Assembly (NCBI RefSeq): GCF_041435055.1
Contig: NZ_CP108002.1
Coordinates: 2,108,001-2,172,000 of the forward strand
Length of the DNA stretch: 64,000 nucleotides
Direction: 5' to 3'
Source: Streptomyces sp. NBC_00341
GTDB taxonomy: Bacteria > Actinomycetota > Actinomycetes > Streptomycetales > Streptomycetaceae
Part shown: piece after piece, positions 1-64,000 of the stretch
Layout: each line of letters opens with the position of its first letter
Position numbering within the stretch: the stretch's first letter is position 1
The notes under the pieces: model-generated
Told to the model about the DNA's origin: nothing
Databases searched by the model: none
Seen by the model: only the letters and a program-made list of their open reading frames with translations
Made by a program: the position numbers and the translations under genes

Positions 1-1
1 C

Positions 2-577
2 AAGGACGGCACGACCGTCGTCGTCGGCAAGTCGACCGCCAAGAAGACCCTGGAGCTGTACGAGGACTCCCGCTGCCCGATCTGCGCCACGTTCGAGCAG
101 ACGGTCGGTGAGACCGTCCACAAGGACGTCGACGCCGGTAAGTACAAGATCAAGTACGTCGGTGCCACGTTCATCGACAACAGCGACAACGGCGAGGGCT
201 CGAAGAACGCGCTGAGCGCGCTGGGCGCGGCCCTCGACGTGAGCCCCGAGGCCTTCCTCGACTACAAGTACGCGCTCTACTCGGCGAAGTACCACCCCTC
301 GGAGACCGAGGACAAGTTCAAGGACGACTCGTACCTGCTCAAGGTCGCCAGCACGGTGGACGCGCTGAAGGGCAACAGCGGGTTCGAGAAGAGCGTCAAG
401 GACGGCAAGTTCGACACCTGGGCGATGAAGATGTCCGCGGCCTTCGACAAGAGCGGCGTGCAGGGCACCCCGACGCTCAAGATGGACGGCAAGACGCTGA
501 CCGGCGCGGACAAGAAGAACGCGCCGATGAGCGTGGCGGACTTCAACACCGCGATCACCGCGGCGCTGAAGGGCTGA
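2..577 (+). CDS. DsbA-family thioredoxin-fold protein, 3' part
   Basis: The gene enters from the left edge; 191 residues and the TGA stop are visible. A CPIC active-site motif follows a Leu-Tyr-Glu-Asp-Ser-Arg stretch about 25 residues into the visible part, and a GTPTL cis-proline loop lies near the C-terminus. Together they mark a DsbA/thioredoxin_4 fold with an inserted helical domain. Such actinobacterial proteins are usually membrane-anchored or secreted thiol-disulfide oxidoreductases. The N-terminus, where a signal or transmembrane anchor would be, is outside the window. The terminator just downstream has been split by an insertion sequence. Confidence 0.8.
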   Translation, partial: KDGTTVVVGKSTAKKTLELYEDSRCPICATFEQTVGETVHKDVDAGKYKIKYVGATFIDNSDNGEGSKNALSALGAALDVSPEAFLDYKYALYSAKYHPSETEDKFKDDSYLLKVASTVDALKGNSGFEKSVKDGKFDTWAMKMSAAFDKSGVQGTPTLKMDGKTLTGADKKNAPMSVADFNTAITAALKG

Positions 578-612
578 CCCACCCCACGATCCACAACGCG
601 ATCCGCACCGCA

Positions 613-634
613 GAAGGGCCCCGCGCAGTGTTTT
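613..634. terminator. Left half of IS-split terminator plus 8-bp target duplication
   Basis: Bases 613-626 are the left arm GAAGGGCCCCGCGC of a hairpin whose right arm lies at 2478-2491 beyond the IS. Bases 627-634 (AGTGTTTT) are the left copy of the target duplication. Removing the IS and one duplication restores a perfect 14-bp stem with the 8-nt loop AGTGTTTT, between two convergent genes. Confidence 0.9.
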
Positions 635-2469
635 GACGCTGACTCTGTCGGGGATCTTGAGGATCCCCGGCGGGGCAGCATGATCAACGGGCATGCTCGA
701 CTCTGTCCAAGGACCAATGCAGTTGTCGAGGTGCCCGTTGTCGCTCCACGCCCGTTCTGGTGAGCAAGTCCCTTCTCTGACCGTGCAGATGGCGCGGGCG
801 AGCAATCCGGGTGGTACGACGGCGATGTGGGTGAGAGACCGCCTGGGCGGGCTGTGGCGTGACGAGGACTTCGCGGACTGGTATCCGCGTGACGGCCGCC
901 CCGGGCTCTCGCCCGCTCAGCTGGCCACCGTGTGTGTGCTGCAGTTCCTGCTCGGTCTGTCGGACCGGCAGGCCGCCGAGGCGGTTCGCTGCCGCATCGA
1001 TTTCAAGTACGCGCTGGCCATGGAGCTGAACGATCCCGGATTCCACCACAGCGTGCTGGGCGACTTCCGCGAGCGTCTCACCGAGGACGACCGCGCCGAC
1101 CGTCTCCTTGACCTCACGCTTGCGCGCCTGAAGGAGGCCGGTCTCGTGCGCGAGCGCACCACTCAGCGCACGGACTCCACCCACGTCCTGGCCGCGGTGC
1201 GCGACCTGACCCGGCTGGAACTGGTCACCGAGGCCGTCCGCGCCGCCCTGGAAGAGCTGGCCGGCACCGCTCCGCACCTGCTGGCCGACCTGGTAGACGA
1301 GGAGTGGGGGCGTCGTTACGGCCGCCCGGTCCGCCTGGGCAAGAACCCCACCCGCCCCAAGACCAGGATCCTCGCCACCGGTGGTGACGCCGTCCGGCTG
1401 CTGGAGCACGTCGCAGAGCATGCGGCGGATCGCCTGTCCGGGCCCCGGGCCCAGGCCCTGCGGCAGATCATGGTGCAGAACTACTACCGCGACGGGGCCG
1501 GCCGTCTGCGCTGGCGCACCGCCGATGACGGCGGGCTGCCGCCCTCAGCGGTCGCGGTCGTCTCGCCCTACGACCCGACGGCCCGTTACGCGCGCCGCGG
1601 ACACGTCACCCGTTGGAAAGGGTTCGTCGCGCATCTCACCGAGACCTGTGATCCTGAAGGCGTCAACGTGATCACGGATGTGGCCACCACCGACGCCACC
1701 GGCTACGACGCGAAGGCTCTGCCCGGTATCCACACCCGGCTGGGGCGTCGCGGGCTGCTGCCCGCCGAGCATCTGGTCGACGGCGGCTACACCTCCCTGG
1801 TCCATCTCGAACAGGCGGCCCGGGAACACCAGGTCACGGTCACCGGACCACTGCCGGTCAACACCACCCGCCAGAACCGCAGGAACAACGGCTTCGGCCG
1901 CGACGACTTCCACATCGACTTCGACCGCCGACAGGTCACCTGCCCGCAGGGCGAGACCAGCGCGGGATGGCACGGCCCCTACCCGACCTCCTCACCCACC
2001 GCAGCACCTCTGATCGTGGCACGGTTCACCAAGAGCCAGTGCCGTCCCTGCCCGGTCCGCACCCGCTGCACGACCACCGCCGACAGCGCCCGGAGCGTGG
2101 GCTTTCCCCCGCGAGAACTCCGTGACCTGCAACTCCGAGTCCGCGCCGAGCAGCAGACACCCGAATGGCAGGCCCGCTACGCGGTCCGCTCCGGAGTGGA
2201 AGGCACCATCAACGAGCTCGCCCACGGACACGGCATGCGCCGCTGTCGCTACCGGGGACAGCACAAAGCCCACTTACAGCACGTGTTCACAGCCATCGCC
2301 GCAAACATCGAGCGCCTCAGCCGGCGGCCGCCGACCGGAGAACCACCTCCGTCCCGGCCGCCGACCGCATTCCAGAACTACCTGGACCAGCACGGAATCA
2401 CCCGGCCGAGGTCTTGGCGGTCCGCCAGAGACTGAGCAGACCGCCAAGATCCCCGACAGAGTCAGCGTC
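635..2469 (+). mobile_element. IS1182-like insertion sequence, copy 1 (1,835 bp)
   Basis: A complete element with perfect 25-bp terminal inverted repeats at 635-659 and 2445-2469 (outer part GACGCTGACTCTGTC), one transposase gene, and 8-bp direct repeats AGTGTTTT immediately outside both ends (627-634, 2470-2477). It matches the second copy at 15258-17092 in length and, as far as I compared, in sequence, so transposition was recent. Just inside the left end GGGGATC and GATCCCC form a hairpin at 650-668. Near the right end a 9-bp stem (2413-2421 with 2440-2448) spans the transposase stop codon. Confidence 0.95.
693..2435 (+). CDS. IS1182-like transposase
   Basis: DDE transposase of 580 residues that mobilises the surrounding IS. 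The N-terminal part resembles the DUF772 domain ([12 protein letters not shown], then [12 protein letters not shown]). Likely catalytic acidic residues are in [14 protein letters not shown] and GVEGTINE. A Cys cluster ([10 protein letters not shown]) precedes the last acidic motif, as in IS1182-type enzymes. The ATG lies about 34 bp inside the left inverted repeat and the stop is 9 bp before the right repeat. The predicted protein is identical to that of the other copy, so both look intact. The family is assigned from motif recognition. Confidence 0.92.
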
Positions 2470-2491
2470 AGTGTTTTGCGCGGGGCCCTTC
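2470..2491. terminator. 8-bp target duplication plus right half of split terminator
   Basis: Bases 2470-2477 repeat AGTGTTTT. Bases 2478-2491 (GCGCGGGGCCCTTC) are the exact reverse complement of 613-626. They are now about 1.85 kb from their partner arm, so the original hairpin cannot form in a normal transcript. Confidence 0.9.
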
Positions 2492-2512
2492 GGTGTGTTC
2501 ACAGCCTGCCCG

Positions 2513-3082
2513 TCACAGCGTCGCGAGGAAGCCGATCCCGACCTTCCAGGCCAGCTCGGCGGAGGCCTGGTCGAAGTCCGGCAGCTCGGCGTCGGTGAAC
2601 AGGTGGCCCGCGCCGGGGTAGCGGTAGATCTCGACGTCGGCGCCGGTCCGCCGCATCTGGAGGTACCAGGAGTTCAGCCAGTCGTGCGTCTCGTACGGGT
2701 CCGGGTCCGCGACGTGCAGCTGTACCGGCAGCTCGTCCACAGAGGCGCTCTCGGCGATGTCCGACGTACCGTGGAACATCAGCAGCCCGCGTGCCTTCGC
2801 GTCCCCGAGGGCCAGCGTCTGGGCGACGGACGCGCCGAACGAGAAGCCGGCGTAGACCAGCCCGGAGTCGGAGTAGGGCGCGGCGGCCAGCACAGCCCGC
2901 TTGAGCAGCTCCTCCTTGCCCGTCTCCTGCTGGAAGGCCAGTCCTTCCTCGACGGTTTCGAAGGTGTGCCCCGCGAAGATATCGGGAACGCGCACCTCGT
3001 GCCCGGCTGCACGCAGCCGGTCGGCGGCCGCGTGCACCGCGGGGCGCAGACCGTACGTCGAGTGGAAAAGCATGATGTTCAT
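2513..3082 (-). CDS. Dienelactone-hydrolase family protein
   Basis: An alpha/beta hydrolase of about 189 residues. The nucleophile elbow is GFSFG (Ser around residue 81), where classical dienelactone hydrolases have Cys. An Asp in HVADPDPY and a His in GAGHLF complete a plausible triad. The substrate cannot be read from sequence; many actinobacterial relatives are uncharacterised esterases. ATG at 3082 is chosen because MNIMLFHSTYG begins the fold directly; ATG at 3091 is possible. It is divergent from the MscS gene, leaving only 46 bp for two promoters. It converges on the thioredoxin gene, with the IS between them. Confidence 0.75.
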   Translation of the reverse strand: MNIMLFHSTYGLRPAVHAAADRLRAAGHEVRVPDIFAGHTFETVEEGLAFQQETGKEELLKRAVLAAAPYSDSGLVYAGFSFGASVAQTLALGDAKARGLLMFHGTSDIAESASVDELPVQLHVADPDPYETHDWLNSWYLQMRRTGADVEIYRYPGAGHLFTDAELPDFDQASAELAWKVGIGFLATL

Positions 3083-3128
3083 GAGGCCCATGGTGCCATT
3101 TACCGTCGAGAGCTTGGAGAGCGACAGG

Positions 3129-4250
3129 ATGGAGAACCTCCTGCGTCCGCTGATCACCATCGGCGGTTCGGTAGCGATCGCGCTGCTGGTCGGCTGGCTG
3201 GTGGACCTGCTGCTCAGACGGGCCGACGGGCGCCATCACGAGACCCCGTTGTGGGGTCTGCTGCGGCGCTGCGGCATACCGTTCCAGCTCACGTTGTGCA
3301 CCGCGCTGCTGCGGGCCGGCTACGCCCATACCGGGCTCGACCTGATCACCGACCACCGCAAGGGCATCGGCCAGGCGCTGACGCTGGTGATGATCGGCGC
3401 ATCGGCCTGGCTGGTGCTGCGCATCGCCATCGCGGTGGTGGACTCGGTGTACGCGCGCTACGCGGCGAACACCCAGGACCCGGCGCGGGTGCGGCGGGTC
3501 CGGACGCAGGTGACGCTGATCCAGCGGGTGGTCACCGCGATCGTGACGACGATCGCGGTCGCCGCGATGCTGCTGACGTTCCCGGCCATGCGCACGGTCG
3601 GAACCTCGATGCTGGCCTCTGCCGGTGTGCTCGGCATCGTCGCCGGTGTCGCCGCCCAGTCCACGCTCGGCAACCTCTTCGCGGGCCTGCAGATCGCCTT
3701 CGGCGACATGGTGCGGATCGGGGACACGGTGGTGGTGGACGAGGAGTGGGGCACGATCGAGGAGATCACGCTGACCTTCCTCGCGGTACGGACCTGGGAC
3801 GAGCGGCGGATCACGATGCCGGTCTCGTACTTCACCAGCCAGCCCTTCGAGAACTGGTCGCGCGGCGGGGCCCAGATGACCGGTTCGGTCTTCTTCCACC
3901 TGGACCACTCGGCGCCGGTCGCCGCGATGCGTGAGCAGCTGCGGGACATCCTGGGCGAGTGCGCCGCGTGGGACGGCCGGAACTGGTCGCTGGCCGTCAC
4001 CGACACCACCCCGTCGACCGTCGTGGTGCGCGCGGTGGTCACGGCCAAGGACGCGGACGACATCTGGACGGTGCGCTGCGCGGTCCGGGAGCAGCTGATC
4101 GGCTGGCTGCGCGATCACCATCCGTACGCCCTGCCGCGCATCGCGACGGCGCCCGCGGCGCTGCCGCCGGAGGACGGGTGGCCGGTCAGGACCCACCCGA
4201 ACGGGAAGCCCGCGGCCCGGGACAGGGCGCCGCGCACCGGGCGCGGCTGA
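3129..4250 (+). CDS. MscS-family mechanosensitive ion channel
   Basis: A 373-residue membrane protein predicted to release solutes under hypo-osmotic stress. Several hydrophobic segments (near residues 7-27, then around 75-105 and 145-185) lead into the conserved pore/beta-domain region: AGVLGIVAGVAAQSTLGNLFAGLQ, read as shorter motifs GVLGIVAGVAAQ and STLGNLFAGLQIAF, then a DTVVVDEEWGTIEEITL-type beta barrel. A C-terminal alpha/beta domain follows. ATG 3129 is preferred over in-frame starts further upstream because it opens directly on the first membrane helix and follows an AGCGACAGG segment. Confidence 0.85.
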   Translation: MENLLRPLITIGGSVAIALLVGWLVDLLLRRADGRHHETPLWGLLRRCGIPFQLTLCTALLRAGYAHTGLDLITDHRKGIGQALTLVMIGASAWLVLRIAIAVVDSVYARYAANTQDPARVRRVRTQVTLIQRVVTAIVTTIAVAAMLLTFPAMRTVGTSMLASAGVLGIVAGVAAQSTLGNLFAGLQIAFGDMVRIGDTVVVDEEWGTIEEITLTFLAVRTWDERRITMPVSYFTSQPFENWSRGGAQMTGSVFFHLDHSAPVAAMREQLRDILGECAAWDGRNWSLAVTDTTPSTVVVRAVVTAKDADDIWTVRCAVREQLIGWLRDHHPYALPRIATAPAALPPEDGWPVRTHPNGKPAARDRAPRTGRG

Positions 4251-4301
4251 CCGCGGCCCGCCCCGCGCGCGGGGTCAGCGGCCCAGGCCCAGGGCGCGGG
4301 G

Positions 4302-5888
4302 TCAGCGCAGGCTGCGTACGTCCAGCTGCCGCAGCACCCGGTCGACGATCTCGGGGTCGGCCCCGGCCTCACTGCGCGCGGCGAGCACCGCGTGGCGGGC
4401 GGCCGACATCATCTCGCGCTGGATGCGGCTGACCGCCTTGAACCGCTCGGCGCGTTTCGCGTACGCCTCGCGGCGCTCGTCGTCGACCATGTCGGGGCTG
4501 ATCCGGGCCCCCACGTCGTAGGCCAGGCGCTGGAGCCGTTCCACGACGTCCTCGGGGAACTCCTCCACCTCCTGGATCTCCTTGAGCCGCTGTTTGGCGG
4601 CCCTGGCGGCCCGGATCGCGAGGTCCTTCTCCAGTGCCTCCTCTGCGTCGGTGTCCGCCTTGACCCGCAGCTTGCGCACGAGCCACGGCAGGGTCAGGCC
4701 CTGGAAGACCAGGGTGACCATGATCACGGCGAAGGCGATGAAGACGATCTCGTCGCGGCCCGGGAACGGTTTTCCGTCGTCCGTCTTCAGCGGGATCGCG
4801 AGGGCCAGCGCGACCGACGCCACCCCGCGCATACCGGCCCACCACATGACGACGGTCTCGCGCCAGCCGGTGGGGATCTCCTCGCTGACGTCGCGGCGGG
4901 TGTGCAGCCGCTTGGCCAGCCAGGTCGCCGGCAGCAGATAGAGCAGCCGGACACCGACGACGACCGCGACGACGGCCAGCGCCCAGCCGGCCATCTGCAG
5001 TTCACGCCCGTCGGCCGTGCCGAAGACGTTGTGCAGTTCGAGGCCGATGAGTCCGAAGGCGACGCCGGTGACGAGAGTGTCGACGATCTCCCAGAAGGTG
5101 CGGCCGGTGAGCCGCCCGAGCACGTCGTCGGCGTCGGCGGTGTGCTCGGCGAGGAAGAGCGCGGTGGTGAGGACGGCGAGGACGCCCGAGCCCATCAGCT
5201 CCTCTGCGAGCACGTAGCTGACGAACGGCACCAGCAGGGTGAGTCCGACCTGGAGTGTCGCATCGCCGAGCAGGCCCATGAGTTTGATGGTGAGCCAGCC
5301 CAGCGCGAGGCCCACGGCGACGGCGACGACGGCGGAGAGGATCAGCAGCCCGAACGCCTCCGGCAGCGAGAAGGTGCCGCTCACGGCCGCCGCGATCGCC
5401 ACGTGGTAGAGCACGATCGCGGTCACGTCGTTGAACAGCCCCTCGCCCTCCAGGATGGAGACGAGCCTGCGGGGCAGCCCGACCGAACCGGCGACGGCGG
5501 TCGCCGCGACCGGGTCGGGCGGTGCGACGAGCGCGCCGAGTGCGACGGCGGCGGCGATGGGCAGCCCTGGGACGATCGCGTTGGCGACCGCGGCCACAGC
5601 CGCCGTCGTCAGGAAGACCAGCGCCACGGCCAGCAGAAAGATCGGTCGTTTATTGGCGGTGAACTGCCGCCAGGAGGTGCGCTGCACGGAGGCGTACAAC
5701 AGCGGCGGAAGCAGCGCGGGAAGAATGACCTCGGGCGGGATGTCCACATTCGGCACGAAGCTGAGGAAGGCCATCCCGACGCCCGCGAGCGTCATCAGCA
5801 CCGGCGCGGGCAGCCCCAGCTTGTCCCCCAGCGGCACAGTGACCACCGCGCCGAGCAACAGCAGGAGCAACAGGGCCATTTGGTCCAC
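4302..5888 (-). CDS. Na+/H+ antiporter (CPA1 type)
   Basis: A membrane exchanger of about 528 residues with some 12 hydrophobic helices and a charged cytoplasmic tail of about 110 residues (KDLAIRAARAAKQRLKEIQ and onward). Core motifs include LPALLPPLLYASVQ, ALGALVAPPDPVAATA and EGEGLFNDVTAIV, the acidic ion-binding helices of the CPA1 family. It should exchange Na+ or K+ for H+; the ion cannot be decided here. GTG 5888 is chosen because GGAAGG sits 7 nt upstream and VDQMALLLLLLL opens on the first helix; the longer frame to 5990 is not membrane-like. Confidence 0.87.
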   Translation of the reverse strand: MDQMALLLLLLLGAVVTVPLGDKLGLPAPVLMTLAGVGMAFLSFVPNVDIPPEVILPALLPPLLYASVQRTSWRQFTANKRPIFLLAVALVFLTTAAVAAVANAIVPGLPIAAAVALGALVAPPDPVAATAVAGSVGLPRRLVSILEGEGLFNDVTAIVLYHVAIAAAVSGTFSLPEAFGLLILSAVVAVAVGLALGWLTIKLMGLLGDATLQVGLTLLVPFVSYVLAEELMGSGVLAVLTTALFLAEHTADADDVLGRLTGRTFWEIVDTLVTGVAFGLIGLELHNVFGTADGRELQMAGWALAVVAVVVGVRLLYLLPATWLAKRLHTRRDVSEEIPTGWRETVVMWWAGMRGVASVALALAIPLKTDDGKPFPGRDEIVFIAFAVIMVTLVFQGLTLPWLVRKLRVKADTDAEEALEKDLAIRAARAAKQRLKEIQEVEEFPEDVVERLQRLAYDVGARISPDMVDDERREAYAKRAERFKAVSRIQREMMSAARHAVLAARSEAGADPEIVDRVLRQLDVRSLR

Positions 5889-6127
5889 GAGGTGCCTTCC
5901 GAGCGCGGCGAACCGGCCTCGGTGATCGGCCGATACGGGGTTCCAGCCTGCCATGCAAGGCACGCAATCCCGACAACACCCCCTCCGCACAGCCCTCCTG
6001 ACCCATCATTCCTCCGATGTTTCTGCCGTCAACCCCCTTCCGCCGCCCTCTGCGGGCGGGCAGTATGCGGCGTGCGTATTCAGGGACGAGAACTCTCACC
6101 ACATACATGACTGGCAGGAGAGACCAC

Positions 6128-8458
6128 GTGACCGCGTTCTCCCGAAGGCATTTCGTCGGCACGGCCGCAGCCGGCACCTCCGCGTTCTGGCTCGCCGGCT
6201 CCCCCACCGGATGGGCGGCGCCCGCCTCCGCGTCCGCCGGCCGGCCGGGCCCCGGCGCCCACGAGGAAACCGTCCACGAGAAGACCGCCCGGGGCGCCGC
6301 CATGACCTGGCGCACCCTCCCCACCGGCTGGCAGGAGGCCCCGTTCCTCGCCAACGGCTACCTCGGCGCCCAGCTCTACGCGGGCGAGTCCGCCAACGCC
6401 CTGAAGCTGATGCTCGGCCACAGCCAGGTGCAGGACCAGCGCGGCCAGTGGCGCGGCGGCATCGGCTTCTCCCGGCTGCCCATCGGGTACTTCACGCTGA
6501 CCCTGGCCGGGGAGATCACCGGCGTCGACTGGACCCTGGACCCGTACGACGCCGAGCTGCGCGGCACCGTCACCACCACCCGGGGCTCCCTGGCCTTCTC
6601 CGCCCTCGTCCAGAACGACACGAGCGCCCTGCTGGTCTCCACCCGGCCCAGCCCCGGCGAGGAGTCCTCGGCCTGGTCCTTCCAGTGGCTGCGGGCCGCC
6701 ACCACCCGCAGCAGCGGGAAGCCGGAGGACTACACGCCCAACCCGGACCCCCGGACCGGTGACGGCTTCGTCGAACAGCCGCTGCTGGCCGGCGGCGGCT
6801 GGACCACCGCCTGGCGCGAGCGGCGCGAGGGCACCGGCCGGCTGCTCGCCGCCCACCTGGTGTACCGCTTCCCGGGCCAGGTGTCACAGGCGACGAAGGA
6901 CGCGCTGCGGGCCGTGGACCGCACCCTGGCCACGGACCCGGACCGGCTGGTGGACCGTCACCGCCGCTGGTGGCACGCCTACTACCGGCGCAGCTTCCTC
7001 TCCGTACCGGACAAGCGGCTGCAGAGCTTCTACGTCCTCCAGCTCTACAAGCTCGCCGCCTCGACCAGGGCCGGGGGGCCGACGATCTCCGAGTGGGGCC
7101 CCTGGTTCCCCGAGGTCGGCAACAACTGGACGGCCGTCTGGTGGAATCTCAACGTCCAGATCGGCATGGCCCCGGTCCACGGTTCCAACCACCCCGAACT
7201 CGACTCGGTGACCAGCACCTTCCGCCGCTTCGAGCACAACCTCCCGGCCTCCGTCCCGGCCGCGTACCGCGACGGCGAGAGCTACGCGCTGGGCCACCCC
7301 TCCGACTGGCAGCTGCGCGCGGGCGACACGTACGACGTCGGCGCCCCCGGCTCCGACCACGTCTCCGACAACTTCGGCAACCTCATCTGGGCGCTGCACA
7401 ACGTCTGGCAGTCCTACCGGCACTCGATGGACCTGTCCGTCCTGCGTGACGTCGTGCACCCGGTCCTCGCCAAGGCCGTCAACTTCTACGCGCACTTCCT
7501 GCACGAGGGCCCGGACGGCAGGCTGCACCTGCTGGAGACCCGCTCCCCCGAGTACGCCAACGCCGAGGACTGCACCTACGACCTCTCGCTCGTCCGCTGG
7601 GGCGTGCGCACCCTCATCGCGTCCTCGAAGCTGCTGCGGAACAACGACCCCCGGCTCGCACGCTGGCAGGACATCGAGCGCCGCCTCACCCCGTACGCCG
7701 AGGACCCAGCGGCCGGTGTCATGATCGGCAAGGACGTCCCGCTGGCCGATTCACACCGCCACCACTCGCACCTGCTCTGGCTGTACCCGCTGCGCGAACG
7801 GAGCTGGGACCGGGCCGGGGACCGCGACGTCATGCGGCGCTCCATGGACCACTGGGTCTCCATGCGGGAGCTGTGGCACGGCTACAGCTACGCGACCGCC
7901 TCTTCGATGTACTCGGTGATGGACGAGCCGGAGAAGGCGCTCGACTTCCTGACCTTCTTCACCGACCTGAAGGTGGTGGCGGACTGTCAGATGACGGTCA
8001 ACACGATGTACCGGGAGGGCAGGAACCTGGCCCTGGAGAGCCCGCTGTCCGCCGCGCAGTCGATGCTCGACATGGTGGTGCAGGGACACGAGGGCGTGGT
8101 GAAGGTCTTCCCGTCCGTCTCGGACCGCTGGGCCGACGCGTCGTTCGCGTCCCTGCGCACCCAGGGCGCCTTCCTCGTGGACGCCGACCGTTCGGGCGGT
8201 GCCACGCGCTGGGTGCGGGTCCACAGCGAGGCGGGCGCCCCGCTGACCCTGGACCACTCCGTCGAGGGTCCGGTCGAGGTACGGGACAGCCGCGGCCGCC
8301 CGCTGCGCTGGCGGGAGAGCGGGCCGGGCCGGATCACGGTCGCCCTGCCGCGCGGCTCCACCGCGCTGATCACCCCGAAGGGCGCCCGCCGGGACGCGAC
8401 GGGCCCGCGCGACGTGCCGTCGAACGGGGCGTGGACGGGGTGGGGCCTGCCGGGCTGA
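6128..8458 (+). CDS. Tat-exported GH95-like glycoside hydrolase
   Basis: A 776-residue protein starting at GTG 6128, behind AGGAGAG. The N-terminus has a twin-arginine signal (SRRHF at residues 5-9, followed by a hydrophobic Ala/Gly-rich stretch and an Ala-x-Ala-like cleavage region), so export of the folded protein is expected. The layout suggests an (alpha/alpha)6 catalytic domain: an N-terminal beta domain (about 60-200), a helical barrel with WGPWFPEVGNN, and HRHHSHLLWLYPL, which resembles the GH95 fucosidase motif. A small C-terminal beta domain follows. Substrate specificity (fucoside or other) is inference. A related family of Tat-secreted hydrolases is possible. Confidence 0.65.
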   Translation: MTAFSRRHFVGTAAAGTSAFWLAGSPTGWAAPASASAGRPGPGAHEETVHEKTARGAAMTWRTLPTGWQEAPFLANGYLGAQLYAGESANALKLMLGHSQVQDQRGQWRGGIGFSRLPIGYFTLTLAGEITGVDWTLDPYDAELRGTVTTTRGSLAFSALVQNDTSALLVSTRPSPGEESSAWSFQWLRAATTRSSGKPEDYTPNPDPRTGDGFVEQPLLAGGGWTTAWRERREGTGRLLAAHLVYRFPGQVSQATKDALRAVDRTLATDPDRLVDRHRRWWHAYYRRSFLSVPDKRLQSFYVLQLYKLAASTRAGGPTISEWGPWFPEVGNNWTAVWWNLNVQIGMAPVHGSNHPELDSVTSTFRRFEHNLPASVPAAYRDGESYALGHPSDWQLRAGDTYDVGAPGSDHVSDNFGNLIWALHNVWQSYRHSMDLSVLRDVVHPVLAKAVNFYAHFLHEGPDGRLHLLETRSPEYANAEDCTYDLSLVRWGVRTLIASSKLLRNNDPRLARWQDIERRLTPYAEDPAAGVMIGKDVPLADSHRHHSHLLWLYPLRERSWDRAGDRDVMRRSMDHWVSMRELWHGYSYATASSMYSVMDEPEKALDFLTFFTDLKVVADCQMTVNTMYREGRNLALESPLSAAQSMLDMVVQGHEGVVKVFPSVSDRWADASFASLRTQGAFLVDADRSGGATRWVRVHSEAGAPLTLDHSVEGPVEVRDSRGRPLRWRESGPGRITVALPRGSTALITPKGARRDATGPRDVPSNGAWTGWGLPG

Positions 8459-8519
8459 CCGCGGCCGGTGGCGGGCGGCCTCAGCCGGGCCTCGGCCAAT
8501 GGCGGGCGGCCGGCGGTCT

Positions 8520-8999
8520 CTAAGGCCTTTCGTCGTTCAGCGTGCGGCGCATCGCTCGGTGCGCGATGCCCGCGTCCGGGAACTCGGGGCCGTACGCGAC
8601 GTAGCCGAGCCGCTCGTAGAAGCCGAGCGCGTGGGTCTGGGCGTGCAGGTCGACGGCGGCCAGGCCCAGCTCACGGCCGGCGTCCTCGATGGCCCGCACC
8701 AGCGCCGCGCCGACCCCGAGGCCGCGCGCCCCGCTGGTCACCGCGAGCCGGCCGAGCGAGCCGACCGTGAGGTCACCGCCGGTCTTCGCCTCCGTGCCGG
8801 GGCCGTGCAGCAGCCGCCCGGTACCGAGCGCCGTGCCGTCCGCCGCGACGGCGATGACGTGCACCGCGTCCGCGTCGTAGGCGTCGTACTCGATCTCCTC
8901 CGGCACGTTCTGCTCACCGACGAAGACGTCCTTGCGCACCTGGAAGCAGGCGGCGCGGTCCTGCTCGCCGATGACGGTCCGGGTGGTGTAGGAGATCAT
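8520..8999 (-). CDS. GNAT-family N-acetyltransferase
   Basis: A 159-residue ElaA/GNAT-like acetyltransferase that should transfer acetyl from acetyl-CoA to an unknown amine. The acetyl-CoA loop is [11 protein letters not shown] (Q/RxxGxG/A type), preceded by LGRLAV and followed by [11 protein letters not shown]. The ATG at 8999 overlaps the stop of the upstream pseudouridine synthase as ATGA, and GCGGAGAG lies just upstream, so the two are probably translationally coupled. The longer frame to 9119 is only overlap with that gene. Confidence 0.85.
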
Positions 9000-9937
9000 T
9001 CGCTCTCCGCCGCGATCCGGTCCAGGGCCTGCTGGAGGTCGTCCGGGTAGGTGCTGGAGAACTCCACCCAGCGGCCGTCGGAGGGGTGCTCGAAGCCGAG
9101 CCGGACGGCGTGCAGCCACTGCCGGGTCAGGCCGAGGCGCTTGGCCATCGTCGGGTCGGCGCCATAGGTCAGGTCACCGACGCAGGGGTGGCGGTGGGCG
9201 GACATGTGCACCCGGATCTGGTGCGTACGGCCGGTCTCCAGCTTGATGTCCAGGAGGCTGGCGGCGCGGTACGCCTCGATCAGGTCGTAGTGCGTGACCG
9301 ACGGCTTGCCCTCCGCGACGACCGCCCACTTGTAGTCGTGGGTGGGGTGGCGCCCGATGGGGGCGTCGATGGTGCCGCTCATCGGGTCCGGGTGCCCCTG
9401 CACCAGCGCGTGGTACTTCTTCTCGACGACCCGGTCGCGGAACTGGGCCTTCAGCAGCGTGTAGGCCCGCTCGGACTTGGCGACGACCATCAGCCCCGAG
9501 GTGCCGACGTCGAGCCGGTGCACGATGCCCTGGCGCTCGGCGGCGCCCGAGGTGGAGATCCGGTACCCGGCGGCGGCGAGGCCGCCGATGACGGTGGTGC
9601 CGGTCCAGCCGGGGCTCGGGTGCGCGGCGACCCCGACCGGCTTCATGATCACGACGATGTCGTCGTCGTCGTGGACGATCTCCATGCCCTCGACGGGCTC
9701 GGCGACGATCTGGACCGGTGCGGGAGCCTGCGGCATCTCCACTTCCAGCCAGGCGCCGCCGTGCACCCGCTCGGACTTCCCGGCCACCGAACCGTCCACC
9801 TGTACCTTCCCGGCGGCGGCCAGCTCTGCGGCCTTGGTGCGGGAGAAACCGAACATGCGGGAAATGGCGGCGTCGACACGCTCGCCTTCCAGGCCATCGG
9901 GTACGGGCAGGGTTCGGATCTCGGGATGCGTACTCAC
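8996..9937 (-). CDS. RluA/RluD-family rRNA pseudouridine synthase
   Basis: A 313-residue enzyme converting uridine to pseudouridine, probably in 23S rRNA. It has an N-terminal S4 RNA-binding domain (about residues 15-75: [20 protein letters not shown]) and a catalytic domain with the [16 protein letters not shown] motif whose Asp is the nucleophile. [12 protein letters not shown] follows. GTG 9937 is chosen as it starts at the conserved N-terminus; the Shine-Dalgarno is weak (AAGG about 12 nt upstream). It lies 23 bp after lspA and overlaps the GNAT gene, suggesting one transcript. Confidence 0.92.
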
Positions 9938-9960
9938 CTGTCGAGTATGCCTTGCATGGC

Positions 9961-10620
9961 TCAGTCCTTGTGCACCGTGCCGTCGGGGTCCAGGCCCTTG
10001 AAGGAAAGGATCACGATCAGGATGCCGCCGCAGACGATCGAGGAGTCGGCCAGGTTGAAGACGGCGAAGTGGGCGGGGGCGATGAAGTCCACCACCGCAC
10101 CCTGGAAGGTGCCCGGCGCGCGGAAGATGCGGTCGGTCAGATTGCCCAGCGCACCGCCGAGCAGCAGCCCGAGCGCGATGGCCCACGGCAGGCTGTAGAG
10201 CTTGCGCGCCAGCCGCGCGATCACCACGATGACGGTCGCCGCGATGATCGTGAAGATGATCGTGAAGGCCTCACCGATACCGAACGCGGCGCCCGCGTTG
10301 CGGATCGCGTCGAGCCTGAGCCAGCTGCCGAAGATCTCCACCGGCTCCTGGTGCTCCAGCTTCGCCACCACGAGCATCTTGCTGCCCAGGTCGAGCAGGT
10401 ACGCCAGGACGGCGACGCAGAAGAGCAGGATGATCCGGCGCCGCCGGGTGGCCGCAGAGCGGTCGACCACCGCCTCGCCGTCCCCGTCCTCCACCGCGGT
10501 GGGGTCCACCGACTGCCCGTCCGCGGGCCCGGCCCCCTCGCCCCGCTCCGGCTCGGCTCCTTCGTGTCCCTCGGACTCAGGGATGTCCGGCCTACCGATG
10601 ATGCTCTCCGCCTCTGCCAC
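9961..10620 (-). CDS. lspA: Lipoprotein signal peptidase (signal peptidase II)
   Basis: A 219-residue aspartyl protease of the membrane that cleaves the signal peptide from lipid-modified prolipoproteins. An acidic, probably cytosolic extension of about 60 residues precedes four transmembrane helices. The two catalytic Asp residues are visible in [12 protein letters not shown] and [23 protein letters not shown] is the usual conserved asparagine motif. The long acidic N-terminus is common in streptomycete LspA. It is followed closely by the pseudouridine synthase gene. Confidence 0.95.
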
Positions 10621-10757
10621 GTGAGTCCCTCAACCTAGTTCCCGACTGAGGACGAGGGTACGACACAGCGGCGGGGAGCAGGGCCCGTCCCCCGGCGGAT
10701 CGCGGCGGGGCCGCGGCACCGGCACCGGCACCGGCCACGATCCGCCGGGAGCACGCG

Positions 10758-11498
10758 CTAGCCGCGCCGCTCCTGCTTCTGTTTGTCCTCGACACACAGG
10801 GTGGCCCGGGGGAACGCCTGCATCCGCGCCTTGCCGATCGGGTTGCCGCAGATCTCACAGAGCCCGTACGTCCCGGCGTCGAGCCGCGCCAGCGCCCGCT
10901 CCGTCTGCTCCAGCGTCTCCTGGGCGTGGGCGGCCAGCGACATCTCGTGCTCGCGGGTGATGTTCTTGGTACCGGTGTCCGCCTCGTCGTCACCCGCCCC
11001 GTCGCCGGAGTCCCGCATCAGCCCGGCCAGCGCCGCGCCCGAGGTCTCCAGCTCGCTGCGGAGCCGGGCGATCTCGCCGGTCAGCTCGGACCTGGCGGCC
11101 GAGACCTCCTCCGGCGTCCAGGGGTCCTCGCCCGGCCGTACGGCCAGCTCCCCCGGCGTCGTCGCGGCGGCGCGGGCCGGGGGCACGGGCGCCGCGCTCC
11201 GGCCGGCGGTCCGGGTCCTGGCCGCGCTCTTCTTGGCTACCACCGTGTGGGCTCCCGTCTGCTCGGCGGCCTCGGCCGCCCCCGTGGCCGCAGCGGCGGC
11301 CTTCTTCGAAGCCTTCTCGGCCACGGTCCTCGCGGCCGCGGCCTTCTTCGGAGCGGCCTTCTTCGCCGCCGCCTTCTTGGTCGCCGATTTCCTGGGCGCC
11401 GCCTTCTTGGCGGCCTTCTTCGTCGCCTTCTCCTCGGCTGCCGCGCCCGTGGATTCCGCTGACGCCGTCTTCTTTGCGGCGGTCTTCTTCGCCACCAT
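10758..11498 (-). CDS. TraR/DksA-type zinc-finger protein with H1-like tail
   Basis: A 246-residue protein. Residues 1-100 are Lys/Ala/Pro-rich repeats (AAKKAAPKK type) like bacterial histone-H1-like tails, probably DNA-binding. Residues about 130-240 are a DksA/TraR-like domain with a coiled region and the finger CEICGNP...LCVEDK. Only three Cys are present; the usual fourth zinc ligand is replaced. DksA-like proteins bind RNA polymerase in the secondary channel; whether this one does is unknown. ATG 11498 has GAAGGGG 8 nt upstream. It is divergent from ileS. Confidence 0.85.
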   Translation of the reverse strand: MVAKKTAAKKTASAESTGAAAEEKATKKAAKKAAPRKSATKKAAAKKAAPKKAAAARTVAEKASKKAAAAATGAAEAAEQTGAHTVVAKKSAARTRTAGRSAAPVPPARAAATTPGELAVRPGEDPWTPEEVSAARSELTGEIARLRSELETSGAALAGLMRDSGDGAGDDEADTGTKNITREHEMSLAAHAQETLEQTERALARLDAGTYGLCEICGNPIGKARMQAFPRATLCVEDKQKQERRG

Positions 11499-11790
11499 GG
11501 CCGCGGCCCCTTCACACATTGTGATCTTGCTCGCGAGTCGTGCTGGGACGATAAGTCGACCCCAGCCCCGCGGCAACGGGGCACGCCGCCGATTCGCCCC
11601 TCCCCGTGTCCGGATCACAGCCCGCCTGAGTCCGTTGTGCCCAGCTCCCCGCCGGGTAATCCGCCCTCGTCCCTCTCGCCGGGCGGCGCCGGGACTCCGT
11701 ACGCCGCGTCTGGCCATTCGGGTCAGGCCGGGTCCGGCCGTTAAACCGGTCGGCCCCGCACCCCGGGCCCCGTACACTGGCGGCAGCGAG
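11499..11790. promoter_or_regulatory. Divergent dksA-like/ileS intergenic region
   Basis: About 290 bp between the DksA-like start and the ileS T-box leader must hold both promoters. I see no convincing coding frame: long open frames here on either strand have no family signature. No clear operator palindrome was found. Confidence 0.5.
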
Positions 11791-11794
11791 AGGC

Positions 11795-12064
11795 GTGGAT
11801 GGGACGAGTAGCGTCGTACGCAGCCAGGAGCGACCCGGGGACGGTGGAAGCCCGGGGGCGAGCGCGTCGTGAAGATCACCCGGAGCCGTCGGAGGAAAGC
11901 TCTGGACCGTGGGCCCCGCCCACGTGCACAGGGCGAGTAGAACCGGCTTCGCACCCCTAATGAGGGGGCCACGGGCAGCCGCCCGGGGCCAAGGAGGGTG
12001 GTACCGCGGGAACCCGACCGGTTCTCGTCCCTCCGACGGAAGTGGAATACGTCCGCCGGAGGAA
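11795..12064 (+). promoter_or_regulatory. T-box riboswitch of ileS (translational type)
   Basis: Stem I begins near the GGGACGAGTA element (11801-11810) and has an apical GGTGGAAGCC. The likely specifier codon is ATC (Ile) at 11875-11877, followed by a purine. The T-box AGGGTGGTACCGCGG is at 11995-12009. GGAGGG (11993-11998) can pair with CCCTCC (12029-12034), presenting the UGGU bulge for the tRNA acceptor end. Alternatively CCTCCG (12030-12035) can pair with CGGAGG (12057-12062), which contains the ileS ribosome-binding site. No U-run terminator follows, so control is probably at translation: uncharged tRNA-Ile would free the ribosome-binding site. Confidence 0.92.
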
Positions 12065-12072
12065 GCCCGCAC

Positions 12073-15222
<3,150 letters not shown>

Positions 15223-15236
15223 CCACGCAGCACGCG

Positions 15237-15257
15237 AGGGCCCGGCCGGACACGTTC
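15237..15257. terminator. Left half of second IS-split terminator plus 9-bp target duplication
   Basis: Bases 15237-15248 (AGGGCCCGGCCG) pair perfectly with 17102-17113 on the far side of IS copy 2. Bases 15249-15257 (GACACGTTC) are the left target duplication. Without the IS this is a 12-bp stem, 13 with the closing G-C, between ileS and the convergent divIVA. Confidence 0.9.
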
Positions 15258-17092
15258 GACGCTGACTCTGTCGGGGATCTTGGCGGTCTGCTCAGTCTCT
15301 GGCGGACCGCCAAGACCTCGGCCGGGTGATTCCGTGCTGGTCCAGGTAGTTCTGGAATGCGGTCGGCGGCCGGGACGGAGGTGGTTCTCCGGTCGGCGGC
15401 CGCCGGCTGAGGCGCTCGATGTTTGCGGCGATGGCTGTGAACACGTGCTGTAAGTGGGCTTTGTGCTGTCCCCGGTAGCGACAGCGGCGCATGCCGTGTC
15501 CGTGGGCGAGCTCGTTGATGGTGCCTTCCACTCCGGAGCGGACCGCGTAGCGGGCCTGCCATTCGGGTGTCTGCTGCTCGGCGCGGACTCGGAGTTGCAG
15601 GTCACGGAGTTCTCGCGGGGGAAAGCCCACGCTCCGGGCGCTGTCGGCGGTGGTCGTGCAGCGGGTGCGGACCGGGCAGGGACGGCACTGGCTCTTGGTG
15701 AACCGTGCCACGATCAGAGGTGCTGCGGTGGGTGAGGAGGTCGGGTAGGGGCCGTGCCATCCCGCGCTGGTCTCGCCCTGCGGGCAGGTGACCTGTCGGC
15801 GGTCGAAGTCGATGTGGAAGTCGTCGCGGCCGAAGCCGTTGTTCCTGCGGTTCTGGCGGGTGGTGTTGACCGGCAGTGGTCCGGTGACCGTGACCTGGTG
15901 TTCCCGGGCCGCCTGTTCGAGATGGACCAGGGAGGTGTAGCCGCCGTCGACCAGATGCTCGGCGGGCAGCAGCCCGCGACGCCCCAGCCGGGTGTGGATA
16001 CCGGGCAGAGCCTTCGCGTCGTAGCCGGTGGCGTCGGTGGTGGCCACATCCGTGATCACGTTGACGCCTTCAGGATCACAGGTCTCGGTGAGATGCGCGA
16101 CGAACCCTTTCCAACGGGTGACGTGTCCGCGGCGCGCGTAACGGGCCGTCGGGTCGTAGGGCGAGACGACCGCGACCGCTGAGGGCGGCAGCCCGCCGTC
16201 ATCGGCGGTGCGCCAGCGCAGACGGCCGGCCCCGTCGCGGTAGTAGTTCTGCACCATGATCTGCCGCAGGGCCTGGGCCCGGGGCCCGGACAGGCGATCC
16301 GCCGCATGCTCTGCGACGTGCTCCAGCAGCCGGACGGCGTCACCACCGGTGGCGAGGATCCTGGTCTTGGGGCGGGTGGGGTTCTTGCCCAGGCGGACCG
16401 GGCGGCCGTAACGACGCCCCCACTCCTCGTCTACCAGGTCGGCCAGCAGGTGCGGAGCGGTGCCGGCCAGCTCTTCCAGGGCGGCGCGGACGGCCTCGGT
16501 GACCAGTTCCAGCCGGGTCAGGTCGCGCACCGCGGCCAGGACGTGGGTGGAGTCCGTGCGCTGAGTGGTGCGCTCGCGCACGAGACCGGCCTCCTTCAGG
16601 CGCGCAAGCGTGAGGTCAAGGAGACGGTCGGCGCGGTCGTCCTCGGTGAGACGCTCGCGGAAGTCGCCCAGCACGCTGTGGTGGAATCCGGGATCGTTCA
16701 GCTCCATGGCCAGCGCGTACTTGAAATCGATGCGGCAGCGAACCGCCTCGGCGGCCTGCCGGTCCGACAGACCGAGCAGGAACTGCAGCACACACACGGT
16801 GGCCAGCTGAGCGGGCGAGAGCCCGGGGCGGCCGTCACGCGGATACCAGTCCGCGAAGTCCTCGTCACGCCACAGCCCGCCCAGGCGGTCTCTCACCCAC
16901 ATCGCCGTCGTACCACCCGGATTGCTCGCCCGCGCCATCTGCACGGTCAGAGAAGGGACTTGCTCACCAGAACGGGCGTGGAGCGACAACGGGCACCTCG
17001 ACAACTGCATTGGTCCTTGGACAGAGTCGAGCATGCCCGTTGATCATGCTGCCCCGCCGGGGATCCTCAAGATCCCCGACAGAGTCAGCGTC
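15258..17092 (-). mobile_element. IS1182-like insertion sequence, copy 2 (1,835 bp)
   Basis: Same length, same 25-bp perfect terminal repeats (15258-15282 and 17068-17092) and same transposase as the copy at 635-2469, but inverted. It is flanked by a 9-bp direct repeat, GACACGTTC (15249-15257 and 17093-17101). Because each copy has its own target duplication, they inserted independently and are not the ends of one composite transposon. Confidence 0.95.
15292..17034 (-). CDS. IS1182-like transposase (second copy)
   Basis: A 580-residue protein with the same sequence as the transposase at 693-2435, including [14 protein letters not shown] and GVEGTINE. It is transcribed toward ileS, on the same strand as divIVA, so it could in principle receive read-through from the dcw cluster if the divIVA terminator leaks. 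No truncation or frameshift is seen. Confidence 0.92.
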
Positions 17093-17113
17093 GACACGTT
17101 CCGGCCGGGCCCT
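17093..17113. terminator. 9-bp target duplication plus right half of second split terminator
   Basis: GACACGTTC at 17093-17101 is followed by CGGCCGGGCCCT at 17102-17113, the reverse complement of 15237-15248. This is the second arm of the hairpin that once ended ileS transcription. Confidence 0.9.
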
Positions 17114-17139
17114 TTGTCGTTCCCCCACCCACCCCTTCC

Positions 17140-17285
17140 CGAACCTGGGGCTCCGCCCCAGACCCCGCGCCTCAAACGCCGGCGAGGCTGAGATTCCCGC
17201 TCAGCCAGCGAAATCAAGCCCCTCCGGCGATTGAGGAGCGGGGGTCCGGGGGCAGAGCCCCCGGGAGTAGGGGACGCCCCGCGCA
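17140..17285. repeat. Palindrome-rich intergenic module downstream of divIVA
   Basis: This non-coding stretch has short palindromes such as TGGGGCTCCGCCCCA, a CCTCAAACGCCGGCGAGGCT segment, its near-inverted partner around CCCCTCCGGCGATTGAGGA, and GGGGGCAGAGCCCCC. From memory, similar C/G-rich palindromic modules recur between convergent genes in many Streptomyces genomes, but I cannot count copies here. No gene is supported. Confidence 0.5.
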
Positions 17286-17291
17286 CGGCAA

Positions 17292-17329
17292 AGGGCCGGG
17301 CCCCGGGGAAAACCCCGGGGCCCGGCCCT
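17292..17329 (-). terminator. Strong hairpin terminator of divIVA
   Basis: A perfect 17-bp stem (17292-17308 with 17313-17329) with an AAAA loop lies 40 bp after the divIVA stop. It still insulates divIVA from IS copy 2 and ileS even though the ileS-side terminator was interrupted. Confidence 0.85.
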
Positions 17330-17369
17330 CAGCCTGCCGACGGCTACGCGCTCAGCGAGCGCGAACCGC

Positions 17370-18518
17370 TCAGTTGTCGTCCTCGTCGATCAGGAATCCG
17401 CGCATCGGCGAAGGCGCCTGCTGCATCGGCTGCGGCGCCTGCGGCCGCACCGGTGCCATCGGCTGGGTCATCGCCGGCGACATCTGCTGCTGGCCACCGT
17501 ACGAGGGCGCACTGCCCATGGACGGGCTGCCGCCCATCTGCGGGCCGCCGTGACCACCGTGGTTGCCGCCCATGGTGTGGCCCATGGCACCCGCACCGGC
17601 CGGAGCCAGCGAGGGCGACGGCGGCAGCGAAGCGGTCGCCGGGGTCCGCGGCGGAGCCAGCGAGTCGTCCGCCTGGGTCTCCAGCTGACGCAGCTGGCTC
17701 TCCAGGTAGGACTTCAGACGCGTCCGGTACTCGCGCTCGAAGCCACGCAGGTCCTCGACCTTGCGCTCAAGCGTCGCGCGGGCCGACTCCAGGGAGCCCA
17801 TCGCCACGCGGTGCTTCTCCTGCGCGTCCCGCTCCAGGGCGTCCGCCTTGGCACGGGCGTCGCGCTCCAGGCCCTCGGCACGGCTGCGCGCCTCGCCGAC
17901 GATCTTGTTGGCCTCGGAACGGGCCTCCGCGATCGCCTGGTCGGCGGTCTGCTGCGCCAGGGAGAGGACACGGGCGGCGCTGTCGCCGCCGGGGCCCTGC
18001 TGCTGCTGCATCTGCGGCGGCTGCTGCTGCTGCATCTGCTGCATCTGCTGCTGCTGGGGGTTGTGACCACCCATGGGGCCGCCCATCGGGCCACCCATGG
18101 GACCGCCCTGCATCGGGCCGGGGCCGTGCGGGCCCTGCGGACCGGGGCCGTGCGGACCCTGGGGTCCGTGGCCACTGGGACCGGCGGGCAGCTGCGGAGC
18201 GCCACCGGGCAGCTGGGGCGGACCCATCTGCGGAGGCTGCTGCTGCTGGACCGGCGGACCAGATATGGCGGCCGGCACCGGTGCGCCGGGCCGTTCCTGC
18301 TGCTCCGGCTTGCGCATGCCTTGCTGCTGCTGGTTCTGCGCGGCGGCACGCGTGGCGGCGGCCAGCTTGGCGCGCAGGTCCTCGTTCTCACGGAGCAGGC
18401 GGGTCAGCTCCGATTCGACCTCGTCGAGGAAGGCATCAACCTCGTCCTCGTCATAGCCTTCTCGGAGGCGGACCGTCGTGAACTGCTTGTTCCGCACGTC
18501 CTCGGGGGTCAGCGGCAT
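17370..18518 (-). CDS. divIVA: DivIVA/Wag31 polar growth protein
   Basis: A 382-residue coiled-coil protein that marks hyphal tips and directs apical wall growth in Streptomyces. The N-terminal membrane-curvature domain is LTPEDVRNKQFTTVRLREGY followed by DEDEVDAFLDEVESEL. A long Gln/Pro/Gly/Met-rich linker (roughly residues 75-185, with repeated GPHGPGPQ and GGPMGG units) separates it from a second long coiled coil (about 190-290). A disordered tail ends in FLIDEDDN. The linker is much longer than in Bacillus DivIVA, as is normal in this genus. It is the last gene of the dcw-linked series. Confidence 0.96.
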   Translation of the reverse strand: MPLTPEDVRNKQFTTVRLREGYDEDEVDAFLDEVESELTRLLRENEDLRAKLAAATRAAAQNQQQQGMRKPEQQERPGAPVPAAISGPPVQQQQPPQMGPPQLPGGAPQLPAGPSGHGPQGPHGPGPQGPHGPGPMQGGPMGGPMGGPMGGHNPQQQQMQQMQQQQPPQMQQQQGPGGDSAARVLSLAQQTADQAIAEARSEANKIVGEARSRAEGLERDARAKADALERDAQEKHRVAMGSLESARATLERKVEDLRGFEREYRTRLKSYLESQLRQLETQADDSLAPPRTPATASLPPSPSLAPAGAGAMGHTMGGNHGGHGGPQMGGSPSMGSAPSYGGQQQMSPAMTQPMAPVRPQAPQPMQQAPSPMRGFLIDEDDN

Positions 18519-18567
18519 CTCTTCTTCACCTCTACGTAGTCGTCGGCAGTCGGCAAGACCGTATCGC

Positions 18568-18852
18568 TCACAACCTGATCACGACGCTGATCAGGATGGA
18601 AACGATGATCATCAGAACGAAGAAGGACAGGTCGAGTGCCACGCCCCCGAGACGCAGCGGCGGAATGAACCGCCGCAGGAGCTTGAGCGGTGGATCGGTG
18701 ACCGTGTAAGTGGCCTCAAGAACGACCACCATCGGCTTGCCCGGCTGCCATGAACGTGCGAACTGGAAGACGTAGTCCATGACCAGCCGGAAGATCAGCA
18801 CGATGAGGAAACACATCAACGCGATGTAGACAACACTTTGAGCGACGCCCAT
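18568..18852 (-). CDS. YggT-family membrane protein
   Basis: A 94-residue protein with two hydrophobic segments (about residues 5-27 and 72-93) around a conserved cytoplasmic loop, TVTDPPLKLLRRFIPPLRLGG, typical of YggT. YggT genes sit between sepF and divIVA in most Gram-positive dcw regions, and a role in division or membrane organisation is suspected but not established. It is in the same orientation as sepF and divIVA, with a 71-bp gap after sepF. Confidence 0.93.
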   Translation of the reverse strand: MGVAQSVVYIALMCFLIVLIFRLVMDYVFQFARSWQPGKPMVVVLEATYTVTDPPLKLLRRFIPPLRLGGVALDLSFFVLMIIVSILISVVIRL

Positions 18853-18923
18853 CCTCGCGCTTCCCTCTCCCCTGGCTCTCGTAGCTCCGGCCTCTCGGCC
18901 GGGTTGTTCCCGGTGTCGTGTTC

Positions 18924-19535
18924 TCAGCTCTGGTTGAAGAATCCGCCCTCTGCGATGCGGGCCTTGTCCTCCGCCGTGACATCGACGTTAGCAGGCGACA
19001 ACAGAAAGACCTTCTGCGTCACGCGCTCAATGCTGCCATGGAGACCGAAGACAAGTCCCGCGGCAAAGTCGACAAGTCGCTTCGCGTCCGTGTCGTCCAT
19101 CTCCGTGAGATTCATGATCACCGGAGTGCCCTCACGGAAGTGTTCCCCGATGGTACGGGCCTCGTTGTAGGTCCTGGGGTGCAGCGTGGTGATGCGGTAG
19201 GGCTCCCGCTCGGACACAACCTTGGGCATGATCACCGGTGCGTTCTTCTCCAAGTTCGAGCGTTCAGGTGTGATGGATGCCACGGGGGCGATTCGGGCGG
19301 GTCGCTCTCGCTCGGCCGGGATCTGAACCGGCTCCCGTTGCGCGGGAGGCTGTACCGCTCGTACCGGTTCGTCCCGTTCCCGCTCCACCTGATGCGCGGG
19401 CTGGTGCCGGCGCCGGTCCCGCTCGGGCTCCGGCTCGGGTTCGAATTCGTCGTCGGGGTCGAACCCCGGACCGTCGTACCCATCGTCCTCCACGAGGCCG
19501 AGGTAGACCGCCATCTTGCGCATCGCGCCGGCCAT
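18924..19535 (-). CDS. sepF: Cell division protein SepF
   Basis: A 203-residue Z-ring anchor. The N-terminal amphipathic membrane-targeting helix is [14 protein letters not shown] (from residue 5). A charged Arg/Glu/Pro linker spans about 25-105, and the SepF beta/alpha domain is about 110-200 ([23 protein letters not shown], then [14 protein letters not shown]). In actinobacteria, which lack ftsA, SepF tethers FtsZ to the membrane. ATG 19535 has GGAGGAC upstream. Confidence 0.95.
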
Positions 19536-19660
19536 GCTCTGAGTCCTCCGCTCTGTGGTGGATCGGCATCTGTCACCAAGTGCCCGCGATCCACTGTGGC
19601 CTGTCCGCCGTGGGCGGTAATGACCATATTTTCTGCTGTGGTCCGACTTGCTTGGCGACG

Positions 19661-20389
19661 TTACCCGAGCCCGGGTCGGACTCCGAGTACCGCAGTACCG
19701 ACGCGCACATGTGTCGCTCCGGCCGCAACCGCGTCCTCGAGGTCCGCACTCATCCCTGCAGAGACCATGTTCGCAGCCGGATGGTTCCCGCGCAGCCGGG
19801 ATGAGATTTCCATCAGCCGGTCGAACGCGGCCCGTTGCCTTCCGGCGAACGGTCCGGCGAGCGGCGCGACGGTCATCAGACCGGCCGGCCGCAGCCCCGG
19901 GGCGGATTCGAGCGCGGCGGCCAACTCCTCGACCCCGTCCGGGGCGACACCGCCCCGCTCTCCCCGCTCACCGCTCTCCGCGTCGAGCGCGACCTGGATG
20001 AGACACCCGAGTTCCCGCCCGTCGCGCTCGTCGCGCCCGACCGCGGCGGAGAGTGCCGTCACCAGCTTGGTGCGATCCACCGACTGCACGATATCGGCAT
20101 AACTCACCACAGAGCGAACCTTGTTCGTCTGCAATTGACCGACAAAGTGCCATGTGAGGGACAGATCCGCACATGCGGTGGCCTTGGGCGCCGCGTCCTG
20201 GTCGCGGTTCTCCGCGACCTGGCGCACGCCGAGTTCGTGCAGGATCCGCACATCGGTCGCCGGGTAGGTCTTGGTGACCACGATGAGGGTCACCTCCTCC
20301 CGCTTCCGGCCGGCGGCGGCGCAGGCGGATGCGATGCGTTCCTCCACCTGTGCGAGATTCGCTGCGAGTTGAGCCTTACGGTCCGTCAT
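19661..20389 (-). CDS. YggS-family pyridoxal-phosphate homeostasis protein
   Basis: A 242-residue, alanine-racemase-like TIM-barrel protein without the second catalytic domain. The PLP lysine is in [14 protein letters not shown] (about residue 40). [13 protein letters not shown] and GLMTVAPL are family motifs. It buffers PLP rather than catalysing a known committed reaction. It starts 3 bp after the pgeF stop, so the two are cotranscribed with ftsZ. Confidence 0.93.
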
Positions 20390-20392
20390 GCC

Positions 20393-21154
20393 CTATCCGT
20401 CCAGCCAGACATATCCGGCGAGCCGCCCGGTGGTGCGGTCGCGTCGGTACGAGAAGTGGTCACCCGATTCGAGAGTGCAAACGGGCGACATGTGCCGGTC
20501 GGTGATTCCGAGGGCGTCGAGCTGGGCATGGACCCCGGCGGTGACATCCACGGCGGGGGTTCCCCAGCTGGTCTCCGACCAGGAGGCGGGGACGCTCTTC
20601 GCGACCTCGTCCCGCATCGCGGCCGGGACCTCGTAGCACCGTCCGCAGACGGCCGGCCCGGTGCGGGCGATGATCCGCGAGGGGTCCGCGCCGAGCCGGA
20701 CCATGGCCCCGACCGCGGCGGGCACCACTCCGGCGACGAGACCTGGACGGCCCGCGTGTGCCGCCGCGACGATCCCGGCGACCGGGTCGGCGAGGAGTAC
20801 GGGGGTGCAGTCCGCGGTGAGAACGGCGAGCGGGAGTCCGCGCCGCGCGGTCACCACCGCGTCCACGGCGGGAATCTCGGAGGCGTCGCCCCACGGTCCG
20901 TCGACCACGGCGACGTCCCGGCCGTGGACCTGGTTCATCCAGACGACCCGCGCCGGGTCGAGCCCGCGCCCGCGGGCGGCGCGCTCCCGGTTGGCGAGAA
21001 CGGCGGCGGGGTCGTCACCGACCGCGCCGCCGAGGTTGAGCTCCGCATACGGGGCGGCGCTCACCCCTCCCCACCTGTCGGTGAAGGAGAAGTGGGCGCC
21101 GCCCCCCGAAGAGACAGAATTCTCTTCGCTCACTGCGTGATGCGGATCTATCAC
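20393..21154 (-). CDS. pgeF: Peptidoglycan editing factor PgeF / laccase-domain protein
   Basis: A 253-residue protein of the YlmD/YfiH (Cu-oxidase_4) family. Conserved metal-site residues are seen in [34 protein letters not shown] and [11 protein letters not shown]. Family members have been assigned multicopper phenol oxidase, purine nucleoside phosphorylase and, in E. coli, peptidoglycan-precursor proofreading activities; its position next to ftsZ fits a wall role. It starts at GTG 21154, which overlaps the ftsZ stop as GTGA, so translation is probably coupled. Confidence 0.9.
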
Positions 21155-22365
21155 TTCAAGAAATCCGGAACATCCAGCTCTTCGGCCTGGGAGTCCTGGT
21201 AGGGACGGGCCGGCGGGACGTGCGGCGGAGCGACCGGCGGGAGGTGGCTCTCGTTGGCCGCCGGCACCGGCTCTGCCTGGACCGGGGTCTCCTCGCGCGG
21301 GGGCACGGAGCCCAGTCCGCTCGACTGGCGCACGGGCTCAGCGGCCCGGACCGGCGGGGCGGACTCCTCACGCTTGGTGGAGTTCGCGCCCAGGACGTTC
21401 TCGCGACGGGCCGGCGGCTGTCCGCCGTCGAAGCCCGCGGCGATCACGGTGACCCGCACCTCGTCGCCCAGCGCGTCGTCGATGACCGCGCCGAAGATGA
21501 TGTTCGCCTCCGGGTGCGCCGCCTCACTCACCAGCTGGGCGGCCTCGTTGATCTCGAAGAGACCGAGGTCGCTGCCGCCGGAGATGGAGAGCAGGACACC
21601 GCGGGCGCCGTCGATGGACGCCTCCAGGAGCGGCGAGGAGATCGCCATCTCTGCCGCCGCCACCGCGCGGTCGTCGCCGCGTGCGGAGCCGATGCCCATG
21701 AGCGCCGATCCGGCCTCGGACATGACCGACTTGACGTCGGCGAAGTCGAGGTTGATCAGACCCGGGGTGGTGATGAGGTCGGTGATGCCCTGGACACCCG
21801 AGAGCAGCACCTGGTCGGCCGACTTGAACGCGTCGAGCACGCTGACCTGGCGGTCCGAGATGGACAGCAGTCGGTCGTTGGGGATGACGATGAGGGTGTC
21901 GACCTCTTCGCGGAGTTCGGCGATGCCGTCCTCCGCCTGGTTTGCGCGACGCCGGCCCTCGAAGGTGAACGGGCGGGTGACCACACCGATCGTCAGGGCG
22001 CCGAGCGAACGCGCGATGTTGGCGACGACGGGTGCGCCACCGGTTCCGGTGCCACCGCCTTCGCCTGCGGTGACGAAGACCATGTCGGCCCCCTTGAGGA
22101 CCTCCTCGATCTCTTCACGGTGGTCCTCTGCCGCCTTGCGACCGACGGCCGGGTTCGCCCCGGCGCCGAGGCCACGGGTGAGTTCACGGCCGACGTCGAG
22201 CTTGACGTCGGCGTCGCTCATCAACAGGGCTTGCGCATCAGTGTTGATCGCGATGAACTCGACGCCCTTGAGACCGACCTCGATCATTCGGTTGATGGCA
22301 TTGACACCACCGCCGCCGACACCGATGACCTTGATGACTGCGAGGTAGTTCTGCGGTGCTGCCAC
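21151..22365 (-). CDS. ftsZ: Cell division protein FtsZ
   Basis: A 404-residue tubulin-like GTPase that forms the Z ring or Z ladders. The GTP signature GGGTGTG is at about residues 103-109, with the T7 synergy loop in [12 protein letters not shown]. The variable linker is Pro-rich and the conserved C-terminal peptide LDVPDFLK ends the protein, available to bind SepF. GTG 22365 is chosen because it begins the conserved [17 protein letters not shown]; the in-frame extension upstream has no family similarity. A 276-bp leader separates it from ftsQ, unlike the tight packing of the other dcw genes. Confidence 0.98.
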
Positions 22366-22641
22366 GTCGAAGGCCTCTCGCCTCGAGTTACGTGTCGTCG
22401 CTTGGCGGTAGTCCCGCCGCGACGACGGATGCCGATTGGGACGGTCCGAACGCCGACCCAAACCCTAACGTTGAAGTTTAGGGTTACCAGTGTGTCTGCT
22501 TCATGGACTCTTCCGAACAGGACACTAAGTCGACAAGTGGCGCACGTTCAACGAACACGCCGAACCTCCCGTTTTTCTTTTCACCCTATGTGATCACCCG
22601 TAGCGCTGACCAACCAGGGTGCTGGCCAGGCCGAATGTGCG
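22366..22641 (-). promoter_or_regulatory. ftsQ-ftsZ intergenic promoter region
   Basis: This is the longest gap within the dcw cluster. It contains an inverted repeat, AACCCTAA (22461-22468) and TTAGGGTT (22478-22485), with a 9-nt spacer about 95 bp before ftsZ. In S. coelicolor several ftsZ promoters, one developmental, map to this interval, so separate ftsZ control is expected. I did not assign -10/-35 boxes. Confidence 0.7.
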
Positions 22642-23436
22642 TCAACTACCCGACACCGCAGGAGCGGTGGGTGCACTCACGTCGAAGTGTCCTGCTTTGG
22701 GAGCGGCTTTCATGAGCGCGGTGAGGACTTTCGCCTTCACAGCACCTTCTTCACCACTCCCCCAGATCACCTCACGGTCCCGAGTGAGCTCCAGGGAGAC
22801 CGAATCGTACGAGGTGACCCGCACGACCTTGGTGTCCCCGGCAATGCCGCCCGGAAGGTCGCCCGCGACCCGGACCGCCTCCCGCACCAGCCGGTCGCTG
22901 CCGAAACGGCGCAGGCTCGCCGACCGACCAGGGGTCAGTTCCAGCAGGGGTACGCGCCCGGGTGCCTTGTCCACCGTGGCGAAGCGCACGCCTTTGGCGT
23001 CCACTTCAATGAACTTTGCGCCCTTTTTCACCAACAGGACCGGCTTTCGTTCGGTCACCTTAAGTCCGATGCCGTGCGGCCATGACCGTACGACATCCAC
23101 CGAGTCGATACGAGGCAACTTCTGGCGCAATCTGTCCGCGATGGCATCCGTGTCCACGGAAACGAGCGGAGACCCCATCGGCACCGCCGCGGCGGACTCC
23201 ACCTCGGCCGGTGACAGTACGTCGACACCGGTGATCCGGACCTGTTCGGTGCGGAGCCAGGAGGAGCCGTAGAGCGCCCAGACGGCGCCTGAGCCGAGCA
23301 GCAGTACGGCCGCGGCGATCACGATCAGCAGGGTCCGCCGGGACATCCGGCGTCCTTCGGTCCCCGGGCGCGGCGGCCGGTCCGGGGTGTCCTCCTGCTG
23401 CCCTGCACCGCGCTGGGCGGTCGTCGGTCCGGCCAC
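22642..23436 (-). CDS. ftsQ: Cell division protein FtsQ/DivIB
   Basis: A 264-residue bitopic membrane protein. A disordered cytoplasmic N-terminus of about 30 residues is followed by a membrane helix (about 34-55: TLLIVIAAAVLLLGSGAVWA), a POTRA domain (about 60-130: VRITGVDVLSPAEVE) and the FtsQ domain. It scaffolds FtsL and septal synthases. GTG 23436 is backed by AAGGAG 6 nt upstream. A 12-bp hairpin lies between it and murG. Confidence 0.94.
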   Translation of the reverse strand: MAGPTTAQRGAGQQEDTPDRPPRPGTEGRRMSRRTLLIVIAAAVLLLGSGAVWALYGSSWLRTEQVRITGVDVLSPAEVESAAAVPMGSPLVSVDTDAIADRLRQKLPRIDSVDVVRSWPHGIGLKVTERKPVLLVKKGAKFIEVDAKGVRFATVDKAPGRVPLLELTPGRSASLRRFGSDRLVREAVRVAGDLPGGIAGDTKVVRVTSYDSVSLELTRDREVIWGSGEEGAVKAKVLTALMKAAPKAGHFDVSAPTAPAVSGS

Positions 23437-23452
23437 GCTCGCTCCTTATGCC

Positions 23453-23479
23453 GGGTCCGGGGGCGCCGCCCCCGGACCC
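23453..23479. terminator. 12-bp GC hairpin between murG and ftsQ
   Basis: GGGTCCGGGGGC (23453-23464) and GCCCCCGGACCC (23468-23479) form a perfect stem with a 3-nt loop in the 50-bp murG-ftsQ gap. It has no U-run, so it could be a weak terminator, an RNA processing or stability element, or a scar of a lost gene. Confidence 0.6.
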
Positions 23480-23486
23480 GTCCGCC

Positions 23487-24581
23487 TCACGCGCCTCGGC
23501 GTGCGGCAATCGCCTCGTACACCATGCCGACCAGCAGGTCGTCGGCGTCCCGGCGGCCGAACTCGGCGGCAGCGCGGGACATCTCGTACAGCCGGTGCGG
23601 ATCCGCCAGCACCGGAAGGACGTTGCCCTGCACCCACTCCGGGGTGAGCGCGGCGTCATCCACCAGCAGACCGCCGCCGGCGTTGATCAGCGGCTGGGCG
23701 TTGAGCCGCTGTTCGCCGTTGCCGATCGGCAACGGGACGTAGGCGGCGGGCAGCCCGACGGCGGAAAGTTCCGCCACGGTCATCGCGCCCGCGCGGCAGA
23801 GCATCATGTCGGCCGCGGCGTACGCGAGGTCCATCCGGTCCACATACGGTACCGGGATATAGGGCGGCATACCGGGCATGTTGTCCACGCGCGGCATTTC
23901 GTTCTTCGGGCCGACCACGTGCAGGATCTGGATTCCAGAGCGCTGCAGCAGCGGGGCGACCCGCTGGACCACCTCGTTGAGGTGGCGGGCGCCCTGCGAG
24001 CCGCCGGAGACCAGCAGCGTCGGCAGGTTGGGGTCGAGCCCGAAGGCGGCACGCGCCTCCGGACGGACCCGGGCCCGGTCCAGGGTGGCGATGGTGCGGC
24101 GAAGCGGAATGCCGATGTAGCGGGCACCGCGGAGCTTGCTGTCGGGGGTGGAGACGGCGACCCCGTGCGCGTACCGCGAACCGATCTTGTTGGCCAGGCC
24201 CGGCCGGGCGTTGGCCTCGTGCACCACGATCGGCACCCCGGCGCGCTTGGCGGCGAGGTAGCCGGGCAGCGCGACGTAACCGCCGAAGCCGACCACGCAG
24301 TCCGCCTTGGTCCGCTCCAGGATCTGCTCGGCGGCCTTGATGGTGCCGCGCAGCCTGCCCGGGACGGTGATGAGTTCGGGGGTGGGCTTGCGCGGCAGCG
24401 GTACGGCCGGGATCAGGGCGAGTTCGTACCCCCGCTCGGGTACGAGTCTTGTCTCGAGTCCGCGCTCCGTGCCGAGAGCGGTGATTCCCACGCTCGGGTC
24501 CTGCCTGCGCAGGGCGTCCGCGAGGGCGAGCGCGGGCTCGATGTGGCCGGCGGTCCCCCCACCGGCGAGTACGACATGCAC
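23487..24581 (-). CDS. murG: MurG, lipid II-forming GlcNAc transferase
   Basis: A 364-residue GT28 glycosyltransferase that adds GlcNAc from UDP-GlcNAc to lipid I on the cytoplasmic face of the membrane. The N-terminal glycine-rich loop is VLAGGGTAGHIEPALALAD. GGYVALPG, HEANARPGLANK and the C-terminal donor-binding VSGGSQGARHLN and CRAGAMTVAELSA are all present. GTG 24581 starts directly at the Rossmann fold. It is 6 bp from ftsW and followed by a hairpin before ftsQ. Confidence 0.96.
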   Translation of the reverse strand: MHVVLAGGGTAGHIEPALALADALRRQDPSVGITALGTERGLETRLVPERGYELALIPAVPLPRKPTPELITVPGRLRGTIKAAEQILERTKADCVVGFGGYVALPGYLAAKRAGVPIVVHEANARPGLANKIGSRYAHGVAVSTPDSKLRGARYIGIPLRRTIATLDRARVRPEARAAFGLDPNLPTLLVSGGSQGARHLNEVVQRVAPLLQRSGIQILHVVGPKNEMPRVDNMPGMPPYIPVPYVDRMDLAYAAADMMLCRAGAMTVAELSAVGLPAAYVPLPIGNGEQRLNAQPLINAGGGLLVDDAALTPEWVQGNVLPVLADPHRLYEMSRAAAEFGRRDADDLLVGMVYEAIAARRGA

Positions 24582-24587
24582 CGAAAT

Positions 24588-26030
24588 TCACCGCTCTCCG
24601 GACGAACGCTTCTTGATGCGCCGTCTCATCGTCTTCCATCTCACCCCGGGCCTCCGCATGGCCAGGGCCGCCTTCGCGGCGGGATCCTCTCGCGCGAACG
24701 CGATCAGCAGCCCGACAGCGAACATGGTCGGAAGCAGGGCGGACCCTCCGTAGGAGAACAGCGGGAGCGGGACGCCGGCGATCGGAAGCAGACCGAGCAC
24801 CGCACCGATATTGATCACGGCCTGAGCCGTGATCCAGGTGGTCACACCTCCCGCGGCATACCTCACGAAGGGGTCCTCCGTGCGTCCGGCCACGCGGATA
24901 CCCGCATAGCCTAGAGCCGCGAAGAGGGCGAGTACCGACAGCGTCCCCGCCAACCCCAGTTCCTCCCCCGTGATGGCGAAGATGAAGTCGGTGTGGGGTT
25001 CGGGGAGTTGACCCCATTTCTCCACACTCGCACCGAGCCCGGATCCGAACCAGCCGCCGGACGCCAGAGCGTAGATACCGTGCACGGCCTGCCAGCACGA
25101 GCCGCCGGGTCCCGGCTCGCTCGCACCCATGCAGTCGAGCCTGGCCATCCGGTTCGGACTGGTCTTGATCAGCACGAAGCCGATCAGTCCGGCGGTGGCG
25201 AGCACCCCGGCGAACAGCCGGGTGGGGGCCCCGGCCAGCCAGAGGAGCCCGAACAGGATCGCCGTGAGAATGATCGCAGTGCCCATGTCACCGCCGAGCA
25301 TGATCAGCCCGAGCAGCATGAAGGCGACCGGCACCAGCGGCACGAGCATGTGCTTCCACTGGTTCAGCAGCCGCTTGTCCTGTTTGCGGGCGAGCAGGTC
25401 GGCCCCCCACAGGACGAGGGCCAGCTTGCCGAACTCGCTGGGCTGGAGCTGGAAGGGGCCGCCCAGGTAGAGCCAGTTGCGGTTGCCGTTGACCGACATC
25501 CCTATCCCCGGCACCTGGACCAGCACCATCAGGAAGACGGCGCCCATCAGCAGCGGGTAGGACAGGGCGCGGTGCAGCTTCACCGGCATCCGGGCGGCGA
25601 TCGCCATCAGCCCGGCCCCTATGACGGCGGCCAGGAACTGCTTGCGGAAGAAGTAGGTGCCGGGCTTGTCGAGCTCCAGCGCCTTGATCATCGAGGCGGA
25701 GTAGACCATCACGAGCCCTAGCACGGTGATGAGCAGCCCGGCACCCAGGATGAGGTAGTACGCCGTCAGCGGCCGGTCCCAGGCCCGGCGTGCCTGCTCG
25801 TAGAGCCGCCGCACACCGCCGCCGCGCGGGGTGCGGGGACCGCCCGTGCTCCTGGAGCGGGCGGCGGGAGGCCGCCGGGAGCCGGGCGCGGAGCGGACGC
25901 GGAGCGCGAGTCCGTCCGGCAGCGGGGCGCCCGCGGTCGCCAGGAGGGGCGGATGGAGCGCCCGGCTGATCGCCGCGGTCGCCCGTGAGCGGTCCCCGCC
26001 GCGTACGGCAGGGCTCTCTTCGGCCGGCAT
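24588..26030 (-). CDS. ftsW: FtsW, SEDS-family septal peptidoglycan polymerase
   Basis: A 480-residue polytopic protein. A disordered N-terminal extension of about 90 residues, common in streptomycetes, precedes about ten membrane helices. SEDS motifs include GIGMSVNGNRNWLYLGG, LQPSEFGKLALVLW, EPHTDFIFAITGEELG and VPLPLFSYGGSALL; the Asp of the large extracellular loop should be catalytic. It polymerises lipid II with FtsI. ATG 26030 follows GGAGGGG. Confidence 0.95.
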   Translation of the reverse strand: MPAEESPAVRGGDRSRATAAISRALHPPLLATAGAPLPDGLALRVRSAPGSRRPPAARSRSTGGPRTPRGGGVRRLYEQARRAWDRPLTAYYLILGAGLLITVLGLVMVYSASMIKALELDKPGTYFFRKQFLAAVIGAGLMAIAARMPVKLHRALSYPLLMGAVFLMVLVQVPGIGMSVNGNRNWLYLGGPFQLQPSEFGKLALVLWGADLLARKQDKRLLNQWKHMLVPLVPVAFMLLGLIMLGGDMGTAIILTAILFGLLWLAGAPTRLFAGVLATAGLIGFVLIKTSPNRMARLDCMGASEPGPGGSCWQAVHGIYALASGGWFGSGLGASVEKWGQLPEPHTDFIFAITGEELGLAGTLSVLALFAALGYAGIRVAGRTEDPFVRYAAGGVTTWITAQAVINIGAVLGLLPIAGVPLPLFSYGGSALLPTMFAVGLLIAFAREDPAAKAALAMRRPGVRWKTMRRRIKKRSSGER

Positions 26031-26145
26031 GGTCCTGTCCCCTCCACTGCTCGTGCCCGGGGCTTCGGTGCCGAGGGCCCGCGCCCACGGCACTGCCGTA
26101 CGCACCCGGTTGTCCCGGGACGGTACGGCGTGGAGGCCGGGCCCG

Positions 26146-27588
26146 TCAGGCGCTCTCGGCGGCGAGTGCGCGGACCGCGTCCGCGAAGGCCTCGCCCCGC
26201 TTGTTGTAGTTGGTGAACATGTCCATCGAGGCGCAGGCCGGGGCCATCAGTACGGTGTCTCCCGGCCGGGCGAGCCGTGCCGCCTCGCGGACCGCCTCCG
26301 ACATCGCACCAGTGTCGGTCCGGTCGAGGTCGGTCACCGGGACCTCGGGCGCGTGTCGCGCGAGGGCTTCGCGGATCAGGGCGCGGTCGGCGCCCATCAG
26401 TACGACGCCCCGCAGGCGGCCCGCGCACCCGGTCACCAGCTCGTCGAAGGTGGCGCCCTTGGCCAGTCCGCCGGCGATCCAGACGATGGGCTCGTACGAG
26501 GCCAGCGAGGCTTCGGCGGCGTGGGTGTTGGTGGCCTTGGAGTCGTCGATGTACGTGACCCCGGCGACGTCCGCGACGTGCTCGATGCGGTGCGGGTCGG
26601 GGCGGAAGTTCCGCAGCCCGTCGCGCACGGCGGCCGGGGCGACGCCGAAGGCGCGGGCCAGCGCCGCGGCCGCCAGCGCGTTGGCGATGTTGTGCGGGGC
26701 GGGCGGGTTCACGTCCGCGACCTCGGCGAGCTCCTGGGCCTGCTTCTGCCGGTTCGTCACGAAGGCGCGGTCGACGAGGATTCCGTCGACGACCCCGAGC
26801 TGGGAGGGCCCGGGGGTACCGAGAGTGAAGCCGATCGCCCGGCAGCCCTCCTCGACGTCCGCCTCGCGCACCAGTTCCTCGGTGACCGCGTCCGCGACGT
26901 TGTAGACGCAGGCCACGGTGTTGCCCTCGTAGATCCGGCCCTTGTCCGCGACGTACGCCGCCATGGAGCCGTGCCAGTCGAGGTGGTCGGGGGCCAGGTT
27001 GAGTACGGCCGCGGAGTGGGCGCGCAGCGAGGGCGACCAGTGCAGCTGGTAGCTGGACAGCTCGACGGCGAGTACGTCGTACTTCTCGTCCCCGAGCACC
27101 GTGTCCAGGAGCGAGACGCCGATGTTGCCGACGGCGGCGGTGCGCAGACCGGCCGCCTCCAGGATCGAGGCGAGCATCCGGACGGTCGTGGTCTTGCCGT
27201 TGGTGCCGGTGACCGCGAGCCAGGGTGCCGGCTCGCGGCCGTCCTGTCCGCGCAGCCGCCAGGCGAGTTCGACGTCGCCCCAGACGGGGACGCCCGCCTC
27301 GGCGGCCGCGGCGAACAGCGGCTTGTCGGGCTTCCAGCCCGGGGTGGTGACGATGAGCTCGGTGGACCCGGGCAGGGTGGCCCCGTCGCCGAGGCGCACG
27401 GTGATGCCCTGCGCCTCCAGCTCCGCGGCCTGGGCGCGCGAGCGGTCGTCGTCCCCGTCGTTGACGACGGTGACGACGGCGCCGAGACCGTTCAGCACCC
27501 GGGCCGCCGGGATCCCGGAGACCCCGAGTCCGGCGACCGTGACGTGCTTGCCCCGCCAGTCCGTGTTGCTCACTTCTTGGCTGCCCAT
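26146..27588 (-). CDS. murD: MurD, UDP-MurNAc-L-alanine:D-glutamate ligase
   Basis: An ATP-dependent Mur ligase of up to 480 residues that adds D-Glu to UDP-MurNAc-L-Ala. A Rossmann N-domain (VTVAGLGVSGIPAARVL) precedes the ATP loop VTGTNGKTTTV, the central NLAPDHLDWHG and YIDDSKATNTHAAEASL. ATG 27588 would overlap mraY by 19 bp. GTG 27573 would give the tight GTGA overlap seen elsewhere in this cluster; I cannot decide from sequence alone. Confidence 0.95.
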   Translation of the reverse strand: MGSQEVSNTDWRGKHVTVAGLGVSGIPAARVLNGLGAVVTVVNDGDDDRSRAQAAELEAQGITVRLGDGATLPGSTELIVTTPGWKPDKPLFAAAAEAGVPVWGDVELAWRLRGQDGREPAPWLAVTGTNGKTTTVRMLASILEAAGLRTAAVGNIGVSLLDTVLGDEKYDVLAVELSSYQLHWSPSLRAHSAAVLNLAPDHLDWHGSMAAYVADKGRIYEGNTVACVYNVADAVTEELVREADVEEGCRAIGFTLGTPGPSQLGVVDGILVDRAFVTNRQKQAQELAEVADVNPPAPHNIANALAAAALARAFGVAPAAVRDGLRNFRPDPHRIEHVADVAGVTYIDDSKATNTHAAEASLASYEPIVWIAGGLAKGATFDELVTGCAGRLRGVVLMGADRALIREALARHAPEVPVTDLDRTDTGAMSEAVREAARLARPGDTVLMAPACASMDMFTNYNKRGEAFADAVRALAAESA

Positions 27589-28640
27589 CCTGCGTAGAAG
27601 AGGCCGAGAGCGACGATCACGCACATGCCCTGGATGATCCAGAAGCGGACCACGACAAGGACTTCGGACCACCCCTTTAGTTCGAAGTGGTGCTGGAGCG
27701 GCGCCATCCGGAACACCCGCTTGCGGGTCATCTTGAACGAGCCGACCTGGATGACGACGGACATCGTGATCATCACGAAGAGGCCGCCGAGCACCGCCAT
27801 CAGGAACTCCGTGCGGGAGCAGATCGCCAGACCGGCGAGCGCGCCGCCGAGGGCGAGCGAACCGGTGTCCCCCATGAAGATCTTGGCGGGCGAGGTGTTC
27901 CACCACAGGAATCCGAAGCAGGAGCCCATCAGGGCGGAGGCCACGACCGCGAGGTCGAGTGGATCTCGTACTTCGAAACAGGCGCTCGGGTTGGTGAGGG
28001 TGGCCGCGTTGGCGCAGGACTCCTGGAACTGCCAGAGCCCGATGAAGGTGTAGGCGCCGAAGACCATCACCGACGCACCGGTGGCGAGGCCGTCCAGACC
28101 GTCCGTCAGGTTCACGCCGTTGGACATGGCGAGAATCATGAACAGCGCCCAGACCACGAACAGCACCGGGCCGATCGACCAGCCGAAGTCCTCGACGAAC
28201 GAGAGCTTGGTGGAGGCGGGGGTGTTGCCGCGGGCGTCGGCGAACTGGAGCGAGAGCACCGCGAAGGCGATGCCGACGATCAGCTGGCCGGCCATCTTCG
28301 CCCTGGCGCGCAGGCCGAGCGAGCGCTGCTTGACGATCTTGATGTAGTCGTCGAGGAAGCCGACGAGCCCCATCCCCGCCATCAGGAAGAGGACCAGCAC
28401 GCCGGAGAAGCGCATGTCCTCGCCGGTGATCAGCTTCGAGGCGACGTACGCGATGATCGTCGCCAGGATGAAGGCGATGCCGCCCATGGTGGGCGTGCCC
28501 TTCTTCGATCCGTGGCTGCGCGGGCCGTCGTCCCGGATGAACTGCCCGTATCCCTTGCGGGCCAGCAGCTTGATCAGCAGCGGGGTACCGACCAGGGTCA
28601 GGAAGAGCCCGATGGCCCCCGCGAAGAGGATCTGCCTCAT
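27570..28640 (-). CDS. mraY: MraY, phospho-MurNAc-pentapeptide transferase
   Basis: A 356-residue enzyme with about ten membrane helices that makes lipid I from UDP-MurNAc-pentapeptide and undecaprenyl phosphate. It shows GTPTMGGIAF, GFLDDYIK (metal-binding Asp pair), NLTDGLDGLATG and FMGDTGSLALGG, and the C-terminal APLQHHFELKGWSE. ATG 28640 overlaps the murF stop as ATGA. Confidence 0.97.
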   Translation of the reverse strand: MRQILFAGAIGLFLTLVGTPLLIKLLARKGYGQFIRDDGPRSHGSKKGTPTMGGIAFILATIIAYVASKLITGEDMRFSGVLVLFLMAGMGLVGFLDDYIKIVKQRSLGLRARAKMAGQLIVGIAFAVLSLQFADARGNTPASTKLSFVEDFGWSIGPVLFVVWALFMILAMSNGVNLTDGLDGLATGASVMVFGAYTFIGLWQFQESCANAATLTNPSACFEVRDPLDLAVVASALMGSCFGFLWWNTSPAKIFMGDTGSLALGGALAGLAICSRTEFLMAVLGGLFVMITMSVVIQVGSFKMTRKRVFRMAPLQHHFELKGWSEVLVVVRFWIIQGMCVIVALGLFYAGWAAKK

Positions 28641-30043
28641 CGGCCGGCGACCTCGCCCTCGGTCGCGTTCTCCAGCAGTGCCGTAACGACCTGCTCCAGG
28701 CCGACCGACCGGGACGCCTTCACCAGCACGACGTCTCCCGGGCGCAGTTCACTGCGCAACAGGTCGACGGCAGCCTGCGCGTCGGACACATGCACCGACT
28801 CCTCACCCCACGAACCCTCGTTGTATGCGCCCAGTTGCAGCCAGGAGGCCTCTCTGCCCCCGACCGCGACGAGCTTGCTGACGTTGAGCCGGACGGCAAG
28901 CCGTCCGACCGCGTCGTGCTCGGTGAGCGAGGCGTCGCCGAGCTCGGCCATCTGGCCGAGCACCGCCCACGTACGACGCCCCTTCCCCATGGCGGCCAGC
29001 GCGCGCAGCGCGGCTCTCATGGATTCGGGGTTGGCGTTGTAGGCGTCATTGACGAACGTCACGCCGTCCGGACGCTCGGTGACCTCCATGCGCCAGCGGG
29101 AGAGGGTGCCCGCCTCGGAGAGCCCTTCGGCGATCTCGTCTGCGGACAGGCCCAACTCATGGGCGACGGCGGCCGCGGCGAGCGCGTTCGACACGTGGTG
29201 CTCACCGTACAGGCGCATGGTCACATCGCTGCACCCGGTGGGTGTGTGGAGGCGGAACGCGGGGCGTCCGTCGTCGGTGAGCCGCACGTTCTCTCCCCGT
29301 ACGTCCGCTTCCGCGGCTTCGCCGAAGAGCAGAATCCGTGCCTTGGTGCGGGAGGTCATGGCGCGGACGAGCGGGTCGTCGGCGTTGAGTACGGCGAGAC
29401 CCTCAGCGGGGAGGGACTCGACCATCTCGCCCTTGGCCTGGGCGATCTGCTCTCGGCCGCCGAACTCACCGATGTGCGCGGTGCCGACGTTCAGGACGAG
29501 GCCGATCCGGGGCGGGACGAGACCGGTGAGGTAGCAGATGTCACCGATGTAGCGCGCACCCATTTCGAGGACCAGGTGCCGGGTCTCCTCGGTGGCGCGC
29601 AGCGCGGTGAGCGGCAGACCGATCTCGTTGTTGAGGTTGCCCTCCGGGTAGACGGTGGGGCCCTTGCGCTCCAGGAGCTGGGCGATCAGGTCCTTGGTGG
29701 AGGTCTTGCCTGCGGATCCGGTGAGGGCGACCACGGTGGTGCCCAGGCGGCCGACGACGGCGCGGGAGAGCGCGCCGAGCGCCGCCACCACGTCGTCCAC
29801 GACGATCGCGGGAACGCCGACGGGGCGGGCGGCCAGCACGACTGCCGCGCCCGCCTCGACGGCGCGCTGCGCGTAGTCGTGGCCGTCGACCCGTTCACCG
29901 GCGAAGGCGACGAAGAGGCTGCCTTGCTTCACCGCCCGGGAGTCGATGACGACTGGCCCGCTGACGGTTGCTGCCGGATCCGGTATGTCGTACGACTGCC
30001 CGCCGACGATTTCGGCGATCTCGGCGAGGGAAAGGGCGATCAC
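28637..30043 (-). CDS. murF: MurF, D-Ala-D-Ala-adding ligase
   Basis: A 468-residue Mur ligase that adds D-alanyl-D-alanine to UDP-MurNAc-tripeptide. ATP loop: ALTGSAGKTSTKDLIA; other motifs are PEGNLNNEIGLPLTAL, NVGTAHIGEFGG and FVNDAYNANPESMRAAL. GTG 30043 lies 4 bp after the murE stop, so coupling is likely. Confidence 0.96.
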   Translation of the reverse strand: MIALSLAEIAEIVGGQSYDIPDPAATVSGPVVIDSRAVKQGSLFVAFAGERVDGHDYAQRAVEAGAAVVLAARPVGVPAIVVDDVVAALGALSRAVVGRLGTTVVALTGSAGKTSTKDLIAQLLERKGPTVYPEGNLNNEIGLPLTALRATEETRHLVLEMGARYIGDICYLTGLVPPRIGLVLNVGTAHIGEFGGREQIAQAKGEMVESLPAEGLAVLNADDPLVRAMTSRTKARILLFGEAAEADVRGENVRLTDDGRPAFRLHTPTGCSDVTMRLYGEHHVSNALAAAAVAHELGLSADEIAEGLSEAGTLSRWRMEVTERPDGVTFVNDAYNANPESMRAALRALAAMGKGRRTWAVLGQMAELGDASLTEHDAVGRLAVRLNVSKLVAVGGREASWLQLGAYNEGSWGEESVHVSDAQAAVDLLRSELRPGDVVLVKASRSVGLEQVVTALLENATEGEVAGR

Positions 30044-30047
30044 TTGG

Positions 30048-31766
30048 TCATCCCTGACTGTTGTTCTCGTGGGTGGGGGCGCGGTGGGCGGCGCTCTCGT
30101 GTCCCATGGACCGCTCGATGGCCTCGCGCAGGACCACCCGGTCGTCGAAGGGGCGCACGACGCCGTGGATGTCCTGGCCCTGCTCGTGGCCCTTGCCCGC
30201 GACGATCACGGTGTCGCCCGGCCCGGCCCGACCGACCGCGGCGGCGATGGCGGCGGCCCGGTCGGCGTCGACCAGGACGTCGCCGCGTTCGTGCACCGGC
30301 ACTTCCGCGGCGCCCGCGAGCATGGCGGCCAGGATGCCGAGGGGGTCCTCCGAGCGGGGGTTGTCGGAGGTCAGCACGGCGGTGTCGGAGAGCCGGGCGG
30401 CGGCCGCTCCCATCGGGCCGCGCTTGGTGGTGTCGCGGTCGCCGCCGCAGCCGAGGACGATGTGCAGCTTGCCCTCCGTGACCCGCTGGAGGGAGCGGAG
30501 CACCGATTCGACGGCGTCGGTCTTGTGCGCGTAGTCGACGAGCGCGAGATACGGCTGTCCGACGTCGATCCGCTCCAGCCGGCCGGGCACCCCGGGCACG
30601 ACGGCGACGCCGTCGGCCGCGATCTGCGGGTCGATGCCCGCGACGGCGAGGGTGACGATCGCGGCCAGGGTGTTGGCGACGTTGAACGGTCCGGGCAGCG
30701 GGGCCCTGGCGGTGGCCCGTTCGTCCTTGGGGCTGACGACCGTGAAGGTGGAGCCGAGCCGGCCGACCTCGACGTCCTCGGCCCGCCAGTCGGCGTCCGG
30801 GTGGCCCTCCGCGGAGAAGGTGGTGATCGGGACCGACGCCTCGGTGATCAGCCTGCGGCCGTACTCGTCGTCGAAGTTGACGACGCCCTGCCTGCTGCGC
30901 TGCGGGGTGAACAGCCGCGCCTTGGCCTGGAAGTAGTCCTCCATGCCGGAGTGGAACTCCATGTGCTCCGGGCTGAGGTTGTTGAAGACGGCGACGTCGA
31001 AGACGCAGCCGTCGACCCGGCCGAGCACCAGGGCGTGGCTGGAGACCTCCATGGTCACCGCGTCGGCGCCGCGCTCGCGCATGACGGCGAGCAGGGCCTG
31101 CAGGTCGGTGGCCTCGGGCGTGGTCCGCTCGGACTTGATGCGCTCGTCGCCGATCCGCATCTCCACGGTGCCGATCAGGCCCGTGCTGCGCCCTGCGCCG
31201 CGGAAACCGCCCTCGATGAGGTAGGCGGTGGTGGTCTTGCCGGAGGTCCCGGTGATGCCGATCTGGAGCAGGTCCGTGCCGGGGTGCCCGTAGATCTCGG
31301 CGGCGAGTTCGCCCATCCGGCCGCGCGGGTCCTCGATGACCAGCACCGGGAGTCCGGTGGCGGCGGCGCGTTCGGCGCCCGCCGGGTCGGTGAGGATGGC
31401 GGCGGCGCCGAGGCCGGCCGCCTGGGCGGTGAAGTCGGCGCCGTGCAGGCGGGCGCCGGGCAGGGCCGCGTACACGTCTCCGGGGCGTACGGCCCGGGAG
31501 TCGTGGGTGATGCCGGTGACTTCGCCGGTACCCGGCGGTTCGACTCCCAGCCGGGCGGCCAGATCGGCGATGGAGGTCGGCCGCAGCCGATCCGGGCGGG
31601 GCGCTCCCGGGTAGTTCACAGGGGCGTCCTTCTGGGTGGTTCGGGACTGTTCAGCGTGGGACACGGCGGTGAGCGTACCGGGAGCACCCGGCCTCTCGCG
31701 AAGTGAGGGGCCGGGGCCGTGGTGGTTCCCGTTCCGGTTCCCTGGATCAGGGGTGATGGTTGTCAC
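30048..31766 (-). CDS. murE: MurE, UDP-MurNAc-tripeptide synthetase
   Basis: A 572-residue Mur ligase that adds the third stem residue, probably LL-diaminopimelate in Streptomyces. ATP loop: GITGTSGKTTTAYLI. THDSRAVRPGDVYAAL, NLSPEHMEFH and the amino-acid pocket region TSDNPRSEDP are visible; the DNPR motif points to diaminopimelate rather than lysine. GTG 31766 has GGGGAG 8 nt upstream and lies 18 bp after ftsI. It gives a disordered extension of about 55 residues; GTG codons nearer the core are alternatives. Confidence 0.93.
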   Translation of the reverse strand: MTTITPDPGNRNGNHHGPGPSLRERPGAPGTLTAVSHAEQSRTTQKDAPVNYPGAPRPDRLRPTSIADLAARLGVEPPGTGEVTGITHDSRAVRPGDVYAALPGARLHGADFTAQAAGLGAAAILTDPAGAERAAATGLPVLVIEDPRGRMGELAAEIYGHPGTDLLQIGITGTSGKTTTAYLIEGGFRGAGRSTGLIGTVEMRIGDERIKSERTTPEATDLQALLAVMRERGADAVTMEVSSHALVLGRVDGCVFDVAVFNNLSPEHMEFHSGMEDYFQAKARLFTPQRSRQGVVNFDDEYGRRLITEASVPITTFSAEGHPDADWRAEDVEVGRLGSTFTVVSPKDERATARAPLPGPFNVANTLAAIVTLAVAGIDPQIAADGVAVVPGVPGRLERIDVGQPYLALVDYAHKTDAVESVLRSLQRVTEGKLHIVLGCGGDRDTTKRGPMGAAAARLSDTAVLTSDNPRSEDPLGILAAMLAGAAEVPVHERGDVLVDADRAAAIAAAVGRAGPGDTVIVAGKGHEQGQDIHGVVRPFDDRVVLREAIERSMGHESAAHRAPTHENNSQG

Positions 31767-31784
31767 TGGAGGGTCTCCCCGAGT

Positions 31785-33770
31785 TCACTCGCCGGGTTTG
31801 AAGGACACCGGCAGCCTGGCCGGCTCGCTGCCGGAGGGTGCGGTCTGAAGCGTCTTGAGCGCGAATTCCATGACCTGCTTGTAGATGGGCCCGCAGATCT
31901 GGCCGCCGAAGTAGCCGCCCTTGGTGGGGTTCTGGATCGCACAGTAGACGGTGATCTGGGGGTTGTCGGCGGGGGCGAAACCGGCGAAGGAGGCGGTGTA
32001 GCCGTGGTAGCCGCCGCGTACCGGATCGACCCGGTTGGCCGTACCGGTCTTGCCCGCGACCCGGTAGCCGGGGATCTTGGCCTGGGTTCCGGTGCCCTCC
32101 TGGTCGCCGACCACCGACTCCAGCATCTTCGCGAGTGTCTTCGCCGTCTTCTCGCTGACCACCCGGGACTGCTCGGGGGCGTCCGCGGTGGTGAAGCGGC
32201 CGTCGGCCCCCTTGGTGCCGCGCACCAGGGTGGGTGCGATCCGGACCCCGCCGTTGGCGATCGTGGAGTAGATCGAGGCGGCCTGCATGGCGTTGAGCGA
32301 GAGCCCCTGGCCGAACGGGATCGTGTACTGCTGCGAGGTCGACCAGTCCTGCGGTTTGGCGAGGATGCCGGGGGTCTCACCCGGGTAGCCGAGTCCGGTC
32401 GGTGAGCCGATGCCGAACTTGCGCAGGTAGGAGTAGAGCGTCTTGTTGGCCTGGGCCTGCGTCTTGCCGAGCTGTCCGGCGGCCAGGATGGTGCCGATGT
32501 TGCTGGACTTGGCGAGTACGCCGTTGAGCGTCAGGGACCAGGTGGGGTGGTCGATGTCGTCCTTGAAGAGCCGGTCGCCGCGGTGCAGCCGGTTGGGGAC
32601 GGTGACGTGGGTGCCGGGGGTGGCGGCCCCCTCCTCCAGCACTGCGGCCATGGACATGACCTTGCTGGTGGAGCCGGGCTCGTACACGTCCTGGAGCGCG
32701 GCGTTGCCCAGGGACGCGGCGTCGGCCTGCGAGAGGTCGTTGGGATCGAATCCGGGGGCGTTGGCCATGGCGAGCACCTCGCCGGTCCGGGTGTTCTGGA
32801 CGACGACGTAGCCTCGGTCGGCCTTGGACTTCTCCACCTGTTCGGAGATGGCCTTCTGGGCCGCCCACTGGATGTCGCGGTCAATGGTGAGCTCGATGTC
32901 GGAGCCCGCGACGGCCGGGACCTCCTTGGTGCCCGCGGTGGGCACCCGGCGGCCTCCGGACTGGGCGTACTTGATCGTGCCGTCCTCGCCCGCCAGCTCC
33001 TTGTCCAGCTGCGATTCGAGGCCGCCCGCGCCCTTGCCCTCCGCGTTGACGTAGCCCAGTATCCCGGCGGCGAGCCCGCCGTTGGGGTAGACCCGCTTGG
33101 TGGTCGCCTCCTGGAAGACACCGGCGAGCACGTTGGCGCCGGGGCCGCCGGCCGCCTTGTCCTTGGCCGCCTTCTCCGCGAAGACCGACTTGAGGTCCTT
33201 GATCTGCTTCCAGACCTGCGGGGTCTGCCGGCGGGCGAGCACGGCGTACCGGCTCTTGGGCTTCGCGAGCTTCTTGGTCAGCTCTGCGGCGTCGGCGCCG
33301 AGGATGGGCGCGAGCAGGGCGGCCGCCTGCTGGGGGGCGTCCGGGGCCTTGCTGTCGGCCGGGGTGAACATCTTGGGGTCGGCGGTGATGTCGTACGCGT
33401 CGACGCTGGTGGCCAGCGCGATGCCGCTGCGGTCGGTGATCTCGCCGCGCTCGGCGGCGACGGTGTAGCTGAGGTAGCGGTTCTTGTCCGCCTTGGCGGC
33501 GTACGCGTTGGCGTCGACGGCCTGGACCTGGAGGAGCCGGACGACGAACGCGATCATGACGAGCGTCAGGGCGAGGCTGACCAGCCGGAGCCGGGGGCGC
33601 GGGCTGCCGAGCCGCAGCGGGCGGCCGGAGCGGGCGCGCGGGGCCGGCCGGCGCGCGGCCGGCGCGGACCGCCGTCGCGCGTCGGGGCGGGGCCGTCCGG
33701 AGCGGGGCGCCGCGCCGCGGGGGCGCGCCGGGCCGGGGACCCGGCGGCGCGGGGGTTCCTTGGAGGGCAC
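31785..33770 (-). CDS. ftsI: FtsI/PBP3, septal class B penicillin-binding protein
   Basis: A 661-residue transpeptidase that crosslinks septal peptidoglycan. A basic, Arg/Pro/Ala-rich cytoplasmic tail of about 60 residues precedes one membrane helix (61-80), the PBP dimerisation domain (about 95-290) and the transpeptidase domain. Active-site motifs: STSK with nucleophile Ser367, SSN, and KTGT starting at Lys574. GTG 33770 is preceded by AGGTGA and lies 4 bp after ftsL. Confidence 0.96.
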   Translation of the reverse strand: MPSKEPPRRRVPGPARPRGAAPRSGRPRPDARRRSAPAARRPAPRARSGRPLRLGSPRPRLRLVSLALTLVMIAFVVRLLQVQAVDANAYAAKADKNRYLSYTVAAERGEITDRSGIALATSVDAYDITADPKMFTPADSKAPDAPQQAAALLAPILGADAAELTKKLAKPKSRYAVLARRQTPQVWKQIKDLKSVFAEKAAKDKAAGGPGANVLAGVFQEATTKRVYPNGGLAAGILGYVNAEGKGAGGLESQLDKELAGEDGTIKYAQSGGRRVPTAGTKEVPAVAGSDIELTIDRDIQWAAQKAISEQVEKSKADRGYVVVQNTRTGEVLAMANAPGFDPNDLSQADAASLGNAALQDVYEPGSTSKVMSMAAVLEEGAATPGTHVTVPNRLHRGDRLFKDDIDHPTWSLTLNGVLAKSSNIGTILAAGQLGKTQAQANKTLYSYLRKFGIGSPTGLGYPGETPGILAKPQDWSTSQQYTIPFGQGLSLNAMQAASIYSTIANGGVRIAPTLVRGTKGADGRFTTADAPEQSRVVSEKTAKTLAKMLESVVGDQEGTGTQAKIPGYRVAGKTGTANRVDPVRGGYHGYTASFAGFAPADNPQITVYCAIQNPTKGGYFGGQICGPIYKQVMEFALKTLQTAPSGSEPARLPVSFKPGE

Positions 33771-33774
33771 TGCG

Positions 33775-34365
33775 TCACCTGCCGGGGCTCGAGGAGGTCT
33801 GGTCTGCCGGGGTACGCGGGGCCGCCGGGGTGCTCGGCGCGGCCGGGCCGGGGCCGGCGGCGGAGGTGCTCGGTCCGGTGGCCGCGCTGCCCGACGGGGT
33901 GGGGGCGCCGGACGCGGGCGAACCGGAGGGGGTCGCCGCGCTCGCGGGGGGCTGCGGCGGCGCGATGGTCTTCTGCGGGGGCGCGGGGGCCGGTTCCGAG
34001 GTGGCGGCGGAGGGCACGCCGCGGACCTTGCCGTCGGGGCCGAGGAAGACGGGGCTGCCGCCGGGGACCATGCCCAGTTCCCGGGCCCGCCGGGCGAGCG
34101 CGTCGGGTTCTGCGGAGCTGTCCACGTCGTGCTGGAGCGCCTGCTGCTCGTCGGTCAGGTCGGTGGTGCGCTTCTTCAGCTCGCTCAGCCGGAACGATCC
34201 TTCGTTGAGCGCGGAGTTGAGCACGAGCAGGGTGATCAGGCCGCCGCCCAGGAGCAGGACGACCAGCAGGACGAAGGGGGTCCGGGCGGCGTTGCTCGGC
34301 CCGGCCGGCATCAGCCGGGTGAGCCGTGCGGCACGCCCTTTCAACTGCCCGGCCGCTTTGCTCAC
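33775..34365 (-). CDS. ftsL: FtsL-like septum formation protein
   Basis: A 196-residue bitopic protein with one membrane helix (about residues 31-52: FVLLVVLLLGGGLITLLVLN), then a leucine-zipper-like coiled coil to about 95 ending in ARELGMVPGGSPVF. A Pro/Ala/Ser-rich tail of about 80 residues is longer than in most FtsL proteins. Position between rsmH and ftsI supports FtsL, the partner of FtsQ and of the FtsW-FtsI complex. Confidence 0.88.
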   Translation of the reverse strand: MSKAAGQLKGRAARLTRLMPAGPSNAARTPFVLLVVLLLGGGLITLLVLNSALNEGSFRLSELKKRTTDLTDEQQALQHDVDSSAEPDALARRARELGMVPGGSPVFLGPDGKVRGVPSAATSEPAPAPPQKTIAPPQPPASAATPSGSPASGAPTPSGSAATGPSTSAAGPGPAAPSTPAAPRTPADQTSSSPGR

Positions 34366-34414
34366 CGCACCGCCCCGTCCCTCGGCCCTGTCAGCCCGCC
34401 GGGGTCCCGGGGGC

Positions 34415-35380
34415 TCATCGCTCCTCCGCCCTGATCCGCTGGGCGCCTCGCAGCCGGGCGGGGGCGGCGCGCCGGTTCTCGGCGACCTCCTCCTCCGTGG
34501 GCAGCTCCGCGCCCCGGGTCAGCAGCTTCAGCCGGGGCTGGTAGCGCTCGGGGACGACGGGCAGCCCGGCCGGAGCGGTGTTGGCGGCGCCCGCCGCGAG
34601 CACCTGCTTGACCAGCCGGTCCTCCAGCGAGTGGTACGAGAGGACGGCGATGCGCCCGCCCACGGCGAGGCTCCGTACCGCGGCCGGGATCGCCCGTTCC
34701 AGCACGGTCAGTTCGCCGTTGACCTCGATGCGCAGGGCCTGGAAGGTGCGTTTGGCGGGGTTGCCGCCGGTGCGCTTGGCGGCCTGCGGCAGTGAGTCGC
34801 GGATCAGCTCGACGAGCCGGGCGCTGTTGCTGAAGGGTTCCTTCTCGCGCTCGCGGACGACGGCGGAGACGATCCGCTTGGCCTGCTTCTCCTCGCCGTA
34901 CGCCCGCAGGATCCGGACCAGTTCGCCGGGCGGATAGGTGTTGAGGACCTCGGCGGCGCCCATGCCGGTCGTCTGGTCCATGCGCATGTCGAGCGGGGCG
35001 TCCTGGGCGTACGCGAACCCGCGCTCCGCCTCGTCCAGCTGCATGGAGGAGACGCCGAGGTCGAACAGGACCCCCTGGACCTCGGGGACGCCGAGCCGGT
35101 CGAGCACCTCGGGCAGTTCGTCGTAGACGGCGTGCACCAGGGTGGCGCGGTCGCCGTAGGGGGCGAGCCGCTCACCCGAGAGGCGCAGCGCCTCCTTGTC
35201 CCGGTCCAGCGCGATCAGCCGCGCGGTGGGGAAGGCCGAGAGCAGCGCCTCGCTGTGTCCGCCGAGGCCCAGCGTGCAGTCGACGACCACGGGCTGCTGC
35301 GGTCCCGGTGCCTCCAGAGCCGGGGCCAACAGGTCCAGGCACCGCTGGAGCATCACCGGGACGTGTCGGGTCTGGCTCAT
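34415..35380 (-). CDS. rsmH: RsmH, 16S rRNA m4C1402 methyltransferase
   Basis: A 321-residue SAM-dependent enzyme (MraW) that N4-methylates C1402 of 16S r[18 protein letters not shown] is the SAM loop; [42 protein letters not shown] and [13 protein letters not shown] are family motifs. ATG 35380 has GAGAGGG 6 nt upstream; the longer frame to 35527 is not conserved. It is the promoter-proximal gene of the dcw cluster, with no mraZ upstream. Confidence 0.96.
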
Positions 35381-35781
35381 GCGCCCTCTCAGGCTCAGGT
35401 CCCGGGTGGCGGCACGTACGGCCTGGTCCCCGCCCGCTCGCGAAGGGGAGGTCCGCCGGCGCCGGGGAAGGGGCGTCAGCCGACCGGCGAGCGGGAGAGG
35501 GCCGGGCCGTACGTACGCCGCGCACACGGGGAAACTTCGGAATGTGCAGGGTGTCGGTAACTTCCCGTCACTTTAGACCGACCGGCAGTCGGTCCTGCTC
35601 CACCCTGCCATTCGATCGATTCCCGATCAATCAACCCGGCAGCGCGTCGGCCCTCCCTTTGTTCACCCGGCCGGGTGACCGGGAGTGAGGCTTGTGGGTT
35701 ACCTCACAACAAACCCCGTTGACGTTCTTTGTCCGCTTCCACGCCACGCCGGAGCGGTCGGGCCGGGCTAACGTCTTGTCC
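35381..35781. promoter_or_regulatory. Divergent rsmH / carbonic anhydrase control region
   Basis: This 401-bp region has no convincing gene and should hold the main dcw promoter and the carbonic anhydrase promoter. It contains a perfect 16-bp palindrome TCACCCGGCCGGGTGA (35663-35678), an inverted repeat GTGAGG/CCTCAC (35685-35690 and 35702-35707), and a GACCGAC/GTCGGTC pair near 35577-35595. These are candidate operators; the factors are unknown. Confidence 0.6.
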
Positions 35782-36345
35782 ATGTCGATTTCCGCGCATT
35801 CCCCCGCCGAGCCGTCCGCCCCCGCCGCAGGCCGGGCCAACTCCGGCGGTACGGTCACCGACCGCCTCGTCGATGCGAACGGCGAGTACGCCGCCGAGTT
35901 CAGCGATCCCGGCATGGACGCGAAGCCGGTGCTGCGCGTCGCCGTCGTCGCCTGCATGGACGCCCGGCTCGACCTGCACAAGGCGCTCGGCCTGGCGCTC
36001 GGTGACTGTCACACCATCCGCAACGCGGGCGGCGTGGTCACCGATGACGTGATCCGCTCGCTGACCATCAGCCAGCGGGCCCTCGGCACCCGCAGCGTGA
36101 TACTGATCCACCACACGAACTGCGGCATGGAGTCGATCACCGAGGAGTTCCGCCAGGAGCTCGAGGGCGAGGTCGGCCAGCGCCCGGTCTGGGCCGTGGA
36201 GGCCTACACCGACGCGGACCAGGATGTCCGGCAGTCGATCCAGCGGGTGCGCACCTCCCCGTTCCTGCTGCACAAGGACGACGTCCGAGGGTTTGTGTTC
36301 GACGTGACCACCGGTCTGCTGCGCGAGATCCTTCCGGCTTCCTGA
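35782..36345 (+). CDS. Beta-class carbonic anhydrase
   Basis: A 187-residue zinc enzyme interconverting CO2 and bicarbonate. Zinc ligands of the beta class are visible as C58-x-D60 in VVACMDARLD and H111-x-x-C114 in HHTNCGM; the Asp/Arg dyad follows in CMDAR. ATG 35782 is chosen; a GTG at about residue 25 would remove a Pro/Ala-rich leader. Its own promoter region is shared with rsmH, divergently. Confidence 0.9.
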   Translation: MSISAHSPAEPSAPAAGRANSGGTVTDRLVDANGEYAAEFSDPGMDAKPVLRVAVVACMDARLDLHKALGLALGDCHTIRNAGGVVTDDVIRSLTISQRALGTRSVILIHHTNCGMESITEEFRQELEGEVGQRPVWAVEAYTDADQDVRQSIQRVRTSPFLLHKDDVRGFVFDVTTGLLREILPAS

Positions 36346-36588
36346 CCTCAGGAAAGACCCTTTCGGGCATCGAAAAACCCGCCCAACCCGACATATCGGC
36401 CCCAGTTGTCCACAGGCGAGTGACACGAAGCGGTAACGGCAACAAGAATGCGGGTGTGACACCCCGGTCGGACACCGTCCGCCGAGGTGTCCGTATTTCG
36501 GGGTGGGCCGGGCCGTACAGGAGCACCGGACCGTGACTGGGGAATCCCGTGCTCCTGGTGAGCGTGGGGCAGGGCCGAGGAGGGCCGG

Positions 36589-37635
36589 GTGACGACCTAT
36601 GACGATCGAGCGAGCCTCACAGATCTGACCACCACAGCGGAGCGGGTGCGCAGGTCGGTGGAGAGTGTGATCGAGGGCAAGCCTGAGGTCGTACGGCTTT
36701 CGCTGACCGTGCTGCTCGCGGAGGGGCATCTGCTGATCGAGGATGTCCCCGGCGTCGGCAAGACCATGCTGGCCAAGGCGCTGGCGCGGTCCATCGACTG
36801 CTCGGTGCGGCGTATCCAGTTCACACCGGACCTGCTGCCCTCGGACATCACCGGGGTCTCCATCTTCGACCAGCAGCGCCGCGAGTTCGAGTTCAAACCG
36901 GGTGCGATCTTCGCCCAGATCGTGATCGGCGACGAGATCAACCGCGCCTCGCCCAAGACCCAGTCCGCGCTGCTGGAGTCGATGGAGGAGCGCCAGGTCA
37001 CGATCGACGGGCACTCCTACGAGCTGCCCGATCCCTTCATGGTCGTGGCCACCCAGAACCCGGTGGAGATGGAGGGCACGTATCCGCTGCCCGAGGCCCA
37101 GCGCGACCGGTTCATGGCCAGGGTGTCGATCGGCTACCCCAGCCCGGAGGCCGAGCTGCAGATGCTCGATGTGCACGGCGGCGTCTCGCCCCTGGACGAC
37201 CTCCAGCCGGTGGCACACGCACACGACATCGCGAAGCTGATCGAGGCCGTGCGCACGGTCCATGTCGCGGACGCGGTCCGCCGGTACGCGGTGCAGCTCG
37301 TCGGGGCGACCCGCAGCCATGCCGATCTCAGACTCGGCGCCTCGCCGCGCGCCACCCTGCACCTGCTGCGCGCGGCCAAGGCCACCGCGGCGCTGAGCGG
37401 GCGGGACTACTGCCTGCCGGACGACGTACAGGCACTGGCGGTCGCGGTGCTCGCACACCGGCTGCTGCCCACGGCCCAGGCCCAGCTGAACCGCCGTACC
37501 GCGGAGCAGGTCGTGCAGGAGATCCTCCAGCAGACCCCGGTGCCGACCGCCGCGGGCGGTGCGTCCGTCCCGGCCCCGCCGCATCAACCGGGCACCGCGT
37601 ACGACACCCGGCAGCCCGGCGTACGGCGGCTCTGA
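36589..37635 (+). CDS. MoxR-family AAA+ ATPase
   Basis: A 348-residue AAA_3 ATPase. Walker A: DVPGVGKTMLAKAL (about 52-65); Walker B: VIGDEINRASPKTQ; sensor: VVATQNPVEMEGTYPLPEAQ. MoxR ATPases act as chaperones maturing partner proteins. Here it is followed by DUF58 and transglutaminase genes with a 1-nt overlap, the classic MoxR operon in actinobacteria. GTG start at 36589. Confidence 0.93.
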   Translation: MTTYDDRASLTDLTTTAERVRRSVESVIEGKPEVVRLSLTVLLAEGHLLIEDVPGVGKTMLAKALARSIDCSVRRIQFTPDLLPSDITGVSIFDQQRREFEFKPGAIFAQIVIGDEINRASPKTQSALLESMEERQVTIDGHSYELPDPFMVVATQNPVEMEGTYPLPEAQRDRFMARVSIGYPSPEAELQMLDVHGGVSPLDDLQPVAHAHDIAKLIEAVRTVHVADAVRRYAVQLVGATRSHADLRLGASPRATLHLLRAAKATAALSGRDYCLPDDVQALAVAVLAHRLLPTAQAQLNRRTAEQVVQEILQQTPVPTAAGGASVPAPPHQPGTAYDTRQPGVRRL

Positions 37636-39020
37636 TGAGCGCCGGGGGGCCCACCGCGATGGACGACGGCGACGACAAGGGGGGCCTGCGGGCCGCTCTG
37701 AGCGGGCTGACCACCCGGGGCCGGTCCTTCCTCGCCGCCGGTATCGCCGCCGCGGTCTGCGCGTATGTGCTGGGCCAGGGGGATCTGCTGCGGGTCGGAC
37801 TGCTGCTCGCCGTGCTGCCGCTGGTCTGTGTGGCGGTGCTCTTCCGGACCCGGTACCGGGTCGCGGGGACCAGGCGGCTCTCGCCGTCCCGGGTGTCCGC
37901 GGGCACGGAGGCGCGGGTCCACCTGCGGATGGACAACGTCTCGCGGCTGCCCACCGGCCTGCTGATGCTTCAGGACCGGGTGCCGTACGTGCTCGGTCCC
38001 CGGCCCCGCTTCGTCCTGGACCGGGTGGAGGCGGGCGGCCGGCGCGAGGTGTCCTACCGGGTGCGGTCCGATCTGCGGGGACGCTATCCGCTCGGCCCGT
38101 TGCAGCTGCGGCTGAGCGATCCGTTCGGGATGTGCGAGCTGACGCGTTCGTTCACCGCGTACGACTCCCTCGTCGTCATACCCCGGACCGAACCGCTGCC
38201 GCCGGTGCGGCTGGCGGGCGAGTCCTCCGGGTACGGCGAGGGGCGGCAGCGGTCCCTGGCGCTGGCCGGCGAGGACGACGTGATCCCGCGCGGCTACCGG
38301 CACGGCGACGATCTGCGCCGCGTCCACTGGCGCTCGACCGCGCGCTACGGCGAGCTGATGGTGCGCCGTGAGGAGCAGCCGCAGCGGGCCAGATGCACGG
38401 TGCTGCTGGACACCCGGCAGATCGCCTACCAGGGGACGGGGCCCGACTCGGCGTTCGAGTGGGCGGTGTCCGGGGCAGCCTCCGCGCTGATGCACATGCT
38501 GGAACGGGGCTTCTCCGTCCGGCTCCTGACGGACGAGGGCAACGCGCTCCCGGTCGAGGGGGCGAGCGGATTCTCCGGCTCCGGCCAGGACCCGGCGGCC
38601 GCGGCCGGGCTGATGATGGACACCCTCGCCGAGGTGGACAACTCCGACGGGGGCGGTCTCTCCCGGGCGTACGACGTGCTGCGCGGCGGCAACGAGGGTC
38701 TGCTGATCGCCTTCCTGGGCGAACTGGACGAGGAGCAGGCGGCGGTGGCCGCCCGGATGCGGCAGCGCAGCGGTGGTGCCGTCGCCTTCGTACTGGACAG
38801 CGCCGCCTGGGTGCACGGTGAGTCGCCCGCCGCGGAGGAGGCGTCCGAACAGCGGCTGCGGCTGCTGCGCGAGTCGGGGTGGACGGCGGTCGCGGTGAAG
38901 CCCGGCACCGGACTCGCCGGGCTGTGGCAGCAGGCGAGCCATCTCGGTTCGCTCACCCAGTCCGCGGCCGTGGGCGGCTCGACGGGCGGTACGACAGGTT
39001 TCTCCGGTGGTTGGTCATGA
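37635..39020 (+). CDS. DUF58 domain protein of MoxR operon
   Basis: A 461-residue protein with two hydrophobic segments near residues 30-70 and the DUF58 core DVIPRGYRHGDDLRRVHWRSTAR around 215-240. The C-terminal part has a von Willebrand A-like arrangement. The function is not known beyond association with MoxR. The start codon overlaps the moxR stop (TGATG), so translation is coupled. Confidence 0.9.
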   Translation: MSAGGPTAMDDGDDKGGLRAALSGLTTRGRSFLAAGIAAAVCAYVLGQGDLLRVGLLLAVLPLVCVAVLFRTRYRVAGTRRLSPSRVSAGTEARVHLRMDNVSRLPTGLLMLQDRVPYVLGPRPRFVLDRVEAGGRREVSYRVRSDLRGRYPLGPLQLRLSDPFGMCELTRSFTAYDSLVVIPRTEPLPPVRLAGESSGYGEGRQRSLALAGEDDVIPRGYRHGDDLRRVHWRSTARYGELMVRREEQPQRARCTVLLDTRQIAYQGTGPDSAFEWAVSGAASALMHMLERGFSVRLLTDEGNALPVEGASGFSGSGQDPAAAAGLMMDTLAEVDNSDGGGLSRAYDVLRGGNEGLLIAFLGELDEEQAAVAARMRQRSGGAVAFVLDSAAWVHGESPAAEEASEQRLRLLRESGWTAVAVKPGTGLAGLWQQASHLGSLTQSAAVGGSTGGTTGFSGGWS

Positions 39021-39030
39021 GGGGACGGGC

Positions 39031-41457
39031 ATGAGCGGTCGTGGTCGGCTGGCGCTGTGCGCCTATGCGGCGACGCTGATGGCGGCGTGTTCGATGCTGC
39101 CGCTGGTCGATCCGGTCAGCTGGCTGGTGCAGGCCGCGTTCCTGCTGGCCATCCAGTACGGGGTGGGTGCGCTCGGCCGCCGGGTGCCGCTGCCGCGGCT
39201 GCTGACCGTCGCCGTGCAGCTGCTGGTCACGCTGATGCTGCTCACCGTGGCGTTCGCCCGGGAGCAGGCGCTGGCGGGGTTCCTGCCGGGGCCGCAGACC
39301 GTGATGCTGCTCGCGGATCTGCTGTCGGAGGGTGCCGATGACGTCAGCCGGTACGCGATTCCGGCTCCGGCCACGGCGGGCATCCGGCTGATGCTGGTGG
39401 GCGGTGTGCTGCTGGTCGGTCTGGCGGTGGACGTGCTGGCGGTGACGTTCCGCAGTGCCGCGCCGGCCGGGCTCCCCCTGCTGGCCCTGTACTCCGTCGC
39501 GGCAGGGCTGTCGGACGGCGGCGCGGACTGGCTGTGGTTCCTCCTCGCCGCCTGCGGCTACCTGCTTCTGCTGCTGGCCGAGGGGCGCGACCGGCTCTCG
39601 CAGTGGGGACGGGTCTTCGCCGGTGCGGCCGGGCCCGCCAGAGGTCCGGTCGGTGGCGGCCTGTCGGGCGGCGGAGCGCTCGCGCCGGTGCGCACGGGGC
39701 GGCGGATCGGCGCGCTGGCCCTGGGAATCGCGCTGGTCGTGCCCGCGGCGCTGCCCGCTCTCGACAGCGGTCTGCTGTCCGGTTCGGGGGCCGGCAACGG
39801 GAAGGGGGGCGGTGGCGGCACCATCTCCGCGGTGAACCCGCTCGTCTCCCTGCAGAACAACCTCAACCAGCCGGAGAACCGGCAGGTGATGTCCTACCGC
39901 ACCAACTCGAACAGCCCACAGGACTTCTATCTGCGGATCCTGGCGCTGGACCAGTTCAACGGCAACGAATGGCGGGCGTCGACCCGTCGGCTGAAGGACG
40001 TGCCGAAGCGGCTGCCGAGCCCCGGGGGGCTGTCCCCGGAGGTCGCGGTCACGGAGATCAGCTCGAACATCTCCGCGTCCAGTTCGTACCGGCAGACGTA
40101 TCTGCCGCTGCCCTATCCGGCGACCGAGGTCCGGGTCGGCGGGCACTGGCGGTACGAGTCCGAGGGGCGCACCCTCGTCGGTGACGGCGGGGAGACGACC
40201 CAGGGGGCGCAGTACCAGGTGTCCAGCCTGGTCGTGCAACCGACGTCGGACCAGCTGGCCGACGCGGGACCGGCCCCGGCCGCCATCCAGCGCGAGTACA
40301 CCCGGGTGCCCGACTCGCTGCCGAAGGTGGTCAGGGAGACGGCGGACAAGGTGACGCGGGGCGCCGGAAACGCCTACGAGCAGGCGGTGAAGCTGCAGGA
40401 CTACTTCGCCTCCGAGGGCGGGTTCACCTACAACACCTCGGTGAACTCCGGCACCGGCAGCGCGGCGATCGGCCGCTTCCTGAAGGACAAGGAGGGCTTC
40501 TGCGTCCACTTCTCCTTCACGATGGCCGCGATGGCCCGGACGCTCGGGATTCCCGCCAGGGTCGCCATCGGCTTCACTCCGGGGACCACGCAGTCGGACG
40601 GTTCTACGTCGGTCGGGCTGCGCGATGCGCACGCCTGGCCGGAGCTGTATTTCGAGGGCGTGGGCTGGACCCGGTTCGAGCCGACGCCGACGCGTGGCAC
40701 CGCCCCGTCGTACACCCTGCCGGACGCCCCCTCGGGCGATCCGGCCGGTCCGGACCGGCCGGAGACGGGCGCGTCGGCCGCCACGCCGGTCGCCCCGTCC
40801 GCCTCGGAGAGCTGCCCGGCGCAGTCGCGCAAGCAGGGCGAGTGCGGCAACACGGTGGCGCCGGGAGCGGTGGGCCCGACGGATTCGGGGACGCCGACCG
40901 GCACGGTGGTCGGCGTGATCCTGCTGGTGGTGCTCGTCCTGCTGCTGCCGATGCTGCCGATGCTCTGGCGGATCCGGGCACGGGCCCGCAGGCTGGGCTT
41001 CTCCGCCGGGCGTACGCCGGGTGACGTCACCGCCAGAACGCTGGCCGCCTGGCGGGAGATCACCGATACGGCGTGGGACCACGGCATCGTCCCGGACGAG
41101 TCCCTGACCCCGCGCAAGGCCGCGGAGCGCCTCGTGCGGCTGGGACGGCTCGACACCAACGGGGCCGAGGCGGTGCACCGGGTGGCGGGCGCGGTGGAGC
41201 AGGTCCTCTACGCGCCGGAGCCGCGGCCCGAGGCGGGGCTCTCCGAGGACGTGCAGACCGTACGGGCCGCACTGCGGGCCTCCGTCGGCGGGCTGCTCCG
41301 GCTCCGCGCGATCGTGGCACCGCGCTCGGCCGTACGGGTGGTGTGGGCGGCCTCTGACCGCCGGGCAGCGCTGACCGCCCGGTGGCACCTGCCCCGGCGA
41401 CCGGCCTGGCTGCGGCGACCGGCCTGGTCGCGGCGCCCGTCCGGCCAGGAGGGCTGA
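39031..41457 (+). CDS. DUF3488/transglutaminase-like membrane protein (TgpA type)
   Basis: An 808-residue protein. About six N-terminal membrane helices (to about residue 260) are followed by an extracytoplasmic transglutaminase-like domain with Cys491 in KEGFCVHFSFTMAAMA and His534 in LRDAHAWPELYFEG, a further membrane helix (about 630-650: VVGVILLVVLVLLLPML), and a cytoplasmic DUF4129-like tail. It is the third gene of the MoxR operon. The substrate is unknown; roles in wall or surface protein processing are inferred. ATG 39031 follows GGGGACGGG. Confidence 0.88.
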   Translation: MSGRGRLALCAYAATLMAACSMLPLVDPVSWLVQAAFLLAIQYGVGALGRRVPLPRLLTVAVQLLVTLMLLTVAFAREQALAGFLPGPQTVMLLADLLSEGADDVSRYAIPAPATAGIRLMLVGGVLLVGLAVDVLAVTFRSAAPAGLPLLALYSVAAGLSDGGADWLWFLLAACGYLLLLLAEGRDRLSQWGRVFAGAAGPARGPVGGGLSGGGALAPVRTGRRIGALALGIALVVPAALPALDSGLLSGSGAGNGKGGGGGTISAVNPLVSLQNNLNQPENRQVMSYRTNSNSPQDFYLRILALDQFNGNEWRASTRRLKDVPKRLPSPGGLSPEVAVTEISSNISASSSYRQTYLPLPYPATEVRVGGHWRYESEGRTLVGDGGETTQGAQYQVSSLVVQPTSDQLADAGPAPAAIQREYTRVPDSLPKVVRETADKVTRGAGNAYEQAVKLQDYFASEGGFTYNTSVNSGTGSAAIGRFLKDKEGFCVHFSFTMAAMARTLGIPARVAIGFTPGTTQSDGSTSVGLRDAHAWPELYFEGVGWTRFEPTPTRGTAPSYTLPDAPSGDPAGPDRPETGASAATPVAPSASESCPAQSRKQGECGNTVAPGAVGPTDSGTPTGTVVGVILLVVLVLLLPMLPMLWRIRARARRLGFSAGRTPGDVTARTLAAWREITDTAWDHGIVPDESLTPRKAAERLVRLGRLDTNGAEAVHRVAGAVEQVLYAPEPRPEAGLSEDVQTVRAALRASVGGLLRLRAIVAPRSAVRVVWAASDRRAALTARWHLPRRPAWLRRPAWSRRPSGQEG

Positions 41458-41597
41458 CACCGCCTGACACCGCCCCGGTGTCCGGGTGGGCTGCCGGGCC
41501 CGCCCGGACGCCGGGCTCACACCCGCCGGGCTCACACCGTCCGACCGGTGTCCCCCTGGCGTTCTCCCGGGGCGGACACACCTGTGCGGACACACGT

Positions 41598-41633
41598 GTG
41601 AGGGGCGGCCGCAGAAATGCGACCGCCCCTCAC
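41598..41633. terminator. Bidirectional hairpin terminator
   Basis: GTGAGGGGCGG with CGCA (41598-41613) pairs with 41618-41633 around a GAAA loop, with one C/A mismatch. It sits between the convergent MoxR-operon transglutaminase gene and the DUF3040 gene and can serve both. Confidence 0.8.
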
Positions 41634-41652
41634 CCATAAGTGTTCGAAGCGC

Positions 41653-42051
41653 TTACTGGCCCTGCTCATCGCGGCGGCGCTGCCACCGCTGCTCGATCCG
41701 GTTCATCACGGTCCGGCGCTGTTTGGGCTGTCGACGCTCGCCCCCGCCTCCGGTCCCTGCTGTCTGTTGCTCGCCGGGCTTGGGCGCTTTGCGCCAGCCC
41801 GTGACCGCGAGCACCGCGCAGCCCAGCATGACGAGGAACCCCACCACGCTGATCCAGATCTGCTGGGCGACCATTCCGGCCATGAGGAGCGCGATACCCA
41901 CCAGGAAGCCAGCAACTGCCTGGTAGACCCGTCGCCGGGTGTACGTACGCAGCCCGCTTCCCTCAAGCGCTGTCGCGAACTTGGGATCTTCGGCGTACAG
42001 CGCTCGCTCCATTTGCTCGAGCATTCGCTGCTCGTGCTCCGAGAGCGGCAC
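41653..42051 (-). CDS. DUF3040 membrane protein
   Basis: A 132-residue protein typical of actinobacteria. It opens with the conserved MPLSEHEQRMLEQMERAL amphipathic segment, has two membrane helices (about 43-63 and 66-86) and a basic, Gln/Arg-rich tail. No function is established. GTG 42051 is preceded by GAGGAGG. Confidence 0.9.
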   Translation of the reverse strand: MPLSEHEQRMLEQMERALYAEDPKFATALEGSGLRTYTRRRVYQAVAGFLVGIALLMAGMVAQQIWISVVGFLVMLGCAVLAVTGWRKAPKPGEQQTAGTGGGGERRQPKQRRTVMNRIEQRWQRRRDEQGQ

Positions 42052-42335
42052 GGAGTCCTCCTCGTCGTCGGCCGCGGGGGGCGGCCGGTATGCGGCCCTT
42101 CCAGGATAGGCAGGGAATCGTCCCCGTGAAACCCGCCCTCATTGCCAATCAGCCAGTCCGGGCCGCCACGACGGCTCAGCTGCTGAGGCGTTGATTCCCC
42201 AACCTCCGATCCATCATGCCGGATGGTGTCCTCCGATCATACGGGGCTCAGGCGCTGATCGGGGCTGCTGGGCCGTACTCCGTCTGCGGCTGCGTTGCTG
42301 ATCAGCCGCGCTAGCGGCGTGATACGGCCGGTGGC
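42052..42335. other. Intergenic, no gene seen
   Basis: This 284-bp stretch holds the DUF3040 promoter and the end region of the methyltransferase gene. I see no RNA gene, no strong hairpin and no supported open frame. Confidence 0.5.
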
Positions 42336-43094
42336 TCAGGCCTGCCTGGCACCCAGAACGTGCAGCTGGGTCGCCACCGAATGGAAAGCCGGCAGTTCCG
42401 CGGCCGCCGTCTCCAGCTTGAGCAGGGCTTCCATCGCGCCGGGCTCGGTGTCCACCAGCACGCCCGGAACGAGGTCCGCGAAGACGCGTACGCCGTGCAC
42501 CGCGCCGACCTCGGCACCGGCCGCGGAGACCAGCTCGGTGAGCTGCTCGGCCGTGTAGCGCCGGGGCATCGGGTCGCCGTCGCCCCAGCGGCCCGCCGGG
42601 TCGCTGAGCGCCTGCCTGGCCTCGGTGAAGTGGCCGGCGAGCGCACGGGCCAGGACCGCGCCGCCCAGCCCGGCGGCGAGCAGGCTGAGGGCGCCTCCCG
42701 GCCGGAGCGCGTCCACCGCGTTGCGCACGCCCTGTGCGGGGTCGTCCACGTACTCCAGGACTCCGTGGCAGAGCGCCGCGTCGTAGCCACCGCGCCCGAC
42801 CACGTCGAACAGGCCGAGGATGTCGCCCTGGACACCGTGGACCCGGTCTGCCACCCCGGCCTCCGCGGCGCGGCGCTCCAGCGCGAAGAGCGCGTTGGGG
42901 CTGGGGTCGACGACGGTGACCCGGTGGCCGAGGCGGGCCACCGGCACGGCGAAGTTGCCCGTGCCGCCGCCGGTGTCCACTACGTCCAGGGCATCCCTGC
43001 CGGTCGCCTTGACCTGACGGTCGAGGGCGTCCTTGAGGACCTCCCAGACCACGGCGGTACGGAGGGAGGCGCGGGGGCGCAGCTGGTCCGACAC
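42336..43094 (-). CDS. SAM-dependent methyltransferase (class I)
   Basis: A 252-residue methyltransferase_11/25-type enzyme. The SAM-binding motif is VVDTGGGTGNFAVPVA (about 38-53), then TVVDPSPNAL, and YDAALCHGVLEYVDDP. The acceptor is not predictable. GTG 43094 opens directly on the family N-terminus. Confidence 0.88.
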   Translation of the reverse strand: MSDQLRPRASLRTAVVWEVLKDALDRQVKATGRDALDVVDTGGGTGNFAVPVARLGHRVTVVDPSPNALFALERRAAEAGVADRVHGVQGDILGLFDVVGRGGYDAALCHGVLEYVDDPAQGVRNAVDALRPGGALSLLAAGLGGAVLARALAGHFTEARQALSDPAGRWGDGDPMPRRYTAEQLTELVSAAGAEVGAVHGVRVFADLVPGVLVDTEPGAMEALLKLETAAAELPAFHSVATQLHVLGARQA

Positions 43095-43196
43095 GGCAGT
43101 TGACTCCTCGGCACGGGCCGCCGCTGGGGGCGGAGCGTGAACAGCGCAGGTGATAGGTCCCGACCACCCTATTGCCTCGCGCCGCCCGCACCGCCC

Positions 43197-43721
43197 TCAC
43201 TCGTCGGAGCGCTCCCCGCGGGGCTGCGGGAGCACCGGCTGGAGGACCAGCAGCCGCTCCACCAGGCGCAGGAACATCGCCGCGTCACGCAGCAGATCGT
43301 CCGCGTCACGCCGGCCCGCCGCACCGGGTATGCCCGCCTCCGCACGGGCCCGGCGCCGGGCACCGGAGGCGAACAGCGCGCTCCACTCGGTCAGCTCGGG
43401 GGCGAGCTCGGGGAGGACCTCCCAGGCGCTGCGGATCTTCTCGCGCCGCCGCCGGGAGGGCTCGGGGCGCCCCCGGACGGCGAGCACGGCGGCGGCGGTG
43501 CGCAGCGCGGCGAGGTGGGCGGTGGCATACCGCTCGTTGGGCACGTCGAGAACAGCTGCCTCTTCGAGGCCGGCGCGGGCCTGGGCGAGGAGATCGAGAG
43601 CGGCGGGCGGCGCCGTGGCGCGCCGGAGAACGGGGTGGACGTCGTGCGCCGGACCGGTCGGTGAGGGGGCAGGGCCGTCTGCGCGGCGTCGCGGGGCGGC
43701 TGCTGCGGACGAGTGGGCCAT
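43197..43721 (-). CDS. SAV_6107-type HEPN domain protein
   Basis: A 174-residue, mostly helical protein. After a Pro/Ala-rich leader of about 45 residues, a HEPN-like helical domain runs LDLLAQARAGLEEAA to RLVERLLVLQPVLP. It matches my memory of a Streptomyces-specific HEPN family; HEPN proteins are often RNases or nucleotide-binding partners, but the usual R-x4-6-H motif is not obvious, so activity is unknown. ATG 43721 has AGGAGG upstream. Confidence 0.75.
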   Translation of the reverse strand: MAHSSAAAAPRRRADGPAPSPTGPAHDVHPVLRRATAPPAALDLLAQARAGLEEAAVLDVPNERYATAHLAALRTAAAVLAVRGRPEPSRRRREKIRSAWEVLPELAPELTEWSALFASGARRRARAEAGIPGAAGRRDADDLLRDAAMFLRLVERLLVLQPVLPQPRGERSDE

Positions 43722-43853
43722 GACAGAACCTCCTGTCTCGTAACGGCTCGGTGGCCGTCTGTATCCATCGTGACGGCCCCCACTGACAATCGGCCCCGAT
43801 CGCCTCCTGACCTGGGATTTTGCTTCGATCGCAAGTTCGGGCTACCTTTTTGT

Positions 43854-43867
43854 ACTGACCAGTCAGT
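43854..43867. promoter_or_regulatory. TetR-type operator before ABC/YhgE operon
   Basis: ACTGACCAGTCAGT is a perfect palindrome, 22 bp upstream of the GTG of the ABC-ATPase gene. Its form (ACTGAC, two bases, GTCAGT) matches operators of many TetR repressors. The operon ends with a TetR gene at 46793, the likely autoregulating ligand. Confidence 0.75.
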
Positions 43868-43888
43868 TCAAATGGATGGGGAGAGCTT

Positions 43889-44704
43889 GTGGACAGCCCG
43901 CACGGGGCCGCCGTCACCGCCGGGAATCTCGGGCTCAAGGGGCCGCGCGGCTGGGCCTTCCGGGATGTGACCTTCAGCGCCGGGCCCGGCTCCCTGGTCG
44001 CGGTCGAGGGCCCCTCCGGCTCCGGCCGCACCTGCCTGCTGCTCACCCTCACCGGCCGGATGCGCCCGTCGGAGGGCCGCGCGGAGACCGGCGGGCTGCG
44101 CCTGCCGCGCCGGGCCGCCGCCGTACGGCGCATCGCCGCACTGGGACCCGTGCCGGGGGTCAGCGAGCTGGACCCGGCCCTCACGGTCGCCGAGCACCTG
44201 CGCGAACGCGCCCTGCTCCAGCGCCGCTACGACGGGTCCCTGCGCGCCCTGCTGCGCCCGCGCCGCGAGCGCGCCGCCGCGGCCGGGGCCCGGATCGACG
44301 CGGCACTGGACGCGGCCGGGCTCGCCCCCGCCACCCTGCCCAAGGCCGAACGGACCTGCGTACGGGATCTGGAGCGGCTGGAGGCACTGCGGCTCTCCGT
44401 CGCCCTCGCCCTGATCGGGCGGCCGGCGCTGATCGCGGTGGACGACGCCGACCTGAAACTCTCCGACGCCGAACGCGCCGAGGCCTGGGAACTGCTGCGC
44501 GCCCTCGCCGCCGACGGTACGACCGTGCTGGCCGTGTGCAGCGGCCCGGCCCCGAAGGACGCGGTGACCGTACGCACGGGAGCCGGCACCACAGAGAGCA
44601 CCGCCGACACCGGCACCACCAGCACCACCAGCACCACCAAGAACAGCACCGACACGGACGACGAAGGGACCGCCGATGCGTTCGCCGCGACTGGCCGCTC
44701 TTGA
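43889..44704 (+). CDS. Degenerate ABC-type ATP-binding protein
   Basis: A 271-residue protein with an ABC nucleotide-binding fold that has lost key features. Walker A reads GPSGSGRT, with Arg where the catalytic Lys should be (around residue 48). Walker B reads ALIAVDDAD with Asp in place of the catalytic Glu. No LSGGQ signature is seen where RTCVRDLERLEAL occurs. A Thr/Ser-rich tail of about 50 residues ends the protein and overlaps the next gene by 29 bp. It may be a regulatory partner of the YhgE/Pip protein. GTG 43889 has GGGGAGAG upstream. Confidence 0.75.
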   Translation: MDSPHGAAVTAGNLGLKGPRGWAFRDVTFSAGPGSLVAVEGPSGSGRTCLLLTLTGRMRPSEGRAETGGLRLPRRAAAVRRIAALGPVPGVSELDPALTVAEHLRERALLQRRYDGSLRALLRPRRERAAAAGARIDAALDAAGLAPATLPKAERTCVRDLERLEALRLSVALALIGRPALIAVDDADLKLSDAERAEAWELLRALAADGTTVLAVCSGPAPKDAVTVRTGAGTTESTADTGTTSTTSTTKNSTDTDDEGTADAFAATGRS

Positions 44705-46763
44705 GCTGCGACGCTTCGGCCGGGGCAGGCTGCCGAGGGCCGCCCTCGCCGCCCTCCTGCTGCTGCCACTGCTCTACGGCGCCCTGTACCTGTGGTCGTT
44801 CTGGGACCCGTACGGCCGCCTGGACCGCATCCCGGTCGCCCTGGTCAACGACGACAAGGGCGCCGCCGCCGAGGGCGAGCGCATCGAGGCCGGGGACGAG
44901 ATCACTGGAAAGCTGCTCGACTCCAAGGTCTTCGACTGGCACGAGGTCAGCGCGAAGGAGGCCGACAAGGGCGTCGAGGACGGCACGTACTACCTCTCGC
45001 TGCGCATGCCGTCGGACTTCAGCGAGCGCATCGCCTCCAGCTCCGGGGACTCCCCCGAGACCGGCGCGCTCCAGGTGCGCACCAACGACGCGAACAACTA
45101 CATCGTCGGCCAGATCTCCCGGACGGTCTTCTCCGAGGTCCGCACCGCCGCCTCTGCCAACGCCTCGCGCGGCTTCCTGGACCGGATCTTCATCAACTTC
45201 TCCGATCTCCACGACGCGACGGCGAAGGCCGCCAAGGGCGCCGACGATCTCCGGGGCGGCATCGGCAAGGCGAAGAAGGGCTCCAAGGACCTCGCGGACG
45301 GGCTGAAGGACGCGAAGGCGGGCAGCAGCCGGCTGGCCGGCGGCATCGTCAAGCTGAACACCGGCGCGGGCGACCTGAAGACCGGCTCGCACCAGGTCGC
45401 GGACGGCACGCAGTTGCTCGCCGACAAGGTGAACGCGGTGGCGGCCGACATCCGCCCGTTCCTGAAGGACAACGGAAAGTCGATCGGGGACACCGCCCGG
45501 CTGGTGGCCGATTCCTCGCAGACCGTACGGGACAACCTCGACGTGCTGGTCGAGGCCGCGCCCGCCGCCGCCACCGCGGCGCACACGGCATCCGACGATC
45601 TCGCCGCCGTCCACCGCACCCGGTGCGAGGAGCAGCCGCTCCCCGACGCCACCGTCTGCGCACCGCTCAAGCGGGCCGTGACGGCCGCCGCCGATGTGGC
45701 GGCCGTGGCCGACGACGTGAACGTCCTGGTGACGAACCAGCACGGGGACCTCAAGACGCTCCGGGGCCAACTGGCCACCCTGCAGAAGCAGGCCGACGCC
45801 CTCGCCGAGCGCTCACCGCACCTGGACGAGGACCTGAGCGGCGCGGTCAAGAAGATCAACGCGCTCAACACCGGCGCCCACAAGGTCGCCAAGGGCGCCG
45901 CCCAGCTGCACACCGGGCTGGCCACGGCCCAGACGGGTTCGGCCGAGCTGAACACCGGCGTGGGCGATCTGAAGAAGGGCGCGACGAGCCTGGACGGCGG
46001 GATGGTCCGGCTCAAGGACGGTTCGGCCACCCTCGCCCAGGGACTCAACGAGGGGGCCGGCAAGATCCCCGACTACGACAAGAAGGACCGTGACGCCCGT
46101 ACCGGGGTGATGGCCGACCCGGTGCAGCTCGCATCCCAGTCGCTGCACGCCGCCCCGAACTACGGCACCGGCTTCGCGCCGTACTTCATCCCGCTCTCCC
46201 TCTGGGTCGGCGCGATGGTGGCGTACATGCTGATCCAGCCGCTGAACCGGCGCGCGCTTGCCGCCGGGGCCCCGGCCTGGCGGATCGCCCTCGCGGGCTG
46301 GCTGCCGGTGGCGGCGATCGGGCTGCTCCAGGTGGCCGCCCTGATGTCCGTACTGCACTGGGGCCTCGGACTGCAGATGGTCCGGGCAGCCGGGACGGTC
46401 GGCTTCCTGGCGCTGGTGACCTGCTGTTTCGCCGCGATCGTGCAGTGGCTGAACGCCCGCTTCGGGGCGGCGGGGCGCATCCTCGTCCTCGCGGTGCTGA
46501 TGCTCCAGCTGACCTCGGCCGGGGGCACTTACCCCGTCCAGACCAGTCCGGGCTTCTTCAACGCGATCCATCCCTATCTGCCGATGAGCTACGTCGTCGA
46601 GGGGCTGCGCCGGCTGATCACGGGCGGCGGGCTCGGCCCTGTCTGGCAGGGCTGCGCGGTGCTGACGGCCTTCACCGCGGGCGCTCTCGCGCTGACCGCC
46701 GTCTCGGCGCGCCGCAAGCAGATGTGGACCGTGGACCGGCTGCACCCGGAGCTGAGCCTGTGA
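44676..46763 (+). CDS. YhgE/Pip-family membrane protein
   Basis: A 695-residue protein. The N-terminal membrane helix (about 22-42) is followed by the Pip domain IPVALVNDDKGA. A long extracytoplasmic region (about 45-480) carries repeated Lys/Gly/Leu heptad-like units (KAKKGSKDLADGLKDAK, LNTGAGDLKTGSHQVADG type). About six C-terminal ABC-2-like membrane helices (about 500-685) include YPVQTSPGFFNAIHPYLPMSY. Family members include phage-infection protein and type VII-like secretion factors; the substrate here is unknown. Translation is coupled to the ATPase gene by overlap. Confidence 0.85.
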   Translation: MRSPRLAALELRRFGRGRLPRAALAALLLLPLLYGALYLWSFWDPYGRLDRIPVALVNDDKGAAAEGERIEAGDEITGKLLDSKVFDWHEVSAKEADKGVEDGTYYLSLRMPSDFSERIASSSGDSPETGALQVRTNDANNYIVGQISRTVFSEVRTAASANASRGFLDRIFINFSDLHDATAKAAKGADDLRGGIGKAKKGSKDLADGLKDAKAGSSRLAGGIVKLNTGAGDLKTGSHQVADGTQLLADKVNAVAADIRPFLKDNGKSIGDTARLVADSSQTVRDNLDVLVEAAPAAATAAHTASDDLAAVHRTRCEEQPLPDATVCAPLKRAVTAAADVAAVADDVNVLVTNQHGDLKTLRGQLATLQKQADALAERSPHLDEDLSGAVKKINALNTGAHKVAKGAAQLHTGLATAQTGSAELNTGVGDLKKGATSLDGGMVRLKDGSATLAQGLNEGAGKIPDYDKKDRDARTGVMADPVQLASQSLHAAPNYGTGFAPYFIPLSLWVGAMVAYMLIQPLNRRALAAGAPAWRIALAGWLPVAAIGLLQVAALMSVLHWGLGLQMVRAAGTVGFLALVTCCFAAIVQWLNARFGAAGRILVLAVLMLQLTSAGGTYPVQTSPGFFNAIHPYLPMSYVVEGLRRLITGGGLGPVWQGCAVLTAFTAGALALTAVSARRKQMWTVDRLHPELSL

Positions 46764-46792
46764 GCAGCCCGGGACCTGTGAGAATCAGGAGC

Positions 46793-47404
46793 ATGGAAAG
46801 CAGTAGCACCACGCGCCGCCAGGCCACCCGGCAGAAGCTCTACGAGGCGGCCGTGACCCTCATCGCCGAGAAGGGCTTCTCGGCCACCACGGTGGACGAG
46901 ATCGCCGAGCGCGCCGGGGTCGCCAAGGGCACGGTCTACTACAACTTCAAGAGCAAGACCGAGCTGTTCGAGGAGTTGCTGCGGCACGGCGTCGGACTGC
47001 TCACCGCCTCGCTGCGTGCGGCGGAGGAGGAGACCGACGCCCGGGGCGGCAGCCGGGTCGAGGCACTGGACGCCATGATCCGGGCGGGTCTGGCCTTCAT
47101 CGACCGCTATCCCGCCTTCACCCAGCTGTACGTGGCGGAGCTCTGGCGCACGAACCGGGCCTGGCAGGCGACCCTACTGGTGGTGCGTCAGGAGGCCGTC
47201 GCCGTGGTCGAGGGAGTGCTCAGGGCGGGAGTCGCGGGCGGCGAGCTCAGCGAGGAGATCGACATCCCGCTGACGGCGGCCGCGCTCGTCGGCATGGTGC
47301 TGGTGGCGGCGCTGGACTGGCAGGCGTTCCAGCCGGAGCGGTCGATCGACGACGTGCACTCGGCGCTGTCCCTGCTGCTGCACGGCCGCGTCAGCGGGCG
47401 CTGA
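46793..47404 (+). CDS. TetR-family transcriptional regulator
   Basis: A 203-residue repressor. The N-terminal helix-turn-helix is TVDEIAERAGVAKGTVYYNFKSK (about residues 30-52), and the C-terminal ligand domain is helical and hydrophobic. It lies 29 bp after the YhgE gene, in the same operon, so it most likely represses that operon through the palindrome at 43854-43867. ATG 46793 has CAGGAG just upstream. Confidence 0.92.
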   Translation: MESSSTTRRQATRQKLYEAAVTLIAEKGFSATTVDEIAERAGVAKGTVYYNFKSKTELFEELLRHGVGLLTASLRAAEEETDARGGSRVEALDAMIRAGLAFIDRYPAFTQLYVAELWRTNRAWQATLLVVRQEAVAVVEGVLRAGVAGGELSEEIDIPLTAAALVGMVLVAALDWQAFQPERSIDDVHSALSLLLHGRVSGR

Positions 47405-47780
47405 CCCGGCCGTGCCGCGAGCCCACAGGCTCCGGCGGTCCGGACGCACGACGACGCCGGTCCGACCGGGCCCGATCCCCCCGGGCCTCGCCTGACCGGC
47501 GTCATCCGTACTGCCGGAGAGCCTCCCCCGTGACCCCGTTCGTTCCCCCGTGGTCCCGGGCCCTCCGTCGCTGCCCCCGTTCGGACGGGGCGCCGCGGCT
47601 GTTCCGCCGCCCCGTGCCGGCGGTACCGTCGCGGCGCCCCTCCCGTGGTCACCACTCTGCCGTCCGCGCAGGTCGCGGCCCATCCGCGTCCCTACTCATC
47701 TCGCGTACTAGGTACGGATACTCAGACCTGCGCACCGAAGCCCTCCCGCGCCCGTACGCCGACTGGTTACGATCGCGTCC
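47405..47780. other. Intergenic region with small palindrome
   Basis: This 376-bp gap is C-rich and has no supported gene. CGTAC-TAG-GTACG (47704-47716) sits about 65 bp before the DUF4126 gene, next to GATACTCA, and may be part of its promoter region. I see no clear terminator for the TetR gene. Confidence 0.45.
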
Positions 47781-48398
47781 GTGTCCGTACTCCCCCTGGT
47801 GTTCACGAGCGGCTGGGCGAGCGGGATCAACGCCTACGCGGTGGTCCTCCTCCTCGGCATATTCGGCGCGACCGGTGTGAGCGACGAGGTGCCCGCCTCG
47901 CTCCAGCGCACCGATGTGCTCGTCGTGGCCGGTGTGCTCTTCCTGTGCGAGCTGGTGGCCGACAAGATCCCCTACGTGGACTCGGTCTGGGACACCGCCC
48001 ACACCGTCATCAGGCCGGTCTCCGGAGCGGTCGTCGCGGCGCTGCTGGCGGGCGGGGACGGTTCGCTGCCGGAGCTGGCGGCCGGGGCCGTCGGCGGTTC
48101 CACCGCGCTGGTGAGCCATCTGGTGAAGGCGGGCACCAGGATGGCGGTCAACACCTCGCCGGAGCCGTTCAGCAACATCGCCATGAGCACGGTCGAGGAC
48201 CTGGGCGTGGCCGGGGTCGTCACGTTCGCCATATTCCATCCCTGGATCGCGGCCACCATCGCCGGGACGCTGCTGGTGCTCGGTCTGGTGATACTGGCCT
48301 TCCTGGCCTCCCGCATCCGCCGGTTCCTGCGCCGCAGGGCGCAGCGGCGGGAGGAGAAGCGGCCGACCGCCGTCCCTTCCCGGTGGCCTGACGGCTGA
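47781..48398 (+). CDS. DUF4126 integral membrane protein
   Basis: A 205-residue membrane protein with four or five helices (about 5-28, 48-62, 75-95, 105-120, 145-180) and a basic Arg/Lys tail. The N-terminal SGWASGINAYAVVLLLGI and DKIPYVDSVWDTAHTVIRPVSGA motifs are those of DUF4126. Function is unknown. GTG start at 47781. Confidence 0.88.
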   Translation: MSVLPLVFTSGWASGINAYAVVLLLGIFGATGVSDEVPASLQRTDVLVVAGVLFLCELVADKIPYVDSVWDTAHTVIRPVSGAVVAALLAGGDGSLPELAAGAVGGSTALVSHLVKAGTRMAVNTSPEPFSNIAMSTVEDLGVAGVVTFAIFHPWIAATIAGTLLVLGLVILAFLASRIRRFLRRRAQRREEKRPTAVPSRWPDG

Positions 48399-48429
48399 GC
48401 CGTCGGTGGCGGCCGTTAAGGTCGCTGCC

Positions 48430-49947
48430 ATGGCACGTATTGCGGTGATCGGCGCCGGGATGGGCGCGATGTCGGCGGCGGCCCGGCTGGCCGTGGCAGG
48501 CCACCGGGTGACGGTGTACGAGCGGTCCGAGACCTTCGGCGGCTCGCTCGGCCGCCATGCCCAGGGCGGCTTCGCTTTCGACACCGGGCCCTCCCTGCTG
48601 CATCTGCCCGCGGTCTACCGCGACCTGTTCGTGAAGACGGGCAAGGAGCCGCTGGAGCGGTGCGTCACGCTGTCCCAGGTCGATCCGGCGAGCCGTCATG
48701 TCTTCGCGGACGGCACCTCGGTGTCGCTGCCGAACGCCTCGCGGTCCGGAGTCGTCACGGCGCTGGACGCCGCGCTCGGGGACGGTGCGGGTGAGCGCTG
48801 GGGCGCGTTCCTGGACCGGGCCGGGGATGCCTGGGACCGGTCCAGGCGGCCCTTGCTGGAGGAGCCGCTGCGCCCCGACTGGCAGGTGCTGGCCCGCGAT
48901 CCTTATCCGGCCCCGGTGCGGCGGCGGCTGCTGCGCCCGGCGTTGCGGGCCGGCACGGTGGCGGAGGTCGGTTCCTGGGAGCTGGCGGACCCCCGGCTGG
49001 CCGCCCTGTTCGACGGGTACGCGCTGTCCTACGGCCTGGATCCGCAGCACGCCCCGGCGAGCGCGGCCCTGCTGCCGTACATGGAGGAGACGTTCGGCAG
49101 CTGGTACGTCTCCGGCGGCATGCGGGCGCTGGCGCAGGCGGTGTACGAGCGGTGCCTTGCCCGCAAAGTGGAGTTCGTCTTCGGCGCCGAGGTGGCCCGG
49201 GTGGTGGAGAAGGACGGCCGGGCGGCCGGTGTGGAGCTGGCCGACGGGACGGTCCGCGAAGCCGCCCATGTGGTGCTGGGTGCCCAGCCGCGCCCGGCGC
49301 TGATGCCCGGTCAGGAGATCTGGCGGGACGGCGATGTGACGGTTCAGCCCCGGCCGGGCGGCGCCGGGGCGACGGGCCGGTTCCTGGTGCTGCTGTCACT
49401 GCGCGGCGCCCGTCCCTCGGATGCCGCGCACCGGACGCTGGTTCATCCGGCGGACGGGGCGGCCGAGCGCGCGGCGGTGTTCGGCGGCCGGCTCGCCGCG
49501 CGCCCCACGGTGACGGTGCTGCGCCCCGACGACCCCTCGACCCGTCCCGACGCGGCCCACGAGGCGGTGACCCTGATGGCGACGGTCGCCCCGCACGGCG
49601 CGGTGGACTGGACGGACGCCGCGCTGCGCAAGCGGTACGCGGACACCCTGATCGACGCGGCGGAGGCGGCCGTGCCCGGTCTGCGCGAACGCGTGCTCCA
49701 CGCGGAGGTGCGGACGCCCGCGGAGACGGAGGCGGAGACCGGCGCGGCGGGCGGCGCGGTTCCGCCGCCCGCGCTGGCCGGGGCCGGGGGCGGGTATCTG
49801 CACGCGGGCAACAGCACCCGGGTGCCCGGCCTGCTGCTGGCGGGCGGCTGGTCTCATCCGGGCGGCGGGCCGGCGCACGCGGGGATGTCGGGGACGCTGG
49901 TCGCGGGGCTGATCGTCGAGGGGGACGGCTTCCGCGGATCGCAGTGA
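48430..49947 (+). CDS. FAD-dependent phytoene-desaturase-like oxidoreductase
   Basis: A 505-residue flavoprotein. The N-terminal dinucleotide-binding motif is AVIGAGMGAMSAAARLAVAGH, then YERSETFGGSLGRH. The C-terminal FAD loop is NSTRVPGLLLAGGWSHPGGGPAHAGMSG. The layout matches CrtI-type desaturases and amine oxidases. No carotenoid genes are nearby, so the substrate is uncertain. ATG 48430 starts 31 bp after the DUF4126 gene. Confidence 0.82.
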   Translation: MARIAVIGAGMGAMSAAARLAVAGHRVTVYERSETFGGSLGRHAQGGFAFDTGPSLLHLPAVYRDLFVKTGKEPLERCVTLSQVDPASRHVFADGTSVSLPNASRSGVVTALDAALGDGAGERWGAFLDRAGDAWDRSRRPLLEEPLRPDWQVLARDPYPAPVRRRLLRPALRAGTVAEVGSWELADPRLAALFDGYALSYGLDPQHAPASAALLPYMEETFGSWYVSGGMRALAQAVYERCLARKVEFVFGAEVARVVEKDGRAAGVELADGTVREAAHVVLGAQPRPALMPGQEIWRDGDVTVQPRPGGAGATGRFLVLLSLRGARPSDAAHRTLVHPADGAAERAAVFGGRLAARPTVTVLRPDDPSTRPDAAHEAVTLMATVAPHGAVDWTDAALRKRYADTLIDAAEAAVPGLRERVLHAEVRTPAETEAETGAAGGAVPPPALAGAGGGYLHAGNSTRVPGLLLAGGWSHPGGGPAHAGMSGTLVAGLIVEGDGFRGSQ

Positions 49948-49993
49948 GGCGGGCGAGCGGCGCCGGGCGCGTCCGGGTGACCGGCTCCCGGGC

Positions 49994-50968
49994 TCAGTAG
50001 CGGTACTGGTCGTTGTGGCCGGTGTCGTAGCCGTTCGGGTACGGGGCCGGCTGGGGGGCGGGCTGCTCCGGGGGCATCGGGGCGTAGTGCTCGCCCTCGC
50101 GCTGCTGCGGCACCCAGACCCCGCCGGGAGGCGTCTCGGGGGCGTACTGCTCGGACGGGGCGTACGGGTCGGTGTACTGCGGCCGGCCGCCGTTGCTGTC
50201 GTGGTTCCCGTAGCTGTCGTACGTGCCGTACTGCGGGGCGCCCGCGGTCGTGCCGGTGCCGATGTACGGGTCGGAGTACGCGGCGTACTGCTGCTCGGAG
50301 GTGCCGTAGTCGTACTGCCCGGCTCCCGCGTAGCCGTCCTGGCCCGCGTAGGTCTCCTGGCCGGGGTAGCCGCCCTGGCCGCCGTAGGGGTCCTGGCCGC
50401 CGTAGGCGTCCTGGCCCTGCGCCGGGTACGCGGAGTAGTCGGTGTAGGGGTCGTAGCCGGCGTACTGCGGCTGGCCCTGGGGCTGCTCGGGGCCCTGGTG
50501 CTGCTGTTCCTGCTGGGGCCGGGAGTCGGCGTAGACGCCGTACTGGCCGGTGTCGTCCGGCAGGGGCTCCGGCTCGTAGACCGCCGCCGGGTTCTGCGGG
50601 GCGTGGGACGGCTCCGGCGGCGTGGGGCCGGGCTCGTACTCCGTCTCCAGGTCCGACACCTGCAGCCGGGGTTCGCGGTCGGTGTTCCCACGGCGGCGGC
50701 GGCTCTCGCCGGGGCTGCCGCCTATGGCCCAGCCGGTCGAGAAACCGCGCCGGAACGAGAGCGTGACGTACGTCTGGCCCGTCGCGAAGGCGATCGCGCC
50801 GATCACGATGACGGGCACGGACGGCATCAGGACACCGATGACCACACCGACGAAGCCGGTGAAGGCGAGCAGACGCCAGCGGAGCCGCGCCTTGTACTGG
50901 AGCAGCACCTCTCCGAGCAGCCACAGCGCAACGATGCCGAACGCGATGTAGAGGACCGTCCAGCCCAT
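49994..50968 (-). CDS. Membrane protein with Tyr/Gly/Gln-rich disordered tail
   Basis: A 324-residue protein I do not recognise by function. Three hydrophobic segments (about 1-22, 33-50, 52-68) form a small membrane domain. A short Arg-rich stretch is followed by about 220 residues of low-complexity sequence with repeated GGQDPYGGQGGYPGQ-like and QYGTYDSYGN-like units, rich in Tyr, Gly, Gln, Pro and Asp. Similar tails are often called hypothetical in Streptomyces. It converges on the desaturase-like gene. Confidence 0.8.
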   Translation of the reverse strand: MGWTVLYIAFGIVALWLLGEVLLQYKARLRWRLLAFTGFVGVVIGVLMPSVPVIVIGAIAFATGQTYVTLSFRRGFSTGWAIGGSPGESRRRRGNTDREPRLQVSDLETEYEPGPTPPEPSHAPQNPAAVYEPEPLPDDTGQYGVYADSRPQQEQQHQGPEQPQGQPQYAGYDPYTDYSAYPAQGQDAYGGQDPYGGQGGYPGQETYAGQDGYAGAGQYDYGTSEQQYAAYSDPYIGTGTTAGAPQYGTYDSYGNHDSNGGRPQYTDPYAPSEQYAPETPPGGVWVPQQREGEHYAPMPPEQPAPQPAPYPNGYDTGHNDQYRY

Positions 50969-51018
50969 GCCCGCCCCCTTCTACGGCCACCGCCGGGGGT
51001 CTCGGCGGGTACGGCCGG

Positions 51019-51936
51019 TCACGACTGCTTGTGCAGTCCGAGATTCTCGTAGATTTCGAGCGTCGCCGTCGAGTTGTTCAGCGTGATGAAGTGCAGCCCG
51101 GGGACACCCTCGGAGAGCAGCTTCGCGCAGAACCGCGTTGCGAAGTCGATGCCAATGGAGCGTACAGCGGCGGGATCGTCCTTGACGGCGAGGATGCGTT
51201 CTTTCAGGGACGCCGGCAGCGTCGCGTTGCTGAGCTGGGCGAGTCTTTCCAGTTGGCGGACGCTCGTGAGGGGCATCACCTCAGGAATGACGGGGGTGTC
51301 GCAACCCGCAGCGACCACCCGGTCACGCATCCGCAGATAATCCTCGGGGTCGAAGAACATCTGCGTGATCGCATAGTCCGCACCGGCGCGGCACTTGTCC
51401 ACGAAATGCCGGATGTCGGTGTCCCAGTCCTCGGAGCGCGGGTGCATCGCGGGAAATGCCGCGACGCCGACGCAGAAGTCCCCGGACTCCTTGATCAGCC
51501 GGACGAGATCCGCCGCGTACCGCACGCCCTGCGGGTGCTCGACCCACGGGCCCATCGGATCGCCGGGCGGGTCACCGCGCACGGCGAGGATGTTCCGGAT
51601 CCCGGCGTCCGCGTACTGGCCGATCATGTTGCGCAGTTCGGCGATGGAGTGGTTGACCGCCGTGAGGTGCGCGACCGGGGTGAGGGTGGATTCGGCGGCG
51701 ATGTCCTGGGTCGCCTTCACCGTCCCAGCCCGGGTGGACCCACCGGCTCCGTACGTCACCGAGACGAAGCTCGGCCCCACCGCCTCGATCCGGCGCAGCG
51801 CGTTCCAGAGGTTCCGTTCACCCTTCTCGGTCTTGGGCGCCCAGAACTCGAACGAGTGCAGGGTCTTGCCGGTCGCGAGCATCTCGCGCACGGTGCGCGC
51901 GCGATCCGTCCTGGTGGAGGGTGTACCGAAGGCCAT
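51019..51936 (-). CDS. metF: Methylenetetrahydrofolate reductase
   Basis: A 305-residue TIM-barrel flavoenzyme reducing 5,10-methylene-THF to 5-methyl-THF for methionine synthesis. Motifs: [35 protein letters not shown] (FAD-associated), [12 protein letters not shown] and [17 protein letters not shown]. The length matches the bacterial single-domain enzyme. ATG start at 51936. It is probably monocistronic. Confidence 0.96.
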
Positions 51937-52073
51937 AACGGCAGGTTAACCAGGGCGCGACGGCCACCCAACCGAACTGGGGAGATTTACCCGAATTGAC
52001 CGGTTCTTGTCCACGCTTCGGACACCGATGTCCCAAACACGTCCCCCAGGAAGGCCCCGGCGGGCCCGCCGGA

Positions 52074-52727
52074 TCACACGTCGGCGCGCGCCCGGATCCT
52101 CTTGGCCAGCTCCGCGGCGGCGGCGGCCGGATCCGTCGCCTCGGTGAGGGCCCGTACGACGACGACGCGGCGCGCTCCGGCGTCGAGCACCTCGTCGAGG
52201 TTGCCGGCGTCGATCCCGCCGATGGCGAACCAGGGGCGGGCCGGGGCGAGCGAGGCGGCGTAGCGGACGAGGTCCAGACCGGGTGCGTGGCGGCCGGGCT
52301 TGGTCGGGGTGGGCCAGCAGGGGCCGGTGCAGAAGTAGTCCACGCCGGGCTCGGCGACGGCGGCGTCGACCTCGGCCTCCGCGTGCGTGGAGCGGCCGAT
52401 GACGACGTCCTGGCCGATGATCGCGCGGGCGGCGGGCACCGGCAGGTCGCCCTGGCCCAGGTGCAGCACGTCGGAGCCGATGGCGTGGGCCACGTCGGCC
52501 CGGTCGTTGACCGCGAGGAGCTTGCCGTGCCGCCTGCACGCGTCGGCGAGGACCGCGAGGTGTTCGAGCTCCTCGGCCGCCTCCATCCCCTTGTCGCGGA
52601 GCTGGACGATGTCCACTCCGCCGGAGAGCACCGCGTCGAGGAACTCGGGGAGGTCTCCCTGGCGCCCGCGGGCGTCCGTGCACAGGTAGAGCCGGGCGTC
52701 GGACAGCGGTGCGCGAGGCGTGGACAT
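52074..52727 (-). CDS. thiE: Thiamine-phosphate synthase
   Basis: A 217-residue TIM barrel that couples HMP-pyrophosphate with the thiazole phosphate to make thiamine monophosphate. [31 protein letters not shown] and [12 protein letters not shown] (pyrophosphate and thiazole sites) are conserved, with AIGGIDAGN at the end. It is divergent from, and not controlled by, the TPP riboswitch of thiO; no riboswitch is visible in its own short leader. Confidence 0.95.
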
Positions 52728-52775
52728 GGCTGGATTCCCCCGGGAGAGCGATGGCGTCGGTCAGGCGGTGCGGAG

Positions 52776-52806
52776 GGATGCGGACCGCGCGGCGCGGTCC
52801 GCATCC
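52776..52806 (-). terminator. Hairpin terminator of Rv2175c-like gene
   Basis: GGATGCGGACCGCG (52776-52789) and its perfect complement (52793-52806) form a 14-bp stem with a CGG loop in the gap between the DNA-binding protein gene and thiE. It should end transcription of the former before thiE. Confidence 0.8.
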
Positions 52807-52822
52807 CCGGTACGGCGGAAGG

Positions 52823-53188
52823 TCAGACGGCGAGCGCCTGGGCGCGGCGCTTCACCTCCGTGCCGCGATTCTCACTCAGCGCCTGCGCGGGCGTGCCCGG
52901 CAGGCTCGGGTCGGGGGTGAAGAGCCATTCCAGCATCTCCTCGTCGGAGTAGCCGTCATCCCTCAGGAGCGTCAGGGTCCCGGAAAGGCCCTTGACCACC
53001 TTGTCGCCGTCGATGAAGGCGGCAGGCACCTGGAGTGCGCGGTTCTCACCACGTCGTACGGCGATGAGCTGGCCATCCTTGACCAGCTGCCGTACACGCG
53101 TCACCTGAATATCGAACATTTCTGCGATATCGGGCAGGTGGAGCCAGGCAGGGACGAGAGCATCGATCTTTGCGTCAATCTCGGTCAC
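52823..53188 (-). CDS. Rv2175c-family DNA-binding protein
   Basis: A 121-residue protein. A winged helix-turn-helix lies at about residues 15-55 (LPDIAEMFDIQVTRVRQLVKDGQ), followed by the Rv2175c C-terminal domain (GYSDEEMLEWLFTPDPSLPGTPAQAL). In Mycobacterium tuberculosis Rv2175c is a DNA-binding substrate of the kinase PknL. A PASTA kinase is encoded 4 kb away here. GTG 53188 is chosen as it opens the conserved domain. The target genes are unknown. Confidence 0.85.
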   Translation of the reverse strand: MTEIDAKIDALVPAWLHLPDIAEMFDIQVTRVRQLVKDGQLIAVRRGENRALQVPAAFIDGDKVVKGLSGTLTLLRDDGYSDEEMLEWLFTPDPSLPGTPAQALSENRGTEVKRRAQALAV

Positions 53189-53272
53189 GGGACAAGCCTG
53201 CCATCCCGGACTGACAGCCGAAACCCGGACTCCGCCCTTCAGGGCCCCGCGCACCCCGTCGGCGGCGCGCGG

Positions 53273-54535
53273 CTACTGGCGTACGGCCGACTTCAGCGGC
53301 ACCGAGGCGTCACCGGCAAGGCCCTCGTCGAGCGGTTTGCCCGCCTCGATGAGCTTGCGTCCCTGGATCAGGTCGCGCGGCCGGCCGACGGAGAGCACCG
53401 CGGCCAGCACGCCGTCCCGCAGCCAGCACACCGACCAGGCGGGACCGGCCGGATCGCCGCGCCACAGCAGGGTGTCCGCGCCCTCGTGGTGGCCCGCGTA
53501 CTGCACGAACCTGCCGAACTGCTCGGACCAGAAGTAGGGCACGGGGTCGTAGGCGGGCGGCTCCGCACCGTCCGGCGACGCCCCGACGATGTGGGCGGCC
53601 GCGGTCCGCGGCCCCTGGAGGGCGTTGTCCCAGTGGTGGACCAGCAGCCGCGCCCCGTAGCGCGCGGAGGGGAACGAGGCGCAGTCGCCCACGGCGTACA
53701 CGTCGGGCAGCGAGGTGCGCAGCGCCGCGTCGGCGGTCACGGAGCCGTCGGGCCCGAGCGCGACGCCGGAGCCGGCCAGCCAGCCGGTGGCGGGCCGTGC
53801 GCCGATCCCGACGACGACGGCGTCGGCCGGCAGGCTGCGGCCGTCCGCCAGGAGCACCCGGCCCGGCTCGACCCCGGCCACCCGCGCCCCGGTCAGCAGC
53901 GTGGCGCCGCTCTCCGCGTACCAGGCGGCCATCGGGGCGGCGACCTCGGTGGGCAGGGCGCCCGCGAGGGGGTGTTCCGCGGCCTCGACGACGGTGACCT
54001 CGCAGCCCGCCGAGCGGGCCGCGGTGGCGAACTCGGCGCCGATCCAGCCCGCGCCGACGACCACGACGGTGTGCCGTGCGTCCAGGACGGGCCGCAGCCG
54101 CGCCGCGTCGTCCAGGGTGCGCAGCAGATGGACGCCCTGCACCCCCTCGGAGCCGGGCAGCACAACGGGTTCGGCTCCGGTGGCGATGACCAGGACGTCG
54201 TAGGGGACGGGCCCCTTCGAGGTGTCCAGTTCGTGGTCCGCGGCGCGCAGTCCCGTGACCTCGCGGCCCAGCCGCAACTCGATGCCGAGTGTCTCGAAGT
54301 CGATGTCGAAGGCGGATTCCTCGGCCTTGCCCAGCAGCACCGCCTTGGACAGCGGTGGACGGTCGTAGGGCTGATGGGGTTCGGCGCCGATGAGGGTGAG
54401 GGCGCCGGCGAAGCCCTGTTCCCGCAGGGCCACCGCCGTCTGCACACCCGCCATGCCCGCGCCGACGACGACCACCCGCCGCCCGGCCCGCTCCGACTGC
54501 CGCTCCGGCCGCTCTGCCCGCTGCTGCTCGTTCAC
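53273..54535 (-). CDS. Ferredoxin-reductase-like FAD/NAD-binding oxidoreductase
   Basis: A 420-residue pyridine-nucleotide-disulfide-type flavoprotein of the BphA4/ferredoxin-reductase group. FAD motif VVVVGAGMAGVQTAVALREQG, NAD motif VVVVGAGWIGAEFATAA, the C-terminal VYAVGDCASF, and a reductase C-terminal domain (PYFWSEQFGRFVQYAG) are seen. No CxxC redox disulfide is present. It should transfer electrons from NAD(P)H to a ferredoxin or an oxygenase partner that is not encoded nearby. GTG 54535. Confidence 0.88.
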   Translation of the reverse strand: MNEQQRAERPERQSERAGRRVVVVGAGMAGVQTAVALREQGFAGALTLIGAEPHQPYDRPPLSKAVLLGKAEESAFDIDFETLGIELRLGREVTGLRAADHELDTSKGPVPYDVLVIATGAEPVVLPGSEGVQGVHLLRTLDDAARLRPVLDARHTVVVVGAGWIGAEFATAARSAGCEVTVVEAAEHPLAGALPTEVAAPMAAWYAESGATLLTGARVAGVEPGRVLLADGRSLPADAVVVGIGARPATGWLAGSGVALGPDGSVTADAALRTSLPDVYAVGDCASFPSARYGARLLVHHWDNALQGPRTAAAHIVGASPDGAEPPAYDPVPYFWSEQFGRFVQYAGHHEGADTLLWRGDPAGPAWSVCWLRDGVLAAVLSVGRPRDLIQGRKLIEAGKPLDEGLAGDASVPLKSAVRQ

Positions 54536-54649
54536 CCGACCACCTTAATCAACTGACGGTCCGTCAGGAAAGGGGTTCCTCACCGTCCTCGTACCGCCGG
54601 CCTCCTGCTTTACCCGTCCGGAGGGGCTGGGTCTAGGGTGGCCCACGTA

Positions 54650-54748
54650 AAAGACTCGCGGGAGCCCGGACGTACCGGGCTGAGAGGGAGGCTGGGCGGC
54701 CTCCGACCGTACGAACCTGATCCGGGTCATGCCGGCGAAGGGAGGGGC
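54650..54748 (+). promoter_or_regulatory. TPP riboswitch of thiOSG
   Basis: The THI-box core is present: GGGCTGAGAGGGAGGC with CTGAGA at 54680-54685 (pyrimidine-binding arm) and ACCTGATCCGGGTCATGCCG with GCGAAGGGA (pyrophosphate arm). The GGGAGGGG at the 3' edge is also the ribosome-binding site of thiO 7-10 nt before its ATG, so ligand binding probably blocks translation. Confidence 0.95.
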
Positions 54749-54751
54749 TGG

Positions 54752-56963
<2,212 letters not shown>

Positions 56964-57086
56964 CCCTCGGCGGACCGGAGCGTTCCGGCGGTGAATCGCG
57001 TGTCCCTGTCACGGCTCGGCTGCAGTACGGCTCCGGGATCGCCCCGGGCAGTCGGTGGTGTCCGTGGCGGCTCGTAGACTCGCTGC

Positions 57087-59006
57087 GTGGATACGACCCT
57101 CCAGGACCCTCTCGTCGGGCAGCTGCTCGACGGCCGCTACCGCGTCGATGCCCGCATCGCCGTGGGCGGCATGGCCACGGTCTACCGGGCCATGGACACC
57201 CGCCTCGACCGGGTGCTCGCCCTCAAGGTGATGCACCCGGCGCTCGCGACCGACGCCTCGTTCGTCGAGCGCTTCATCCGCGAGGCCAAGTCGGTGGCGG
57301 GGCTCGCCCACCCCAACGTGGTCGGGGTCTTCGACCAGGGGGCCCAGGAGCAGTACGTCTACCTGGCCATGGAGTACGTCGCGGGCTGCACGCTGCGCGA
57401 TGTGCTGCGCGAACGCGGCGCGCTGCAGCCGCGGGCCGCACTGGACATCCTGGAGCCGGTGCTCGCCGCGCTCGGCGCCGCGCACCGGGCCGGGTTCGTA
57501 CACCGGGACATGAAGCCGGAGAACGTGCTCATAGGCGACGACGGCAGGGTCAAGGTCGCGGACTTCGGCCTGGTACGGGCCGTGGGCACGGTGACCAACA
57601 CCACCGGGTCGATCCTGGGCACCGTCTCCTATCTCGCCCCCGAGCAGATCGAGCACGGCACCGCGGACACCCGCGCCGATGTGTACGCGTGCGGCGTGGT
57701 GCTGTACGAAATGCTCACCGGCGCCAAGCCGCACACCGGGGAGTCCCCCGCCCAGGTCATCTACCAGCATCTGAACGAGGACGTCCCGGCCCCCTCCGCC
57801 CTCGCCCCCGGGCTCGCGCCCGAGCTCGACAGGCTGGTCGCGAGCGCCACCGCGCGTGACCCCGAGGTGCGGCCGTTCGACGCGGTGGCGCTGCTCGCCG
57901 AGTCCCGCGATGCCCGCGCCGGCCTCACCGAGGCCCAGCTGGACGCCGTACCGCCGCAGGCCCTGGCAGAGGTGCGCGACGCCGCGGAGGACCGCACGAG
58001 CGTGATCCCGCGGGTGCTGCCGCCCGGTCAGGGCACCGCCCACCACACCAGCCGGCTGGAGATGCCCCCGCCGCTGCCGCCGGAGCGGCCCGCCCGCCGG
58101 GCCGGATTCCTCGGCGGACCCCGGCGCGGCATCGTCGCCGCGGTCGTCGCGGTGCTGCTGGTCCTGGGCATCGGCGGCGGCGTCTGGTACATCAACTCCG
58201 GACAGTTCACCCACGTCCCCCGGGTGCTCGGCCAGAGCGAGAAGGCGGCCAAGGGGCGGCTGTCGGACGCCGGTCTGGAGCTGAAGGGCGTCGAGCGCGC
58301 CTACAGCGACACCGTCGAGCGCGGCAAGGTGATCGACAGCGACCCGAAGTCGGCCGCCCGGATCCGGGGCAACGGCTCGGTGAAGCTCGTCGTCTCGCGG
58401 GGGCCCGAGATCGTGAAGGTGCCCGATGTCGGGGGCGTCGCGCTGGCCGAGGCCAAGCGGCAGCTGACGAAGGCGGGCCTGGTGCCCGGCATGACCACCA
58501 AGGAGTTCAGCGAGGACGCGGCGGCCGGTGAGGTGGTGCGCACGGACCCCGAGGCGGGCGCCGAGCGCCACCCGGACACCGCGGTCGCGCTCGTGGTCTC
58601 CAAGGGCAGCCCGGTCGACGTCCCCGACGTCACCGGCCTCTCCGTCGAGGACGCCACCGACGCGCTGGACGAGGAGGGGCTGAAGGCCAAGGTGCTGCCG
58701 GACCGGGTGAACAGCCCCGAGGACGCGGGCGACGTCGCCGAGCAGTCACCGGCCGAGGGCCGGGAGGCCGCGGAGGGCGACACCGTAACGCTGACCGTCT
58801 CCAAGGGCCCGCGGATGATCGACGTGCCGGACGTCACTGGCAAGGACAAGGACGACGCCCGGAGCGAGCTGGAGGACGCGGGCTTCGAGGTCAAGGTCGA
58901 CACCCCGTTCCTCTCCTTTAGCGACACGATAGCGAGCCAGTCCGTCGAGGGCGGCGATCAGGCGCCGGAGGGCAGCACCATCACCATCAAGACCAAGGGG
59001 CTCTAG
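57087..59006 (+). CDS. PASTA-domain Ser/Thr protein kinase
   Basis: A 639-residue transmembrane kinase of the PknB type. The glycine loop is AVGGMATVYRAMD with Lys47, the catalytic HRDMKPEN has Asp141, DFG is in VKVADFGLVRA, and the activation loop carries Thr residues. One membrane helix is at about 348-369, and four extracellular PASTA repeats (about 375-639) probably sense muropeptides or lipid II. GTG 57087. The Rv2175c-like protein nearby is a possible substrate. Confidence 0.94.
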   Translation: MDTTLQDPLVGQLLDGRYRVDARIAVGGMATVYRAMDTRLDRVLALKVMHPALATDASFVERFIREAKSVAGLAHPNVVGVFDQGAQEQYVYLAMEYVAGCTLRDVLRERGALQPRAALDILEPVLAALGAAHRAGFVHRDMKPENVLIGDDGRVKVADFGLVRAVGTVTNTTGSILGTVSYLAPEQIEHGTADTRADVYACGVVLYEMLTGAKPHTGESPAQVIYQHLNEDVPAPSALAPGLAPELDRLVASATARDPEVRPFDAVALLAESRDARAGLTEAQLDAVPPQALAEVRDAAEDRTSVIPRVLPPGQGTAHHTSRLEMPPPLPPERPARRAGFLGGPRRGIVAAVVAVLLVLGIGGGVWYINSGQFTHVPRVLGQSEKAAKGRLSDAGLELKGVERAYSDTVERGKVIDSDPKSAARIRGNGSVKLVVSRGPEIVKVPDVGGVALAEAKRQLTKAGLVPGMTTKEFSEDAAAGEVVRTDPEAGAERHPDTAVALVVSKGSPVDVPDVTGLSVEDATDALDEEGLKAKVLPDRVNSPEDAGDVAEQSPAEGREAAEGDTVTLTVSKGPRMIDVPDVTGKDKDDARSELEDAGFEVKVDTPFLSFSDTIASQSVEGGDQAPEGSTITIKTKGL

Positions 59007-59012
59007 ATCCGT

Positions 59013-59870
59013 ATGCGCAACCCTGTCGGCGGTCACATCCCGGTGGCCGGCGGCCTCGCCAAGGTCGGACTGCCCTACGCCCGGGAGATGGGCGCGGAGG
59101 CCGTCCAGGTCTTCGTCGCCAATCCGCGCGGCTGGGCGACGCCCGCGGGGAATCCGGCGCAGGACGAGCGGTTCCGGGCCGAGTGCGCCGCCGCGTCCAT
59201 GCCCGCGTACGTGCACGCCCCCTACCTGATCAACTTCGGCTCGCACACCGCGGCGACCGTGGAGAAGTCCGTGGACTCGCTGCGCCACTCCCTGCGCCGT
59301 GCCCGCGAGATCGGCGCCCTGGGCGTCGTGGTGCACACCGGCTCTGCGACCAACGGCAGGCCGCGCGAGGAGGCGCTGGCCCAGGTACGCACACACCTGC
59401 GCCCGCTGCTGGACGAGCTGACGCACGACGACGACCCGTTCCTGCTGCTGGAGTCGACCGCGGGCCAGGGCTTCTCGCTCTGCTCGCGGACCTGGGACTT
59501 CGGCCCGTACTTCGAAGCGCTCGACGCCCATCCGAAGCTCGGCGTCTGCCTCGACACCTGCCACATCTTCGCGGCGGGACACGATCTGGCCGGCCCCGGC
59601 GGGATGAAGGAGACGCTGGACCTGCTGGTGGAGACGGTGGGCGCGGGCCGACTGAAGCTGATCCACGCCAATGACTCCAAGGACGTGGCCGGTGCCCACA
59701 AGGACCGGCACGAGAACATCGGCGCCGGTCACATCGGTGAGGAGCCGTTCCGGGAGCTGTTCTCCCATCCGGCGACCGAGGGCGTGCCGCTGATCATCGA
59801 GACCCCGGGCGGCAAGGAGGGCCACGCGGCGGACGTGGCCCGACTGAAGGGACTGCGCGACCCGGCCTGA
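59013..59870 (+). CDS. nfo: Deoxyribonuclease IV (AP endonuclease, Nfo type)
   Basis: A 285-residue zinc TIM-barrel endonuclease for abasic-site repair. Metal ligands are in YVHAPYLINFGS, VVHTGS, LLESTAGQG, CLDTCHIFAAGHD, IHANDSKD, GAGHIGEE and IIETPG. It starts 6 bp after the kinase stop and is probably read through from it. The family name (apurinic endonuclease 2) is used; exact substrate preference is not readable. Confidence 0.92.
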   Translation: MRNPVGGHIPVAGGLAKVGLPYAREMGAEAVQVFVANPRGWATPAGNPAQDERFRAECAAASMPAYVHAPYLINFGSHTAATVEKSVDSLRHSLRRAREIGALGVVVHTGSATNGRPREEALAQVRTHLRPLLDELTHDDDPFLLLESTAGQGFSLCSRTWDFGPYFEALDAHPKLGVCLDTCHIFAAGHDLAGPGGMKETLDLLVETVGAGRLKLIHANDSKDVAGAHKDRHENIGAGHIGEEPFRELFSHPATEGVPLIIETPGGKEGHAADVARLKGLRDPA

Positions 59871-59895
59871 CCCGATCCCGTCTCCACCCGACGGA

Positions 59896-59912
59896 ATACC
59901 CCCAGGGGGTAT
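59896..59912. promoter_or_regulatory. CsoR-like copper operator palindrome
   Basis: ATACCCCCAGGGGGTAT is a perfect 17-nt palindrome with central A. Streptomyces CsoR copper-sensing repressors bind G-tract palindromes of this form (ATACCCC...GGGGTAT). It lies 50 bp upstream of the gene remnant at 59962. Confidence 0.75.
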
Positions 59913-59914
59913 CT

Positions 59915-59937
59915 GGTTCCTGTAGTCGACAGGAACC
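59915..59937. repeat. Inverted repeat GGTTCCTGT/ACAGGAACC
   Basis: A 9-bp perfect inverted repeat with an AGTCG spacer, directly after the CsoR-like box and about 45 bp after the nfo stop. It may end nfo transcription or act as a second operator. Confidence 0.6.
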
Positions 59938-59961
59938 ACAATCCGGCATTGGGGGATCGAC

Positions 59962-60151
59962 ATGCAGGACCACACGGGGCACACGGAGCACGCACAGCAC
60001 ACGGGGCACGTCGGATGGGCGCGCGAACGCGCTGTTCTGGGGGACGCTCGCGCTCTCACTGGCCGTCGCCTTCGTCGTCACCACACCGGTCAACAAGTGG
60101 ATGATCGGGCACGGCAAGGGGCACGCCGTGGTGCACCGGTACCACCACTGA
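59962..60151 (+). pseudogene. Remnant of DUF4396-like, His-rich membrane protein gene
   Basis: ATG 59962 opens MQDHTGHTEHAQHTGHVGW, a His-rich N-terminus. After about 20 codons the frame becomes nonsense, while the +1 frame reads NALFWGTLALSLAVAFVVTT then PVNKWMIGHGKGHAVVHRYHH and stops at 60149-60151. As I recall the family, these are the start and end of DUF4396 copper-associated proteins, which normally have a multi-helix domain of 100 or more residues between them. An internal deletion with frameshift is inferred. The CsoR-like operator upstream is intact. Confidence 0.7.
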
Positions 60152-60166
60152 GGCGGCCCGGGGAGG

Positions 60167-60799
60167 TCAGAGCTCGGGGCCGTCCCCGGGCTCCTCCTGG
60201 TAGGAGTAGCGCTGCTCCTTCCACGGATCGCCGACGTTGTGATAGCCGCGCTCCTCCCAGAAGCCGCGGCGGTCGGCGGTCATGTACTCGATGCCCCGGA
60301 CCCACTTGGGGCCCTTCCAGGCGTAGAGCTGCGGAACCACGAGCCGGAGCGGGAAACCGTGCTCCGCGGTGAGCAGTTCGCCGTCCTTGTGGGTGGCGAA
60401 CAGGGCCCGCTCCGCCGTGAAGTCGTCGATCCTGAGGTTCGAGCTGAATCCGTATTCGGCCCAGACCATCACATGGGTGACATGGGGCGCGGGCGGTGCG
60501 AGTGCGACGACATCGCGGACGAGCACCCCGCCCCACTCGGCGCCGAGCATGCTGAATTTCGTCACGCAGTGCAGATCCGCGACGACCGAGGAGAACGGCA
60601 GTTCCGAGAATTCCTGATGGTTCCAGCAGTGCTTGTCGCCATCGGCGGTGGCCCCGAAAACGCGGAATTCCCAGCGCTCGGGTTTGAACTTCGGCACCGG
60701 TCCGTAATGGGTGACCGGCCAGCCGCGCTGAAGTCGCTGCCCCGGCGGAAGCTCGGACTGTTCTGCTGCGCGGTTTTCCCGGCTTTCCGGCTGACCCAT
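60167..60799 (-). CDS. Sulfite-oxidase-like molybdopterin oxidoreductase
   Basis: A 210-residue protein of the oxidoreductase molybdopterin-binding (YedY/sulfite oxidase) fold. The Mo-ligating Cys78 is in VADLHCVTKFS; WGGVLVRDVV and GFPLRLVVPQLYAWKGPKWVRGIEYM follow. It lacks a Tat signal and the dimerisation domain of true sulfite oxidases, so it is probably cytosolic with an unknown substrate. It is divergent from bfr. Confidence 0.85.
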   Translation of the reverse strand: MGQPESRENRAAEQSELPPGQRLQRGWPVTHYGPVPKFKPERWEFRVFGATADGDKHCWNHQEFSELPFSSVVADLHCVTKFSMLGAEWGGVLVRDVVALAPPAPHVTHVMVWAEYGFSSNLRIDDFTAERALFATHKDGELLTAEHGFPLRLVVPQLYAWKGPKWVRGIEYMTADRRGFWEERGYHNVGDPWKEQRYSYQEEPGDGPEL

Positions 60800-60855
60800 G
60801 ACTCCATGGTGACAGACAGGCAGGGGTGGTCATGACCAGCGCAGAGACGATTCGG

Positions 60856-60882
60856 GCATGCCTTACTAAGCATGTACTTACT
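60856..60882. repeat. Tandem GCATG/CTTACT repeat before bfr
   Basis: GCATGCCTTACTAA is followed by GCATGTACTTACTGG, two near-identical units in direct orientation, about 75 bp upstream of bfr and 57 bp upstream of the divergent sulfite-oxidase-like gene. They could be a direct-repeat binding site. Confidence 0.5.
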
Positions 60883-60953
60883 GGACGGCCACCGGGTGCG
60901 ATGCGAAGATGCGGCCAACTTGCCCAGTTCACCGGTTGGAAGGAGCCTCTGCG

Positions 60954-61433
60954 ATGCAGGGCGACCCCGAGGTCCTTGAGTTCCTGAACGAGCAGCTGAC
61001 CGCCGAATTGACTGCCATCAATCAGTATTTCCTGCACGCGAAGATGCAGGACAACTTCGGCTGGACGAAGCTCGCGAAGTACACCCGCTCCGAGTCGTTC
61101 GACGAGATGAAGCACGCCGAGATCCTGACCGACCGGATTCTGTTCCTCGACGGACTGCCGAACTACCAGCGGCTCTTCCACGTCCGGGTGGGCCAGACGG
61201 TGACCGAGATGTTCCAGGCGGACCGCCAGGTCGAGGTGGAGGCGATCGACCGCCTCAAGCGGGGCATCGAGCTGATGCGCGCCAAGGGCGACATCACGTC
61301 CGCGAACATCTTCGAGTCGATCCTGGCCGACGAGGAGCACCACATCGACTATCTCGACACCCAGCTGGAACTGGTCGAGAAGCTCGGCGAGCCGCTCTAC
61401 ATCGCGCAGCTGATCGAGCAGCCGGAGAGCTGA
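60954..61433 (+). CDS. bfr: Bacterioferritin
   Basis: A 159-residue four-helix ferritin that stores iron in a 24-mer with heme at subunit interfaces. Ferroxidase ligands are visible in LTAELTAINQYFLHAK, DEMKHAEILTDRILF and SILADEEHHIDYLDTQLEL; Met52, in the segment DEMKHAE, is the usual heme ligand position. ATG 60954 has AAGGAG 10 nt upstream. Its partner bfd lies downstream on the opposite strand, convergent. Confidence 0.95.
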   Translation: MQGDPEVLEFLNEQLTAELTAINQYFLHAKMQDNFGWTKLAKYTRSESFDEMKHAEILTDRILFLDGLPNYQRLFHVRVGQTVTEMFQADRQVEVEAIDRLKRGIELMRAKGDITSANIFESILADEEHHIDYLDTQLELVEKLGEPLYIAQLIEQPES

Positions 61434-61439
61434 CCCGGC

Positions 61440-61706
61440 TCAGGCTGCTTCGGGGAACCCGGCCGCCGGTGCGGGAGCGGTGCCCGCGTCGAGACGCTCG
61501 ACGTTTCCGGCGGGCTGCTTCTGGTCGACCAGCTCACGGCGCGGACAGGCGCCGCGGCCGAGCATCGCCTGGATGGTGCGCACACAGCCGCCGCAGTCGG
61601 TACCCGCCTTGCAGGCGGAGGCTATCTGGCGGGGCGTGCAGGCGCCGGCTTCCGCATGCTTCTTGACCTGCTGCTCCGTAACGCCGAAGCACGAGCAGAC
61701 GTACAT
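61440..61706 (-). CDS. bfd: Bacterioferritin-associated ferredoxin
   Basis: An 88-residue BFD-type [2Fe-2S] protein that passes electrons to bacterioferritin to release iron. The four Cys are in MYVCSCFGV and GTDCGGCVRT, followed by a tail of about 35 residues longer than in E. coli Bfd. It is convergent with bfr, leaving 6 bp between stops. An iron box precedes it, so it should be induced under iron starvation. Confidence 0.93.
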   Translation of the reverse strand: MYVCSCFGVTEQQVKKHAEAGACTPRQIASACKAGTDCGGCVRTIQAMLGRGACPRRELVDQKQPAGNVERLDAGTAPAPAAGFPEAA

Positions 61707-61753
61707 GCGGTTTCACCTCCCGGCGGGACGAGGTCGTGGCGGCCGCCCCGATA

Positions 61754-61772
61754 ATCGGTGAGGCTAACCTAA
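61754..61772 (-). promoter_or_regulatory. DmdR/IdeR-type iron box of bfd
   Basis: Read on the minus strand, TTAGGTTAGCCTCACCGAT matches the IdeR/DmdR1 consensus TTAGGTTAGGCTAACCTAA at 15 of 19 positions, the left half perfectly. It lies 48 bp upstream of the bfd start. Repression when iron is plentiful is expected. Confidence 0.85.
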
Positions 61773-61813
61773 CCTTACCCGCCACTCAAGGGCGGTAAAA
61801 GCCCCGGAACGCC

Positions 61814-61850
61814 CTGTGGGGCACGGATCACATCGATCCGTGCCCCACAG
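61814..61850 (-). terminator. Hairpin terminator of DAHP synthase gene
   Basis: CTGTGGGGCACGGATC (61814-61829) pairs perfectly with 61835-61850 around a 5-nt loop, 27 bp after the DAHP synthase stop. It separates that gene from bfd. Confidence 0.85.
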
Positions 61851-61877
61851 TCGCGCGTGTGCTACCTGCCGTGATGC

Positions 61878-63230
61878 CTACTGATCCCGGTACATCTCGG
61901 CGACCAGGAACGCGAGGTCCAGCGACTGGCTGCGGTTGAGCCGCGGGTCGCAGGCCGTCTCGTAACGCTGGTGCAGATCGTCCACGAAGATCTCGTGGCC
62001 GCCGCCGACGCACTCGGTGACGTCGTCGCCGGTGAGCTCGACGTGGATGCCGCCCGGGTGGGCGCCCAGGCCCTTGTGCACCTCGAAGAAGCCCTTGACC
62101 TCGTCCAGGACGTCGTCGAAGCGGCGGGTCTTGTGACCGGAGGCGGCCTCGAAGGTGTTGCCGTGCATCGGGTCGGTGACCCAGGCGACGGTGGCACCGG
62201 AGGCGGTGACCTTCTCGACCAGCTGGGGCAGCTTGTCGCGGACCTTGTCGGCGCCCATCCGGACGATGAAGGTCAGCCGGCCGGGCTCGCGCTCGGGGTC
62301 GAGGCGGTCGATGTAGCCGAGCGCCTCGTCGACGGTGGTCGTCGGTCCGAGCTTGATGCCGATGGGGTTGCGGATCTTCGAGGCGAACTCGATGTGCGCG
62401 CCGTCCATCTGGCGGGTGCGCTCACCGATCCACACCATGTGGCCCGAGGTGTCGTACAGCTCGCCGGTGCGCGAGTCGATGCGGGTCAGCGCCGACTCGT
62501 AGTCCAGCAGCAGGCCCTCGTGCGAGGCGTAGAACTCGACGGCCTTGAACTCGGCCGGGTCCGTGCCGCACGCCTTCATGAAGTTCAGCGCGTTGTCGAT
62601 CTCGCGGGCCAGGGCCTCGTAACGCTGCCCGGACGGGGACGACTTCACGAAGTCCTGGTTCCAGGCGTGCACCTGGCGCAGGTCGGCGTAACCGCCGGTG
62701 GTGAAGGCGCGCACGAGGTTCAGCGTGGAGGCGGACGCGTGGTACATCTGCTTCAGCCGGTCCGGGTCCGGAACGCGCTCGGCCTCGGTGAAGGCGAAGC
62801 CGTTGACGGAGTCGCCGCGGTAGGTCGGCAGGGTCACGCCGTCGCGGGTCTCGGTCGACTTGGAACGGGGCTTGGAGTACTGGCCGGCGATCCGGCCCAC
62901 CTTGACGACGGGCACGGAGGCCGCGTAGGTGAGGACGGCGCTCATCTGGAGCAGCGTCTTCAGCTTGGCGCGGATGTGCTCGGCCGACACGGCGTCGAAG
63001 GCCTCGGCGCAGTCACCGCCCTGGAGCAGGAACGCCTCGCCCTTGGCGACGGCTCCCATGCGGGCACGCAGCTGGTCGCACTCGCCCGCGAAGACGAGCG
63101 GCGGATACGACGCGAGGTCCGCGAGTACATCGCGCAGCGCCTCGGAGTCGGGGTACTCGGGCTGCTGCGCCGCGGGAAGGTCTTGCCAGGTGTTGCCACC
63201 GGCGACGGAGGTATTGGCGTTCACGGTCAC
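61878..63230 (-). CDS. aroG: Class II DAHP synthase (shikimate pathway entry)
   Basis: A 450-residue plant-type enzyme condensing phosphoenolpyruvate and erythrose-4-phosphate to DAHP. It shows FLLQGGDCAEAF, VKVGRIAGQYSKPRS, YASHEGLLLDYE, HMVWIGERTRQ and WVTDPMHGNT, metal and substrate residues of class II. GTG 63230 begins MTVNANTSVAGGNTWQDLPA-like sequence, the family start; the longer frame to 63845 overlaps the amidase gene. No Trp-rich leader peptide is seen. Confidence 0.95.
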   Translation of the reverse strand: MTVNANTSVAGGNTWQDLPAAQQPEYPDSEALRDVLADLASYPPLVFAGECDQLRARMGAVAKGEAFLLQGGDCAEAFDAVSAEHIRAKLKTLLQMSAVLTYAASVPVVKVGRIAGQYSKPRSKSTETRDGVTLPTYRGDSVNGFAFTEAERVPDPDRLKQMYHASASTLNLVRAFTTGGYADLRQVHAWNQDFVKSSPSGQRYEALAREIDNALNFMKACGTDPAEFKAVEFYASHEGLLLDYESALTRIDSRTGELYDTSGHMVWIGERTRQMDGAHIEFASKIRNPIGIKLGPTTTVDEALGYIDRLDPEREPGRLTFIVRMGADKVRDKLPQLVEKVTASGATVAWVTDPMHGNTFEAASGHKTRRFDDVLDEVKGFFEVHKGLGAHPGGIHVELTGDDVTECVGGGHEIFVDDLHQRYETACDPRLNRSQSLDLAFLVAEMYRDQ

Positions 63231-63272
63231 GGGTCCCACATTACGGGGTCGTGTCGAGTGCTTTTTCTGGTG

Positions 63273-63285
63273 CTCAGTGACTGAG
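63273..63285. promoter_or_regulatory. Palindrome in aroG/amidase divergent region
   Basis: CTCAGTGACTGAG is a perfect 13-nt palindrome, 43 bp upstream of the DAHP synthase start and 105 bp upstream of the divergent amidase-like gene. A regulator site is possible; none is known to me for this sequence. Confidence 0.45.
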
Positions 63286-63389
63286 ACGGCCGAGGTGGCG
63301 CGCCAGTGACCGGGGACACAGCCGGGTGCTGCTAGCGTCTCGACTTCGGATTTGACGGATTCGACTGTTTTGGCAACAGGGGTGGGGAT

Positions 63390-64000
63390 TTGAAGCGAAA
63401 CCATCGCAAAGATCTCGGGAAGGGGCGCCTGCTCTACGGGGTGGGGGCAGCGGTCGTGGCGACCGCCACGATCACGACCGTCGCCATGGCGTCCCAGGGC
63501 ACCGTGCCCGGCGACGGCAAGCCGGTCGCGGCGTCGGCCGCCTCGCTGCAGACCCGCTTCGCGGACGCGGCGCGCGAGTTCGGCGTCCCGCAGAACGTGC
63601 TGATGGCGGTCTCGTACCGCCAGACGCTGTGGGAGAGCCACGACGGCGAGCCGAGCACCAGCGGCGCGTACAACGTGATGGGGCTCACCCGGGTCACCGA
63701 GGACGACATCGAGCAGCCGACGGACGCGGAGCGGCTCGCGCACCTCAACCTGAGCGGCGACCCGGCCGTGACGAAGCACTTCGACGCCGGTCGCGCGCTG
63801 CGCACCCTGCCGAAGCGGGTGGACACCGGCGCGGCCGGGCTGCACACGCTGGACGAGGCCGCGAAGCTCATCGGCAGGCCGGCCGGCTCGGTGCGGGAGG
63901 ACTCCGCGCAGTCCGTCCGCGCCGGCGCGGCGCTGCTCGCGAAGTACCAGCGCGAGGCCACCGGCTCGCTGCCCGAGGACGCCGGCCGGCGGTACCCGGC
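63390..64000 (+). CDS. Secreted peptidoglycan amidase-like protein, 5' part
   Basis: The gene runs off the right edge; about 203 residues are visible. It starts at TTG 63390 (MKRNHRKDLGKGRL) after a GGTGGGG segment. A basic start and a hydrophobic segment (about 16-38) form a signal peptide. A helical lysozyme-like domain follows (TRFADAAREFGVPQNVLMAVSYRQT, GAYNVMGLT). From memory such proteins in this chromosomal position carry a C-terminal N-acetylmuramoyl-L-alanine amidase domain, outside this window. Confidence 0.72.
   Translation, partial: MKRNHRKDLGKGRLLYGVGAAVVATATITTVAMASQGTVPGDGKPVAASAASLQTRFADAAREFGVPQNVLMAVSYRQTLWESHDGEPSTSGAYNVMGLTRVTEDDIEQPTDAERLAHLNLSGDPAVTKHFDAGRALRTLPKRVDTGAAGLHTLDEAAKLIGRPAGSVREDSAQSVRAGAALLAKYQREATGSLPEDAGRRYP

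Follow-up and report, generated by a model that had tools for sequence, protein, structure and literature searches.

Insertion of an IS1182-type element into terminator hairpins of Streptomyces, with target duplications at the centre of the dyad and cuts aligned to a motif in the arms

The insertion sequence that occurs twice in the window, which is the whole 64,000-nucleotide stretch of DNA analysed here, inserts repeatedly into terminator hairpins and duplicates the centre of the hairpin. The earlier note had proposed such targeting from two insertions, and the collected insertions bear it out: the best hairpin dyad lay exactly at the centre of the target duplication in 26 of 30 sites, while among 37 insertions of sister elements, taken as controls, it came as close as 0.5 bp to the centre in none. 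We consider it fairly probable that the transposase reads a sequence motif in the two arms together with the pairing of the arms, and that the ends of the element join inside the two motifs, the spacing of which would set the duplication length.

Copy 2 is an IS1182-type element of 1835 bp, located at 15258..17092 on the reverse strand, with 25-bp terminal inverted repeats of the sequence GACGCTGACTCTGTCGGGGATCTTG. It interrupts the sequence AGGGCCCGGCCG-GACACGTTC-CGGCCGGGCCCT, the 9-bp centre of which is doubled. On the forward strand, the left arm AGGGCCCGGCCG (15237..15248) is followed by the left copy of the duplication GACACGTTC (15249..15257), and the right copy of the duplication (17093..17101) is followed by the right arm CGGCCGGGCCCT (17102..17113), all of which were read directly. 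The reconstructed stem is 12 bp long, and a G-C pair between the two outermost bases of the duplication would extend it to 13 bp, as had been described before. In the left arm, GGGCCC occupies the positions −11 to −6 from the cut. The split hairpin is the terminator of an isoleucyl-tRNA synthetase-like gene with the domains tRNA-synt_1 and Anticodon_1 (11998..15222, forward strand), which is presumably ileS, and the stop of this gene lies 14 bp before the start of the terminator. On the far side of the terminator lies a convergent DivIVA-domain gene (17370..18518, reverse strand).

The reconstructed empty site of copy 2 is supported by the relative G005, in which both 12-bp arms are intact and form an uninterrupted ileS terminator around GATACGCCC; this centre differs from GACACGTTC at three of the nine bases. 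The survey of the ileS locus covered 29 loci read among 46 relatives with a match, and a hairpin scoring at least 9 was present within 80 bases 3' of ileS in all 29. In the window itself, the interval from the split terminator to the DivIVA-domain gene (17140-17335) holds further GC-rich palindromes, as judged by eye, which are free of insertion sequences.

Copy 1 (635..2469, forward strand; transposase gene at 693-2435) is identical to copy 2 and lies in the opposite orientation; the 11 differences over the compared arms of 1859 bp all fall at 613-634, outside the element. It splits a terminator with the left arm GAAGGGCCCCGCGC (613..626) and the right arm GCGCGGGGCCCTTC (2478..2491), and the 8-bp duplication AGTGTTTT stands at 627..634 and at 2470..2477, all on the forward strand. 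The flanking genes are a thioredoxin-domain gene and a convergent dienelactone-hydrolase-family gene. As for the empty site of copy 1, the same terminator was found in none of the seven relatives' loci read. Two further identical copies lie in other hairpins of the genome, with the duplications GCGCAG (6 bp) and GCGGAAG (7 bp), and the four identical copies thus show duplications of 9, 8, 6 and 7 bp. The stems of the two window sites, which had been taken to be unrelated, are not: the left arms of both carry AGGGCCC at −6 to −12 in the same register, and GGGCCC occupies −11 to −6 from the cut in all eight arms of the four copies.

The transposase gene of copy 2 (15292..17034, reverse strand) encodes 580 amino acids. 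Its product matches the NCBIfam model NF033551 of the IS1182 family with 319 bits, above the cut-off of 270, and the 25-bp terminal inverted repeats of the element are perfect, both of which place it in this family. The domains DDE_Tnp_1_6 and DUF772 were both found above the gathering score. The AlphaFold2 model of the transposase has a mean pLDDT of 76; a Foldseek search with this predicted model, which examined it for an RNase H-like DDE fold, placed the Tn5 and ISCth4 transposases on top, with weak matches, none at E ≤ 0.001, and a sequence search for a solved homologue found none.

Related insertions were collected with a transposase search over 392 genomes of the genus, 102 of which had a match at E 1e-100 or better (own genome included), with a search of a genome collection, from which the best 80 of 202 loci were taken, and with a plasmid search that gave 47 records, four of which were opened. 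Further insertions were gathered by searching for the element tips. Among the 110 loci L022-L131, 13 without a pair of ends were left out. After repeats had been removed, the set that was read comprised 91 insertions carrying the TGACTCTGTCGGGG repeat. The elements fall into two tip types, where type A has the tip GGAYSC or GACGC and type B comprises all others, mostly AGCT. More distant elements with a TGTTGG repeat likewise carry A tips; the protein identity of this type is 44%, from two A-tip elements compared (L178 and L183). Pairs of TGTTGG-type ends were accepted only at a spacing of 1.7 to 1.9 kb, and by this rule L253, with ends about 4.1 kb apart and no duplication, and L256, L258 and L271 were not counted.

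Sites with A tips at both ends numbered 36. The analysis covered 30 of them, of which 11 have the repeat type of the window's element and 19 the TGTTGG type. Three sites (L056, L168 and L238) were left out because they have no exact duplication of at least 4 bp, as were three with GACCC tips (L189, L190 and L207), which have another, non-hairpin target; L110, L192 and L205 were kept despite one or two mismatches in the duplication. The hybrid locus L134 was placed in neither group of sites. At palindromic sites the outermost base of the tip is ambiguous, which shifts the duplication length by 2 and leaves the centre unchanged.

Several loci outside the 30 sites are worth describing. The short derivatives L258 and L271, with ends 1270 and 1031 bp apart and duplications of 12 and 9 bp, sit between GC-rich arms like those of the 30 sites, and L271 contains a third element end as well. 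At L256 (G175:C31:11300-12000), two inverted A-tip ends lie 67 bp apart between similar GCAGCCCCG arms, with no duplication. The A-tip loci L056 and L238 have GC-rich arms on both sides and no exact duplication, as would be left by recombination between copies or by decay. L190 and L207 (tip GACCC) have a 7-bp duplication outside any hairpin, immediately preceded in each case by GTTGTAGAA, and their element reads like a putative orfB of the IS3 type. In the genome of the window, outside the window itself, one TGTTGG-type A-tip element also occupies a hairpin, and its duplication of 11 bp is centred (L255, G000:C1:2752555-2755371). In G297, an IS1182-type element with the tip AGGACTTCG lies in apparent CCCGCC/GGCGGG hairpins, as judged by eye, with a centred duplication of only 2-3 bp (L181 and L182), and this element is perhaps a further variant of hairpin targeting.

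The target duplication ranged from 6 to 15 bp across the 30 A-tip sites, with lengths of 6 bp in five sites, 7 bp in four, 8, 9 and 10 bp in five each, 11 bp in three, and 13, 14 and 15 bp in one each. Four copies of one element in G088 made duplications of 6-10 bp. The dyad was the best one within 25 bp, and the sites at which it departed from exact centring were L024, L179, L183 and L275. Five of the 30 sites had been joined from contig ends because their flanks matched, a procedure that favours the centring rule, and without these five the exactly centred sites are 21 of 25. The dyad lay at most 0.5 bp from the duplication centre in 29 of the 30 sites, where L024 counts by virtue of a tie. 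When the empty sites were folded as RNA, the median z was −4.8 for the 30 A-tip sites compared to +0.3 for the 37 controls; z was above −2 in five of the 30 (L001, L002, L024, L110 and L275).

The earlier note had claimed that the duplication varies in length with the size of the loop. The variation holds, while the dependence on the loop does not. In the correlation that had been set beforehand as the test, loop size and duplication length were unrelated in the 27 sites (rho 0.03, p 0.89), and the rule was rejected under all stem definitions of 3, 4, 5 or 6 bp (rho −0.08 to 0.05, n 27 to 30). According to this rule, the enzyme would cut at both stem-loop junctions of a cruciform, and the duplication would equal the loop plus its closing pair; this fits the two window copies as first described, and the duplication equals the loop plus 2 in five of the 27 sites. 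It equals the loop in two of 27, and loop size predicts the duplication within 2 bp in nine of 27. The loopless palindromes L053, L276 and L192 have duplications of 6, 6 and 14 bp, and L002 has a duplication of 7 bp with a loop of 17. We therefore regard cutting by the loop rule as very improbable. The cut lies instead at a nearly fixed distance up the arm.

The arms carry a motif with the consensus RGGSCCC at about −11 to −5 from the cut, and the cuts fall 4-5 bp inside it. In the 60 arms of the 30 sites, C stands at −6 in 58, C at −7 in 55 and G at −9 in 49. When the arms are aligned on the cut, C at −6 holds 1.22 bits and C at −7 holds 1.03 bits, while no column exceeds 0.73 bits when they are aligned on the dyad or on the inner end of the stem. 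Both C at −6 and C at −7 are present in 90% of the 60 arms, compared to a mean of 14% for pseudo-cuts centred in 27 control hairpins, with 40% as the highest share in 2000 draws. When the duplication lengths were shuffled among the same dyads, the observed register was reached in 0 of 2000 shuffles; the seven best columns sum to 4.83 bits in the observed sites and to at most 3.96 bits in the shuffles. The claim that structure rather than sequence is recognised is thus not upheld, since the arms share a motif in a fixed register to the cut, those of both window copies included.

The position of the motif about the dyad correlates with the duplication length (rho 0.60, p 0.0005), with the motif itself derived from these 30 sites. 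The length predicted from the motif position agrees within 2 bp in 26 of 30 sites and exactly in 11 of 30. In single ends that had no part in defining the motif, some of which are two halves of one site, it was found with at most one mismatch at the allowed distance in 29 of 46, compared to nine of 153 B-type flanks (p 2e-15). What determines the duplication length thus seems to be how far apart the two arm motifs stand, rather than the loop. GGSCCC-like arms are frequent, by impression and not by count, among the native ileS terminators of the relatives; the motif may in part be the terminators' own, in which case the 27 control hairpins would under-represent it.

A near-random insertion, after which only insertions into terminators persist, would agree with the location of copies 1 and 2 between convergent genes, where an insertion is likely harmless. 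Such persistence leaves the exact centring in 26 of 30 sites and the register at the level of single bases unexplained, and the sister elements, which are mostly from the same genus, are hairpin-centred in 0 of 37 sites. We give this explanation hardly any weight.

At every position from −1 through −12 the arms are paired in 22-29 of the 30 sites, and at −13 this number falls to 13. The inner 4 bp are paired at three or more positions in 20 of 22 insertions compared to 51 of 604 motif-matched control occurrences, where pairs of motifs with at most two mismatches were taken and the control DNA, about 350 kb, was chosen without annotation, spans more than intergenic DNA and is probably mostly coding. 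The excess of pairing may partly reflect survivorship, as insertions in genes may be selected away. At L179 a motif pair is present, the score at the centre is only 6, and a better dyad lies 2.5 bp away; both L179 and L002 have a motif pair with one of four inner pairs, which shows that targeting does not strictly require a full hairpin. Recognition of structure alone was rejected as sufficient in view of the arm motif and of L179. Structure still seems to matter, and the targeting seems to use both sequence and inverted-repeat symmetry.

Recognition could also be linear, with two subunits on a flexible tether, each of which binds one RGGSCCC half-site in ordinary duplex DNA, and hairpins would then be hit only because inverted pairs of the motif occur in terminators. 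The register of the motif to the cut, the poor inner pairing of L179 and L002 and the GGSCCC-like arms seen (uncounted) in many native ileS terminators would suit this account. It is opposed by the inner pairing of at least three of four positions in the 20 of 22 insertions, with the reservation that the 51 of 604 control occurrences are not intergenic only, and by the large rotation of one half-site relative to the other that it would require, as duplications span 6-9 bp in the window's element and 6-10 bp in the G088 copies. Tolerance of such a rotation is unusual for a DDE transposase. We hold linear recognition, the main rival to our reading, to be possible and rather unlikely.

In the mechanism that we favour, namely reading of the arm motif together with arm pairing, a DDE transposase of the IS1182 family would target inverted-repeat terminators of Streptomyces and would read both arms through their pairing and through RGGSCCC, located at about −11 to −5 relative to each point of strand transfer. 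Each transposon end would be joined to a single strand at a point 4-5 bp inside the motif, which is about 12 bp along the arm as counted from the usual base of the stem, and the stretch of 6 to 15 bp between the two joins would be filled in and duplicated. The arm contacts would be made by the transposase itself, and the arms would be extruded as a cruciform at the time of cutting. An extruded cruciform is a plausible substrate, and its extrusion would explain how one enzyme tolerates spacings several base pairs apart.

The sister elements with B tips, from Streptomyces and relatives, share the TGACTCTGTCGGGG terminal repeat with the window's element and differ from it in their targets. The B-type sites number 78, of which 37 have an exact duplication of 4-5 bp; the duplicated sequence is CTNAG or CTAG in 29 of these 37, and in none is it centred on a hairpin. 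Counted in another way, 30 of the 78 sites are flanked on both sides by CTNAG, with the same middle base in 22, and seven by CTAG. Seven B-tip elements belong to the clade of the window's element, and the protein identity of their transposases to that of the window is 91-95%. In this clade of 18 tips, A- and B-tip elements are intermixed, with three changes by Fitch count; the tree was a quick one, made with MAFFT retree 1 and FastTree, in which the hybrid L134 was labelled A. No residue fully separates the 10 A-tip from the 7 B-tip transposases; the best positions (391-399 and 468) have exceptions on both sides. The transposases compared are 91-95% identical to the window's, with two A-tip ones at about 86%. 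At L134, on a plasmid (NZ_CP108868.1:85400-87832), one end has an A tip by a GC-rich half arm and the other a B tip with CTGAG, which looks like the outcome of recombination between two elements.

Control of the target by the tip is a lead that these sequence comparisons offer. In a combined reading, the transposase would grip the arms of an extruded cruciform via RGGSCCC, and the 4-6 bp tip would mainly dictate the target; the second part draws on the fact that elements mostly 91-95% identical switch target with their tip while no single residue separates the 17 transposases compared. We consider this combination doubtful.

Insertion into palindromes is known from other systems. IS1397 and ISKpn1 insert in the middle of the palindrome in repetitive extragenic palindromes, with one repeat family as the target; the intergenic insertion in mid-palindrome is alike, while the IS family is different. 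Within the IS1182 family, IS1272 and TnSha1 of staphylococci target inverted repeats of differing sequence, often terminators, and the authors propose recognition of a stem-loop or cruciform (Wan 2017, PMC5678879; Furi 2016, PMC4923244). The window's element resembles them in its family and in its inverted-repeat, terminator targets. According to PMC5678879, the hairpin is lost wholly or in part when IS1272 inserts and no duplication results, no sequence common to its targets was found, and three of 13 resident copies have no inverted-repeat target. In contrast, the window-type elements keep the arms and duplicate a centre of 6 to 15 bp (30 sites, with three further ones lacking an exact duplication), and their arms have sequence in common at a near-fixed distance from the cut (58 of 60 arms with C at −6 and 55 of 60 with C at −7). 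A replacement of the stem-loop of the IS1272 type, which would leave no duplication, is suggested by the common IS1182 family and the hairpin targets (PMC5678879, PMC4923244); it is contradicted by the retained arms and duplicated centre of the 30 analysed sites and by the same arms in the intact G005 ileS terminator, and we regard it as extremely improbable here.

Duplication of the loop is already drawn as a hypothetical outcome in pathway c of Figure 13 of Wan 2017 (PMC5678879). A review by Siguier et al. is cited in both papers as stating that some members of the IS1182 family target palindromes (PMC5678879, PMC4923244), and, according to PMC5678879, it gave no detailed data. Searches of the open-licence literature, where absence is weak evidence, brought up no description of this Streptomyces variant or of a centred duplication of variable length that keeps register with a motif in the arms. 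Hairpin targeting as such has been described before, for IS1272 and TnSha1, with neither a duplication nor a common target sequence (PMC5678879, PMC4923244). The present analysis adds the motif in the arms, the duplication of variable length and the distinction of two tip types.

Most DDE transposases make duplications of nearly fixed length, with the active sites held a fixed distance apart. One element that makes duplications of 6, 7, 8 and 9 bp, all centred and in register with the motif, suggests an unusual geometry of the target. With the A- and B-tip elements, the choice of target may have changed among close relatives. The insertions also suggest how an insertion sequence can spread where genes are densely packed: it lands in terminators, and in at least two cases here the terminator lies between convergent genes.
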